DNA from: Closterium sp. NIES-65
Taxonomy: Eukaryota; Streptophyta; Zygnematophyceae; Desmidiales; Closteriaceae
Direction of reading: 5' to 3'
DNA: 64,000 bases
NCBI GenBank assembly: GCA_948144175.1
Contig: CANXME010000212.1
Coordinates: 1,356,001 to 1,420,000 of the forward strand
Positions 1 to 64,000 of this stretch are shown here, piece after piece (positions within the stretch are counted from its first letter, which is position 1; every line of letters begins with the position of its first letter). A model generated the notes under the pieces. The model worked only from the letters and a program-made list of their open reading frames with translations. It searched no databases and was not told the origin of the DNA. A program made the position numbers and the translations under genes.

Positions 1-59
1 GGCAGTAGCAGGCAGCAGCAGGTAGTAGCTCCTCGGGCAAAAGCACCTAGGGCCCCTTT

Positions 60-640
60 TTTTAATTATTGTTTTGATTTAATTTAGGGTATAGCAGGGC
101 GCTGGCGCAGGGCAGGGCGCTGGCATAGGGCAGGGCGCTGGCGCAGGGCGGGGCGCTGGCGTTGCAGCAGTGCATGACGCGAGGGGCAGCAGAGCGCGAC
201 GCGACGGGCCGCCTTAGGGCGCGACGCGCGGGTTGCAGCACAATGCGATGCGTGAGGCAGCAGTGCGCGACTCATATGCTGCCGTAGGGCACGACACGCG
301 GGGCAAAAGCGCGCGACGCGCGGGGTGCCGTAGGGCGCGACGCGCAGGGCAGCAGCACGGGCGTAAGGCAGGGCGCAGGTGCAGGGCAGGGCGCTGGTGC
401 ACGGCAGGGCGCTAGCGCAGGGCAGGGCGCTGGCGCAGGGCAGGGCGCTGGCGTAGGGCAGGGCGGTGGCGCAGGGCAGGGCGCTGGCGAAGGGCAGGGC
501 GCTGGCATAGAGCGGGGCGCTGGCGCAGGGCAGGGCGCTGGCGTAGGGCATGGCGTGCGCGAGGTAGTGCGACGCGGGGCAAGGCAGGGCGTGCGCATGG
601 CAGCGCGATGCAAGGTAGTGGGGTAATGCGGTAACCACAA
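60..640 (-). repeat. GC-rich tandem repeats in the CE1 leader
   Basis: The leader consists largely of short units of the form GGGCGCTGGCGCAGGGCA (plus strand), about 15-18 bp each, mixed with GCGCGACGCG-type units. All frames stay open through such repeats, so the long open frames here are compositional and not evidence of a protein. The same repeat type occurs in the leader of CE8 (51850-52376). Confidence 0.75.
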
Positions 641-675
641 TCGGAAGCTAGGTATGGTGGGCCCGAAAAAAAAAC

Positions 676-704
676 GGTCCTACGGACCTACTGCTCTGAT
701 ACCA
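676..704 (-). promoter_or_regulatory. CE1 primer-binding site and post-PBS hairpin
   Basis: On the minus strand the PBS TGGTATCAGAGC (693-704) is followed four bases later by the hairpin GGTCC-GTA-GGACC (676-688) and then by a run of T. The PBS matches the complement of the 3' end of plant-type initiator tRNA-Met. The hairpin and T-run together look like a compact terminator-like or structural RNA element. Confidence 0.7.
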
Positions 705-837
705 TGTCAAGATAGTAAGCAGGAATGATTGCATTGAATGAAATGTGGGTACAAGTACTAACTCTAGCTTCGGGTTGTACCCCATATGGGCTACCCCACT
801 ATAGCCTACACAGAACTAACAGATATTTAATTTGACA
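705..837 (-). repeat. 5' LTR of CE1
   Basis: A 133-bp LTR with TG...CA ends. Its core GTAGGCTATAGTGGGGTA is shared with the other short-LTR elements of the window. It is identified as the 5' copy because the PBS adjoins its left side. Confidence 0.85.
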
Positions 838-1184
838 TGATGCCCACAGACCTCATCATCACCAAGACTCTGCTCATGATGTCACCCCCCACAGCCAGGA
901 AGCATTCGTTCCACAACGATCCAGGTCGGACCCCAGCACCATGCGACCTCTTCTTCGTGAGAACAAGGTTGTGTTGCTCCACGTCCTAGAACCATAGGGT
1001 AAGCACACACCATCGTAGTCAGCCAATGCACATGTTTAGGGTTCCACTGCATGTACACTCTAATGACCGAGTACCATGCCGATCTCAACAAGCCTTGCTA
1101 GAGGTCGCAAGGCAGCTCGTATAGTTGAGCACATTACACTCACGATGCGCATGGCCGACTCATAGGTCCGGCCCCCTCTCTCTC
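838..1184 (-). pseudogene. fragment of an older minus-strand gene left of CE2
   Basis: This non-LTR sequence sits between CE1 and CE2. On the minus strand a reading frame from 1184 (beginning with residues RGGRTYESAM) continues, across the CTCTC target-site duplication of CE2, the frame that ends at 8398. The frame then stops, and further coding-like sequence follows in another frame (about 890-1090). I do not recognise the protein; it has no retroelement motif. It is best read as decayed host or DNA-transposon coding sequence that CE2 split. Confidence 0.4.
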
Positions 1185-1319
1185 TGTTGGAATAAACGAA
1201 CAGGAATGAATGAATTATGAGTGAAAACAGTACAAATACCTAACCCTAGAATTGTGTACCCCCTATAGGCTAACCCATTGTAGCCTAAAAAAGCACAACA
1301 ACATGTATAATGTTTGACA
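1185..1319 (-). repeat. 3' LTR of CE2
   Basis: This 135-bp copy runs from TGTTGG to TTGACA on the plus strand and pairs with 8263-8397. The adjoining CACCCCCATAGG (plus strand) is the complement of the polypurine tract. Confidence 0.92.
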
Positions 1320-1626
1320 CACCCCCATAGGCGAAGTGGGGGAGAACTAGGGGTCACAAGACCAGTCAAGGCAACGCAAATCAAAACAAGCTCAGGGTGG
1401 ATCTCAAGGATACCACACAAATTCCGAGCACAAGCAAGTGGTCACAAGACCAGTTCACATGCTGGTTTATAATAGAACAAGAGGTACAATGATCACAGCC
1501 TAGCCAGAGTAAACATGCAGGTATATATATATAGAGATCACAGTACAAACAGACTCAAGAAGTAAGCAAGTGAGGTCCAGTAGGCACAAGGCCTAGAAGA
1601 GTAAAAAAGCGCTGATGGTCACAAGG

Positions 1627-4600
1627 CTAAAGCGCCTTGGTGAACACATCAGCAGTGTTGGCCTCAGAGGCCACGTAACGCAGGCAAAGCTGACCACACT
1701 GCTGCAGCTCTCGAGCAAGGAAGTAGCGCAGAGTAATGTGCTTCGTTCTGTGCTCTAGTCTGTGCTCCTGACACAAGGCAATGGCTGCCTTGTTGTCGAC
1801 GTACAGCACTGGAGGAGAACGAGGATGCTCTCCAAGGAAAGTCAGCAAGTAGGTGAGCCACCGTAGCTCCTGGGCCGCCATGGCTGTGGCGTAGATCTTA
1901 GCCTCACATCTGGAGCTGAGAACAGAAGAAGAGCGAGTAGAACGCCAAGAAACTGAACCAGAGCCAAGACTGAAGGAGTAACCCTGAGACGACTGCTGAG
2001 TAGCCTGGTCGTCTGCCCAAGAAGCGTCTGAGTGTCCAGTGAGAACAACTTGGACTCGCCCTCCAAGCACTAGCCCCATGCCCGACGTACTGCAGAAGTA
2101 GCGCAACACCCTCTTAGCTGCATCCATGTGCTCCTTCCGATGACGGCCGTGAGCGACATAGCGTGCAAGAATGCTAAGAGGGTATGCAAGGTCAGGTCGA
2201 GTGCAGGTCATCAGATACATGAGGCAACCCACAAGCTCTGGATACGGGCCACTCGGCTCTACGGACTCATCCGAAGGCAGAGCTGAGAGCGAGTGACTGG
2301 TAGGCAGAGGAGTGGGCTGAGGCGAGGAGTACGTGAAGCTGAAGCACTGAAGGACCTGCTGCACCATGTGTGACTGAGTCAAGGTGATGATGCGGCGTGC
2401 TCTGTCCTAGATGATCCGAAAGCCAAGATAGCTTGTCAGTTTACCCAGGTCTGTGCACGTGTGTCTCTTCTGCAGCTCCAACTTCAGGTGGGTGAGTGGG
2501 ACAGTGTGAACAGTGGCAAAGACCAAGTCGTCAACGTACACGAGGATGTAGAAGGGCGGCAATGAGGTGTCGGTGCGTAGCAACAGCGATGGGTCAGCAG
2601 TAGAAGGCGCGAACCCAAGAGCCGCTAGTGTAGTCCTCAGTGTGTCGTGCCACTCACGTGGCGCCTTGCGTAGACCGTAGACTGGCCGTCGGAGGCTCCA
2701 CTGGGTACCAGGAGGGAACCACCCAGGGAAGCCAGGTGGACGGCGCAGCCAGATCTCCTCGTGCAGGCTGCTCTGTAGGAAAGCAGTGCTGAAGTCAAGA
2801 GAGTGGAGCTCGTAGTCACGCTGAGCGGCGACGTGCAGCAGAACCCGAAGAGTGGTCATCTTTGGGGTCGCGGAGAAGGTCTGGAAGAAGTGAACTCCCT
2901 CTCGCTGACTGAAGCCTCGTGCAACATAACGCGCCTTGAAGACAGGCGGAGAACCCGGCGGCCGCTTCACCCTGAAAATCCACATGCCACTGACGATGTT
3001 CGCCCCAAGTGGGGGAACCTCGTCGACGTAGGTGCTTGTGGACTTCCATGAAGCCATATGTGTATCCATGGCCGACTACCACTAAGAGGAGTAGGGACCG
3101 GCCATCGCCTCTGCGTAAGAGCGTGGGGTCGGGATGTGTGGTGCATCCGGGTCTCCCTCGGGGGCAACAAGCATGAACATGAGATGGGCAAAGCGGCAGC
3201 AAAGCACTCAAACTGCTCCTGCCTGTCCTCAAGTACGTCAGTGCCAAGAGCACACTCACCCCCGACGGACGGAGGACAGACAGACTCAGACTCAGCAACT
3301 AGGCAAGTAGCGTAGTCTAGACGACAGGTGGCAGCAAAGTCGACAAGCTCAGCAACTAAGGCAGACGCAGCAGCGGACTCAAAGGAAGGGTCAGTGACAA
3401 CACTAGCCAGGAGACGTGTGACAGTAGGACTGGCAGCACGAAGGGAGTCTGACCCCGGGTCAGCAAGAGCAAGAAGAGAGGAAGCAGGTGGAGACGGCAG
3501 TGGAACACATTGTGGAGCAGTGGACGGACGAAGTGCCATCCGGTGAGTGCCTCGGACAGCAGGAAGACGCTAACGCAGGACACGACTACCAGTGAGAGCA
3601 GCACGGACAGGTGACGCACAACGAGGCTTAGGCGATACAGGACGAGACTCAGGCTCACGACGCTCAGTAAGACCTCCAGTCGGACCAGTGTAAGGAGAAG
3701 GACCAGGGAGAGAGGAGGCAGATGGTAGCTGCAACAGAGGACACCCTAAGGAGGGAGGAGGACACGGAGGAGGGAGCGGACCAATAACCTGCTGATGGAG
3801 CAGAACTAAGTACAGCCGTGGCCGTGTAGCGACACCAGAACCAGCAGAGACACCCATGCCAGGGTCTGCAGCACCAGCAGCAGCTCTAACACCGGGGTCC
3901 TCAGCACCAGCAGCAGCTCCAGCGCCCGGGTCCGCAGCACCAACAGCAGCTCCAACACCCGGGTCCTCAGCACCAGCAGCAGCTCCAAAAACCGGGTCCT
4001 CAGCACCAGCAGCAGCTCCAACTCCCAGGTCCGCAGCACCAGCAGCAGCTCCAACACTCAGGTCCTCAACACCAGCAGCGGCTCCAACACCTGGGTCCTC
4101 AGCACCAGCAGCAGCTCCAACGCCCCGGTCCGCAGCACCAGCAACAGCTCCAAGGCCTGGATCCTCAGCACAAGCTGCAGCTCCAACACCTGGGTCCTCA
4201 GCACTAGCAGCAGCTCCAACTCCCAAGTCCACATCACTAGGAGCAGCACCCACGGCAGCGGGGTCCGCGACACGACGCGCGCCACTCCGAAGAGTGCAGC
4301 GCCGCTCGTACCACTCACGGATCCGCTCACGGGAGGGGAGCTCCCGACTAGGAGGAGAAGCACTGGCACTAGTCCCAGCAGCACGCGTGGCTCCAGAGGT
4401 ACCTCTCTTGAGGCTGTAGTACTGTAAGTACCACTCACGCAGCTGCTCCAAGGAGAGGGCTCCTCCAGGTGTAGGACTCCCAGGCTCAGCACCTCCAGAT
4501 TGAGAACCCCCAGACTCTAGACTCTGCGGCTCAGCACCCCGAAGCTCAGCACCCCCACGCTCAGCACCCCAAGGCTCTGCACCCTCAGGCTCCGCACCCC

Positions 4601-7600
4601 CAGGCTCCGCACCCCTAGGCTCCGCACCTCCAGGCTCAGCACCCCCAGTCCCGGCACCCCCAGCAGGACGAGAGTCGACAGCTACCTCAACAGGCTCAGC
4701 CAGATCTACCTGAGACATACCTGAGGGAGCGGCACCCTGAGGGGAGAGGGGGTCTACAACAGCACCACCTGGCTCGAGGAAGAGAGGCGGGGGGGGTAGC
4801 GGGGCAGTGCGGTTGGGGAAGAGGCGGTAGTAGGGGACGGACTCGTCAAAAGTGACGTCCTGGGAAGGCAAGACTCGGCGCGAGGTGGCGTGGTAAAACT
4901 GCCAACCAGACGCGTCCGGGACAAAGCCGAGGAAGTCGCAGGGAACAGCACGGGAGGAGAGCTTGTCCGCAGACGTATCGCGGACAAAAGCTCGAGATCC
5001 TCAGACTCGGAAACGCGACGCATCGCCAACCTCCCCCGTCCACAACAGTGTGGGCGAGGTCTTCGGCAAGGAGACACGGGGCCAGAGGTTGAGCTAACGC
5101 GCAGCGTACCGGACCGCAAACGGCCACTGAAAGTGGGGGGCAGCCGCATGGATCAAGGAGGTACGGGCGACCTCCATGACCAGGCCAATGCGGCACTCCG
5201 CAACCCCATTCTGCTGTGGAGAGGCCGGAAGCGTGAACGACTGCTCAAGGCCGTGCTCAGCACAGTAGGCTGCCAAGAGGTCGGAGGAGAACTCACCACC
5301 TCTGTCAGAGTGCAAGCGCAGGACAGGAAATTCCGAGTGGAAACGCTCGCTGAGCTGGAGACGGGCTCTGCGGATCCAAGGGATCAAGACATCAGGGACC
5401 TCACCCTTGGTGCGCAAGGGGAAGACTGAGGTGTAGCGCGAGTAGTCGTCAACAACTATCAGGAAGTACCTCTCCTGACTTTGACCACGGACGCGGGCTG
5501 GGCCCCACACGTCCATGTGGAGCGTCTGCAAGGGAGCAGTCGTCGGGGGAAACGAGAAGGAGTGAGGAGCGGCGCGCTGCCGTCCCTCGACACAGGGGAG
5601 ACAGGTAGGAGGAGGTGAGGGAGGGAGGGGAGGAAGGACCTTGGGAAGGCCAGAGACAAGGTACCGGGAGTGCATGGCACGAAGCCGCTGCACGGACGGG
5701 TGGCCAAGGCGGTGGTGCCAGAGGACAGTTTGGTGCGCCAGAGAGCGACACGAGCAGGGAGCCGACAGCTGACCTGACGCGGACGCAGACGCAGACGCAG
5801 CAACCTGAGGGGACTCAGTGGTAAGTGTGTACAGGTTCGACCCCGGCTGCCGAGTGAAGGTAGCCAAGTGACGGCCCGTACGAGCACACGTACAGTGTGT
5901 CACGCGCTCGTAGGCAGGGGTGAACCGGTGAACACCCCCGTCTTGGAGCGCACATCCTGCCACCAAGTTCGTAGAGAACGAGAGGAGGTGGAGACCTGAC
6001 AGTGTGCCCGACGGGACCGCAGGACAGGGAAGGACAGTGGAAGAGGTTGCAATGACCGGACCCCCAGAGGGGTCAGCAAGGGAGATAGCAACTAGCCGAG
6101 CAAGCAGCTCAAGGGCAGTGCGGTCACGAAAGAAGCAGCGAGAAGCACCTGAGTCTAGTGTGAAGGTGTGCAATGCTGCAGTCGACTCAGTACCAAGGGG
6201 GGCAGACGCACAAGCACCTAGAGCAGCTGCCTCACCAGCACCTGGGATAGCCGACACGCGAGTACCTGGAGCGGCAGACGCACTAGTCCTAATGCCCGGG
6301 TCGGGCGGCACACACAGGTACTCAACACCCTCTCCACTAGTAGACATCACATACATAGCAGATAGAATAGCATCAAAGTCTAGAGCATAGATATCAATCC
6401 CCTTCTTCAGGAGATCACACCAGCGGGGCAGCTTAGTGGCCTGAGGAAACTGAACACGCCAAGCGACGTCGAGACGAGGAAAGCAGCGCTGTGTGGCGTG
6501 CGGTCGTCCACACTGCTGACCAGTGCGGTCACCAGTGCGAATGACGTACGTGCAGCTAAAGCCACCCCCCCCCCCCCCCCCCGTGCAGAGAGTACCACTC
6601 ACGGACCTCCTGGGGCGAAGGAGTGTGCTGCTGGCCCTGGCCACCGCTAGCGCCTCCACGACCACCACCGCCGCCGCCACCTCCTCGACTACCCCAACCC
6701 CTGCCGCTGCCTCTTCCACCGCCACCCCAACCACCGCCTCCGCCCCTGCCACCTCCCCCGCCGCTGCCGCCACCACCCCCACCGCTGCCACTAGCCCCTC
6801 CAGTCGCGCCACCACCCCCACCGCCTCCACCCCCCCCACCACCGCCTCCCCCGCCGTCACCGCCACCACCCTTGCCCCCTTTGCCCTTGCCGCTGCGGCG
6901 CTCGCTCAAAGCAGACGCAGTACCGACCTTCTCAGCACCAAGGAGGTCGACTGCAGCAGCAGAGGCGACAGAGGGAAGAAGGGGGGAAGGAGAACACCCC
7001 TCGAAGAACGGGGTACGGGGGTCGCCACGAGAGGCACCTACAGCGACTATGCTAGTCTCAGCTGCAAGCATTTCCTTCTCGAGGAGGGCAATGATGAGCT
7101 CAGTGGGGCAGCGAGCTAGGAAGTGGTCCCTGACAGCACGCAGTGTGTCAGGGAGGCGGGTGACTAGGTGGTAGAGAGTGAGCTAGAGTGGGGGGGGGGT
7201 GCGTGGCAAGGAACTCAGCGGGCATGGCGGCACGGAAGCGGGCCTCACTAGTACGGAGGTGCGTGATGAGGTCAGCAACTGTGTGGAACGAGGCCAGGTC
7301 GGGAAAAAGGTAGGGGAGGGAGAGACGGCCTAGCGCGGCAGAGGCAGGTAAGGAGTAGCGAGCAACGACAGCTGTGTACAGTGCCTATGCAGTCTTGTGC
7401 TGGCCAAAGTGCTCGCGTTCGTCTATCGGCAGGGAGTTGCGAATAGTGAAGCGAGCGTGGGCATCACGAGTCTTCCACTGTGAGCGAGCAGTGCTGTCAG
7501 CAGTAGCAGCAGGGACAGTGACATGGCCTTGGGCGTGGTCGTACAGTGAGATGTCGTCCTTGGCTGTGAGCTGTAGATAGAGGTGCAGGTCATCTAGCCA

Positions 7601-7660
7601 GGTGTCAAACTTCACTGGGCGGCCCTCAGCATCGAAAACTAGAACCTGTGGGCTAGCCAT
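1627..7660 (-). pseudogene. decayed gag-pol coding region of CE2
   Basis: The gag begins with a Met-Ala-Ser-Pro start at 7660 and has the UBN2-like copia capsid region (FDAEGR near its start). Next come a long glycine run, a finger with Cys-x13-Cys-x3-His-x4-Cys, an aspartic protease with DSGA, the His-x3-His pre-integrase motif in WHHRLGHPS, and an integrase core with VVDDYSRYT and the SDRGGEF segment. RT has the YVDDLVFA active site, and RNase H ends in ANTADVFTKAL. The order is the standard Ty1/copia order. Several interruptions make it non-functional. Confidence 0.85.
3856..4240 (-). repeat. 33-bp tandem repeats in the post-integrase linker of CE2
   Basis: About eleven to twelve imperfect 33-bp units encode GVGAAAGAEDP-like residues in the linker between integrase and RT. 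The sister elements have Gly/Ala/Glu-rich repeats at the same place but with different units (GAEPGG in CE10). The length-variable linker is therefore a common feature that each copy expanded separately. Confidence 0.75.
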
Positions 7661-8248
7661 AGGAGCAGTAGAAGTAGCAGTAGTAGGAGGAGGAGGAAGC
7701 AGGTAGGGCGGCCCGGTTCAGGTAGGGCGGCGCGGCTCGGGTGGGGTGGCGCGGTTCAGGTCGGGTCGCGCGGCTCGGCTTGGGTCGCGCGGCTCGGTTC
7801 GGTCCCGGGTTGTGGCGGTCACTGGCCGCTTGGGGCCTCTAGGGAGGTAAGCGTAGGGCCGACGGGGCCGTTCGAGGCCTCTAGGGAGGAGCGCGAGGCT
7901 GTAAAGGGGCGAGCGTGGGGCCGGGGGGGCTGTAAGGGGCCTCTAGGGAGGTGAGCGTGGGGCCGACGGGGCCGTTCGGGGCCTCTAGGGAGGTGAGCGC
8001 GGGGCCGATGGGGCCTCTAGGGAGGTAAGGGAGGGGCCGACGGGGCCGTTAGGGGCGATCGCGGGGCTGGAAGGGGCTACTAGGGGCGAGCGCGTGGGCC
8101 GTTCGGGGCCTCTAGGGCCGAGCGCGGGGCCTTAAGGGGCGGGCCGACGGGGCCTTAGAGGGCCGTGAAACCGAGGCGCCCTAGGGTGCCGGTAGGTAAG
8201 TAGGTAGGTAGGTAGTGGTGGGCCCTAAAAAATCGGTCCTGGGAAGGA
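7661..8248 (-). repeat. GC-rich repetitive leader of CE2
   Basis: This stretch between PBS and gag start holds irregular repeats built on GGGCCTCTAGGGAGG and GGGGCCGACGGGGCCG. It has no coding motif. It occupies the same position as the GC-rich leaders of CE1, CE4, CE6, CE8 and CE10. Confidence 0.7.
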
Positions 8249-8262
8249 GCTGCTCTATACCA
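8237..8262 (-). promoter_or_regulatory. CE2 primer-binding site and post-PBS hairpin
   Basis: The minus strand reads TGGTATAGAGCAG directly after the LTR (one base shorter than the TGGTATCAGAGC of its relatives), then a weak hairpin TCCT-TCCC-AGGA (8237-8248). GGGCCCACC and a T-run follow just downstream. Confidence 0.6.
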
Positions 8263-8397
8263 TGTTGGAATAAACAATCAGGAATGAATGAACTAAGAGT
8301 GAAAACAGTACAAATACCTAACCCTAGAATTGTGTACCCCCTATAGGCTAACCCATTGCAGCCTAAACAAGCACAACAACATATATAATGTTTGACA
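8263..8397 (-). repeat. 5' LTR of CE2
   Basis: A 135-bp copy next to the PBS. It differs from its partner 1185-1319 at 7 positions, about 5%. Confidence 0.92.
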
Positions 8398-8738
8398 CTC
8401 TCTGCGCGCAGCGCCCTGATGACTGCCATCCGCCCATATCTCACAGAATTGTCGCGGTCCACGTCCCTCCAGTTTGAGTTGCAATCATGCCTCTTGACGG
8501 ACCTCTTGTGCAGCGCCTCAAACGTGTTTGTCGAGCCCCAGGCGACAATGGCTTTGAGGAGGTGAGCAAGCAAGTGAACCTTCACTATCAGCCAGTGTGA
8601 AATCTGGTTCCAAAAGGTGGCAATGAGTGTGGACACAAGCCTGAGGGATCAGCCGGAAACAACCCGAGCTGGGTTGGTCATGACAGATGTACCCACAAAC
8701 GGCCGATTGGGTGGAGGTTTCAACATATGGGTAAGGTC
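8398..8738 (-). pseudogene. fragment of an older minus-strand gene between CE2 and CE3
   Basis: On the minus strand an open segment (about 8636 to 8398) includes residues such as STNTFEALHKRSVKRH and NSVRYGRMAVIRALRAE. A preceding segment includes THMLKPPPNRPFVGT. Taking away CE3 and one copy of its duplication puts this segment in frame with 12213-12482. Taking away CE2 does the same with 838-1184. At least one stop lies inside the combined frame, so it is decayed. Function is not recognised. Confidence 0.45.
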
Positions 8739-8869
8739 TGTGAAGATGTTATGATGCTTATATTGTGTAGGCTGTAGTGGGGTAGCCCATAAAGGGTACA
8801 ACCCAATAAAGGTTAGTAATTGTACCCACTTTGACCTTAGTTCATTCATTCTCGTTTAGTTTCTTGACA
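8739..8869 (+). repeat. 5' LTR of CE3
   Basis: A 131-bp LTR with TG...CA ends and the family core GTAGGCTGTAGTGGGGTA. The PBS follows immediately. Confidence 0.9.
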
Positions 8870-8905
8870 TGGTATCAGAGCATGTCCTCTTCCAGGACCG
8901 TTTTT
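8870..8905 (+). promoter_or_regulatory. CE3 primer-binding site, hairpin and T-run
   Basis: The PBS TGGTATCAGAGC (8870-8881) is followed by the perfect hairpin GTCCT-CTTCC-AGGAC (8884-8898), then CCG and a run of seven T, then GGGCCCACC. The hairpin bases differ from those of CE1 and CE8 but pair just as well. Confidence 0.7.
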
Positions 8906-9119
8906 TTAGGGCCCACCGCATGGTTCCCTGCCCGTTGTGCTGCCTCACTAGTCGCGCTGCCCTGCCCTGCCCGTCACGCCGCCCTGCTGGCCGCGCGCAG
9001 CCCTGCCCTGCCCGGGTCCCCCTCCGGTAGACCCCCTCTCCTCTTAGGGTCCTGCTCCCTCAAGTGTGTCTCAGGTAGACTCACTCCCCTTGGTTATGCC
9101 TATCGAGATCACTTTAGAC

Positions 9120-11863
9120 TCTGGTGCTGCTGGGGGTGGTGCTACTAGGGGTGCTGGGTCTTGGGGTGCTGAGCCTGCGGGTGCGGAGCCAGGGGGTGCT
9201 GAGCCTGAGAGTGCGGAGCCTGGGGGTGCAAAGCCTGAGGGTGCGGAGCCTGGGAGTGCTGATTTTGAGGGTGCAGAGCCTGGGGGTTCTGAGACTGAGG
9301 GTGCGGAGCCTGGGGGTGCTGAGCGGGAGGGTACTGAGTATGGGGGTGCTGAGCCTAGAGGTACTATTTATGCTGGAGGTCCTATGGGTGCCCCGCCATG
9401 GCGGTCTCACCGGCAGGAGCCTCTCTCACCACAGCAGCTGCGTGAGTGGTTTTCTTGGCGCATCTACCTTTGGAGTGGCGCTGCTGGAGCTGCGGGCCCT
9501 GTTGCTAGAGGCACTGCCGTAGGAGGCACTGGAGCTGGAGGCGCTGGAGCTGCTAGTCTTGGAGGTGCTGGAGGTACTGCTGGTGCTGGAGGCGCTGGAG
9601 CTGGAGGTACCAGAGGTGCTGGAGCTGCTGGTCCTGAAGATGCCCGTACTGGAGGTACTGGAGCTGCCGGAGCTGGTGGTGCTGCTGGTCTTAGAGGTGC
9701 TGGAGGTGCTGGCACTGCTGGTCCCGGAGGTGCTTGTACTAGAGGTACAAGAGCTGTTGGAGCTGGTGGTGCTGCGGGTGTTGGAGCTGGAGGCACTAGA
9801 GCTGGAGACCCTGGAGCTGGAGGCGCTAGAGCTGGAGGCGCTGGAGCTAGAGGCACTGGAGCTGGAGACCTTGGAGTTGGAGGCGCTGGAGTTGGAGGAG
9901 CTGGAGCCGAAGGCACTAGAGCTGGAGGCGTTGGAACTGGAGACACTAGAGCTGGAGGTGCTGGCCCTGGGGGTGCTGGAGCTGGCGGTACTGGTGCTGA
10001 AGGCACTGTGTAGTGGCGACCGTTTTTCGTTCCACACGTCTTCTAGCCACTATTGTCACTCACCCTTCTTTTGAGTCCACTGTTGTGTCTGCCCTAGTTG
10101 CTGAGCTTGTTGATTTTGCCGCTGCGTGTCGTCTAGACTACGCCGCTAATCTTATTGCTGAGTCTGAGTCTGACTGTCCTCCGTCCGTCGGGGGTGAGTG
10201 TGCTATTGGCACGGACGTCCTTGACAACAAGGAGGAGGACTTGCAGCTGCTGTACCTCATCTCTTAGCCATGCTGCTTCTACCTGAGGGAGACCCAGATG
10301 CACCAGACATCCCAACTCCGCGTTCTTATGCTGAGGCGATCGCGAGTCCCTACTCCTCTCAGTGGCAGACAGCCATGGACGCAGAGATGGCATCCTGGAA
10401 GTCCACAGGCACTTACGTCGATTAGGTTCCCCCTCCTGGTGAGAAAATCATCAATGGCATGTGGATTTTTAGGGTGAAGCGGCCGCCGGGTTCTCCGCCT
10501 GTCTTTAAGACTCGTTATGTTGTAGAAGGCTTTAGTAAGCAACAGGAAGTTGACTTCTTCCAGACCTTCTACCCTACCCCGAAGATGACCTGTTCGGGTG
10601 CTGCTGCACATCGCTGCTCAACGTGACTACAAGCTTCACTCTCTTGACTTCAACACAACTTTCTTACAGGGCACCTTGCACGAGGAGATCTGGCTGCGCC
10701 ACCCACCTGGCTTCACTAGATCGTTTTCTGCAGGTACCCAGTGGAGCCTCCGGCGGCCAGTCTACGGTCTCCGCCAGATGCCTCGCGAGTGGCATGACAC
10801 ACTGAGGACGACGCTTGCGGCTCTTGGGTTTGCACCTTCGACTGCTGACCTGTCGCTGTTTCTGCACACCAACACTTTGCTACCGCCGCTCTACATCCGC
10901 GTGTACGTCAACAACTTGGTTTTTGCTACTGCTGACACTAAGGCACTAGTCCTTGTGAAGTCGGAGCTGCAAAAGAGACACACGTGCACTGGCCTGAATG
11001 AGCTACGTAGCATCTTGGCTTGCATATCATCCGGGATAGATCACAGCGCACCATCACCCGGACTTAGTCACACATGGTGCACCAGGTTCTTCAGCGCTTC
11101 GGCTTCCGGTACTCCTCGCCACAGTCCACTCCTCTGCCTACCGGTCACTCGCTCTCAGCTTTGCATTCAGATGAGTCTTTAGAGCCAAATGGCCTGTATC
11201 CAGAGCTTGTGGGCTGCCTCATGTACCTGATGACCCGACCTGACCTTGCCTACCCTCTCAGCGTCCACGTTGCGCCCAGGAGACACGGACCAGAGCAGTG
11301 TGAGGCCGCTAAGCGGGTGTTGCACGCACTACTTGTGCAGTATGTCGGGCATGGGGCTCGTGTTTGGAGGATGGGGTCCAGTTGTCCTCACTGGACACGT
11401 AGACGTGTCTTGGGTTGACGACTTGGCTACGCAGCGCTCGTTACAGGGTTACACTTTCAGCCTTGGCTCCGGCTCTATTTCATGGCGGTCTACCCTCTCG
11501 TCTTCTGTTCTCAGTTCCAGTTGTGAGGCTGAGATCTACGTAGGGGCCGTGGATGCACAGGTGTTACGCTGGCTCACCTACATGCTGACCAACTTGGGAG
11601 AGCTGCCCCGTTCTCCTCCCGTTCTATACGTAGACAACAACACCATGATTGCCTCGTGTCAGGAGCACGGACTGGATCACATGACGAAACACATTGCTCT
11701 GCGTTACTTCCTTGCTCGAGAATTGCAGCAGCGTGGTCAGCTTCGTCTTGCTCACGTGGCCACTCGGGCCAACACTGCTGATATATTCACCAAGGCACTT
11801 CAACTCGGTGATCATCAGCGTTTCTGTACTGTTTTAGGCCTTGTGCTTAATTTGCCTTGCTGA
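9120..11863 (+). pseudogene. partial pol remnant of CE3 (linker, RT, RNase H)
   Basis: The left part (9120-10016) is low-complexity Gly/Ala/Glu coding with GAEPGG and GGAGAGG-type repeats. The RT part has the WIFRVKRPPGSP and HSLDFNTTFLQ-like segments of copia RT. The RNase H part has LYVDN and ANTADIFTKAL. There are several breaks and no capsid, protease or integrase, so it could not have moved by itself. Confidence 0.85.
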
Positions 11864-12081
11864 CTTCGTGACTAGACTTATACCTGCATGCCTACACTTG
11901 CTATGTTCTGATCATTGCATTGTTTGTTCTCCTTAATGTAACTCAGCATGTGAACTGACCTTGTTTCTATTTGCTTGTGCTCAGAATGTGTGGTGCCTTT
12001 GTGATCCACCGTGAGTTTGCTTTGCTTTTTCTTGACTGGTCTTGTGACCTCCTGTTCTCCCCCACTTTGCCTATGGGGGTG

Positions 12082-12212
12082 TGTCAATATGTTATGATGC
12101 TTATATTGTGTAGGCTGTAGTGGGGTAGCCCATAAGGGCTACAACCCATTTAGGGTTAGTACTTGTACCCACTTTGATCTTAGTTCATTCATTCTCGTTC
12201 AGTTTCTTTACA
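12082..12212 (+). repeat. 3' LTR of CE3
   Basis: A 131-bp copy preceded by the polypurine tract. It pairs with 8739-8869. Confidence 0.9.
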
Positions 12213-12482
12213 ACGTCAACCTCACCTTTCTGTCAGAGCCTTAGCTTGTTCGAGCGGGCGATCGGTGTGGAAGTCGACATGAAAAAGGCCCTGTACCACT
12301 CGTTGAAGAGTACGATGGCTCGTCCAGTATCCTCGTGCTTGCGGAGATGGGTTACGAGAGGAAGGACCTGCATCATTGTGCAATGCTCCTATGCCGCATA
12401 CATGGAGGCCGTCCGAAAATAGTATGTTGGGTCTGGTGTGCGCAGAATAGTTGCAGGCGTGTCCAAGAGCATAGCTTGGCAT
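12213..12482 (-). pseudogene. fragment of an older minus-strand gene right of CE3
   Basis: On the minus strand a coding-like segment includes IVLFNEWYRAFFMSTS and leads, across the CE3 duplication, into the frame at 8738. One stop lies near the junction. Together with 8398-8738 and 838-1184 it forms the remains of a single gene hit twice by copia elements. I see no domain I can name. Confidence 0.4.
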
Positions 12483-12726
12483 CGCTTGCGTAGTGGGTAA
12501 GAGCTAGTATAATTGGTTTAATTGGTATGTGTGAGGGCGCAGTACATCAGATCATGAAAACGTCATGAAACTGTGTCCCTACAGATAGGGGCCTCATGAA
12601 TGACATCCAATGGGAATGCATGAGGGAGGTGTCATACCAAACTTGGTGAGGATGAGACATTGCTTGCCATGATCTACATGCTCTACATACGCTTGATCTA
12701 AACATGGTTTGGATCCCCTGTGACGA

Positions 12727-13594
12727 TCATTTGCAAACCAGATCATACTTTAAAGGCTCGTCATGAAGCGTAGGTGTCAGCCTTTTGAGGATGCACTGCA
12801 TCATGTGGAGCCATATCCTTTCATTGACGACGTGCATCACGCAAACACCGATGGCCTTGTACAGATTACCCCACGTGGTGCTCACGTATGACCATTCCCA
12901 TAACAAACACTGCCAACACATGAATGTGTGGGATGGGCTTGATATTGGTTGGATTGTGAGACCACAATGGAACACGAATGATACACAACGGAGGGTGCAG
13001 CACTTACAGCCACGAAGTACGTAGACCATGCTGTCTTCACACTCTGCTTGCCCTTAAGGGGGGTTGCACGCAACATCTCATACACCAGCCGTTGATCCTT
13101 AACGGTGCGCAGCACAAACACTTAAGACCCGTTCCTCAAATCTCACCGACCTGCAGTGCACAACGAGCACGGCTGCATTGAGCTTGCCGCCATCGTGCAA
13201 GTAACCATGGACGATTGGGATGGTTGCATATATAGTTGCTCAACAACGGAACCACGGTGGTTCAGTTCCTTTGAAATCGTAGGCATGCAACCCGCCACTA
13301 CACTAGAGCCAAATAAGCACGAAACCAAGTCAAATGGCTTCACAGGTGAGGAAAGCTTGGGTCACACAAATCATTGTTCATGCTCGTAGAGGCAACAATA
13401 ACCTTCAGCATCGCTTGCAACACCTCCGTCTTCTGCTCCACTGTCAGCTCGGTTGGCAGTTTAGGGAACAGCGCTATCATCTCGGTACCACTGACTGGCC
13501 ACCTTAACACCTCAAGTACGTTCACTGGAAAAAACTGCAATGGATGTGCTACCTGTCTGCCATTGAAGGTGAGTTTGGTTGCATCGCTAAACAA
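12727..13594 (-). pseudogene. probable exons upstream in the same minus-strand relic gene
   Basis: Three coding-like blocks are on the minus strand. At 13340-13594 the frame includes FNGRQVAHPLQFFPVNVLEV and an acid/Leu-rich tail. At about 13013-13121 it includes VKDQRLVYEMLRATPLKGK, ending at a GTAAGT donor. At 12727-12930 it includes EWSYVSTTWGNLYKAIGV after a plausible TGTTGGCAG acceptor. Splice-like borders and conserved-looking residues suggest real exons, but start, end and function are not established. The blocks point the same way as the gene pieces at 12213-12482 and 8398-8738 and may be its upstream part. Confidence 0.35.
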
Positions 13595-14090
13595 CGCTAC
13601 TTACTACTGCCTTTCCCTTCAGAGCGCGCAGCATCCATCAGGATCAGATTTGGGAGATTAGGATCATTCAATAGAGACCGTATGACAACATATACATCTG
13701 TAGTTTAAATAACCGTTGCACGTTGGAACCAATCACAATCTGCCGCCGTTTGGTATCGACGCTTCCCATCCACTTCCTCCGTTTTTGGGGTCGTTGCAAA
13801 CCCTTCAATACCACTCATCTTGTACCACATTGCAACAAATACTTAGTGACGTGAAGGGCCGAACCGAAACAGGCAGGGTGGCATTAACTATTTGGAGAGT
13901 CTAGCAATTGCCTATGCACAAAAGAGCTCTAGCACTCACCTAAATGACGGGACGATATCGTAGAGTAAGCACACAAAGTTCCCCCTCCAGTGCGATCTCT
14001 ATCGACTCCCAGTGCTCGTGAGCTTATAGAAACTGCATCTCCCATCGTTCCAAGTCTCTAATTGTTTCCCAAAAGTTCAGATCAGATGGT
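13595..14090. other. no gene seen
   Basis: No open frame with recognisable motifs, no repeat and no LTR was seen. It is presumably intergenic or intronic. Confidence 0.5.
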
Positions 14091-14229
14091 TGTCAGAATC
14101 CCAGCCACTAGACCACTGGGATAAAAGGGCTTGTTTGTGTAGCGGGTAAGTGCGCCCATAACCCCCCAGGCCAACGTGCCCGTCACCCTTCCTTAGGATC
14201 AATCAGGGATCACCAATGGACCTCTGACA
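14091..14229 (-). repeat. 3' terminal repeat of the TRIM
   Basis: A 139-bp copy, 3.6% different from the other. It lies away from the PBS, so it is the 3' repeat of a minus-strand element. Confidence 0.88.
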
Positions 14230-14248
14230 CCCCCCCGCACTGGGATGC

Positions 14249-14325
14249 CCGAAGTGCACACACCGGGATTCGAACCCGAGACCTTCGCTCTGATACCATG
14301 TCAGAATCCCAGCCACTAGACCACT
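14249..14325 (-). ncRNA. tRNA-like Pol III promoter/fold across the LTR-PBS junction
   Basis: On the minus strand, in order: a D-arm-like segment with A-box TGGTCTAGTGG; a five-base stem TCTGA / TCAGA closing a seven-base loop CATGGTA (the LTR tip plus the start of the PBS); a short variable region; and a T-arm with loop TTCGAAT and stem TCGGG / CCCGG. Arm sizes match a tRNA, and the first half resembles eukaryotic tRNA-Glu by eye. The acceptor stem does not pair, so it is not a tRNA gene. A Pol III promoter role is inferred. Confidence 0.5.
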
Positions 14326-14437
14326 GGGATAAAAGGGCTTGTTTGTGTAGCGGGTAAGTGCGCCCATAACCCCCCAGGCCAACGTGCTTGTAACCCTTCC
14401 TTAGGATCAATCGGGGATCACCAGTGGACCTCTGACA
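14299..14437 (-). repeat. 5' terminal repeat of the TRIM
   Basis: A 139-bp copy directly adjoining the PBS (minus strand). Its inner tip supplies half of the anticodon-like stem. Confidence 0.88.
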
Positions 14438-15761
14438 ATTGTGACCACTTGATTTAAACAGTTGTATGATCTCTGTAATGGATTCATTATGTAAACATTA
14501 CTTGCATGCAATGTAAGCTAACTCTTCTTCTGCGTTGCCTCTAACCGAACTCGGTGCATGGTCTGCCTCTCGTGACATTGGAATCTCTGCAACGCCCTCA
14601 CTACCCTTTTTGATATTGCCGTCGCCATCACCCTCTACTTCATCATTTTCCTCCAAAGGCGGTTGTTCACCCACGCGCCACGTTCAAGTTCTGGGATACG
14701 GCCTACACGGATGCATAGGGTAGCTAGCCAGTCATGTTCCTCAGGACACTATTTCTTTTAATACCGGCGAGAACGTAAGCGTGGAAAGTTCCTAAAAACA
14801 TATCCACATAACTCACATAGCTCCCAGGGCATAGGACTAAAGCGCCTGAACGGTCATTAGGGCGCCATGACAGCCACAAGCTTACGGACACGATGCGTTA
14901 CACGAACGGAGGGAGGGAAGGGTTCGATCGCAAGAACGCGCTCGGGACACTTCTGTTCAATCTCGCTATCGCATAACATACAGACACTTCAAAAGTGATC
15001 AGTCGATCAAAATTACATCCTTTAATGCTACGCTAAAGTAACAATAAGACCAATTTGCCATGTAAACAGGTTTATTCATTACCTGCAATGGATTTAGTGT
15101 GACTACTAATATCAGCACGTTGCATATCTCTAGCTATGCAGTTTTAGGAGGATGGTTCATCCATTAGTGTGCCCATGGCCAACCATTTAAATAGCCACAC
15201 TGGTCAGTTCTCTAAATCTTGCTGGGAAAAAAACCTTGCTAACGGTGCCAATGGTTGTTGACTAAGCCATATCGCCCACGCGTGATTCAAGATGCATACA
15301 GCAAAAAGTTCCACGTTTGATATAAAGCTCAAAGCAGCATGGTAGGTGGTCGGCGGGAGTCGTCTGCCAAGTACAGAGTAGCGCCATTAGCCAAAAGTGA
15401 GAGCAAACGGATACTGGCAGCGAGAAGACGAGTCATGCCCATTACCTTCAGACTCAGCTGCCATGTGCATCTTACGACAGTTGCAACACAAAACATAAGT
15501 GCTACGTGTACTCTCTTGATTTCCTGGGATGAATGCAACACCAATAGAGGCCCACGATCAAGGTTAGTCTATCATAAAGGTGTTCATTCTTGCGTTGCAA
15601 GCACTATGCAGCATACATCCGTTAGAGGTTACTTGCACTATTGGTGCTGTTCTGATAGGGGCAGACACTCTAGCACAGTTATCGTGATGAGTCTTTGAGC
15701 CGGTGGGGTGGTTCCCATACTGTGGATCTTCTTCATTTCTGCCTAGCATAACTGACACCGC
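14438..15761. other. no gene seen
   Basis: I see only short open frames without recognisable motifs and no repeats in this 1.3 kb. Confidence 0.5.
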
Positions 15762-16840
15762 TCAAGATTCATGCATTGCCGACCCCTCAGAACCTTTCCG
15801 GCTATTGTCTGCCGCACTCTCACTGGCCTTGGGGATTGCAGCCCCAGCAACGGCTTTGGAGGTGCTGCCATGACCAGTTTCGGCTGCGCGCGGTTCATCA
15901 CTGCGAGCATCCCCAAGGCCATTTAAAGCAATCTGCGCATCTGCTACCGTGACGTCCGCTTCGGCGTTCTCATCCTCTATAGAGTCGTCCTGTATGTCGA
16001 CATAGCTCCTCTGATCACCCCCATCGGCATTCTCCTTCACTGCTTCCGCAACGTTCTGGTCCTCTGTTTCCGTGTCGTGTATGTCGATATACCGCGCTTT
16101 ATCAAGGCCATCGGCTGGCCCCTTGGCCCTAACACCCGCAGCTGCCTCTGCGGCGTTCTCATCTTCTGTTTTCATGTCTTGTATGTTGTCATCACTCGGT
16201 TTATCAACGCCCTCTACTTGCTCCGTTGCCCGCACACCCGCAGTTGAATCCACTGTGCTGTCGTCATCTATTTCCACGTCCTGTATGTTGACACAGCACA
16301 CGTTAGGGTACCCAATGGCTTTCTCCTTTTCCGCAGCATCCGTAGGCACTTCCATGGCGTTATTGTTCTCTGTTTTCACGTCCTGTATTTTGACATAGCG
16401 TGCTTTATTAACGTCATCGGCTTGCTCCTTAGTCGGGGCACCCGCAGCTGCTTTCGCAGCGTTATCGTTCTTCGTTTTCACGTCCTCTATGTCGACATAG
16501 CGCGCTTCACGCGGTCGGCTTGCTCCTTAGCCAGGACACGCGTTGTTGCTTTTGCGGCGTTCTCGTCCTCCGTTTTTGCGTCTTGTATGTCGACATAGCG
16601 CGCTTCATTAACGCGATCGGCTTGCTCCTTAACCGGGACACCCATTGCTGCCTTAGCAACATTCTCGTCCTCCGTTTTGAAGTCTTGTATATTGACATAG
16701 CACGCGTGACCATAGCCGTCGGGTTCGCTGCCTTGTTGGAGCTTAGGGTACCCAGAGTTGGGTCCTCGCCCAAGTCGAGTATTGACCTTGACATATCCAA
16801 GACTCGAGAGGCGTATGGATTGAACTGCGGTATCATCCAC
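15762..16840 (-). CDS. acidic 34-residue-repeat protein, unrecognised, probably damaged
   Basis: On the minus strand about eight units of roughly 102 bp encode a 34-residue repeat of the form ARYVDIQDxKTEDENAAKA plus GVxxKEQADxVN. The YVDIQD-type core recurs near 15991, 16078, 16182, 16279, 16383, 16485, 16583 and 16686. The product is highly acidic, rich in Ala, Glu, Asp and Lys, and probably disordered or coiled; no enzyme motif is seen. The unit near 16500 is 4 bp shorter than the others, which breaks the frame between the upstream two units and the downstream run; a stop after a Ser/Ala/Gly-rich tail lies at 15762. The true start is unclear: an ATG at 16854 begins a protein-like frame that is not in phase with the repeats. 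Confidence 0.45.
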
Positions 16841-19032
16841 GCATCTGCACGCATCAGAGAATCACAGAGGAACTGGTCCTAAGTGTCCGGCGTCATAGTC
16901 TCACGTAAAAGCTCAATTCTTATCAAGTGCAGCCTCTCGTGGCGTGACTTATACCCATTCTTCTACCGCAGCTCCATAGTACTCATGTGCAACCCTAGAC
17001 TACGAGTGCGATATCGAATTCTGAAACCCCAACAAAAAATGCCTTTTAAGGGGTTGGTTGGGTGGTTACATGGGGTGACCAATGACAGCCCGCTACAATG
17101 AAGACAAATCCAATATAGGTGTATGTTATGGAGCACCAGACTTACAAGAGATTTTGTTTCCTTGCATCCTTTAATGGCACATGTTGAATAGTGTCATTAA
17201 ATCGGCGCACACTGCTTCTCTCAAACACAACATTGTACAAGCTTCATATATAGAAAAAATGTATTGTACCCATTTCTACTGGAGTATGCAACACTACAAG
17301 TAATCAAGAAGCTCGCATTGCCACGTCTCACTTGCATAAGCTGATGAGAAACCCGACTTCACCAATGTTTGTATGAATTTCATAACGTATATGCCGCAGT
17401 CGTCCTCATTTGTTTGTGCTGGGACCTATAGGATGGAGCAACCCAAACTGACATTGGTGGTTTGGAACATCCAGGAGCTGACGTTGGTTAAGAGAGCATT
17501 ATGATCGAATGCTACCAAGCTCGATAGTTGCATAGGTTATTTGACTTTCCCAAACATCAGCCTCCAAATCAGAGACGAATTTTCCCATAATCATCAACTG
17601 CTGTTGCAAGTACCTATGCGTTAGAAAAGGGCATTTAAGACGTGTGTCATGATGAAGTCTGCATGGGTGCATCGTCTGCCAAAAGGAGGCAGGGCAAATA
17701 GTTACCGTTTGATTGGTGGGTCGATGTCGCGATGGCAGGAGTATGAATCAGTGTGCAGAAAGTGTGTGGGGCGTGGAGTAGAGTGTTTGTTCACCGTTGT
17801 GTCGTTGTACATGACCACGAGGCTCCAATGTTTCCTGTTATCCACAATGCCAGATCGTGAGGTGTATATTATTCGGGACACAATGGCACGGCGCAACACA
17901 ATGTTTTGAGCTTTAGGCCCCTTTCATGTACATACTCCTTGTGGATGGGGATGAGCACCCAGCGGTATGTAAGCACGTTCTGTCCACACGCTGACGGTGG
18001 CCCACGACCATGCATTTGTGGGCGTTGCATGAGGTCAAAGACGTAAGTGCTACAGTAGAACCATGAATGGTTCCAGCCGTCGTGCTGAAACTGTAGTGCC
18101 CTACAAGTAGTCAAAATGTCAGGTTAGTTGAATTATCAACAAATCAAAGTCACTTGCAAACGGAGACTGTAAGCATACACGCCCCATCAGTCAACGGATT
18201 TTGCCACTAAGCCACTAGCATGGAAGAAAATATAAAGCATCGCAAGGCGTGATGGTCAGGTAACTACCACCCATCAGGTATGGCATATCGTACTTCCTAA
18301 ACAATCTAGTGCCAACATTCTTAGGCATGCTGGCAACTGCTAATGCGGCGCTTCAGGCTCAGCGGCGATGGGTTTGGCGTTGGAGAGGCGACTCACTAGG
18401 TGAAAGATGTTCGTGACTTCGTATGACTAGAACACTCTGAAGGTTTGTGTTGTTTGATGGGATACAACTAAAACACATTGGGGACACTTTAAGGTCAGAC
18501 ATGTAACATACGCCCTATGTTACGCAAGATTACTGTAACCACATGGAGAGACAATTTTTAATACATGCAAGGATGTGGCACGGTTGGTCGCGTTGCAAAC
18601 GATCTGCTGTTCATTTCAAGATGATGATAAAAGACATCAACCTCGCAGGAGGTGCTGGTTATATGTAGTGTTGTCACATGAGGTGCGACAGTACGCGGCT
18701 GAGGTGGGTGACCAGCTGCCCTTCCAATGATCATGAGAGATATTCACGTGTCACCAAGGGGTTTAGGGAGCGCATAGCCATTCAGTCTATGGCCGCCCAG
18801 GGATTTCCTGAACATCCTCAGACAGTGTCGATGAAACCCTAGTCACTAACAAATTGACGGTCAACCGTTCAGCACGAGTAATCACATCAATGGAGCATGG
18901 TAAGGTTGGTAGGCAATCTAACAACTCACGTCCTATCAATGCAAGCTACTTGTGCAATCCGTGGTACTTCCCACATTGTGGACAGCCCAACAGCCTCTGC
19001 GCAGACAGTCACATACCATTCCACGCAAAGAG
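16841..19032. other. no confident gene; weak coding-like traces
   Basis: A minus-strand trace at about 16855-17010 could be degenerate coding sequence upstream of the repeat gene, and short open frames lie at 17649-17909 (plus). None has a recognisable motif or convincing splice sites. CE4 is inserted at its right edge. Confidence 0.35.
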
Positions 19033-19158
19033 TGTGAAGAAATGAGGAATGAATGAACTAGCAAGCAGGTGGGTACAAGAAGGAAAACCTAGAAGAGTTG
19101 TAACCCATATTGTCTGCCCCACTAGAGCCTACACAGTCTATAGCATATGAGTTTGACA
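19033..19158 (-). repeat. 3' LTR of CE4
   Basis: A 126-bp LTR from TGTGAAG to TTGACA (plus strand), next to the complement of the polypurine tract. It matches 32839-32964 at 120 of 126 positions. Confidence 0.9.
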
Positions 19159-19524
19159 CACCCCCATAGGCAAAGTGGGGGAGAACAAGAGGTCACAAGA
19201 ACAGTCAAGCAAAGCAAAGCAAGCTCAGGGTGGATCACAACGTCACCACACAATCCAAGCACAAGAGCAAGGCCAAAAGGCCAGTTCACATGCAAGATCA
19301 TGTATAAAGGTAAACAAGCAAGTGCAGGTATAGAAAGATCACAGTACAAGCAAGGTCAAGAAGTGAGTAAGTGAGGCCAAGTAGGCACAAGACCTAGCAT
19401 CGTACAGAAACGCTGACGATCACTAGGCGGAAGTGCCTTGGTAAAGATATCAGCAGTGTTGGCCTCAGAGGCCACGTAAGCAAGGCGCAACAGACCACGC
19501 TGCTGCAGCTCAGGAGCAAGGAAG

Positions 19525-19651
19525 TGACGAGAAATGAGAATGAATAAACTATGAAACAGTTGGGTACAAGTACTAACCCTAATTGGGTTGTACCCCTTAT
19601 GGGCTACCCCACTACAACCTACACAAATGTATAAGCTATAATGTTCTGACA
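19525..19651 (-). repeat. 3' LTR of CE5 (orphan)
   Basis: A 127-bp LTR ending in TTCTGACA, followed by the polypurine-tract complement. It is only roughly similar to the LTR at 29196-29310, so those two are not a pair. Confidence 0.8.
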
Positions 19652-19929
19652 CACGCCCATAGGCAAAGTGGGGGAGAACAAGAGGTCACAAGATCAGTCA
19701 AGCAAAGCAAAGCAAGCTCAGGGTGGATCACAAAGTCACCACACAGTCCGAGCACAAGAGTAAGGCCACAAGGCCAGTTCACATGCAAGAACATATATAT
19801 AAAGGTAAACAAGAGGGTACAGGTATAGAAAGAGTACAGTACAAACAAGATCAAGAAGTGAGCAAGTGAGGCCAAGTAGGCACAAGACCTAGCAAAGTAC
19901 AGAAGCGCTGATGATCACAAGGCGGAAGG

Positions 19930-21660
19930 GCCTTGGTGAAGATATCAGCAGTGTTGGCCTCAGAGGCCACGTAGGTAAGGCGGAGCTAACCACGCTGCTG
20001 AAGCTCACAAGCCAGGAAGTAGCGGAGAGCAATGTGCTTCGTTCTGTGCTCCAGTCTGTGCTCCCCACACAAGGCCAGCATGGCCTTGTTGTCTACGTAC
20101 AGAACTGGAGGAGAACGAGGCGGCTCTCCTAGGTCAGCCAGTAGGTAGGTGAGCCAGCGTAGCTCCTGTGCAGCCATGGCCCCTGCGTAGATCTCAGCCT
20201 CACAGCTGGAGCTGAGAACAGAAGACGAGCGGGTAGACCGCCACGAAACAGAGGCGGAGCCAAGGCTGAAGGTGTAACCCTGTGACGACCGCTGCAGGGC
20301 CTGGTCGTCAGCCCAAGAAGCGTCAGCATGACCTGTGAGGACCAATCGACGTCGCCCTCCAAGCACTAGCCCCATGCCTGACGTACTGCAAACGTAGCGC
20401 AACACCCTCTTTGCTGCAGCCATGTGCTTTGGTCGGTGTCTCCCAGGAGCAACATAGCGTGCCAAGATTCTAAGAGGGTATGCAAGGTCAGGTCGTGTGC
20501 AGGTCATCAGGTACATGAGGCAGCCAACAAGCTCTAGGTATAGGCCACTCGGCTCTACGGACTCATCCGAAGGCAGAGCTGAGAGCGAGTGGCGAGTAGA
20601 AAGAGGAGTGGCCTGAGGCAAGGAGTACGTGAAGCCGAAGCGCTGAAGGACCTGCTGCACCATGTGTGACTGAGTCATGGTAATGGTGCGCTGTGCTCTG
20701 TCCCGTGTGATCTGCAAGCCAAAGTAGCTGCGCAGTTCACCCAGGTCTGTGCACGTATGTCTCTTCTGCAGCTCGGACTTCACGTGGGCGAGTCCACCAG
20801 TGTCAGCAGTGGCAAAGACCAAGTCGTCGACGTACAGGAGGATGTAGAACGGCGGCAGAGGGTGTCGGTGCGCAGAAACAGCGACGGGTCGGCTCTAGAA
20901 GGAACAAACCGAAGAGCCGCAAGTGTAGTCCTCAGTGTGTCGTGCCACTCACGGGGCGCCTGGCGGAGACCGTAGACTGGCCGCCGGAGGCTCCTCTGGG
21001 TACCAGGAGGAAACGACCCAGTGAAGCCAGGAGGGCGGCGCAGCCAGATCTAACCGTGCAGGCTGCCCTGCAGGAAACTTGTGCTGAAGTCAAGAGAGTG
21101 AAGCTCGTAGTCGCGCTGAGCGGCGATGTGCAGCAGCACCCGAAGAGTGGTCATCTTTGGGGTGGGAGAGAAGGTCTCAAAGTAGTCAACTCCCTGCCGC
21201 TGAGTAAAGCCTCGAGCCACGTAACGCGCCTTGAAGACAGGCGTAGAACCCGGCGGCCGCTTCACCCTGAAAATCCACATGCCCGTGACAATGCTCGCCC
21301 CAGGGGGGGGAACCTCGTCGACGTAGGTGTCTGTGGACTTCCAGGAAGCCATCTCTATGTCCATGGTTCATTGCCACTGAGAGGAGTAGGGACCCTCGAT
21401 CGCCTCAGTGTACGATCGAGGAGTCCGGATGTCTGGTGCATCCGGGTCTTCCTCAGGAGCAATCAGCGTGGACACGAGATGAGGCAAAGCAGCAGCAAAA
21501 CACTGGAACTCCTCCTGCTTGTCCTCAAGGACGTCCGTGCTAAGAGCACACTCACCCCCGACGGACTGAAGACAGACAGACGCGGACTCATCAACGAGAC
21601 TAGCAGCGTAGTCTAGACGACAGCGAGCAGCAAAGTCGACAAGCTCAGCAACTTAGGCAG
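19930..21660 (-). pseudogene. RT and RNase H remnant of CE5
   Basis: RNase H shows GHADASWADDQ and the SCEAEIYAG motif. RT shows WIFRVKRPPGSTP, HSLDFSTSFLQ and the YSLPQATPLSTRHSL segment. It is typical copia pol and is decayed. Confidence 0.8.
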
Positions 21661-22369
21661 ACGCAGCAGTGGACTCAAAGGAAGGGTCAGTGACAATAGT
21701 AGCCAGGAGACGAGTGACAGTAGGACTAGCAGCACGGAGAGAGTCAGACTTCACGTCAGGAAGGATAGGAAGAGAGGACTCTGGAGGAGACGGCAACGGG
21801 ACACGCAGAGGAGCAGTGGACGGACGAAGTGCCATCTGGTGTGTGCCTTGGTCCGCGGGAGAACGCGGACGCGGAGCACCACGACTAGTGCGAGTAGCAC
21901 GAACAGGCGACGCAGGACGAGACGCAGGCTCACGACGCTCAGGAAGACCTCTAGTAAGACCAGTGTAGGGAGAAGGAGCATGTTGGGGGGAGGCGGGCTG
22001 TAACTATGACTGTGACGGGATAGGCTGTGGACACTCTAAGGGAGGAGCAGGACCAGTAGAGGGCGGGAGACGAAGACCCTACTCAAATAGCGGAAAGAAG
22101 TACGGCTGCGGCCGCGCAGTGCCTCCAGAACTAGCAGGGATAGCACCAGTACCCCCAGCGGTAGCACCAGTGTTAGTAGCACCAGTGTCAGCAGCACCAG
22201 TAGGCCAGTTCTCATGCAGGATAACATATATATATGAAAAGCTAAACAAACAAGAACAGGAGTATATATATGTGACAGTACAAACAAGGTCAAGAAGTGA
22301 GCAAGTGTGGCAAGACATGCACAAGACGAAGCTGAGTACAGAAGCGCTGATGATCACAAGGCGCAAGTG

Positions 22370-25300
22370 CCTTAGTGAAGATATCAGCAGTGTTGGCCTC
22401 AAAGGCCACGTACGCAAGTCCCAACAGACCATACTGCTACAACTCACGAGCAAGAAAGTAGCGGAGAGCAATGTGCTTCGTTCTATGCTCCAGGCGCTGC
22501 TCCCGACACAAGGTCAACATGGCCTTGTTGTCCACGTACAGCACTGGAGGAGAACAAGGCGGCTCCCCGAGGTCAGTCAGCAGGTAGGTGAGTCAGCGAA
22601 GCTCCTGAGCAGCCATGGCTCCGGCGTAGATCTCAGCCTCACAACTGGAGCCGAGAACGGAAGACGAGCGAGTAGCCCGCCACGAAACAGAGCCGGAACC
22701 AAGGCTGAAGGTGTAACCCTGTCACGACCGCTGTGTAGCCTGGTCGTCAGCCCACGAAGCGTCTGCGTGTCCAGTGATGACCACTGGACTCTGCCCTCCA
22801 AGCACTAGCCCCATGCCCGACGTACTGCACAAGTTGCACAGCACCCTCTTCGCTGCAGTCATGTGCTCCGGTCTGTATCTCCCGAGGAGCAACATAGCGT
22901 GCAAGAATGCTAAGAGGGTATGCAAGGTCAGGTCGTGTGCAGGTCATCAGGTACATAAGGCAGCCAACAAGCTCTGGGTACGGGCCACTCGACTCTACGG
23001 ACTCATCCGAAGGCAAAGCTGAGAGCGAGTGGCGAGTAGGCAGAGGAGTGGCCTGAGGCGAGGAGTACGTGAAGCCGAAGCGCTGAAGGATCTGCTGCAC
23101 CATGTGTGACTGAGTCAGGGTAATGGTGCGGCGTGCTCTGTCCCGGGTGATATGCAAGCCAAGGTAGCTGCGCAGTTCACCAAGGTCTGTGCACGTGTGT
23201 CTCTTCTGCAGCTCGGACTTCACGTGGGCAAGTCCAGCAGTGTCAGTAGTGGCAAAGACCAAGTCGTCGGCGTACACGAGGATATAGAACGGCGGCAAAG
23301 AGGTGTCGGTGCGTAGAAACAACGATGGGTCGTCAGTAGAGGGAGCAAACCCAAGAGCCGCAAGCGTAATCCTCAGTGTGTCGTGCCACTCACGCGGTGG
23401 CTTGCGAAGACCGTAGACTGGCCGTCGAAGGCTCCACAGGGTGCCAGGAGGAAAAGTCCCAGTGAAGCCAAGTGGACGGCGCAGCCAGATCTCCTCGTAC
23501 AGGCTACCCTGCAAGAAAGATGTGCTGAAGTCAAGGGAGTGAAGCTCGTAGTCACGTTGAGCGGCTATGTGCAGCAGCACCCAAAGAGTGGTCATCTTTG
23601 GGGTGGGAGAGAAGGTCTGAAAGTAGTCAACTCCCTCCCGCTGACTGAAGCCACGAGCCACGTACCGCGCCTTGAAGACAGGTGGAGAACCTGGCGGCCG
23701 CTTCACCCTGAAGTTCCACATGCCACTGACGATGTTCGCCCCAGGTGGGGGAACCGCGTCAACGTGTGGACTTCCAGGAAGCCATCTTTGCATCCATAGC
23801 TGCCTGCCAATGAGAGGAGTAGGGACCCTCTACGGCCTCCGCGTAAGAGCGTGGAGTCGGGATGTCAAGTGCATCCGGGTCTCCCTCAGGGGTAAGCAGT
23901 ACGGACACGAGATGAGGTGAAGCAGCAGCCAGACACTGGAACTCCTCCTGCCTGTCCTCAAGGACGTCCGTGCCAAGAGCACACTCACCCCTGACGGACG
24001 GAGGACAGACAGATGCAGACGCAGCATTAAGACTAGCAGCGTAGTCTAGACGACAGCGAGCATCAAAGTCGACGAGCTGTGGAACTAGAGCAGACGCAGC
24101 AGTGGACTCAAAGGAGGGGTCAGTGACGACAGTAGCAAGAAGACGCGTGACAGTAGGACTAGCAGCACGAAGAGAGTCTGACTCCGGGTCGGCAAGTGCA
24201 GGAAGAGAGGACTCAGGAGGAGAAGGCAAAGGGGCACGCAGAGGAGCAGTGGACGGACGCAGAGACATCCGGTGCGTGCTAGGGAGAGGAGGAGGACGCT
24301 GACGCGAACCGCGACCACTAGCGCGAGCACAACGAACAGGCGACGCAGGACAAGAAGCACGCTCACGACGCTCAACAAGACCTCCAGTAGGACCAGTGTA
24401 CGGAGAAGGAGCAGGCAGTGGGGAGGCCGGCGGTAATTTTGATTGTGACTGGACAGGCGGTGGACACTCTAGGAGTGTAGGAAGACCAAGAACCTGCTGA
24501 AGGAGCGGAACAAAGTACGGCCAAGGCCGCGCGGCGACTTTAGACACACCAGGGACAGCACCAGTACCCTTAGCGGCAGCACCAGCACCAACATCACCTC
24601 CAGCTGCAGTACCTCCAGCAGCACCAGCAGTAGGACCGCCGCCAGTACTGACAGAAGTAGCCTCAGGGCCAACACCCTCAGGAGCTCCAGCTCCAGTCGT
24701 ACCCGTAGGCCCAGCAACTCCAGCACTCCTAGGACGAGCACCTCCATGACCGGCGGCACCAGCACCCTCAACAGCCGAAGAAGCTCCAACTCCAGCAGAA
24801 CGCCTCCAGCGCCGGGAAAACCACTCGCGCAGCTCCTGTGGAGAGAGTGGCTCTCGCCGAGACGAAGCACCCGAAGAACCTCCAAACCCAGCACCGCCAG
24901 ACGCTATTGGAGCATATCCAGTGGCCGCTGGCTCCGCACCCCCAGGCTCAGCAGCTCTAGACATGGCACCCCCACGCTCAGCAGCTCCTGACGCAGCACC
25001 CCCAGGCTCAGCACCCCCAGGCGTAGTACCCCCAGGCTCAGCACCCCCAGTCTCAGCACCCCCAGGCTCAGCACCCCCAGGCTCAGCACCCCCAGGTGCA
25101 GCACCCACTCGTGCAGCACCCCCACAGTCAGCGCCCCCAGGCTGAGCACTAGAGTCACCAGTAACCTCGACCGGCTCGACTGCATCTACCTGGGACACAC
25201 CTGAAGGGGTAGGACCCTGAGGGGGGAGCGGGTCTACCGGGGGGGGACCTGGCACAAGGAAGAGCGGAGGCGGGGGGAGGGAAGGAGTGTGGTAAAGGAA

Positions 25301-28245
25301 GAGACGGTAGTAGGGGACCGACTCCTCAAACGTGACGTCCTGGGAGGAAAGAACACGACGAGAGGGTCGGTGGTAGAACTGCCACCCTGGCGCGTCAGGG
25401 GGGAAGCCAAGGAAGACACAAGGAGTAGCACGAGGGGACAGCTTGTCCACAGACAAGTCGCGGACAAACGCCCGAGATCCCCAGACACAGAATGCAGACG
25501 CATCGCCAACCATCCCCGTCCACAGCAAAGCTGGGGAGGTCTCCGGCATGGAGACCCTGGGCTGAAGGTTGATCTGATGCGCCGCGTACCAGACCGCAAA
25601 CGACCACAGAAAATTGGGGGCAGCCGCATGAATCATGGACGTACGGGCGACGTCCATGACCATGCCAATGCGGCGCTCAGCAATCCCATTTCGCTGTGGA
25701 GAGTCCAGAAGCGTAGAGGTCTGGCGGATGCCTGGCGCACGGCAGTAGGCTCGCAGGAGGCCAGAGGAGAACTCTCCGCCTCGGTCAGAGTGCAGACGCA
25801 AAATAGGAAAGTCCGAGCGGAAGCTCCTCCTGAGCTAGAGACGAGCTGCGTGGATCCAGTCGATCAACACCTCAGTGATACCGCCCTTGCTGCGCAAGGG
25901 GAAGACTGTGGTGTAACGCGAGTAGTCGTCAACCACCAGCAGAAAGTAGCGCTCGTGACCCTGTCCACGGACGCAGGCCGGGCCCCACACGTCCATGTGA
26001 AGCGTCTGCAGCGGGGCCTCTGTCGGGGAAAACTGAGAGGAGTGAGGGGCAGCCCGTAGTTGCCCTTCGACACAGGGGACGTAGGATTGACCAGGCCCCA
26101 GAGGAAGGGGAGGGAGGGACCGAGGAAGATTAGAGACAAGGACATGGGAAGCCATGCCTCGGAGACGAGGCAGGGAGGGGTGACCAAGGCGGTGGTGCTA
26201 GAGGAGAGTCTCGTGAGACAGGAGGCGACACGAGTAGGGGGCAGACTCGGGACCAGACCTGGACGCTGCAGCAAACACCTGACCTGACGCAGCTACCTGG
26301 CCAGACGCAGGGACAAGAGGAGACTCAGTGGTCAGGTTGTAGAGGCTCGACCCTGGCCGACGCGTAAACGTGGCTAGGTGCCGGCCCATGCGAGCGTCCG
26401 AGCAGTGGGTCACCCGCTGACTCGCAGGAGTAAACTGGTGAATCCCCGCATCCTGTAGGTCAGCACCACTCACCAAGTTTGTAGAGAACGAGGGGAGGTA
26501 AAGACCAGACAAGGTGCCAGAGGGGGCAGCCGGACACGGGAGGACAGTGGAGAAGTGAGAGAGGACAGGACCCCCAGAGGGGTCCGCCAGGGAGACTGCA
26601 ACCGGCCGACCAAGCGGCGTGAGTGTGGTGCGGTCTCGAAAGAAGGAGCGAGAAGCCCCTGAGTCAAGTGTGAAGGTGAGGGAGGCCGAAGCGGACGCGG
26701 TACCTGAGAGCACAGATTCACCAGCACCTAAGGACGCAGACGCACTGGCACCTAGAGCAGCAGCCTCACTGGCACCTAGAGCAGCAGCCTCACCAGTACC
26801 TAGAGCAGCAGTCTCAATGCCCGGGTCGGGTGTGAAACATCGGTAAGAGTCACCCTCATCACTAATTGTCACTACATACATGGCAGCAAGAATAGCATCA
26901 AAGTCAAGATCAAAGATAGCTACACCCGCCCTAGACAGCTCACCCCAGCGGGGGATCTCAGTGGCCTCTGGGAACTGGTGACGCCAAGCGTCCGTCAGGC
27001 GGCCAAAGCAGCGGTGGGTGGGGTGGGCACCCCCACACTGCTCACCCGCGCGATCGCCGGTGCGAAGGACGTAGGTGCACGGACCAAAACCCCCATCACG
27101 CTGACGTGCAACGTACCACTCACGGAGCTGCTAAGGGGGGGGGGGGGATGTCCCGAGAACGCTGCTGCTGCTGCTGCTTGCGCTGACCACCACCGGAGCC
27201 ACTCCGCTGCGAAGCGCCACCCGGACCAGCTCCACCTCCTCCACCACCGCCTCCTCCACCTCCGCCACCACCGCCGCCTCCGCTCCCACCGCTACCGCCT
27301 CCGCCGCCTCCTCCTCCACTGCTGCCATCGACACCTCCTCCTCCACTGCTGCCACCGACACCTCCACCCCCGCCACCACTCCCACCGCCACCCCCACTCC
27401 CTCCGCCACCATCACCGCCACCTTCACCACCCCCGCTAGCTCCTCCCGCGCCCTTGCCCCCCTTGCCCTTGCCAGAGCGGCGTCTCCCGCTAGGGGCAGA
27501 CGCCGCACCAACCGACTGAAGACCAACGAGGTCGGCCGCAGCAGCAGAGGGGACAGAGGGCAAAAGGGGGGAAGGGGAACACCCCTCAAAGATGGGGGTG
27601 CGAGGGTCACCACGAGAGGCTCCTACAGCGACTATGCTCTTCTCTGCTGCTAGGAGGGCCTTCTCTAGGAGGTCAACAGTGAGAGTGGTGGGAGAGATTG
27701 AGAGGAAGTGGTCTCTGACTACACGAAGGGAGGCAAGGAGGCAGGTGACTAAATAATAGAGAGTGATGTACATGGGGGGGAGGGTTCTTGGCGCAAAACT
27801 CAACAGGATGCGCAACGCGGTAGCGAGTGTCACTAGTGCGGAGGTGCGTAATGAGGTCAGCGAGAGTGGGAAAGGCAGCAAGGTCAGGGAAGAGGTACGG
27901 TAGCATGAGGCGGCTCAGTGCAGCAGTGGCAGGGGAAGAGTAGCGCGCAACTACAATGTCGTACAAGGTCTGAGCACTCTTGTACTGACTAAAGTGCGTG
28001 CGCTCAGTGGTAGGCAGGTGGCGACGCACAGTAAGACGTGCAGCAGCATCGCGAGTGGCCCACTATGAGCGAACAGTGGCGTCGGCATCAGCAGCCGGGG
28101 CAGGAGAGGCACCAGAGGTGAGGTCAAAGAGGGAGAGACCGTGTGCCCTATCGCACTGTAGGAAAAGCTGGAGGTTATCTACCCAGACGTCAAAGTCAAT
28201 GGCCCGACCCTCAGCGTCAAAAGCGAGAACACTAGGGGTAGCCAT
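22370..28245 (-). pseudogene. decayed gag-pol coding region of CE6
   Basis: The gag has the UBN2-like FDAEGRAIDFDVW start and a long Gly run. The protease has LDSGASRSFF. The integrase has RLHSDRGGEFSSG. The linker has GAEPGG repeats. RT has ILVYADDLVFAT, that is YADD where sisters have YVDD. RNase H has SCEAEIYAG. Long frames survive, notably 23759-25801, so decay is moderate. Confidence 0.85.
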
Positions 28246-28579
28246 GACAGCAGTAGACTAGCAGCGCTAACTGTAGGGCAGGGGCAGTGCAGTCACAGAG
28301 ACGCTGCTCTCACCAGACAGGGCGGTTCGGGCAGCTCGGCAGTACAGCAGCTCGGCAACACGGTGGCTCGGGCGACTCGGCAGCAAGTGCGGCTCAGCGG
28401 CACCCGCGGCTCGGCTCCTCAGCTGCTCAGGCGGCTCGGGCGGCTCGGGCGGCTCGGGCGCCTCGGGCGGCTCCGGCGGAACGGGCGGCTCGGGCGGCTC
28501 CGGCGGAACGGGCGACTCGAGTGGCTCGGGTGGCTCGGGCGGTACGGGCGGCTCGGGCTGCTTAGAGGCGCGGGCGGCT

Positions 28580-28990
28580 CGGCTGCGTAGGGCGGCAGGG
28601 CCATTGGTAGGGTGGCGAGGCCGTTGGTAGGGCGGCGGGGCCGCAGGTAGGGCGGCGGGGCTAGTGGAGGGCGGTGGGGCCGCTGGTAAGGTGGCGGGGC
28701 CGCAGGTAAGGTGGCGGGGCCGCAGGCAAGGTGGCGGGGCCGCAGGTAAAGGGTGGCGTGGCCGCAAGTAAGGTGGCAGGACCGCAGCAGCAGGCGACGG
28801 GGCCGCAGGTAAGGTGGCGGGGCTGCAGCGAAGGGCGGCGGGGCCGCAAGTAAGGTGGCAGAGCCGCAGCAAAGGGCGGCGGGGCCGCAGGTAAGGTGGC
28901 GGGGCCGCAGGTAAGGTGGCGGGGTCGCAGGTAAGGTGGCGGGGTCGCAGGTAAGGTCGCAGGTAAGGTTGCGGGTGAGGGCGGCACAAG
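28580..28990 (-). repeat. GC-rich tandem repeats in the CE6 leader
   Basis: Units of about 18-20 bp of the form GGTGGCGGGGCCGCAGGTAA (plus strand) are repeated more than a dozen times. At 28437-28560 a second array of CTCGGGCGG units follows. There is no coding signal. Confidence 0.75.
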
Positions 28991-29166
28991 GGTGGCAATG
29001 GGCCAAGTAAGGGCGGCACGAGGGAGGCCGCTAGGGGCGACGCGACGGGGCCGAAGGAGGCCTAGGACGGGCGCGTCAGGAGAGAGGGCACACGAGGCGC
29101 GACTCGGGCCTAAGCGAAGTGCGCTCCGGAAAGAAAAAAAATTCGACTAGGTGGGCCCTAGGAACA

Positions 29167-29195
29167 GTTCCCACGAGGGAACCTGCTCGATACCA
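29167..29195 (-). promoter_or_regulatory. CE6 primer-binding site and perfect post-PBS hairpin
   Basis: Minus strand: PBS TGGTATCGAGC, then AG and the hairpin GTTCCC-TCGT-GGGAAC (29167-29182), a perfect six-base stem. GGGCCCACC lies downstream and a T-run follows. Confidence 0.7.
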
Positions 29196-29310
29196 TGAGA
29201 AGAAACGAGAATGATGCACTACGGAATAAAAGTGGTACAAATATGCAACCCTAGAAATGTGTACCCCATATAGGCTACCCCACTACAGCCTACACAACAT
29301 TATAATTTGA
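29196..29310 (-). repeat. 5' LTR of CE6 (orphan)
   Basis: An LTR of about 115 bp next to the PBS. It carries the family core GTAGGCTGTAGTGGGGTA on the minus strand. No partner is found in the window. Confidence 0.78.
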
Positions 29311-29502
29311 TAGTACCCTCAGGCTCCGCACCCCCAGACTCAGCACCCCCAGGCTCCGCACCCCTGGACTCAGCACCCGCAGGCACAGCATCTCGAGCAG
29401 CACCAAAGTCAACAGCTACCTTGACACGCTCGACTGCGTCTACCTGGGACACACTTGATGGGGCAGGACCCTAAGGGGGGGGGGGGTCTACCGCCGGAGG
29501 AC

Positions 29503-31660
29503 CTAACGCAAGGAAGAGCGGTGGCGGGGGGAGAGACGGAGTGCGGTAGGGGAAGAGGCGGTAGTAAGGCACCGACTCGTCAAAGGTGACGTCCTAGGAG
29601 GACAAATCGCGGCCCGAGGTGGGGTGGTAAAACTGCTACCTAGGCGCGTCAGGGGGGAAGCCAAGGAAGACACAGGGAACAGCACGAGGGGACAGCTTGT
29701 CCGCAGACAAGTCGTGGACAAACGCCTGAGATCCCTAGACCCGAAACGCAGACGCATCGCCAACCTTCCCCGTCCACCGCAAGGTGGGGGAGGTCTCAAG
29801 CAAGGAGACCCGCCTCTGAAGGTTGAGCTAATTTGTTGCGTACTGAACCGCAAACGGCCACAGAAAATGGGGGGCACCCGCATGGATCATGGACGTTCAA
29901 GCGACGTCCATGACCATGCCAGTGCGGCGCTAAGCAATCCCATTTTGCTGTAGAGAGGCCAGAAGTGTGCAGGTCTGACGGATGCCCTGTGCACGATAGA
30001 AGGCTCCCAGACGGGCAGAGGAAAACTCCCCGCCTCTGTCAGAGTGCAGACGCAGAACAGGAAAGTCCGAGCCGAAACTCTCTCTGAGCTGGAGACGAGC
30101 TGCGCGGATCTAGTCGATCAACACCTCAGTGACGTCACCCTTGCTGCGCAAGGGGAACACCGTGGTGTAACGCGAGTAGTCGTCAACCACCAACAGGAAG
30201 TAACGCTCGTGACCCTGGCCACGGACGCCGGCGGGGCCCCACACGTCCATGTGAAGAGTCTGCAGCGGAGCCTCTGTCGGAGGAAACTCATAGGAGTGAA
30301 GGGCGGCGCGCTGTCGCCCCTCGACGCAGGGAACGCAGGTAGGGGCAGGTCCCGGAGGGAGGGGAGGGAGGGACCGGGGGAGACCAGAGACAAGGACACG
30401 GGAGGCCATGCCTCGGAGACGAGGCAGGGAGGGGTGACCAGGGCGGTGGTGCCAAAGGAGAGTCTGGTGGGATAGCAGACGACACGAACAGGGAGTAGAC
30501 TCAAGACCAGACCTGGACGCTGCAGCAAACAATTGACTAGACGCAGCTACCTGACCAGACTCAGCAGATGGAGGAGACTCAGTAGTAAGTGTGTACAAGC
30601 TCGATCTCGGCCGACGGGTGAACGTGGCCAAGTGTCGGTCTGTCCGAGCACACGTGTAGTGGGTCACCCGCTGACTCGCAGGAGTGAACTGGTCAACCCC
30701 CCTATCCTGTAGATCAGCTCCACTCACCAAGTTTGTAGAGAACGAGGAGAGGTAGAAACCTGACAGGGTGCCAGAGGGGGCTGCCGGGCACGGAAGGACA
30801 GTGGAGAAGCTAGCAAGGATAGGACCCCCAGAGGGGTCCGCCAGGGAGACCGCAACCGGCCGACAAAGCGGCGTAAGCGTGGTGCGGTCTCGAAAGAAGG
30901 AGCGGGAAGCACTTGAGTCAAGGGTGAAGGTGTCTAAGGCCTGAGCCGACATGGTACCTGAGAGAGCAGACTCACCAGCACTTGGGGCAGCAGACGCACT
31001 ATCACCTAGAGCAGCAAACTGGATACCAGGGTCAGGTGGTACACACAGGTGACAGACTCTATCGGCACTAGTAGACAATGCATACATTGTAGTGAGAATA
31101 GCATCATAGTCAAGAGCAAAGATATCTACCCTCTGCCTAAGCAGCTCCACCCAGTCGGGGAGCTCAGCGTCGTCGCCAAACTCTGTACGCCAAGTGTCGC
31201 TCAGACGCGCGAAGCATCGTGACTCTGTGTGACTACGCGTCCCGCAAGTCTAAGTAGTCCGGACACCCGGGCGAATAACGTATGGGTAGCGAGCAGGACT
31301 CAGCGACCCTCCACTCTGAACGTACCTCTCACGAAGCTGCTGGGGTGAAAGAGTCTCGCGCGGACAACGCTGCTGCTGTAACGGGCCACTACAAGAAACT
31401 CCCGAACTACCCACTCCAGGACGACTCCCACTACTGCCACCCCGACAACCCCAATTGGTGTACCACTTGCGAAGCTGTTGGGGGGTGAGGGACTCACGCG
31501 GGCGACGCTGGAGCTGCATCGTGCCACCACAAGCAGCTGCAGAACTACTCACTCCAGGACGACTCCCACTACGGCCACCCCAACAACCCCAACTAGCGTA
31601 CCACTCACGAAGCTGTTGGGGGGTGAGGGACTCAAGCGGGCGACGTTGGAGCTGCATCTG
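29503..31660 (-). pseudogene. integrase-protease-finger remnant of CE4
   Basis: From right to left it holds three repeats of a LTPQQLREWY motif, a DSSASRSFF protease site (the usual DSGA Gly is replaced), a WHHRPGHPS pre-integrase motif and an integrase core with VVDDYSRYT. No capsid-like region precedes the finger. Several breaks. Confidence 0.78.
31320..31660 (-). repeat. three 138-bp tandem copies of the gag C-terminal motif in CE4
   Basis: Near-identical blocks at about 31320-31378, 31458-31522 and 31596-31660 each encode RRPxESLTPQQLREWY and are spaced 138 bp apart. The sister elements have a single QQLREWY here, so this is a local triplication. Confidence 0.75.
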
Positions 31661-31959
31661 GGCACGCCAGGAGCAGCAGTAGCAGTAGAAAGAGCAGCGG
31701 TAGAAAGAGCAGCAGTAATAGCAGTACGGGCAGGGCAGTGCTCACTAGTGGCGAGAAGGGCAGGCGTACGACAGCGGCAACGACGATGCCGCTACCACTG
31801 TAGAGCGAGAGCTCCGCGGCAGCTGCAGGGGTGGCTGTTCCAGAGGCGGTTGCTGCAGTGGCGGCTGCTCTAGGGGCGGCTGCTGCAGTGGCGGCTGCTC
31901 CAGGGGCGGCTGCTGCTGCTGAGCGGCTCGGCAGCTCAGCTGCCCGCTAGGGGCGGCGA

Positions 31960-32690
31960 CGGGGCCGGGTAGGGGCGGCGACAAGGCCGCTAGGGGCGGC
32001 GAAGGGGCCACGCAGGGAGGGGAGCGGCGACGGGGCCGGTAGGGGCGGCGAAGGGGCCGCGTAGGGGCGGCTACGAGGCCGCGTAGGGGCGGCGTCGGGG
32101 CCGCGTAGGGAGGGGAGCGGCGACGGGGCTGCTAGGAGCAGCGACGGGGCCGCGTAGGGGCGGCGACGGGGCCGCGTAGGGAGGTCAGCGGCGACGGGGC
32201 CGCTAGGGGCGGCGACAGGGCCGCTAGGGGCGGCGATGGGGCCGCGTAGGGGTGGCGACGGGGCCGCGTAGGGGCGGCGACGGGGCCACGTAGGGAAGGG
32301 AGCGGCTACGGGGCCGCTAGGGGCGGCGACAGGACCGCGTAGGGTTGGCGACGGGGCCGCGTAGGGGTCCGCGTAGGGAGGTCAGCGGGAACGGAGCTGC
32401 GAGGGGCGGCAACGGGGCCGCTAGGGGCGGCGACGGGGCCGCGTAGGGGCGGCTGCGGGGCTGTGTAGGGAGGGGAGCGGCTACAGGGCCGCTAGGAGCG
32501 GCAACGGGACCGTGTATGGGCGGCTACAGGGCCGCTAGGGGCGGCAACGGGGCCGCGTAGGGAGGGAGGCGGCAACGGGGCCGCTAGGGGCGGTGACAGG
32601 GCCGCTAGGGGCGGCAACGGGGCCGCGTAGGGGCGGTAACGGGGCCGCTAGGGGCGGCGATGGGGCCGATGAGGGTGGCGTGAGGGGCCG
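31960..32690 (-). repeat. GC-rich tandem repeats in the CE4 leader
   Basis: About 30 units of 20-24 bp of the form GGGGCCGCTAGGGGCGGCGAC (split as GGGGCCGCTAGG + GGCGGCGAC) alternate with GCGTAGGG variants. There is no coding motif. It is the longest leader array of the window. Confidence 0.8.
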
Positions 32691-32809
32691 TCAAAGGGGC
32701 CTCTAAGAGAGGTCGATAGAAGGGCAGCCCACAAGGTGCGCCTCAGGCAGGAGCGACTGTCGCTCCGGTCAGAAAAAAAAAAAAGTTTTAGTGGTGGGCC
32801 CAAGGAAGC

Positions 32810-32838
32810 GTTCCCACTAGGGAGCCTGCTCTATACCA
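32810..32838 (-). promoter_or_regulatory. CE4 primer-binding site and post-PBS hairpin
   Basis: Minus strand: TGGTATAGAGCAG, then GCTCCC-TAGT-GGGAAC, a stem with one mismatch (32810-32825). GGGCCCACC and a run of T follow. A second perfect palindrome GGAGCGAC-T-GTCGCTCC lies at 32750-32766, just past the T-run. Confidence 0.65.
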
Positions 32839-32964
32839 TGTGAAGAAATGAGGAATGAATGAAGTAGCAAGCAGGTGGGTACAAGTAGGAAAACCTAGAA
32901 GAGTTGTACCCCATATTGTCTACCCCACTACAGCCTACACAGACTATAGCATATGAGTTTGACA
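32839..32964 (-). repeat. 5' LTR of CE4
   Basis: A 126-bp LTR adjoining the PBS. It pairs with 19033-19158. Confidence 0.9.
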
Positions 32965-34205
32965 CAGAGTTTGCTCATATTAATTAGAGGTAACTGATCG
33001 CACTCCATACCATGAATGTTGCCCAACCTAGACCCTCCCATGATAGGCTTGAAGGGTATGCTGAAAGAGTATGAGCTATGTGTTCTGACGCCTAAGACTA
33101 GGCAGTAGTCGAGCTTGTATATCGAGGACGTGAATTACACTAGGGATTTTTGGCTAGAGTTCTACCAGTCTACCCCAGAACCGTAGGGACACTTGCCAGT
33201 TGCACAACGCATGAATACACTAGTAGCCGAACGCACCCTTGATTTCCCTTACGGCCGAACTGTACAAGAACAGCTTGAAGAATAAGCGCTGCACCAGAGG
33301 GGACGAAAGAAACTGCTGGTGGATGTGGATCCAGCCATTGACGCTGCGAAGACTTTACCAGCTTCTCGAGGAATTATCATTTCTCAGAGTGCATTTATTG
33401 TTCCATTTCGTCGCTCGTTGTGTTTACATATACCTTGCATGTTTCGCGAGAGTCTACCAAGTCGTGCCTTGCTCCCTTTGACATATAGAGCCCCTACGTG
33501 CAGGAACCAGAAACTTGCCTACAGGAACTTTCGTTACCGAGCACGGCCCTCCTCAAAATGTTGAAGCAGGCGTAGAGGCGTGGACGCATTACAACGAAAA
33601 TCTACTCGTTGTCCTACTCTCTCCGTGCACTCTGGAGCATGTTATAGAGAGTAAGAGTGAATCCGAGTCGTCATCCGGATGCGGTGACAACAGCGGCCAC
33701 AAGAGCAAACCGCATCAAGATAAGCGTACCTACGAAGCGGGGCAAAGCATCTAAGAAGCCAGCCACCACTGCCAAGTCTTGCGAGTACAAGCCAGCTGTT
33801 TGTGCAATCTGTCTGGTGATGGCTTGAGCCATGAAGATGATGCGTAGGGCAGGAGGCATCTATTCATGCACGCCGCAGTCTGTGCCGACAGGCGTGAACA
33901 TGTCTGGGGTAATCTCTCTCAACCTAGACACGGGGATTGGAGATGGGACCCATACTGCTCGCCAAGAGACACGAGTCACTACGGGACAAGTGCACAGTGT
34001 CACAACGATGGCTGCCACTCCGCCCACGATCAAGTCACCCTCATCACCCGCATCCCAACCTAGTAAGATGAGTTATTTGCACGATCAGAGCTATCCCGAC
34101 CCGCATGGAAAACGCAAGATGGATGACTCTGGGAAATGCTCCCCTCTATCCAGGGGGGCGTATCCTCATCGCCGCGGAAGCTAACATTGTCCCCTTCATT
34201 AGAAC
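32965..34205 (+). pseudogene. coding-like block, unrecognised, plus strand
   Basis: Several short plus-strand frames follow one another (about 33239-33481, 33319-33564, 33515-33754, 33831-34184), with segments such as RKKLLVDVDPAIDAAK and KASKKPATTAKSCEYK. Frame changes and stops suggest either unidentified introns or decay. No domain can be named. Confidence 0.3.
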
Positions 34206-34787
34206 ATGTACGTTCGTCGGTTACTACACCCCTTGTTCACGCTCAGGGCCGGATGCCACGGGGCTGACCTTCCTGGCATGGTCCCCACCCTGTTCGTCAA
34301 GGAGGGCATGGAGCATTTGCATGGATTCAAGGTGAAGTGCGGAGAATGTTCACCTGCACCTGTGAACGAGGAGCAAGGCGATGAAGACACTGAGATGGAG
34401 CAGGTGAAGCTTCTGCTGTTGCGGATGCGGGCAAGGAATGGCGGTCACCTAGCATTTAAGGAGCGCTTGGGCTGAGTCCACGGAAAGGCTGTGATGGGCG
34501 AGGATTTCCTCGAGGAGCTGGCTTGCGCTGATCGTGCGCTGAACACCGATTCACGGATCGGCTTGGACCCGAAAGATGCGTTGTTGAAACCTGAGCCTGT
34601 TGCCACCCCGACCCTGGCAGCACCTCGCTTCGTTGACCCATCACAGATGGGATCTAGTGCCCAAGATGACCCCCCACCTCCGTTTCAACGGCCCGCTGTC
34701 CCGCCGCTTGCCGGAAGCTCAGGTGCGGCTGGTATCACACAACCATGTTACAACCAAGGGCTTTATAGGAACACACGCTTGCCTTAG
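34206..34787 (+). pseudogene. unrecognised protein frame with one in-frame stop
   Basis: Two consecutive segments in the same frame (34206-34475 and 34491-34787) are separated by one stop. The first includes PTLFVKEGMEHLHGFKVKC, with a Cys-x2-Cys pair. The second includes MGEDFLEELACADRALNTD and a Pro-rich tail. It could be a decayed gene or an exon running into a retained intron. No family is recognised. Confidence 0.35.
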
Positions 34788-34985
34788 TGTGTTGCATCTA
34801 CGGCCACCACTAGCGGGCAACGTGCGGGCGGACTGCAACTTGCACCTGTCAAGCAGAGGGAGATGGGAGGACGACCTCTTACTGGGGGAAGTGCGCCTGC
34901 TGGTCTATGCGCTAATACTACCCCTTTTACACTGAGCGGTCAGGACCATGGCGTCAAACGAGAGTGGTGGGGTCCGCAGATTTCT

Positions 34986-35474
34986 CTAGTCATCGACTAA
35001 TACCCTGAGGCAAGCAGGCGTAATCTGGTTCCGGGCATGCCAACCCCCAAGGAGATTGTGGCATGTACAAATGCCCTTAGGACGCGGCACCTGTTTGGAT
35101 TCAGCCACGATCGATCCTAAGTGGGGATCGATGTGCTGGTTGTACAATGTATTCGCGACATCGCCAACAGCCTGGTTCCAGGATTCGTTGACTTTTGCTG
35201 ATGTATAGAAAGTGTAGCCCAAGATCGTGGCACCTTTGGCGCGCACGATTGATGTGCCCCAGAGCACACATTGATCGTGCGTTTGGGGGTGGCGGGAGAG
35301 CAGATCGCGACAGGTGACAGCCATGATCGATTTGTGTCGCCTATGGTCGAAGGCAAAAAATGATAAGACAACGACCAGCTGCGCTTCTCTATGACTGGTG
35401 AACGGCTCAGCTGCTCGTGTATTACACTGCGGGTCCAACCTGCCCGAACCTGCAATTTCAACCCTGGCATCCAT
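34986..35474 (-). CDS. unrecognised open frame, minus strand
   Basis: A 162-residue open frame contains protein-like segments, for example AVTCRDLLSRHPQTHDQC and GATILGYTFYTSAKVNESW. No start context, splice site or family could be confirmed. It runs opposite to the neighbouring exon candidates and may be an exon of a separate or decayed gene. Confidence 0.3.
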   Translation of the reverse strand: MDARVEIAGSGRLDPQCNTRAAEPFTSHREAQLVVVLSFFAFDHRRHKSIMAVTCRDLLSRHPQTHDQCVLWGTSIVRAKGATILGYTFYTSAKVNESWNQAVGDVANTLYNQHIDPHLGSIVAESKQVPRPKGICTCHNLLGGWHARNQITPACLRVLVDD

Positions 35475-35741
35475 GGCTCGCCGTGTCTACCGGACTGCAG
35501 ATATTTTAGTGTGTGCACATCGGTGTGCCGATCAATGTGGGAGATCGGTGTATGGGCTTTGATCCTCCCTCGATCCTGGCTAAATCCAAAGATGTGCCGC
35601 ATCCTTAGACACTCCCGCATGCCCAGCTACTGCCGTTAGACGTTGCCTGTGCCTATGACACTGTTGTTCTATGCTCTGCGGCCAATGTTTCCTATGCTTT
35701 TGGCCATCCCTAGATAACTTGTTTTTGCATCGTTGTGCCAG

Positions 35742-36092
35742 TGTTCTTGATGTCACGAGTTTACGAGAGACTGGCGATGAACCTATTGCTGCGCAACAAC
35801 CCACCTGAGGGGGTGACAATGTTCCCTTGCAATGGGGAGGTAACGGTGGCGCTTCGGATCATTCTGAGGCATAAGTACGATGTCTCCTCCACCGATGTTC
35901 CGGTCGCTATGGCGTTTGGAGAGTACAATAGGCGTGTGCTCAAGGTGTGGACGAAGTTTAGGAACAACTCGTCCATGTTCTCCAGACGGATTATCATCAC
36001 CGGGATGGGCATCCTTGTGGTTGGGGATGGGCTCTGCAAGTACACGCTGGCCATGCCGCAGAAGGTGCAGCTGTGGGGGCGGTTGGGCCCTC
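35742..36092 (+). CDS. candidate internal exon of an unrecognised host gene
   Basis: A 351-bp open block is bounded by a pyrimidine-rich acceptor (GTTGTGCCAG, ending at 35741) and a consensus GTAAGT donor (36093). It encodes protein-like sequence such as PPEGVTMFPCNGEVTVALR and RRIIITGMGILVVGDGL. A possible following exon at 36199-36295 continues in phase (QEALQQLVSCWTHEDHD). The antisense frame over the same span is long but lacks splice borders. Confidence 0.4.
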
Positions 36093-36456
36093 GTAAGTCT
36101 CTCTTACGATTGATGCATGTGCCAGCTCTTAAATGGTCCCCTCTGCTAATGATGGTTGATTCCCCGCCTATACCCCAAACCCGTGCTTGATGTGGTAGAG
36201 GAAGCACTCCAGCAGTTGGTGTCGTGTTGGACTCATGAGGACCATGACAGGAGGTCTTTCACAAGTTTGCTATTCTTCAACGCATGCCTAGCGCCGTACC
36301 CGCAATAGATTATGGATGGGAAGCTCATGCTCGTGACATACCACATTCCATGGGTGTTGTTTTTAGTGAGCATATGAATGGCTTTTGTGCATATTGTTGC
36401 TACACGCTACTATGGCTCATTCCAAACCGAGTTGTGGGCCTTCTTTGTGTTTGCAG

Positions 36457-36492
36457 TTCGACTGTGACATGTTTGACCACATGTCATCATCC
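36457..36492 (+). CDS. left part of a host exon split by CE7
   Basis: An acceptor CTTTGTGTTTGCAG ends at 36456. The open frame that follows (FDCDMFDHMSSS) continues in phase after the CE7 duplication, at 44091, and ends at a GTAAGT donor after 44155. The exon is 101 bp without the insertion. It probably belongs to the same plus-strand gene as 35742-36092. Function is not recognised. Confidence 0.38.
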
Positions 36493-37601
36493 TGTCAACG
36501 GGAGTTGGGTATTGGCCCCGTCCTCGCTTGGGCGGAGCCGACTTCATGGTCGGGTGTGAGGGGAGCAGCCGGCCTTCAGCAGTGGGTGAGCTGGTCGACG
36601 AGGAGGTCGACCTGCACGGGGGACCACTGCACGGGCGCCGACTTCAGGGTGGCGCCGGCTTCAGGGAGGTCGACTTGGGTGTCGACCTGCGGAGGACGTC
36701 AACTTGGTGACGTCAACTTGGGGAAGCCGACTTCGGCAGTCGGCTAACGGACTGCTGGTCGACCTGTTAGTGGTCGACTGGACCTGGTGGTCGACGAAGG
36801 AGGGGCCGACGTCGACCTCGACTCAGGACGCCGAGCAGTTGGGCGTCGAGTAGCGGGGTGTCAACTTCGTGACGCCAACTTCGGGTGGCCGACGTGGGTG
36901 GTCGGCCGACGACTGTGCTGGTCGACGTGGAGCTGGTCGACCAGAGGGGATGTCGACCTGGTGAGGTCGACGTGGAAGTGGTCGTCAACTTGGGAGGTCG
37001 ACGGGCACGTACGGGAGCTGCTGGTCGACGTGGTTGCCTGGTCGACCAGGTTACCTGGGTGACGAAGTGCTGCGGAGGAGTGCGACGATCGCCCAAGCGA
37101 AGTTGGCGAGCCCGACCTCGGTGGTGGTATCTCGAGGTCGTCGTGGCGGATCAGAGGCAGACGTCAGCTTGAGGTTGACGTGGTGTGTGCGCTGTGCAGG
37201 TGACAAGACTCTGCGCGCCAATCATCTGCGCACAACAGCGAAGCAGGGTGCACTGCTGTCCTGCGTGAGCAACGCTGTCACGCCGTCAACCTGCGACGTT
37301 GGCACGCCGTCGACCTTGCCTTGCTGGAGCGCGGTCGACGAAGTCGTGCTGGAACGCGGTCGACCAAGCTGCGCTGGCAGTTGGCCGACCTGAATGCTTG
37401 CTCTGATGTAGTCTTGCTATGCCAACTTCATTGTACCAATTGTTCTGAACTTTTCCTAGTGAAACTCTTGCCAACTTTCCCCGTGAACTAGCAAGTAGTG
37501 TGCGCACAAGGAAAACGACTAAGGACTAACGAATGCAGAGATCACACGAGCACACGTGCCTGGCCCGTAGTCTAGCTCCCGTTGCTGCAGTTATCTCCGC
37601 A
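36493..37601 (+). repeat. 5' LTR of CE7
   Basis: A 1109-bp LTR with TG...CA ends. Its left 880 bp hold 18 copies of GTCGAC plus decayed GTCAAC variants. The right 200 bp are AT-richer and free of the motif. Confidence 0.95.
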
Positions 37602-37707
37602 TGGTGCGGTGAGCGTGGAAGGCATACGACTTACCTTTCAGTCAGGTCGTCGTAGACACCACTTACCTTTTTCGTAGTTGCAGGCCGGCAACTGTGCGGT
37701 AGTCACT

Positions 37708-38046
37708 ATGGTAGGAGCCGTAGGTGACGCGGGGGTGGTGGACACCCTAGAGGCACGGTTGGAGAACGCAAGGAGGAAGCACGAGGCCAACGAGTACGGC
37801 GACTTGCCCTGGCCGGTCGTCGAGGCTGGACTCCGCTCCATGTGGGCGACGGATCACCCGTCTCGACCTGCCTCTCCTCGTCCGGTGAACAACGAAGGCG
37901 GCGTCGACGTGGGCGTCAACACCGGTGGTGGTCAAGTCGGCAGCAGTGCTGGAGGCACGTCGAGGCAAAGAGGTGTGATACACACCGGTGAAGTCGGCGG
38001 CGTTCAGGCGCGAGGGATGCAGTCGTCGGCGGCTGCACGCTCTTAG
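37708..38046 (+). CDS. small upstream frame in the CE7 leader
   Basis: A 112-codon frame starts at ATG 37708 and ends 39 bp before the gag ATG. It has amphipathic protein-like sequence (TLEARLENARRKHEANEYG) followed by a Gly/Ser-rich tail. It does not match copia gag. It may be a real leader peptide or chance coding. Confidence 0.35.
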   Translation: MVGAVGDAGVVDTLEARLENARRKHEANEYGDLPWPVVEAGLRSMWATDHPSRPASPRPVNNEGGVDVGVNTGGGQVGSSAGGTSRQRGVIHTGEVGGVQARGMQSSAAARS

Positions 38047-38085
38047 CGGGGTGACGTCGGAGGTCGACGGAGTGGGCTGTCGACG

Positions 38086-41000
38086 ATGTCAGCGTCCCAG
38101 GTGACGGCGGGTGGGATTGCACCGAGCTACGGCTACTTCAAGTTTACGCCGGACAGGATCTCGGTCACCCCTCCGCTGGTCGGTCGACCCGACATACTCA
38201 CCTGGAAGGAAGCCATCGAGCCCCAGCTGGAGATGGCCGGGCTGATCGGCTTCGCCCGAGGGACCGTGGCGACGCCGGAGGAGCACCACCTCGACCTGCG
38301 TGCGGAGTTTCGCGCCGTGCAGCTGTTGACCTTCACGGTCATCTCGCGGTGCTGCTCGTCGGGCGTGCAGATCGCCTTGAAGTGGTGCCGGGAGTACCTC
38401 GACGCCGGCCACCGGGCGTGGCACTTCATTGAGTCGACGTACCAGGTCACCGACGACCTGTTCATTGCCCAGCTGGAGGGACAGCTGACACACCTGCGTA
38501 TGGGCGACGAGGAGAGTGCGACCGACTACTGCAACCGAGCCAGGCGAATCCTCGCCACCATCAGGATGGCCGGCGCGCAGTACTCCACGGCGTCGTACAT
38601 CACCCATGTCATGCAGGGACTATCTAGCAGCTATAACCTCCTGAAGCGGCTGTCTATGGCGCCGAGCACGAGGGCGACGCTCAACGAGGACAACCTGACC
38701 TCGTACATCATGCAGGACGAGGCGATGCAGGAGGCTGAGCGATCGCAGGAGCTGTTGGCGCAGGCCAACTTCGTCGCTCCGGCAAAGCAAGGAGGCCGAC
38801 CAGGACAGTGCGGACAGTCTGGTGGCGGCGGGAGCCGTGGCTGGAAGTCGACCAAGGAGGTCGAGAAGAAGTCGACCAAGGACGGCGGTCGAGGAGGAGG
38901 AGGTCAACGTCGGGAGTGCTGGATCTGCCACAGCCCCGATCACCTCTCCTTCGATTGTCCCGACCGCAGTGACTCCGACGACGACGACAAGGGCGGCCGC
39001 AGGAGGTCTGGCAGCCGTCGTCCTCGTCGTGAAGGAAATCATCCGCGCAAGGAGAAACAGTCGACCAAGGCATCGACTTCGGCGAAGGACGCCGACTCCG
39101 TTGCAGGCGGCAAGGGGCGAGACGACAAGATGGCGTCGTGCTCGCTGGTCGGTGTCGTGGAGCCGACCATCTCTCTGGCGCCGGAGGCCGGAGAGGACTT
39201 CCAGGCGGTGGCGGCGGCTGTGCAGGCAAACTCGGCGGTGGTCCTGCTCGACAGCGGTTGCTCCCACCACCTGATGGGAACGAAGGAAGCCTTCGTTGAC
39301 CTGCAGCCGAGTGGCTCCATCAAGCACGTGCGCGGCTTCAATGGGGCGCTGCAGGACGTTCAGGGCAGTGGCACCGTCGCTCTGCGAGGAGAGGCCGGGA
39401 AGGAGGTGCTCATCCCCGACGTGTTGTACGTCCCAGGTGTGCGAGCCAACCTGCTGTCGTCCGGCCAGCTTAAGGAGCACGGAGTGAAGCTGCAGGAGGA
39501 CGGAGACGGCATGCTGCTCGTCTCGGCAGCAGGGGAGGTGCTCGGGCGGGCGACGTACTCTGGGCGGGTCCTCTGCACTGACCTGCGTCCCTGCGCGAAG
39601 AGGTCGACGCCGCCCACGTCGGAGGTGGTGGCTCTGCGGGCGATCGTCTCGAAGACGAAGTCGACGCCGGACCGGATGCATGCGAGGCTTGCACATGTCG
39701 GCATGGACACCATACGGAGCTCAGCAAAGAACGAGGTTGCCACTGGGCTGGACCTCAAGTCGGCGACGAACGCCGACTCCCCGTGTGTCTCGTGCGTTGG
39801 CGGGAAGCTGGCGCGACACACCTTCCCCGACCAAGGCTCCGACGCCGACGATGTGCTGGCCATCGTGCACATCGACCTGTGCGGGCCATTCCGCGTGGCT
39901 GCCAAGGATGGCAGCCTGTACTTCTTGTTGCTGAAGGACCGCAAGACCCGCTACGTGTGGGTGAAGCCGGTCGCCAAGAAGTCAGATGCGTTGCCGGCGT
40001 TCGTGCAGTGGCTGGCAGTGGCTGAGCGGCAGACGAAGAGGTCGGTGTTAATGCTGCGCTCAGACCGGGGAGGAGAGTTCCTCGGGAAGTAGTTCACCGA
40101 CTTCGTGAACGGCAAGGGGATCATCCACGACCTGACCTGCCCATACACCCCGCAGCAGAACGGCATGGCGGAGCGGGAGATGAGGACGGTGGTGGAGTCG
40201 GTGCGGACAATGCTGCTGCACATGGGCGTGCAGCACCACTGGTGGCACCTCGCTCTCCGGCAGGCCGTCTGGGTCCGCAACTGCCTTGAGAGGTGAGCGC
40301 TGCCGCCGGGGACGACGCCGTACCAACTGCTGACCGGGAAGAAGCCCGACTTGTCGCTGGCGCGGGTGTGGGGCTGCATGGCGCAGTTCTTAGTCACCGA
40401 GCAGCAGCGTGGCGGGAAGCTGCAGCCGAAGGCCAGGTGGGGCCTGCACCTTGGCGTGTCGGCGGCGAGCAAGGGCTGGGAGCTCCTCGACGTCGACGCC
40501 GACCGGGTGGTCACCACGTCGGATGTGGTGTTCTACGAGGAGCTATTGCTGGCCGAGTGGAAGACGGAGTACGGGTTGGTGTCCGGCCGCTCGTCGCCCA
40601 CCCCGCCCTCTGACACCTCGTCGGCGACGCTGCCACTGCTTGCCGAGGCTGGTAAGCTTGCTATTACGGACGTCAAGGACGTCCGCTCTACCCCTACCCC
40701 TCCCCTCGTGGCCGGCCTGCGTGGGCTGACCTCGGTGTCGGCCTCCGGCGATGAGGGGAGTAGTGGGACGTCGCCTTCGGCCAAGTGCATCGACGGTGGC
40801 CGACGTGACGAGCGGCAGGTCGACGTGGGATTGCAGACGACATCGACAGGGGAGGAGTAGGTCGAGAAGCAGGTCGAGGACCAGCGGCCGACAAAGGAGC
40901 AGGCAGCAGTGACGCCAACCAAGGAGCAGTCGGCGACCGGGCAGTCGGCAGGGGAGCCTACCATAGGGGAGAAGTCGGCTGGGACGCCGGCTGAGGAACA

Positions 41001-42848
41001 GCAGGACGCCGTGGGCAGCGACAACAGCAACGATGGAGGGGACGCCGAGGAGGTCCAGCCAGGACCACGGCGCTCAGGCCGACTTCGGAGGCCGCCTGAC
41101 TTCTTCGTCCCCGCTGCCTTCACCACGGTGTACGACGTGGACGATGAGGTCGACGACCTGCTGTACGACGATGCCGAGGAGGATGAGGAGTTTCCGGAGC
41201 TCGACCCTGACATGCTAGCCGACCCCGAGCACCGTTGGGACATCTCGACGATGACGGTGAAGGAGGCGTTGGCGAGCTGGAAGGGCCCGGCGGTGAAGGC
41301 CGCCATGGAGGAGGAGATTCGCAGCCTCCTCAACATGGGAACGTGGGAGTTGGTCGAACGTCCGCCGGGAGTGAACGTCATGAAGAACCGGTGGGTGTTG
41401 ACGACGAAATACCACGTCGACGACACCGTCGAGCGCGAGAAGGCGAGGCGGGTTGTGAAGGGCTTCACGCAGGTGTACGGCGCCGACTACGACGAGACGT
41501 TCGCGCCGGTGGGCAGCTACGTCACGCTGAGGATCTTCCTCAGCATCGTCGCCGTCCGCAACCTCAACCTGATGCAGCTCGACATGAAGAACGCCTTCTT
41601 GCAGAGCAAGCTCGACAGGGTGCTCTACATGTCCCAGCCGGACCACTTCAACGACGGGACCAGCCGGGTGTGCAAGCTGCTGAAGAGCCTGTACGTGCTA
41701 AAGCAGTCGCCGCTGCTATGGTACTTGGCGCTCAATGACGTTCTGGACGGCGCGGGGTGGAAGAAGAGCTAGGTCGACGAGGCTCTCTACTTCAAGGACG
41801 GAAAGGACGGAGTGGCCTGCTGGGTGCTGGTCTACGTCGACGACCTACTTGCCGCCAGCAGTAGCGCCGCGATGTTGAAGGAGCTGAAGGAGCTTCTGGA
41901 AGCCGCCTTCGAGCTGCGTGAGATCTCGCCGGTGCAGAATTACCTCGGGCTGGAGATCGTCCGCGACAGGTCGGCGGGGAAGCTGTGGCTGCACCAGCAG
42001 GGCTACGCCGACAAGCTTCGTAGGCGCTTCATCGACGAGGAGCAGACCGGGCGCACCCCGAAGACGCCGGTCTCGGTCGATGCCTACTCCGAGCTCACGT
42101 TCCATGACGAGGAGGCACAGGAGCGGCAGGAAGAGGAGTACCGGCAGAAGGTTGGCTCGCTGCAGTTCGCGGCAACGACGACGAGGCCGGACATCGCCTT
42201 CGCCTGCAGCAAGCTGGGGAGCGACCTCACGGTGAGGAGCGACCTCACGGTGAGGTCGACCGCTGCCTCGCCTACCTCGCCTACCTCGCCAATACGCGTG
42301 ACACCGCACTGGAGTTTGGCGGTGGACCTGAGTCATTGGAGCTGGTCGGCTACGTGGACGCCGACGACGCCGGTGACAAGCAGAACAGGACGAGCACGGG
42401 TGGCTACGTGTTCGTCTATGGAGGGGCTGAAGTCTCCTGGTCGAGCCAGCGCATCAAGTGCGCGACGCTGTCGTCGACCGAGTCGGAGTACGTGGCGGCA
42501 ACTGAAGCTGGCAAGGAGGGACGCCGCCTTCGCTTCCTCCTCGCAGAATTCCGGCAACTGGATGCCGGAAAGCCGACTGTCCTGCGAGTGGACAACAAGT
42601 CGGCCATCACAGTCGCCGAGGGCATGGGGTTGATGGGCAACCTCAAGCACATGGAGCGGCGACAGGCCTGGCTGCAGCACATGGTGAAGCGCGGGAAGTT
42701 CTCGCTGCAGTACATCCCAACCGCTGAGCAGCCGACCGATTTCCTGACAAAGGCGCTGCACTATCCGGCCTTCAACCGGTGCTCCGTCGCAATCGGTCAG
42801 GTGCGCTTGGCCGATGTGAGCGACGGCGACAACGACGTGCAGCAGTAG
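38086..42848 (+). pseudogene. gag-pol coding region of CE7, lightly broken
   Basis: The gag resembles the UBN2/retrotran_gag type of plant copia (ALKWCREYLDAGHRAWHFIE, later LTHLRMGDEESATDYCNRA). Next are a basic region and the knuckle CWICHSPDHLSFDC. The protease site is LLDSGCSHHLMG. The integrase has IVHIDLCGPF and LRSDRGGEF. RT has NRWVLTTKYHVDD, QLDMKNAFLQSKLD and VYVDDLLAAS. RNase H has STESEYVAATEAGKE and ends in TDFLTKAL. About four breaks in all. Codon use is GC-rich with many GTC-GAC pairs. Confidence 0.9.
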
Positions 42849-42976
42849 GTGCCATGCCCTCTTGCATGGCTGGTGCGGTGACCAGCGTGCTGTGTGTTGG
42901 GTGCACGCTGACGGGCTATTCTCAGAGCTGTACTGCCGTGTGGGCTGGGTGCCCAAGCGTGAACGCGGCAGGGGAG

Positions 42977-44085
42977 TGTCAACGGGAGTTGGGTATTGGC
43001 CCCGTCCTCGCTTGGGCGGAGCCGACTTCGTGGTCGGGTGTGAGGGGAGCAGCCGGCCTTCAGCAGTGGGTGAGCTGGTCGACGAGGAGGTCGACCTGCA
43101 CGGGGGACCACTGCACGGGCGCCGACTTCAGGGTGGCGCCGGCTTCAGGGAGGTCGACTTGGGTGTCGACCTGCGGAGGACGTCAACTTGGTGACGTCAA
43201 CTTGGGGAAGCCGACTTCGGCAGTCGGCTAACGGACTGCTGGTCGACCTGTTAGTGGTCAACTGGACCTGGTGGTCGACGAAGGAGGGGCCGACGTCGAC
43301 CTCGACTCAGGACGCCGAGCAGTTGGGCGTCGAGTAGCGGGGTGTCAACTTCGTGACGCCAACTTCGGGTGGCCGACGTGGGTGGTCGGCCGACGACTGT
43401 GCTGGTCGACGTGGAGCTGGTCGACCAGAGGGGATGTCAACCTGGTGAGGTCGACGTGGAAGTGGTGGTCGACTTGGGAGGTCGACGGGCACGTACGGGA
43501 GCTGCTGGTCAACGTGGTTGCCTGGTCGACCAGGTTACCTGGGTGACGAAGTGCTGCGGAGGAGTGCGACGATCGCCCAAGCGAAGTTGGCGAGCCCGAC
43601 CTCGGTGGTGGTATCCCGAGGTCGTCGTGGCGGATCAGAGGCAGTCGTCAGCTCGAGGTTGACGTGGTGTGTGCGCTGTGCAGGTGACAAGACTCTGCGC
43701 GCCAATCATCTGCGCACAACAGCGAAGCAGGGTGCACTGCTGTCCTGCGTGAGCAACGCTGTCACGCCGTCAACCTGCGACGTCGGCACGCCGTCGACCT
43801 TGCCTTGCTGGAGCGCGGTCGACGAAGTCGTGCTGGAACGCGGTCAACCAAGCTGCGCTGGCAGTTGGCCGACCTGAATGCTTGCTCTGATGTAGTCTTG
43901 CTATGCCAACTTCATTGTACCAATTGTTCTGAACTTTTCCTAGTGAAACTCTTGCCAACTTTCCCCGTGAACTAGCAAGTAGTGTGCGCACAAGGAAAAC
44001 GACTAAGGACTAACGAATGCAGAGATCACACGAGCATACGTGCCTGGCCCGTAGTCTAGCTCCCGTTGCTGCAGTTATCTCCGCA
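42977..44085 (+). repeat. 3' LTR of CE7
   Basis: A 1109-bp copy, 98.9% identical to 36493-37601. Eight of the 12 differences are of CG-versus-TG or CA type. Confidence 0.95.
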
Positions 44086-44155
44086 CATCCCTGTGCCTAT
44101 CCGCAAGCCCCTTGGATAACGAGGTTGACATGAAGGATTTGGCAGGCCAAGTGTG
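44086..44155 (+). CDS. right part of the host exon split by CE7
   Basis: After the CATCC duplication the frame LCLSASPLDNEVDMKDLAGQ runs to a GTAAGT donor at 44156. It continues 36457-36492 in phase. Unrecognised host protein. Confidence 0.38.
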
Positions 44156-45846
44156 GTAAGTGATCCGACAGCGGCTTCGGGTGGCTCATGGTACCTGGTA
44201 CACCCAGCACGAAGGTGCGTTTAAGTGGGGAATCATGGCCTATACGTCAACGAGAGTGGTCTCCGCCTACACCTTTTATAGAGAAGTTCGAGGGGCCTCC
44301 GCCTACACCTTTTATAGGCGGGGTGTTCTGGCTCGACCCTCCTGCAGCAGTGGGCACAGGGGGGAAGTAAGCACGGGGAGTGTGTGATTTTTTCTGGAAC
44401 CGCATGCTTTTTTTTAGACTATTTTATGTCAATGTAGTGACATTTTGGTATTGTTGGACTATTTTGATACCAGGAGGCCCTTAACTGGGCGCCACAATGG
44501 TCCTACACTTGTTACTGAACCAAGAACAGTAATGTCCTCACACTATCCCTAAAGAGACTTTTAGGAGACCTTGAAGTGTCCTCTAAACGTCCTAATGGCA
44601 TTTAGACATAGTGTTCCACATGTGTCCCAGCAGAGCCTTCTGGTTCATGTGGCGTGGGATACTTTTTAGACGCAAAGCCTTGATCTTTGCACTAACATTT
44701 GGGTCACCTGCAAGTTTGTCTCTCATCCATCACGAGAATGATTTGATGGACGGATATGGGACCAGCCTTTTTATTGTATGATATCATGCCATGCCATCTT
44801 GCGTTTTCCCTCAACTCTATCTGGCTGGCCAGGTATATCACGCTGAAGGCTGAATCTTGAGCATTGTGATAGAAGGAAGAAGGATGGGGGATTTGTGCTG
44901 GGAGGGTGGGGTCGCTCAGGTGGTGAGGGGGTGGTAAGGGGTCAAACCGTCGCGATGCGATTCACCTTGGTGGGGTGCAAACCGATGGAATGTACCAATG
45001 AGCATTGGCATACATGCTAAGGCATGACCCAAAGTACGTCTGAGGGTATAGGGTAATTTCTGTGTTGACATTTGCATCTCAATGCCTTTTTTTCCGAGTC
45101 GCGTCGAAACATTTTGTCAACCTCGCATCACAAAATATTAATTTAGCGCGGCACTAGGCGACCGGGCGAAATGTAAAGTTGTGCACATTTGATTGGGTGA
45201 CACAAATTACTGTACACCCGTTTCTTCAACCGATTGGTTGGGGTGAGGTTTCGACGTGCGGGAATTTTTTTCCACGCGAAATTGGCATTGTGAGCTGTCC
45301 AGTTGCATTGACATTGCGAACCGCGTATGATTTAAAAAAATGACGGGTCGATTTGCAATTCTTCAGTGACATCAGCACATTTCACGCTGACCAATGAAAA
45401 AAACAATAATGGTCGCTGAAAGGTGACATGCATTTGGAACACACTAACGTATTTCCAGTTTTTGGGTGTCGCAAAGAGATTAAGACACAAATGTCGACAC
45501 AGGAATGTACCCTGAGTGTGGCTAAACAATGTTGTGTACAATTTAGAATGTTCTTTCTACTTTGACCAGACACACCCATTTTGCGGGTTCGCTCACCTCG
45601 CTGAACTTGGATGTGATCAGGTCGAGGTCTGGTTTTCCGGCAGAGATCGGTTGCTTGTGTTGGCTGGGCTGGGCTGTGTGAACGTGCTTGTGTTGAACTC
45701 TTCGTGCTTATTTTGAGCCTATTCCACATGTAGCAAGATAATCAAGGATTCCTTTGAGGTTTAATGACAAGTCTAGTTTCTTCGGCTTAATCCAAGGCTG
45801 TGCCATCAACGGTGGAATGAAAAATAATGCCACACACACCCACACA
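44156..45846. other. no confident gene
   Basis: AT-richer, non-LTR sequence. A 21-bp direct repeat containing GCCTACACCTTTTATAG occurs at 44261-44281 and 44297-44317. Short open frames have no motif. Possibly introns or downstream flank of the split gene. Confidence 0.45.
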
Positions 45847-45981
45847 TGTCAATAATAAACAAGCATGAATGGTTGCATTGAATGAATTGTGGGTACAAGT
45901 ACTAAACCCAATATTGGGTTGTATCCCACATAAGCTACCCCACTATAGCCCGCACACAATTAGCACAGATATGGTTTGACA
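45847..45981 (-). repeat. 3' LTR of CE8
   Basis: A 135-bp copy from TGTCAAT to TTTGACA, next to a degenerate polypurine-tract complement. Confidence 0.85.
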
Positions 45982-46172
45982 CACCACCATAGGCAAAGTG
46001 GGGGAGAACAAGGGGTCACAAGACCAGTCAGGAAAAAGCAAAGCAAGCTCACGGTGGATCACAATGTCACCACACACTCCGAGCACAAGCAAAGGGGCCA
46101 CAAGGCCAGTTCACATGCAGAGGTATATATGCAACAACAGTACAGTGATCACTACCTAGCAAGAGTAAGCGT

Positions 46173-46215
46173 GCAGGTATATATATATATACATATACAT
46201 ATATGTATATATATA
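46173..46215. repeat. AT palindrome in the CE8 3' UTR
   Basis: A TA-rich stretch with an inverted arrangement (TATATATATACATA ... TATGTATATATATA) could form a long hairpin. Shorter TATATA tracts lie at the matching place in the 3' UTRs of CE2, CE5, CE6 and CE10. Confidence 0.6.
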
Positions 46216-46284
46216 TCACAGTACAACCAGAGTCTACTGCAAGTGAGGAAACGTGGGCACTAGGCCTAGAGCAGTGCAGAAGTG

Positions 46285-49200
46285 CTAATGATCACCAGCC
46301 GGAAGGGCCTTAGTGAACACATCAGCCGTGTTGGCCCGGATGGGCACGTGAGCGACACGAAGCTGACCACGCTTCTGCAACTCTCGAGCAAGGAAGTAAT
46401 GCACAGCGATGTGCTTCGTTCTGTGCTCCAGTCTGTGGTCCCGACACAAGGCAATGGCAGCCTTGTTGTCGACGTACGGAACTGGAGGAGAATGAGGCCT
46501 CTCTCCCAAGTTGGTCAGCAGGTAGGAGAGCCAGCATAGCTCCTGTGCAGCCATGGCTGCGGCGTAGATCTCAGCCTCACAACTAGGCCAGAGAACAGAA
46601 GACGAGCGTGTAGACCGCCAAGAAACAGAGCCAGAGCGAAGGATGAACGTGTAACACTGTGACGAATGCAGCATAGCCATGTCGTCAGCCCAAGAAGCGT
46701 TGAAGTGCCCGGTGAGGACAACTGAGCTCGGCCCTCCAAGCACGAGCCCCATGCCCGATGTACTGCACAAGTAGTATAGTACCCTCTTCGCAGCATCCCA
46801 GTGCACCTTTCTGTGCATACGAGGAGCCATGTAGCATGCCAGAAGGCCAAGACGGTACGCAAGGTTAGGACGAGTGCAGGTCATCAGCTATATGAGGCAA
46901 CCCACTAGCTCTGGGTACGGACCACTCGGCTCTACGCCCTCGTCCGAAGGTGGAGTTGTGAGCGAGTGGCCTGTAGCCAAGGGAGTGGGCTGTGGCGAGG
47001 ACCAAGTGAAGCCAAAGTGCTGAAGGACCTGCTGCACCATGTGTGGCTTAGTCAGTGTGATGGTGCGCCGTGCTCTGTCCTGGGTGATATGCAAGCCAAG
47101 GTAGCTGCGCAGCTCACCCAAGTCTGTGCACGTGTGTCAATTCTGTGGCTCCGACTTCACAAGGGCGAAAGCCTCAGTGTCAGCAGTGGCAAAGACCAAG
47201 TCATTGACGTACATGAGGATGAAGAATGGCGGCAACGAAGTGTCGGTGCGCAGAAACAGCGACGGGTCACCAGTGGAAGGTCCAAACCCAAGAGTTGCAA
47301 GTGTCGTCCTCAGTGTGCTGTGCCACTCACAAGGCGCCGACGGAGACCGTAGACTGGCCGGCGGAGGCTCCACTGGGTACCAGGAGGGAACGACCTAGTG
47401 AAGCAAGGTGGGCGGCGCAGCCAGATCTCCTCGTGCAGACTCCCCTGAAAGAACGCTGTGCTGAAGTCCAGAGAGTGAAGCTCGTAGTCACGCTGAGCGG
47501 CGACGTGCAGCAGCACCCGAAGAGTGGTCATCTTCGGGGTGGGGGAGAAGGTCTACAAGAATTCAACTCCCTGTCGCTGACTGAAGCCTCGTGCAATATA
47601 ACAAGCCTTGAAGACAGGCGAAGAACCCGGCGGCCGCTTCACCCTGAAAATCCACATGACATCAACGTTGTTCGCCCCAGGAGGGGGAACTTTATCGACG
47701 TAAGTGCCTGTTGACTTCCAAGATGCCATCTTTGCGTCCATGGCTGTTTGCCACTGAGAAGAGTACTCACCCGCGATTGCCTCAGCGTAAGAGCGCGGAG
47801 TCGGGATGTCTGGAACATCCAGGTCTACCTCATGGGCAAGTAGCATGGTCACGAGATGAGGCGCAGCGGTTGCAAGACACTCAAAGTCCTCCTGCTTGTC
47901 CTCAAGGACGTCCGTGCCAAGAGCACACTCACCCCCGACGAATGAACGACAGACAGACTCAGATCCAGCAACAAGACTATCAGCGAATTCAAGACGAAAG
48001 GCAGCTGCAAAGTCAGAAAGCTCAGAGACTAAGGCAGACGCAGCAGTAGACTCAAGCTATGGGTCAGTGACAATAGTGGTTAGCAGACGTGTGACAGTAG
48101 GGTGAGCAGCACGAGCCAGGTCAGACTCAGGGTCCTTAACGCGAGGCAGAGAATACGCAGGAGGAGACGGTAGGGGAACACGCTGTGGAACAGAGGAAGG
48201 ACGATGTGCTATAGCGAGCGTGCCAGTGAGAAGAGGCGGACACTCACGAGGAACACGACGACTAGTGCGACGCGCGCGAATAGGCGAGGCAGGACGAGAC
48301 ACAGGCTCACGACGCTCTGTAAGCAAGTTTGTCTGCTCAGTATAAGGAGCAGGCAGTGGTGCGCCGGGCTCTAACTGGAGGCTAGTAGAAGATGGGAGGC
48401 TAAGAACCTGGCGAAGCACGGAGTCAGGCGGTGGCAGAGACGAGGTGACGGCGTAGCGAAAAACAGTTGCGGCGGTGCAATGCCACTAGTACCAGTAGCT
48501 CCAACGCCTCCAGCAACTCTAGAAAATCCAGCCCCAGGGCCTCCAGCACAAGCACCTCCACCTCCAGCGCCTCCAGCAGCACCACCTCCAGCTCTAGTAA
48601 CTCCAGCAGCAGCACCTTCAGCTCCAGCTCCTCCAGCAACAGCAGAACCTCCAGCTCCAGTGCCACCTGTAGCAGCCACCCCAGAACCGGCACCTCTAGC
48701 CCCAGGGTCCCCAACTCCAAAGTCGACAGTACCACCTCTAGGGCCTCCACCAGCAGCACCCCCAAGAACTGGCACCTCCAACTCCAGGGTCTCCAATGCC
48801 AGGGTCAACAGCACCAGCTCTAGGGCCTCCAGGCCCAGTACCTCCAGCAGCATCACCCCCAGAGCCAAAACCTCCAACTCCAGGAGCATTACCAGTCCCG
48901 GCAGCTCCAGTACCTCCAGGACGAGCACCTCCAGGACCAAAGACGCCAGCACTCCCAGCGCCTCCACGACCAGCAGCTCCAGCAGCACGACTCCTCAGGC
49001 GGGTACGCGACGCAAGCCATTCTCGTGCCTGCTGCGATGAGACAAGCCCGCGTCATGAAACCAGACCCAGAGGAACGCCAGCAGACTTAGCACCCCCCCG
49101 ACCCAGACCCTCCAGCTCAGCACCCCCAGGCTCCCGCACTTGTAGGCTCAGCACCCCCAGGCTCCGCACCCCCCAGCACCTCACGGTCGGGCTCAGCACC

Positions 49201-51660
49201 CCCAGACTCCGCAGCCGCAAGCTCAGCACCGCCAGGAGTAGTACCAGTCCCGGCAGCTCTAGTACCTCCAGTACGAGCACCTCCAGGACCAGAGACACCA
49301 GCACTCCCAGCGCCTCCACAACAAGCGGCTCCAACAGCACGACTCCTCAGGCGCGTACGTGACGCAAGCCACTCTCATGCCTGTTGTGGCGAGATAGGCC
49401 CGCGTCGTGAAACGAGACCCAGAGGAGCGCCAACAGACTCAGCACCCCCCGACCCGGCACCCTCCGGCTCAGCACCCCCAGAATCTGCAGCCACTGGCTC
49501 AGCACCCCAAGTCTCCGCACTCCCCAGCACCTCATGCGCAGGCTCAGCACCCCCAGACGCAGCACCCCTAGCAGCACCTCCCGCAGCAGCACCTGAGTCG
49601 CTAGTGACCTCTACAGGCCCAGCCACGGGGGGGGGGGGGGGTCTACGTGAGAGACACCTGAAGGAGCAGGACCTTGAGGGGTAAGGGGGTCTACCGGAGG
49701 GGGACGTGGAGCAAGGAAAAGCGGCGGGGGAGGGAGAGGGGCAGTGCGGTAGGGGAAGAGATGGTAGAAAGGAACCAGCTCGTCAAAAGTAACTACTTGA
49801 GAGGGGAACACACAGCGCAAGGTGGGTTGGTAAAACTGCCAGCCAGGCGCATCAGGGACAAAGCCAAGGAAGACACAGGGAATGGTGCGGGAGGAGAGCT
49901 TGTCCGCGGACGTATCGCGGACTAGCGCACGAGCACCCCAGACCCGGAAACGTGACGCATCGCCAACCTCCCCCGTCCAACGCAGTGTGGGCGAGGTCTC
50001 CGGCAAGGAGACATGGGGCCAGAGGTTGAGCTGCTGTGCGGCGTACCGGACCGCAAATGGCCACTGAAAATGGGGAGCCGTTACATGGATCAAAGAGGTA
50101 CGAGCGACCTCCATGGCTAAGCCAATGCGGCGCTCAGCAACCCCATTTTGTTGTGGTGAGCCTAGAAGTGTGAACGAGTGCTCGATGCCCTCCCCCTAAA
50201 AGAAGGCCCGCAAGAGGTCGGAGGTGAACTCACCACCTCTATCAGAGTGCAGACGCAGGACAGGAAGGTCGTGGCGGAACCTGCGGCGGACCTGGAGATG
50301 AACTGCTCGGATCCAAGGGATTAGGTTAGCAGGGACCTCACCCTTTGTACGCAAGGGGAAGATCGTGGTGTAACGCGAGTAGTCGTCGACAACCAGCAGA
50401 AAGTACCGCTCACCGCCCTGTCCACGAATGCGGGCTAGGCCCACACGTCCAGGTGGAGGGTCTGCTGAGGAGCCTCTGTTGGGGTAAACGAGGAGGAGTG
50501 AGGAGCGACGCGCTGCCGCCCCTCGACGCAAGGAATCCAGGGCGAGGCAGGGAGGGGAGGGAGAGATCTGGGAAGACCAGACACAAGGAGGCGATGGTGC
50601 ATGCCACGTAGACGTGGCAAAGAGGGGTGACCCAGGTGGTGGTGCCAGAGAAGAGTCTCGAGCGACAGGGAGCGACACTCACAGGGGGAGGCTACCTGAC
50701 ATGACGCAGAAACCTAACCAGTAGCAGCTACTTGAGGAGGCGCATTCGTCAGTGTGTAAAGACTGGACCCTGGCCAACGGGTGAACGTGGCCAGGTGATA
50801 GCCCGTCTTGGAGCACGTACAGATCGCCACACCTGTCCTCCGGAGATAAAGGTGTCAACCCAATGATCCTTGAGGACGGCGTTGCTCACCAAGTTCGTCG
50901 AGAACGAGGGGAGGTGGAGACCTAACAGTGAGCCAGACGGAATCGCCGGGCACGGAAGCAAAGTGGTAGACCGTGCAAGAACTGGGCCCCCTGAGGGGTC
51001 CGCCAGAGAGACTGCAATAGGTGCAGGAAGTGGTGTGAGTGCAGTGCTGTCACAGAAGAAGCAGTGGGAAGTAGATGAGTCAAGCGTGAAGGTGTGCAAG
51101 GTCTCAGCAGGTGCAGGACTTGAGAGAGCAGACTCACCAGCACCTAAGGTAGCAGCCTCACTCGCACCTAGAGCAGCAACCTCTATACCGGGGTCGTACT
51201 GCACACACAGGTAACAGTCACGCTCAGCGCCACCAAGCAAAGCAGACATGGCAGTAAGGATGGCATCATAGTCTAAAAAAAAGACATCAACGCCCGACCT
51301 AAGCAACTCAGGCCAGTGGGGGGGTCTCAGCCTCGTCGCCAAACTCTGTGTGCCAGGCGTCAGTCAAATAGGCGAAGTAGCAGGACTATGCGTGACGAAG
51401 TGTCCTACAGGTCTGACCAGCTCGACAACCTTTGCGAATGACATACAGACAGCGACCAGGACTCGGAGACGTCCCACGCTGGTAAAGCTACTCACGAAGC
51501 TGTTGGGGCATAAGGGTTGGACGCCGCCGTAGCTGCATCTAGCCACCGCCAGAGACTCCACACCACACAGCTCCACAGTGATTGCTACTACGGCCGTCAC
51601 AGTTCCCAATGCTGCCACCACCGTCGTCACCACTCCCACCGCGACTACAAAGTGAAGTCA
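46285..51660 (-). pseudogene. decayed pol region of CE8
   Basis: The finger region has a PQQLRE motif (near 51510). The protease shows LDSSTSHCFF, with Ser in place of the usual Gly. The integrase has LRLHSDRGGEFTS and VVDDYSRYT. The linker repeats are Ala/Pro-rich. RT has YVNDLVFATA in place of YVDDLVFA. RNase H has SCEAEIYAAAMAAQELC. It is heavily broken. Nothing resembling the FDAEGR capsid start is present upstream of the finger. Confidence 0.82.
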
Positions 51661-51849
51661 TGGCGGGCAAGCTAGAAGGAGCGTGACCTCTAGGGCAGTA
51701 CGGAGTGAAGGCAGTAGTACAGCAGCAGTAAGACGAACAGCAGAGCGGCTCATGAGGCTAGGCTGCAGCACCTCCAGCACTCCTAGCAGCACCTCCACCA
51801 CCAGCAGTAGTAGCACAAGCAGAAGGGCGGATCATGTCGGGTGGCGCGG

Positions 51850-52376
51850 CTCAGCCTGGGCGGCGCGGGCACCAGGGCGCACGCTGTGGAGGGCAGCAGG
51901 GCGCGGCGCACTGGGTGCAAGAGGGCGCGACGCACAGGGCAGCAGGGCGCGACGTGCAGGCTGCAGCAAAGCGCAATGCGCAGGGCAGCAGCGCGTGACG
52001 CGCGGGCTGCCGTAGAGCGCGACGCGCGGGGCAGCAGCGTGCGATGGGCGGGCTGCTGTAGGGCGCGACGCGCGGGGCAGCAGAGCACAACGGGCGAGGC
52101 AGCAGTGCGCGACGCGCGAGGCAGCAATGCGCGTCGCGTGGGCTGCCGTAGAGTGCGACGCGCGGGGCAGCAGAGCGCGACGCGCGGGGCAGCAGAGCGC
52201 GACGCGTGGGGCAGCATAGCGCGACGCGCAGGCTGCCGTAGGGCGCGAAGCGCAAGGCAGCAGGGCGCGACATGCAGCTGCCGCAGGGCGCGGGCTGCAG
52301 CAGGACGCAGGGCAGGGCGCTGGCGCAGGACAGGGCGCTGGCGCAGGGCAGGGCGCTAGCGCAGGGCAGGGCATGC
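51850..52376 (-). repeat. GC-rich tandem repeats in the CE8 leader
   Basis: Units such as GGGCGCGACGCGCGGGGCAGCAG (two parts: GGGCGCGACGCGCG + GGGCAGCAG), of about 20-23 bp, and GGGCGCTGGCGCAGGGCA units repeat irregularly. The same motifs occur in the leader of CE1. Long open frames on both strands here are compositional. Confidence 0.75.
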
Positions 52377-52840
52377 GGATATAAGACATATATGTCTTAT
52401 CTCATACACTAAAAAAAATGCTTGGGTTATCTTGTATTTGGGGAGGTTTTGGGTGTCTTATAAGTCTTATAAATGGAAACTTTTTTAAACTACCTAGAAA
52501 TATTTTCACGCATCTTGAAAAGAATTTCTCATTAAGAGTGTGGATGCTGCGAAGGTGCCACTTCGGCAACCATTGTTCAGGACGCCACGTCATCCCGAAT
52601 ACTTGCAGAGGCAAATTTTGAAGAACGTGAGTCAGCACGTGGCGGAATTCGCGTGTCGCAAGGGTAAAAATGTACGCGGTATTTCAATTTTCACTATAAT
52701 ACATTGCAGTTTCGATTATAAGACACATATGTCTTATCTCGTACACACAAATAGGTGTCGTATAAAAAGGCTAGCCCGTTTATAAGAGACACCTGTATAA
52801 TAGACAACCCCTATCTACTATTCAACACTGTCTTATACCC
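52377..52840 (+). mobile_element. small TIR DNA transposon (non-autonomous), inserted in the CE8 leader
   Basis: This AT-rich block inside a GC-rich leader is bounded by inverted ends GGATATAAGACA (52377-52388) and the complement of GGGTATAAGACA (52829-52840), 11 of 12 matching. The ATAAGACA/TGTCTTAT motif recurs subterminally near 52391, 52449, 52460, 52720 and 52732, including the palindrome ATAAGACATATATGTCTTAT (52381-52400). The middle holds a 120-bp coding-like segment (DAAKVPLRQPLFRTPRHPEY) that ends at a GTAAAA donor-like site. I could not define a clear target-site duplication, so the exact ends and superfamily are uncertain. Confidence 0.55.
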
Positions 52841-52855
52841 AGGCGATGACGGTAG

Positions 52856-53110
52856 TGTCGAGAGTTGAACGAGAAAGAGTTAAGATTAAGTAGGGCCTAG
52901 GCTTAGTAGCCTAGGCCCAAGTAGGATATCGAGCGGGTTTCACCTAGGGTGAGTATCGAGTGAGTTGGAAGAGAAGTTGGGAGAATGTGTGGCTTCACTA
53001 TAGTTTCGAAGTACATATAGCAAAGGAAACACATAAGGTGCACCACCAAACAAAGTTTAAATAACTACACTAACTATAGCTACAGGCAATTACAAATATA
53101 AGTTGTGACA
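52856..53110 (-). repeat. 3' LTR of CE9
   Basis: A 255-bp LTR with TG...CA ends. It contains a perfect hairpin, stem GGGCCTAGGCT / AGCCTAGGCCC with loop TAGT (52893-52918). Confidence 0.92.
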
Positions 53111-53607
53111 CTCCCCCATAACTGCCTGCAGCAGGAGTATGTGCAGAATACAACCTGCAGGTGTACAGATGCAAAATAATAAAAAGCAAGCAACAGCAGG
53201 TAATGCAGGCGGGCTGACACTAGCTGGTCACCCCCTCCATCTCCTCACCCTCCTCCTTCCCCTCCCCCACACTGCTGCAGAAGCAGCAGAGAAGGGGGGA
53301 AGAGAGGAGAGGTGGAGGGACGGCTGCTTGTTGCCTCACACCCGCCACCCCGGTACCACTCCCCCTGCTCCCCCACATCCTCACACCCTCCCCCCCAGCG
53401 GCAGCTGCAGCGGTGGGACTGAAAGAAGGAGGAGGGAAAGGGAAAGAGTTGACCCAACACTCCAACACCCGCCACCCCCATACCCTCCTCCCCACGGCTG
53501 CAGGGAGACAAAGGAGGAGGGGGGGTGGGCGGGAAGAAAGCCGCAGAGCGGCTAAACAATGTCGGCGCAGATAGGTCAGGGGCGGCTTCAGGGAGAACAG
53601 GGGCGGA

Positions 53608-53775
53608 AAGGCCCGTCGCGTGCCACGGGGCGCAACGACGGGTAAGTTAAGAGAAAGGGCCCGATCGTGTGCCACGGGGCGCACGACGAGCAGGGCACCG
53701 TCGCGTGCCACGGGGCGCACGACGGGCAGGTAAAGGGCACCGTCGCGTGCCACGGGGCGCGCGACAGGCAGAAAA
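53608..53775 (-). repeat. tandem repeats in the CE9 core
   Basis: Four copies of GTCGCGTGCCACGGGGCGC (plus strand), spaced about 38-52 bp, lie near 53611, 53663, 53702 and 53744; a diverged fifth may follow. There is no coding signal. Confidence 0.7.
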
Positions 53776-53893
53776 GGCGTCACACGCCAACCGGGAGCGG
53801 GACAAGGTAAAAATCGTCACGCGCCCTAGGCGCGCGACCGGAAAATCGTAGCAGCGGAAACGTGAGGCCAGAACGAACGTCGCTCTGATAACA

Positions 53894-54148
53894 TGTCGAG
53901 ATTTGAACGAGAAAGAGTTAAGATTAAGTAGGGCCTAGGCTTAGTAGCCTAGGCCCAAGTAGGATATCGAGCGGGTTTCACCTAGGGTGAGTATCGAGTG
54001 AGTTGGAAGAGAAGTTGGGAGAATGTGTGGCTTCACTATAGTTTCGAAGTACATATAGCAAAGGAAACACATAAGGTGCACCACCAAACAAAGTTTAAAT
54101 AACTACACTAACTACAGCTACAGGCAGTTACAAATATAAGTTGTGACA
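53894..54148 (-). repeat. 5' LTR of CE9
   Basis: A 255-bp copy adjoining the PBS. It carries the same hairpin at 53931-53956. Confidence 0.92.
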
Positions 54149-54177
54149 GGTAGGTAATGGTGGGCCCGAAAAAAAAC

Positions 54178-54206
54178 GGTCCTACGGACCTTCTGCTTTG
54201 AAACCA
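54178..54206 (-). promoter_or_regulatory. CE8 primer-binding site and post-PBS hairpin
   Basis: Minus strand: a decayed PBS TGGTTTCAAAGC, then the hairpin GGTCC-GTA-GGACC (54178-54190), then eight T, then GGGCCCACC. It is identical in layout to CE1. Confidence 0.65.
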
Positions 54207-54344
54207 TGTTAATAATTAACAAGCAAGAATGATTGCATTGAATGAATTGTGGGAACAAGTACTACCCTAATATTGGGTTGTTCGTACCCCACATGGGCTA
54301 CCCCACTATATTCTACACACAACTAGCACAGGTATGGTTTGACA
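54207..54344 (-). repeat. 5' LTR of CE8
   Basis: A 138-bp copy. It has diverged from its partner by about 13% plus indels. Confidence 0.83.
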
Positions 54345-54564
54345 ACAGACACACATGGAAAGTGAAGAAGAAGACATACTTTCAGAGCTTGACTTGAACT
54401 TATAAGAAACACTGTAGATGAGTGAAAAATGCCGGAAGATCAAACTGATGGAGGAAAACATAGTTTCAATCCATCCTAAAACCTTGGACAACACATGCTA
54501 TAAAAAACAGCCCATATACTGCATGCAATGCAACGCCATCGGATGATGATCTTCCGTGTAAGAT
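54345..54564. other. no gene seen
   Basis: Host flank, probably the 3' UTR or downstream sequence of the small gene at 54565-55241. Confidence 0.4.
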
Positions 54565-55241
54565 CTAAGAGACGTTTGTGAAGTATGTGACAGTGCGGCC
54601 ATTCAGGGGCTCGGGGAGGCGGTTGTCAGTGCGCTCAGTGTTCTGCTTGGCGATCAGGTTCATGAATGTGATGGCCTGTAGACAACAGAGGGGAAGGAAA
54701 AGGAGAGCAAGGAACACAACAATGAAGACACGCCGTCTCATCAAAGCAAAACAAGCAAAACTAGATGAACAACTCACGTGAGATAAAAAATACAGCTCAA
54801 CGTTGATCCTATCCTGTCTTGCTTTGTCAAAATATTATTCTTATGTTCTAGCCTGTAGTGGGGTGCTCTATAGCGAGTACAATCCTTCTAGGGTTTGCTA
54901 TTTGTATCCCCATTTCTGCTAGTTCAATCCTCTTTTCTTTCTTCTAATTTTGTCATGCTTGAATCTACCAATGGAACACCTGAATAAATACCGTTTTTTT
55001 GTTTCCTTACCTGAGCTACAGAGAGGACATCGGGAAAAGAGCGCGTGTGGTTTCCAAGTTGGAAACCAGTCGTAAGCGATTGGTTTTCGGCTGCAGGCGT
55101 TTTCCCCGATGAAGCGTGTGGTTTGCGTGTATAGTAGCTTGTTGCTCGCGAGAAGGTTTCGACTGGTCGAGCAGCTGGAAGCCAAACCTGAAGATTTGGC
55201 TTGGATAATTTCGACGAACTGAACGGAGACAAGCGGCGCAT
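54565..55241 (-). CDS. possible small two-exon host gene, unrecognised
   Basis: Terminal exon 54565-54675 follows a good acceptor (CTGTTGTCTACAG) and encodes a 36-residue end with ITFMNLIAKQNTERTDNR and a TAG stop. An upstream open segment 55011-55241 begins at ATG (MRRLSPFSSSKLSKP) and ends at a GTAAGG donor in the matching phase. Together they would give about 113 residues, with a Ser/Arg-rich N-terminus like an organelle transit peptide. The intron holds the solo LTR 54825-54955. An extra 36-bp exon at about 54779-54814 is possible. It may instead be only the last exon of another gene. Confidence 0.32.
54825..54955 (+). repeat. solo LTR of a short-LTR copia element
   Basis: A single 131-bp LTR from TGTCAAAATA to TTTTGTCA with the family core CTGTAGTGGGGTGC. 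Perfect flanking duplications TGCTT lie at 54820-54824 and 54956-54960, the signature of LTR-LTR recombination after insertion. It lies in a probable host intron. Confidence 0.88.
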
Positions 55242-55682
55242 CGGCAGTGGGCGGAATTTTTTTCCGATTGGTTGTCGCGTCAGCAATATCGACACGATAA
55301 ACACTGCTTCGGTTGTTGGAATCTGGATGTTGAACTAAGGTCGTTATTTTTTACACGTCTCGTTCAAAATTGACGACCCAGCGAAAGTGATGCAAGTCAA
55401 TTGAAATGATGACGCCGAAGTTAGCGTGTATTGGTTTCTCTGATAAAATTCAATCGTTAACTTTCAGGCGGCATTTGTGCATGTAACGGTGGCACTTGTG
55501 CATGTAACGGTAGGGCCCAATAGAATGGTAAATATAATAAATTTAATAACTTCCTCTACACCGCACTAACAGTACTCAAAACATAACAAACGTTGCTCAA
55601 CATTATATATTTACTAAATTGACACTGTATACACAAAATACGTAGCCACATATTACTACAATTACAACTACACTACCTAAAT
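55242..55682. other. intergenic stretch, no gene seen
   Basis: Between the small gene and the 3' end of the next minus-strand gene. It contains a direct repeat of GCATGTAACGGT near 55479-55510. Nothing else is recognised. Confidence 0.45.
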
Positions 55683-55979
55683 CTAAAACAGTTCTACCTG
55701 CACCTGGTACGGATCATGACCCCTGCGATGAGCGCTGGTCGGGACAAGATCATCAGGGGACAGATCCCCAAGCTCATCCCCAGCGAGCTCCTCTTCAGAA
55801 ATGTCGGTCCAACCGACGATGCATAGCTTCCCGATGCCAATGCACTCTCCCTCGCGCTTAACTTGGCTGGCGTTGATCCAACGCTGCACCACGCGTGCCT
55901 GCCTGGCGAGAGCTCCAGGATCCCCGGAACGCGTGAGCTGGGCCTTGTTGGAGCAGGGATTGCGCGATTTGGAACGCAC
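55683..55979 (-). CDS. last exon of the host gene disrupted by CE10
   Basis: A 297-bp exon of 98 codons and a TAG stop. Its acceptor ends TGTCTCAG. It encodes a basic start (VRSKSRNPCSNKAQLTR) and an acidic C-terminal part (DISEEELAGDELGDLSPDD). The preceding intron is 71 bp. Phases agree with all upstream exons. The protein family is not recognised. Confidence 0.7.
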   Translation of the reverse strand: MRSKSRNPCSNKAQLTRSGDPGALARQARVVQRWINASQVKREGECIGIGKLCIVGWTDISEEELAGDELGDLSPDDLVPTSAHRRGHDPYQVQVELF

Positions 55980-56050
55980 CTGAGACAGTTACCACAAAAA
56001 TTGTAAGCATTACATTAGGATAAAATACCATCCGTAAAACTAGAACGCAC

Positions 56051-56199
56051 CACTGCAAGCAGCACAAGAAGCTGCTCAGGAAACAAGGCAATCGGGAGGG
56101 ACCCGTCCCACTCAGAGTCCCACAGAGCAGCACATTGAATAAAACCGTCGGTGGAAAACGGGACTCCGTTAAGGACATGCCAGGGTAATCCGAAAAACT
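56051..56199 (-). CDS. internal exon of the host gene disrupted by CE10
   Basis: A 149-bp exon between acceptor CACTGCAG and donor GTGCGT. It encodes a globular-looking segment with FFGLPWHVLNGVPFSTDGF and ALWDSEWDGSLPIALFPEQ. Introns on both sides are 71 and 73 bp. Confidence 0.7.
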
Positions 56200-56272
56200 C
56201 TGCAGTGTGACAATGAGAAGGTCAGATACAGGTTTACGGATGGTACAGAAAACGGTGAAGAAGCCTACTTAC

Positions 56273-56335
56273 TGGAATCGTTCCTGGTGACATAGACTTC
56301 GCACTTGCTAGAGAAACCCTTGGGCTCGTAGTAAA
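56273..56335 (-). CDS. 3' part of the host exon split by CE10
   Basis: From the GTAAGT donor at 56272 back to the CE10 duplication. It encodes YEPKGFSSKCEVYVTRNDS and joins in phase with 63535-63737 across the shared TTTAC, giving a 261-bp exon before insertion. Confidence 0.72.
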
Positions 56336-56466
56336 TGTCAGAACATATAGCTTACTTGTTTGTGTAGGCTATAGTGGGGTATCCCATAGGGGGTACAACA
56401 CATTAGGGTTTCCTATTTGTATTCACTTCACTTCATAGTCATTCATTCTCGTTCTTTGTTTTCACA
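56336..56466 (+). repeat. 5' LTR of CE10
   Basis: A 131-bp LTR from TGTCAGAACA to TTTTCACA, identical to the 3' copy. It has the family core GTAGGCTATAGTGGGGTA. At 131 bp it is short for a copia LTR. Confidence 0.97.
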
Positions 56467-56543
56467 TGGAATCAGAGCAGGTTCCCTCCTAGGGTCTGCT
56501 TCTAGGGCCCACCGAACCGCGCCCCGAGGCGCGTTTTTTTTTT
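56467..56543 (+). promoter_or_regulatory. CE10 leader signature: PBS, two hairpins, T-run
   Basis: PBS TGGAATCAGAGC (56467-56478), hairpin CCCT-CCT-AGGG (56484-56494), GGGCCCACC (56506-56514), then a perfect hairpin CGCGCC-CCGA-GGCGCG (56518-56533) directly followed by ten T (56534-56543). A GC stem followed by a T-run is the shape of an intrinsic or Pol III-type terminator. The function is inferred. Confidence 0.65.
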
Positions 56544-56574
56544 AGCGACCCGTCGTGTCGCCCCTAGCGGCCCG

Positions 56575-57245
56575 TTGCGCCGCCCTTCCCCTAGCGGCTC
56601 CGCCGCCCTTCCCTAGCGGCCCCGCCGCTCTTCGATCGCGGCCCCGCCGCCCTCTGCTACGCGGCCCCACCGCCGCCCTTCGATCGCGGCCCCGCCGCCC
56701 TCGGCTACGCGGCCCCGCCGCCCTCTGCCACGCGGCCCCGCCGCCCTCTGATACGCGGCCCCGCCGCCCTTCGATTGCGGCCCCGCCGCCCTCTACTACG
56801 CGGCCCCGCCGCCCTCTGCTACGCGGCCCCGCCGCCCTCTACTACGCGGCCCCGCCGCCCTCTGCTACGCGGCCCCGCCGCCCTCTGCTACGCGGCCCCG
56901 CCGCCCTTCGATCGCGGCCCCGCCGCCCTCTGCTACGCGGCCCCGCCGCCCTCTGCTACGCGGCCCCGCCGCCCTCTGCTACGCGGCCCCGCCGCCCTCT
57001 GCTACGCGGCCCCGCCGAGCCGCCCAGCAACAGCCGAGCCACCGCCGAGCCGCCGCCAAGCCGCCGCCGCCTGAGCCGCCGCCCGGGCCACCTGAGCCGC
57101 CGCCCGAGCCGCCGCTGAGCTGCGGCCGAGCCGCCGCCCGAGCAGCCCGAGCCGCCCGTGCCGCCCGAGCCGCCCGAGCCGCCCGAGCCGCCCGAGCCGC
57201 CCGAGCCGCCCGAGCCGCCCGAGCCGCCCGAGCCGCCTGAGGAGC
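56575..57245 (+). repeat. GC-rich tandem repeats in the CE10 leader
   Basis: The first array (to about 57015) has units of about 23-24 bp such as CTCTGCTACGCGGCC + CCGCCGCC. The second (57125-57240) has nine-base units GAGCCGCCC. Open frames through the arrays are compositional. Confidence 0.8.
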
Positions 57246-57326
57246 CGTGCTGCTGTTTCTGAGCTGTGTTCCTCTGCTGCTGACCTACCCGACTCTCCCA
57301 GCCCGGTGAGACTTTCAGCTGCTGCC

Positions 57327-60300
57327 ATGGCCACCCCCAATGTTCTTACTTTTGACGCTGAGGGGAGGGCCATTGACTTTGCCGTCTGGATTGAAGACCT
57401 GCAGCTGTACTTACTGTGTGATGCGATAGATGAGGTCTCTCTCTTTGACTTTGTCTCTGGCGCTGTCCCTGCCCCACCTGCTGATGTTGACTCTGCCGTT
57501 CGCTCCAAGTGGGCGACCCGCGATGCTGCTGCACGTCTTGCTGTGCGTCGCCACCTCCCTTCCTCTGAGCGTGCCCACTTTAGTCAGTGCAAGACCGCTC
57601 AGGCCTTGTACGACGCTGTAGTTGCACGCTACTCCTCCCCTTCCTCCGCTACCCTTAGCCGCCTCATGCTACCGTTTCTCTTCCCTGACCTCGCTTCCTT
57701 TCCCACTGTCGCTGACCTCGTTACCCACCTCCGTGCTAGTGACACCCGCTACCGCGCTGCCCTTCCTGCTGAGTTCCGCGCTGCGAACCCTCCTCCCATG
57801 TACATCACTCTCTACTTTCTCGTCACCCGTCTCCCTGAGTCCCTTCGTGTCGTTAGGGACCAGTTTCTCTCTGTCTGTCCCACCACTCTCACTGTCGACC
57901 TCCTTGAGGAGTCCCTGCTAGCGGCTGAGAAGAGTATTGTCGCTATAGGGGCCTCTCGGGGTGACCCTCGCACCCCCATCTTTGAGGGGTGTGGTCCTTC
58001 CCCCCTGCTGCCCTCTGTCGCCTCTGCCGCTGCGGCCGACCTCACTGGTTTTGAGTCGGTCGGCGCGGCGTCTGCCCCCAGCGGCAGACGTCGCGCTGGC
58101 AAGGGCAAGGGGGGCAAGGGAGCGGGTGGAGCTAGAGGGGGCGGTGGAGGAGGCGGTGGGGGTGGCGGGGGGAGTGGGGGTGGCGGTGGGGGTGGTGGCG
58201 GGAGTGGAGGTACTGGTGGCGGCGGTGGAGGCGGAGGTGACGGCGGAGGTGGAGACGGGGGTGGCGGTGGAGGCGGGGGTGGCAGTGGAGGCGGGGGTCG
58301 GAGTGGCTCGTCTCAGCGGAGCAGCTCCGGAGGTGGTCAGCGCCAGCAGCAGCAGCAGCCGCAGCAGCAGCCACAGCACCAGCAGCGCTCTCGCACCGTC
58401 CCCGCCCCTCAGCAGCTCCGTGAGTGGTACTCGCAGCGTCAGCGTGGTGGTGCGCTTGGTCCTTGCCCCTACGTTCTCCGCACCGGTGACCGTGCAGGGG
58501 AGAGGTGTGGAGGCGCCCACACTGCCCGCCGCTGCTTTGGCCGCCTGACTGACGCCTGGCGTCAGCAGTTCCCGGAGGCAGCTGAGATCCCCCGCTGGGG
58601 AGAGCTGTCTAGGGCTGGTGTAGCTATTTATGATCTTGATTTTGATGCTATTCTCTCTGCTATGTATGCTGCGATTGGTAGTGATGAGGATGACTGTTAC
58701 CGGTGTTTCCCGCCCGACCCGGGCATTGGTACTGCCGCGTCAGGTACTAGTGAGGCTGCTGCTCTAGGTGCCAGTGCGTCTGTGCTCTCAGGTGCTGGTG
58801 AGTCTGCCCTCTCAGGTACTGTGTCGGCTTCGGCCTCTCACACCTTCACCCTTGACTCTGGAGCGTCTCGCTCCTTCTTTAGGGACCGCACCACTCTCAC
58901 GCCGCTGAGTCGGCCGGTTGCGGTGTCCCTGGCTGACCCCTCTGGGGGGCCTGTCCTGTCTCGCTTCTCCACTGTCCTCCCGTGTCCGGCGGCCCCCTCT
59001 GGCACCCTGATTGGTCTTTACCTCCCCTCGTTCTCGACGAACTTGGTGAGTGGTGCTGACCTCCAGGATGCGGGTGTCCACCAGTTCACCCCTGCTCGTC
59101 AGCGGGTGACCCACTGCACGGAGGCGGATACAGGTCGCCACCTGGCTACGTTTACACGTCGGCCAGGGTCGAGCCTGTACACACTGACCACTGCTTCTCC
59201 TCCAGGTGCTGAGTCTGGTAGGGTCCCTTCGTCTGGTCAGGTGTTTGCTGCAGCGTCCAGGTCTGGTCCTGAGTCTGCCCCCTGCTCGTGCCGTCGTCTG
59301 TCTCACGAGACCCTCCTCTGGCACCACCGCCTTGGCCACCCCTCTCTGCTTCGGCTCAGAGGCATGGCCTCGCGAGTCCTTGTGTCTGGTCTTCCCCGGT
59401 CTCTCCCTCCCCTTCCTCCGGGCCCTGGCCCCACCTGTGTCCCCTGTGTCGAGGGGCGCCAGCGTGCTGCCCCTCACTCCTCCTAGTTTCCTCCGACAGA
59501 GGCCCCGTTGCAGACGCTTCACATGGACGTGTGGGGCCCAGCCCGCGTCCGTGGACAGGGTCAGGAGCGCTACTTCCTACTGGTGGTTGACGACTACTCG
59601 CGTTACACCACAGTCTTCCCCTTGCGCAGCAAGGGTGAGGTCACTGAGGTGTTGATCGACTGGATCCGCGCAGCTCGTCTCCAGCTTCGGAGGAGCTTTG
59701 GCTCTGACTTCCCTGTTTTGCGTCTGCACTCGGACAGAGGCGGAGAGTTCTCCTCTGGCCTCCTGAGTGCCTACTGTCGTGCGCGAGGCATCCGTCAGAC
59801 CTTCACGCTTCCGGACTCACCACAGCAGAATGGGATTGCTGAGCGCCGCATTGGCATGGTCATGGACGTCGCTCGTACGTCCATGATGCATGCGGCTGCT
59901 CCCCATTTTCTGTGGCCGTTTGCGGTCAGTTACGCTGCGCACCAGATCAACCTCCACCCCAGGGTCTCTCGACCGGAGACCTCCCCAGCCCTGCTGTGGA
60001 CGGGGAAGGTTGGCGATGCGTCGGCGCTCCGGGTCTGGGGATCTCGGGCGTTTGTTCGCGACCTGTCTGCGGACAAGCTGTCCCCTCGTGCTTCTCCCTG
60101 CGTCTTCCTGGGGTTCCCCCCCGACGCCCCTGGGTGGCAGTTTTACCACCCCTCCTCTCGACGTGTTCTGTCCTCCCAGGACGTCACGTTCGACGAGTCG
60201 GTACCCTACTACCGCCTCTTCCCCTACCGCACTCCGTCCCTCCCCCCACCCCCGCTCTTCTTGGTACCAGGTCCCCCCCCGGTAGTCCCCCTCCCCCCTC

Positions 60301-63206
60301 AGGGTCCTGCCCCTTCAGGTGTGTCCCAGGTAGACGCGGTCGTGCCTGTCGAGGTCACTGGTGACTCTGGTGCTGCTGCGGGAGCTGAGCCTGGGGGTGC
60401 GGAGTCTGGGGGTGCTGAGCCTGGAGGTGCCGAGTCTGGGGGTGCTGAGCCTGGAGGTGCTGTGCCTGGGGGTGCTGAGCCTGGAGGTGCTGAGCCTGGG
60501 GGTGCTGAGCCTGGGGGTGCTGAGCCTGGGGGTGCTGTGCCTGGGGGTGCTGTGTCTAGGGGTGCTGAGCCTGGAGGTGCTGTGCCTGGGGGTGCTTCGT
60601 CTAGCCTGGAGCCACTCTCCCCACGGGAGCTGCGTGAGTGGTTTGCCAGGCGCTGGAGGCGTGCTGCTGGTGCTGGTGGTTCTTCGGCTGCAGAGGGTAC
60701 TGCTGCTGCGCGCCCCGCCGGTGCTCGTACTGTGGGTGCTGGAGCTGCTGAGTCTGAGAGTTCTCCTGGAGCTGGTCTTGCTGAGGGTGTTGGCGCTGAG
60801 CCTGCCGTTGGCGGTCCGACTGACAGTGCTCCTGGTGCTGCGGCTGGAGGTTCTGGAGCTTCTGGTGGTGCTGCTGGAGGTACTGCTGGAGTGGGTACAC
60901 CTGCCGGGGCTGCTGGTGCTGTTCCTGCTGTTTCTAGCGTCGCCGCGCGGCCCCGACCGTACTTCGTTCCGCTCCTGCAGCAGGTTCTTGGTCTTACACC
61001 TCCTCCTCCTCCTCCCTTAGAGGGTCCGCAGCCTGTCCGGTCACAGCCACAGCTACAGCCTGCCTCCCCTTTGCCTGCTCCTTCTCCCTACGCTGGTCCT
61101 ACTGGAGGTCTTACTGAGCGTCGTGAGCCTGCGTCTCGTCCTGTGTCGCCTGTTCGTACTGAGCGCGCTAGTGGTCGCGGGTCGCGTCAGCGTCCTCCTC
61201 CTGTCCCTGGCACGCACCGGATGTCACTGCGTCCGTCCACTGCTCCTCTGCGTGCCCCTTTGCCTTCTCCTCCTGCTTCCTCTCTTCCTGCTCTTGCCGA
61301 CCCGGAGTCGGACTCTCTTCGTGCTGCCAGTCCTACTGTCACGCGTCTCCTTGCTACTAGTGTCACTGACCCTTCCTTCGAGTCGTCTGCTGCGTCTGCC
61401 CTTGTCACTGAGCTTGTCGACTTTGCTGCGCGCTGTCGTCTAGACTACGCAGCTCGTCTTGTCACTGAGTCTGCGTCCGCCTGTCCTCCGTCCGTCGGGG
61501 GTGAGTGTGCCCTTGGCACGGACGTCCTTGAGGACAGGCAGGAGGAGTTCCAGTGTCTGGCAGCTGCTTCACCTCATCTCGTGTCCGTACTGCTTACCCC
61601 TGAGGGAGACCCGGATGCACCAGACATCCCGACTCCGCGCTCTTACGCGGAGGCGATAGAGGGTCCCTACTCCTCTCAGTGGCAGGCAGCTATGGATGCA
61701 GAGATGGCTTCCTGGAAGTCCACAGGCACCTACGTTGACGTTGTTCCCCCTCCTGGGGCGAACATCGTCAGTGGCATGTGGATTTTCAGGGTGAAGCGGC
61801 CGCCGGGTTCTCCGCCTGTCTTCAAGGCGCGTTACGTGGCTCGTGGCTTCAGTCAGCGGCAGGGGGTTGACTACTTTCAGACCTTCTCCCCCACCCCGAA
61901 GATGACCACTCTTCGGGTTCTGCTGCACGTTGCTGCTCACCGTGACTACGAGCTCCACTCTCTCGACTTCAGCACAGCTTTCTTGCAGGGCAGCCTGCAC
62001 GAGGAGATCTGGCTGCGTCGCCCACCTGGCTTCACTGGGTCCTTCCCTCCTGGTACCCAGTGGAGTCTCCGGCGTCCAGTCTACGGTCTCCGCCAGGCGC
62101 CACGTGAGTGGCACGACACACTGAGGACTACGCTCGCGGCACTTGGGTTTGCTCCTTCCACTGCCGACCCGTCGCTGTTTCTGCGCACCGACACCTCTCT
62201 GCCGCCGTTCTACATCCTCGTGTACGTCGACGACTTGGTCTTTGCCACAGCTGACACTGCTGGACTCGCCTACGTGAAGTCCGAGCTGCAGAAGAGACAC
62301 ACGTGCACTGACCTGGGTGAACTGCGCAGCTACCTTGGCTTGCAGATCACCCGGGACAGAGCACGCCGCACCATTACCCTGACTCAGTCACACATGGTGC
62401 AGCAGGTCCTTCAGCGCTTCGGCTTCACGTACTCCTCGCCTCAGGCCACTCCTCTGCCTACTCGCCACTCGCTCTCAGCTCTGCCTTCGGATGAGTCCGT
62501 AGAGTCGAGTGGCCCGTTTGCAGAGCTTGTTGGCTGCCTCATGTACCTGATGACCTGCACACGACCTGACCTCGCATACCCTCTTAGCATTCTCGCACGC
62601 TTTGTTGCTCCTGGGAGACACCGACCAGAGCACATGGCTGCAGCGAAGAGGGTGTTGCGCTACTTGTGCAGTACGTCGGGCATGGGGCTAGTGCTTGGAG
62701 GGCGCAGTCCAGTGGTCCTCACTGGGCACGCAGACGCTTCTTGGGCTGACGACCAGGCTACGCAGCGGTCGTCACAGGGTTACACCTTCAGCCTTGGTCC
62801 CGGCTCTGTCTCGTGGCGGGCTACCCGCTCGTCTTCTGTTCTCGGCTCCAGTTGTGAGGCTGAGATCTACGCTGGGGCTATGGCTGCACAGGAGTTACGC
62901 TGGCTCACCTACCTGCTGACCGACCTTGGAGAGCAGCCTCGTTCTCCTCCAGTCCTGTACGTAGACAACAAGGCCATGCTGGCCTTGTGTCGAGAGCAGC
63001 GACTGGAGCACAGAACGAAGCACATTGCTCTTCGCTACTTTCTTGCTCGTGAGCTACAGCAGCGTGGACAGCTGCGACTTGCGTACGTGGCCTCTGAGGC
63101 CAACACTGCTGATGTCTTCACCAAGGCACTTGCGCCTTGTGATCATCAGCGTTGCTGCACGCAGTTGGGTCTTGTGCCTGTCTTACCTCACTTGCTCTCC
63201 TCTTGA
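57327..63206 (+). CDS. gag-pol coding region of CE10
   Basis: It starts at ATG 57327 in good context (gccATGg). The gag (to about 58080) is UBN2-like: FDAEGRAIDFAVWIEDLQLY and later ARYSSPSSATLSRLMLPF. A glycine-rich run (58130-58310) follows, then a Cys-x13-Cys-x3-His-x4-Cys finger (58464-58536). Protease LDSGASRSFF lies near 58855; GAG-pre-integrase WHHRLGHPS near 59325; integrase with VVDDYSRYT and LHSDRGGEF (59510-60030). A GAEPGG-repeat linker (60375-60600) precedes RT with YVDDLVFA (near 62225) and RNase H to ANTADVFTKAL. About one break is present. Proteins would act in cytoplasmic virus-like particles by family knowledge. Confidence 0.92.
60375..60605 (+). repeat. post-integrase GAEPGG repeats of CE10
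   Basis: About fifteen 15-bp units of the form GGTGCTGAGCCTGGG encode Gly-Ala-Glu-Pro-Gly. The same region in CE6 (24920-25145), CE2 (about 4490-4680) and CE3 (about 9160-9350) has similar units in different number. Confidence 0.78.
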
Positions 63207-63403
63207 CCTTGCTTGTACCTTCGCATATATATACTCTTGCTCTTGTATATTTCTATATATGATCTTGCATGTGAACTGGCCTTGTGGCCTTTGAACTTGT
63301 GCTCGGAATGCGTGGTGACTTTGTGATCCACCCTGAGCTTTGCTTTGCTTTGCTTGACTGGTCTTGTGACCCCTTGTTCTCCCCCACTTTGCCTATGGGG
63401 GTG

Positions 63404-63534
63404 TGTCAGAACATATAGCTTACTTGTTTGTGTAGGCTATAGTGGGGTATCCCATAGGGGGTACAACACATTAGGGTTTCCTATTTGTATTCACTTCACT
63501 TCATAGTCATTCATTCTCGTTCTTTGTTTTCACA
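63404..63534 (+). repeat. 3' LTR of CE10
   Basis: A 131-bp copy identical to 56336-56466, preceded by CCTATGGGGGTG. Confidence 0.97.
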
Positions 63535-63737
63535 GTAAATAGTCAGGCCCTTCAGGCTACGCTTCTCACCCATGAAGACACAGGGCTCGTTAGTCAACGC
63601 GAGGATGCGGGTAAGTCGGTAGATCTTACCGATGCGATCATTGAAACGCACACAGGCATGCCTCAGCTTGCCTTGCGACGTCGCAATCGCAGCCACTTTC
63701 AAGCCTTCAGGTGAGTCTGGCGTGTGGCCCGAATGCC
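63535..63737 (-). CDS. 5' part of the host exon split by CE10
   Basis: From acceptor TGTATGCAG to the CE10 duplication. It encodes RHSGHTPDSPEGLKVAAIA and FNDRIGKIYRLTRILALTN, and reaches MGEKRSLKGLTIY at the insertion point. The first codon is shared with the upstream exon. Unrecognised family. Confidence 0.72.
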
Positions 63738-63811
63738 CTGCATACAAAAAAAATGTAGTCAGCTTCCATAGACTGATAGCAACAACAGAGACAACAGAGG
63801 GCAACCCTTAC

Positions 63812-63905
63812 TAATGAGCGACTTGAGCATGTCATCAGAATCGGGAGAGAGATTGAGCATCTCTCGGTTGAACAGAAACTCATCGCAAGCCTTCTTGGTG
63901 TAGAC
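63812..63905 (-). CDS. internal exon of the host gene disrupted by CE10
   Basis: A 94-bp exon between acceptor GCGCGCAG and donor GTAAGG. It encodes VYTKKACDEFLFNREMLNL and a DSDDMLKSLI end. A 7-bp-longer version using the TGTAG acceptor is possible but breaks the phase. The intron to the next exon is 74 bp. Confidence 0.7.
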
Positions 63906-63982
63906 CTGCGCGCTACACAAAAGACCTTAGTAATCCGACGTTTCTGGAGGAAATGAAATGCAACTATAATAATTCAACTTAC

Positions 63983-64000
63983 CTCCCAGGTGAGAGCGCC
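63983..64000 (-). CDS. upstream exon of the same host gene, cut by window edge
   Basis: The last 18 bp (ALTWE) before a GTAAGT donor; the exon continues beyond the window. The intron to the next exon is 77 bp. All five visible exons total 819 bp in a consistent phase (272 residues and stop) once CE10 is left out. Confidence 0.6.

What the first reader, a model, noticed from the sequence alone, without database searches (positions are those of the whole stretch)
14249..14325. TRIM whose LTR end and primer site together form a tRNA-like fold with A and B boxes
The LTR tip TCTGACA and the PBS TGGTATCAGA pair as a 5-bp anticodon-like stem with a 7-base loop. It is flanked by an A-box-like TGGTCTAGTGG in the LTR and a perfect T-arm/B-box GGTTCGAATCC in the core at tRNA spacing. 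Only the acceptor stem is missing. A TRIM transcribed by Pol III from such a junction would be a LTR/SINE hybrid. Cassandra TRIMs carry 5S sequence in the LTR; I know of no case like this one, though I cannot search.
Basis: partly seen in the sequence, partly recalled or inferred. Interest (0 to 1): 0.72.

Follow-up and report, generated by a model that had tools for sequence, protein, structure and literature searches.

The report
Mini-retrotransposon with split tRNA-type promoter
A very short virus-like jumping element, present in thousands of copies in what looks like a green alga, carries the two halves of a tRNA-gene promoter on either side of its primer site, which suggests that it may be copied by the machinery that makes tRNAs rather than the one that makes messenger RNAs.

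Summary
The window holds a complete 347-bp TRIM on the minus strand (14091-14437). At its 5' LTR/leader junction lie a canonical A box (LTR end) and a canonical B box (leader), starts 47 bp apart in this subtype and 44 bp in the other, as in tRNA genes. Genome-wide, exact patterns give 3082 A box+PBS and 2124 PBS+B box places, 0 in reversed controls. LTR end and leader align colinearly with the genome's own tRNA-Pro gene.

The 'tRNA-like fold' is not supported. The Rfam tRNA score is below threshold, a natural A-box-less control scores higher, folding is no better than shuffles, and the A box sits in a different, pair-preserving hairpin.

Best reading: a TRIMp3-type element (as Kojima's 2024 Helenus) whose Pol III promoter is split between LTR and leader, and so is complete only at an LTR-leader junction. 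Transcription is untested, and absence of a TATA box in the LTR turned out to be weak evidence. Also found: the LTR's most conserved stretch is complementary to the initiator tRNA's anticodon arm, and two insertions with chimeric outer LTRs join the TRIM's U3 to copia-like U5 at about the predicted start.

The parts
14091..14437 (-). complete TRIM, 347 bp, LTR-leader-LTR
   Evidence: 35 of 40 elements with two or more complete LTRs in the fetched loci have 5-bp target duplications with 0 or 1 mismatch
14299..14437 (-). 5' LTR, 139 bp
   Evidence: 139-bp direct repeat, 96% identical to the other copy
14091..14229 (-). 3' LTR, 139 bp
14230..14298 (-). internal leader, 69 bp (subtype INT1)
14287..14298 (-). 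primer-binding site TGGTATCAGAGC
   Evidence: exact complement of the 3' end of the genome's own tRNA-Met (CAT) gene plus CCA
14313..14323 (-). A box TGGTCTAGTGG in 5' LTR (LTR 115-125); second copy in 3' LTR at 14105-14115
   Evidence: exact in 97 of 114 distinct LTRs; 3082 A box+PBS places
14266..14276 (-). B box GGTTCGAATCC in the leader
   Evidence: 2124 PBS+B box places; exact in 33 of 37 INT1 copies
14339..14341 (-). CAA, possible Pol III start motif (LTR 97-99)
   Evidence: CAAG at LTR 97-100 in 104 of 114 distinct LTRs; plant motif placement from PMC11700998 passages; start itself inferred
14331..14334 (-). TTTT (LTR 104-107); in the 3' LTR at 14123-14126 it could be the Pol III terminator
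   Evidence: TTTT here in 105 of 114 distinct LTRs; another TTTT inside in 2 of 49 spans
14324..14330 (-). 5' arm of the A-box hairpin (ATCCCAG)
   Evidence: 7 of 7 pairs in 103 of 113 ungapped rows; pair next to the loop A-T 98, G-C 13 of 114
14306..14312 (-). 3' arm of the A-box hairpin (CTGGGAT)
14301..14305 (-).
   Evidence: present and in the MFE fold of the window copy; columns nearly invariant, so no covariation to test
14358..14372 (-). GGGTTATGGGCGCAC (LTR 66-80), 14 of 15 complementary to the anticodon arm of the primer tRNA; second copy at 14150-14164
   Evidence: strict scoring 4 (window type) and 0 (L055 type), lax scoring 10 and 6, of 1000 dinucleotide shuffles as good; lies in the most conserved stretch of the LTR
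14230..14236 (-). polypurine tract GGGGGGG
   Evidence: directly before the 3' LTR
14086..14090 (.). target-site duplication, ATGGT; other side ATTGT at 14438-14442, 4 of 5

Best explanation
A high-copy, recently active TRIM that is transcribed from a type-2 (tRNA-like) RNA polymerase III promoter split across its 5' junction. The A box is in the last 25 nt of the LTR, the B box is 10 nt (INT1) or 7 nt (INT2) past the 12-nt PBS, and the PBS fills the spacer. Inferred steps: Pol III starts about 16 nt upstream of the A box at the CAA (LTR 97-99), reads through the leader and the 3' LTR, and stops at the TTTT in the 3' LTR (LTR 104-107). The RNA then has a roughly 10-nt terminal repeat (AAGCCCTTTT) that allows strand transfer. 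Initiator tRNA primes at the PBS and the enzymes come from one or more Ty1-copia elements. Solo and 3' LTRs keep only the A box, so, unlike Cassandra or Helenus, only an LTR-leader junction is a complete promoter. Shown here: structure, boxes, spacing, conservation, copy number, primer match, recombination with a copia element. Inferred: Pol III use, start, stop, R length, and copia as the usual helper.
For: A and B boxes at tRNA-gene spacing: starts 47 bp (INT1) or 44 bp (INT2) apart; +12 and +54 in a typical type-2 promoter (PMC7279448 passages). Exact counts 3082 and 2124, controls 0. Box A lies among the 10 least variable of 129 LTR 11-mers; the least variable ones start at 64-69. The B box stays in both leader subtypes: of 20 fetched (of 41) A-box junctions lacking exact GGTTCGAATCC, 8 have the equally canonical GGTTCGATTCC, 11 have one to a few changes in the box, 1 runs into a copia-type leader. 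LTR and leader align colinearly to the genome's tRNA-Pro(TGG) gene, 0 of 1000 shuffles. CAAG in 104 and TTTT in 105 of 114 distinct LTRs. No TATAWA in 114 distinct TRIM LTRs. Two independent insertions with chimeric outer LTRs join TRIM U3 to copia-like U5 at about LTR 98. The two A-box deletions checked are post-insertional.
Against: No transcript data. The only TTTT lies between the presumed start and the A box, so Pol III must pass it in the 5' LTR yet stop at it in the 3' LTR; with a start 11 nt before the A box almost no R would remain. Absence of inner TTTT is expected by chance (458 and 451 of 2000 shuffles contain one). Absence of TATA is weak evidence: plain TATA occurs in 9 of 114 TRIM LTRs at scattered places and in 213 of 1000 shuffles, while 5 of 5 copia-type LTRs have TATA but only 1 of 5 TATAWA, and 294-441 of 500 of their shuffles have TATA too. 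One insertion without any A box (C2057) did integrate. Copies are closely related, so conservation partly reflects youth; the B box is among the 12 least variable of 59 leader 11-mers, no more. tRNA-Pro was chosen because its D arm resembles the LTR, so the shuffle test is not blind. LTR+poly(A) retrocopies gave 0 hits, which does not discriminate.
Confidence: 0.55

Rival explanations
1. Ordinary Pol II TRIM that captured tRNA-like sequence. The boxes are relics, and the LTR drives Pol II transcription without a recognisable TATA box.
For: Pol II is the usual retrotransposon promoter (PMC10853983 passage); chimeric and copia-linked forms carrying the same PBS and B box moved with another LTR or LTR end. 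The lack of a TATA box is no more than the LTR's composition would often give by chance. The chimera breakpoint follows CA, a usual poly(A) cleavage context (recalled).
Against: A box and B box kept in both leader subtypes at tRNA spacing; no shared TATA position in 114 distinct LTRs.
Confidence: 0.25
2. The conserved LTR end works as RNA structure: the 7-bp A-box hairpin is a packaging, dimerisation or U5-PBS element used by the copia particle, and its A-box match follows from tRNA ancestry.
For: The pair next to the loop changes together (A-T 98, G-C 13, one A-C, one A-A, one gap, no G-T); L065 has a second paired change.
Against: The hairpin does not explain the B box or its spacing. Energies of the folded junctions are no better than shuffles. 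The paired changes may be only one or two ancestral events.
Confidence: 0.12
3. The B-box-like leader motif is really an extended primer-binding site complementary to the T arm of the initiator tRNA.
For: T arms are near-palindromic; INT1 and INT2 leaders pair with the T arm at -14.7 and -14.4 kcal/mol.
Against: 49 and 60 of 500 shuffles do as well; alignment to the antisense tRNA is at chance (424 and 675 of 1000), while the sense tRNA-Pro match is not (2 and 15 of 1000).
Confidence: 0.04
4. Chance resemblance fixed in one master copy and spread by amplification.
For: Each box is short and the family is young.
Against: LTR match to tRNA-Pro 0 and 2 of 1000, leader match 1 and 3 of 1000, joint match 0 of 1000 shuffles; the boxes are retained while subtypes diverge elsewhere.
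Confidence: 0.04

Closest known systems
Helenus (TRIMp3; Kojima 2024, PMC10886601)
   Same: TRIM size, PBS, PPT, 5-bp target duplications in plants and fungi, tRNA-like A and B boxes, no credible tRNA product, tandem arrays reported for one family
   Different: In Helenus the tRNA-like sequence is in the LTR; here only the A box is, and the B box is in the leader beyond the PBS. The only plant listed there is Selaginella; this host looks like a green alga.
Cassandra (5S-type TRIM; PMC10853983 passages)
   Same: TRIM with a Pol III promoter in place of Pol II, methionine PBS
   Different: 5S-derived promoter inside the LTR; no 5S match here
SMART / FRetro129 with FRetro64 (PMC3281118 passages)
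   Same: Tiny LTR element linked to a copia partner; LTRs unlike the partner's
   Different: SMART shares its internal region with its partner. Here the usual copia leader lacks the TRIM leader in 9 of 10 sampled places; the tenth is an LTR in other sequence.
tRNA-derived SINEs (SINE2)
   Same: A and B boxes at tRNA spacing
   Different: This element has LTRs, PBS and PPT and makes 5-bp duplications
Ty3 bipartite PBS (PMC5371799 passages)
   Same: Initiator tRNA may be contacted at the PBS and again in U3
   Different: Here the second site is complementary to the anticodon arm and is untested

Membership tests
TRIM | short LTRs (about 100-350 bp), under 1 kb, PBS and PPT | tested here: met
   139-bp LTRs, 347 bp, PBS and G7 tract; size range from PMC3532108 passage
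TRIM | 5-bp target-site duplication | tested here: met
   30 of 40 perfect, 5 with one mismatch, 5 with two or more
TRIM | moved in trans by an autonomous LTR element | tested here: inconclusive
   Recombinants with a Ty1-copia element point to shared reverse transcription; mobilisation not tested
Helenus | tRNA-derived sequence inside the LTR, with box A and box B | tested here: not met
   A box in LTR, B box in leader
Helenus | box A and box B motifs and GGTTC conserved | tested here: met
   motif description from PMC10886601
TRIMp3 | promoter elements for RNA polymerase III | tested here: met
   boxes at canonical spacing
TRIMp3 | transcripts made by Pol III | not testable with these tools
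   no RNA data available
Cassandra | 5S rRNA-derived sequence in LTR | tested here: not met
   no 5S match over 14050-14480 at E up to 10
SMART | internal region shared with copia partner | tested here: not met
   copia leader differs from the TRIM leader in 9 of 10 sampled places
tRNA gene | cloverleaf with tRNA model score above threshold | tested here: not met
   18.9 bits against 29; ARAGORN 0 genes

The most novel reading that the evidence does not exclude
An LTR retroelement whose Pol III promoter exists only at the LTR-leader junction, with the primer-binding site serving as the spacer between A and B box, and whose RNA ends (CAA start, TTTT stop in the same ten or so LTR bases) give one of the shortest terminal repeats known. 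Each reverse-transcription cycle rebuilds the promoter at the 5' end only, and solo LTRs lack a complete one. It may also contact its primer tRNA twice: acceptor end at the PBS, anticodon arm in U3.
Probability: 0.4. Interest if true: 0.75.

Novelty: new variant of a known kind. Interest (0 to 1): 0.6.

Why it matters
The 2024 Helenus paper calls Cassandra the only validated Pol III-driven TRIM lineage, and how a Pol III transcript gets the terminal redundancy that reverse transcription needs is, as far as I know, open. Here start motif, A box and T-run sit within 30 bases of the LTR, thousands of copies can be compared, and natural chimeras mark the strand-transfer region, so the question becomes directly testable. 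A promoter rebuilt only at the 5' junction would also separate self-propagation from effects of solo LTRs on neighbouring genes.

Tried and rejected
Cloverleaf: rejected. Multi-locus Rfam scan of 10 loci (49893 bases): no tRNA row at E up to 10; with that much sequence a match of about 19 bits would fall below the limit, so this adds little. B box as antisense T arm of the primer: rejected. T-run avoidance as evidence for Pol III: not informative. Search for LTR+poly(A) retrocopies: 0 hits. Short LTR ends before the PBS (9 matches): 3 are chimeras (C10, C2096, C2057); 4 are A-box deletions of two kinds, each at two contigs with matching flanks, whose 3' LTRs still hold the A box (C1767 with one change, C1617 exact) or a changed but undeleted A-box region (C1174, C1789), so the deletions look later than the insertions; 2 (C1862, C2080) were not checked. 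In the hairpin count, 9 rows were matched at the wrong place by a fallback pattern; the column-based recount replaces it (1 gapped row dropped of 114). In one search, four of 54 distinct junctions run into other leaders (L049, L051 plus strand, L060 at 1707, L076 at 1734); all 54 were kept for the LTR columns. L009-L015 were left out of the LTR counts as duplicates of L002-L008. The 114 distinct LTRs come from loci chosen by similarity to the window copy (68) or by exact PBS+B box (46), so divergent copies are under-represented. Species name: not determined; a contig with tRNA genes carries a chlI frame, which by recalled knowledge points to the plastid of a green alga.

Full report
What is there. 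On the minus strand the window carries a complete TRIM, 14091-14437: two 139-bp LTRs (96% identical), a 69-bp leader, a 12-nt PBS and a G7 polypurine tract. The PBS is the exact complement of the 3' end of the genome's own tRNA-Met (CAT) gene plus CCA. Among 40 elements with at least two complete LTRs in the fetched loci, 30 have perfect 5-bp target duplications, 5 have one mismatch and 5 have two or more; five of the 40 are three-LTR tandem forms. Some copies have LTRs 99-100% identical (L061, L072, L077), so the family was active recently.

Boxes. The A box TGGTCTAGTGG lies at LTR 115-125 and the B box GGTTCGAATCC at leader 23-33. Starts are 47 bp apart here and 44 bp in a second leader subtype, INT2 (93 bp). 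A paper places box A near +12 to +22 and box B near +54 to +64 (PMC7279448, passages). In the 874-Mb genome, A box+N8-20+PBS occurs 3082 times and PBS+N4-24+GGTTCGAATCC 2124 times, with 0 in both reversed-pattern controls. PBS alone occurs 17425 times against 8 in its control, so most places with this PBS lack an exact B box. Intersecting the listed rows of both searches over the same contigs gives 59 of 100 A-box rows with exact B box and 59 of 90 B-box rows with exact A box. Of the 41 A-box rows without exact B box I fetched 20: 8 carry GGTTCGATTCC, 11 carry one to a few changes in the box, and 1 (L125) runs into a copia-type leader. A 21st, C35:104685, already held in L076 and L112, also runs into another leader. 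Of the 31 B-box rows without exact A box, 12 were already in hand: 5 (L057, L062, L063, L064, L070) have an A box with one changed base, and 7 (L049, L053, L054, L066, L071, L074, L076) have another sequence before the PBS and carry TRIM LTR sequence downstream.

Conservation. In 114 distinct LTRs mean variation per column is 0.048 overall and 0.015 in the A box; only 10 of 129 11-mers are as low, itself included, and the lowest start at 64-69. None of the 13 columns with a second state of at least 15% falls in LTR 94-138. In 37 INT1 leaders the B box is exact in 33, but 12 of 59 11-mers, itself included, vary as little. These copies are closely related, so this is moderate evidence.

tRNA origin. 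LTR and leader each align to the genome's tRNA-Pro(TGG) gene better than nearly all shuffles (LTR 0 and 2 of 1000; leader with PBS 1 and 3 of 1000, without PBS 2 and 15 of 1000; joined 0 of 1000), colinearly through A arm and T arm with the PBS in the anticodon-arm place. The choice of tRNA-Pro was prompted by the LTR sequence, so the isotype is tentative; no other tRNA except initiator Met was compared.

Fold. The tRNA covariance model gives 18.9 bits (gathering 29) for the window copy and 20.0 for a natural A-box-less junction. For an intact INT2 junction no tRNA row is listed; the clan's best is tmRNA at 8.5 bits and one lower match of the clan was left out. Energies of five junction stretches have z between -0.52 and 0.20. 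The A box lies in the loop of a possible hairpin ATCCCAR/YTGGGAT: 103 of 113 ungapped rows keep all 7 pairs, and the pair next to the loop is A-T in 98, G-C in 13, A-C in 1, A-A in 1 and gapped in 1 of 114.

Copia partner and natural chimeras. Some PBS+B box loci carry quite different LTRs. L108 and L109 hold Ty1-copia elements of about 7.3-7.5 kb (Pfam RVT_2, rve, gag_pre-integrs) with 100% identical LTRs, in which a TRIM unit (PBS-leader-PPT-LTR) sits exactly between the copia 5' LTR and the copia PBS. Of ten further places with the L109 LTR, nine show the plain copia leader and no TRIM unit, and the tenth is an LTR in other sequence. Two independent insertions have chimeric outer LTRs, TRIM U3 joined to copia-like U5 at ...AACA|TTCC (LTR about 98). 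One, at C2057, is a plain LTR-leader-LTR form without any A box (TSD ATGGG). The other, at C10 and again at C2096 with matching flank, has TSD TAGCT and encloses a further TRIM LTR with an exact A box and a changed B box. This is what strand transfer between two RNAs in one particle would leave, so this copia, or a relative, appears to share its reverse transcription with the TRIM. The join lies where a Pol III start is predicted, but it shows only that TRIM RNA reaches at least LTR 98 at its 3' end. In the pattern search that found them (exact U3 and PBS words) each appears as a single insertion.

Mechanism. CAAG at 97-100 in 104 and TTTT at 104-107 in 105 of 114 distinct LTRs give a possible start and stop; CAA triplets within ten bases upstream are reported to act as starts in Arabidopsis tRNA genes (PMC11700998, passages). 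The RNA would have an approximately 10-nt R. The weak point is the TTTT that Pol III must pass in the 5' LTR. The LTR has no TATAWA in any of 114 distinct copies, but this says little: plain TATA is in 9 of 114, 213 of 1000 shuffles contain it, and the copia-type LTRs (5 of 5 with TATA, 1 of 5 with TATAWA) have TATA in 294 to 441 of 500 shuffles. Of those five LTRs only L108 and L109 were shown to flank a copia frame. All of this paragraph beyond the motifs is inference.

A second primer contact? LTR 66-80 GGGTTATGGGCGCAC matches the antisense of the initiator tRNA anticodon arm at 14 of 15 positions (strict scoring 4 and 0, lax scoring 10 and 6, of 1000 shuffles for two LTR types). It is exact in 94 of 114 LTRs, and five copia-type LTRs show no comparable match. 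Ty3 uses a bipartite PBS with a second part in U3 (PMC5371799, passages). This was found in passing, after several comparisons, and needs an independent test.

Literature. Helenus (PMC10886601; abstract, Results, Discussion, tables read) already establishes TRIMs with tRNA-type promoters; in it the tRNA-like sequence is in the LTR, and Selaginella is the only plant listed. I found no description of a promoter split between LTR and leader in the searches (0 papers), which cover open-licence papers only, and of which I opened few; the supplementary files of the Helenus paper were not seen.

Verdict. The boxes are real and very unlikely to be chance; the fold is not supported; Pol III use is more likely than not but unproven. 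It is a new variant of a known kind.

Noticed in passing
window 14358-14372 and 14150-14164 (LTR 66-80): Lies in the most conserved stretch of the TRIM LTR and is complementary at 14 of 15 bases to the anticodon arm of the primer tRNA (initiator Met); possible second primer contact or packaging site.
   Followed up: partly
L108 397-780 and 7764-7894; L109 355-730 and 7492-7618: Copia elements with 100% identical LTRs in which a TRIM unit is inserted exactly at the PBS.
   Followed up: partly
L054 1385-1922; G000:C2057:61230-61625 (L151, L152): Insertions with chimeric outer LTRs (TRIM U3 + copia-like U5) and perfect 5-bp target duplications; the L054 one encloses a further TRIM LTR with an A box.
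   Followed up: yes
L051 plus strand 2169, L060 minus strand 1707, L076 minus strand 1734: TRIM LTRs followed directly by other PBS-bearing leaders, suggesting recombination with more than one partner family.
   Followed up: no
L109 (C31): The copia LTR recurs on C31 at steps of about 7.1-7.7 kb, as in a tandem array.
   Followed up: no
L108 877-1570 and 4762-4952; L109 825-1713: Copia leaders and coding regions hold short tandem repeats.
   Followed up: no
L094 1724-2794: A contig with tRNA genes encodes magnesium chelatase subunit I, probably plastid DNA; the host is probably a green alga.
   Followed up: partly
C1174/C1789, C1767/C1617, C10/C2096: Pairs of contigs with matching TRIM loci and flanks: likely haplotype or segmental duplicates in the assembly, so genome counts may be inflated.
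   Followed up: no
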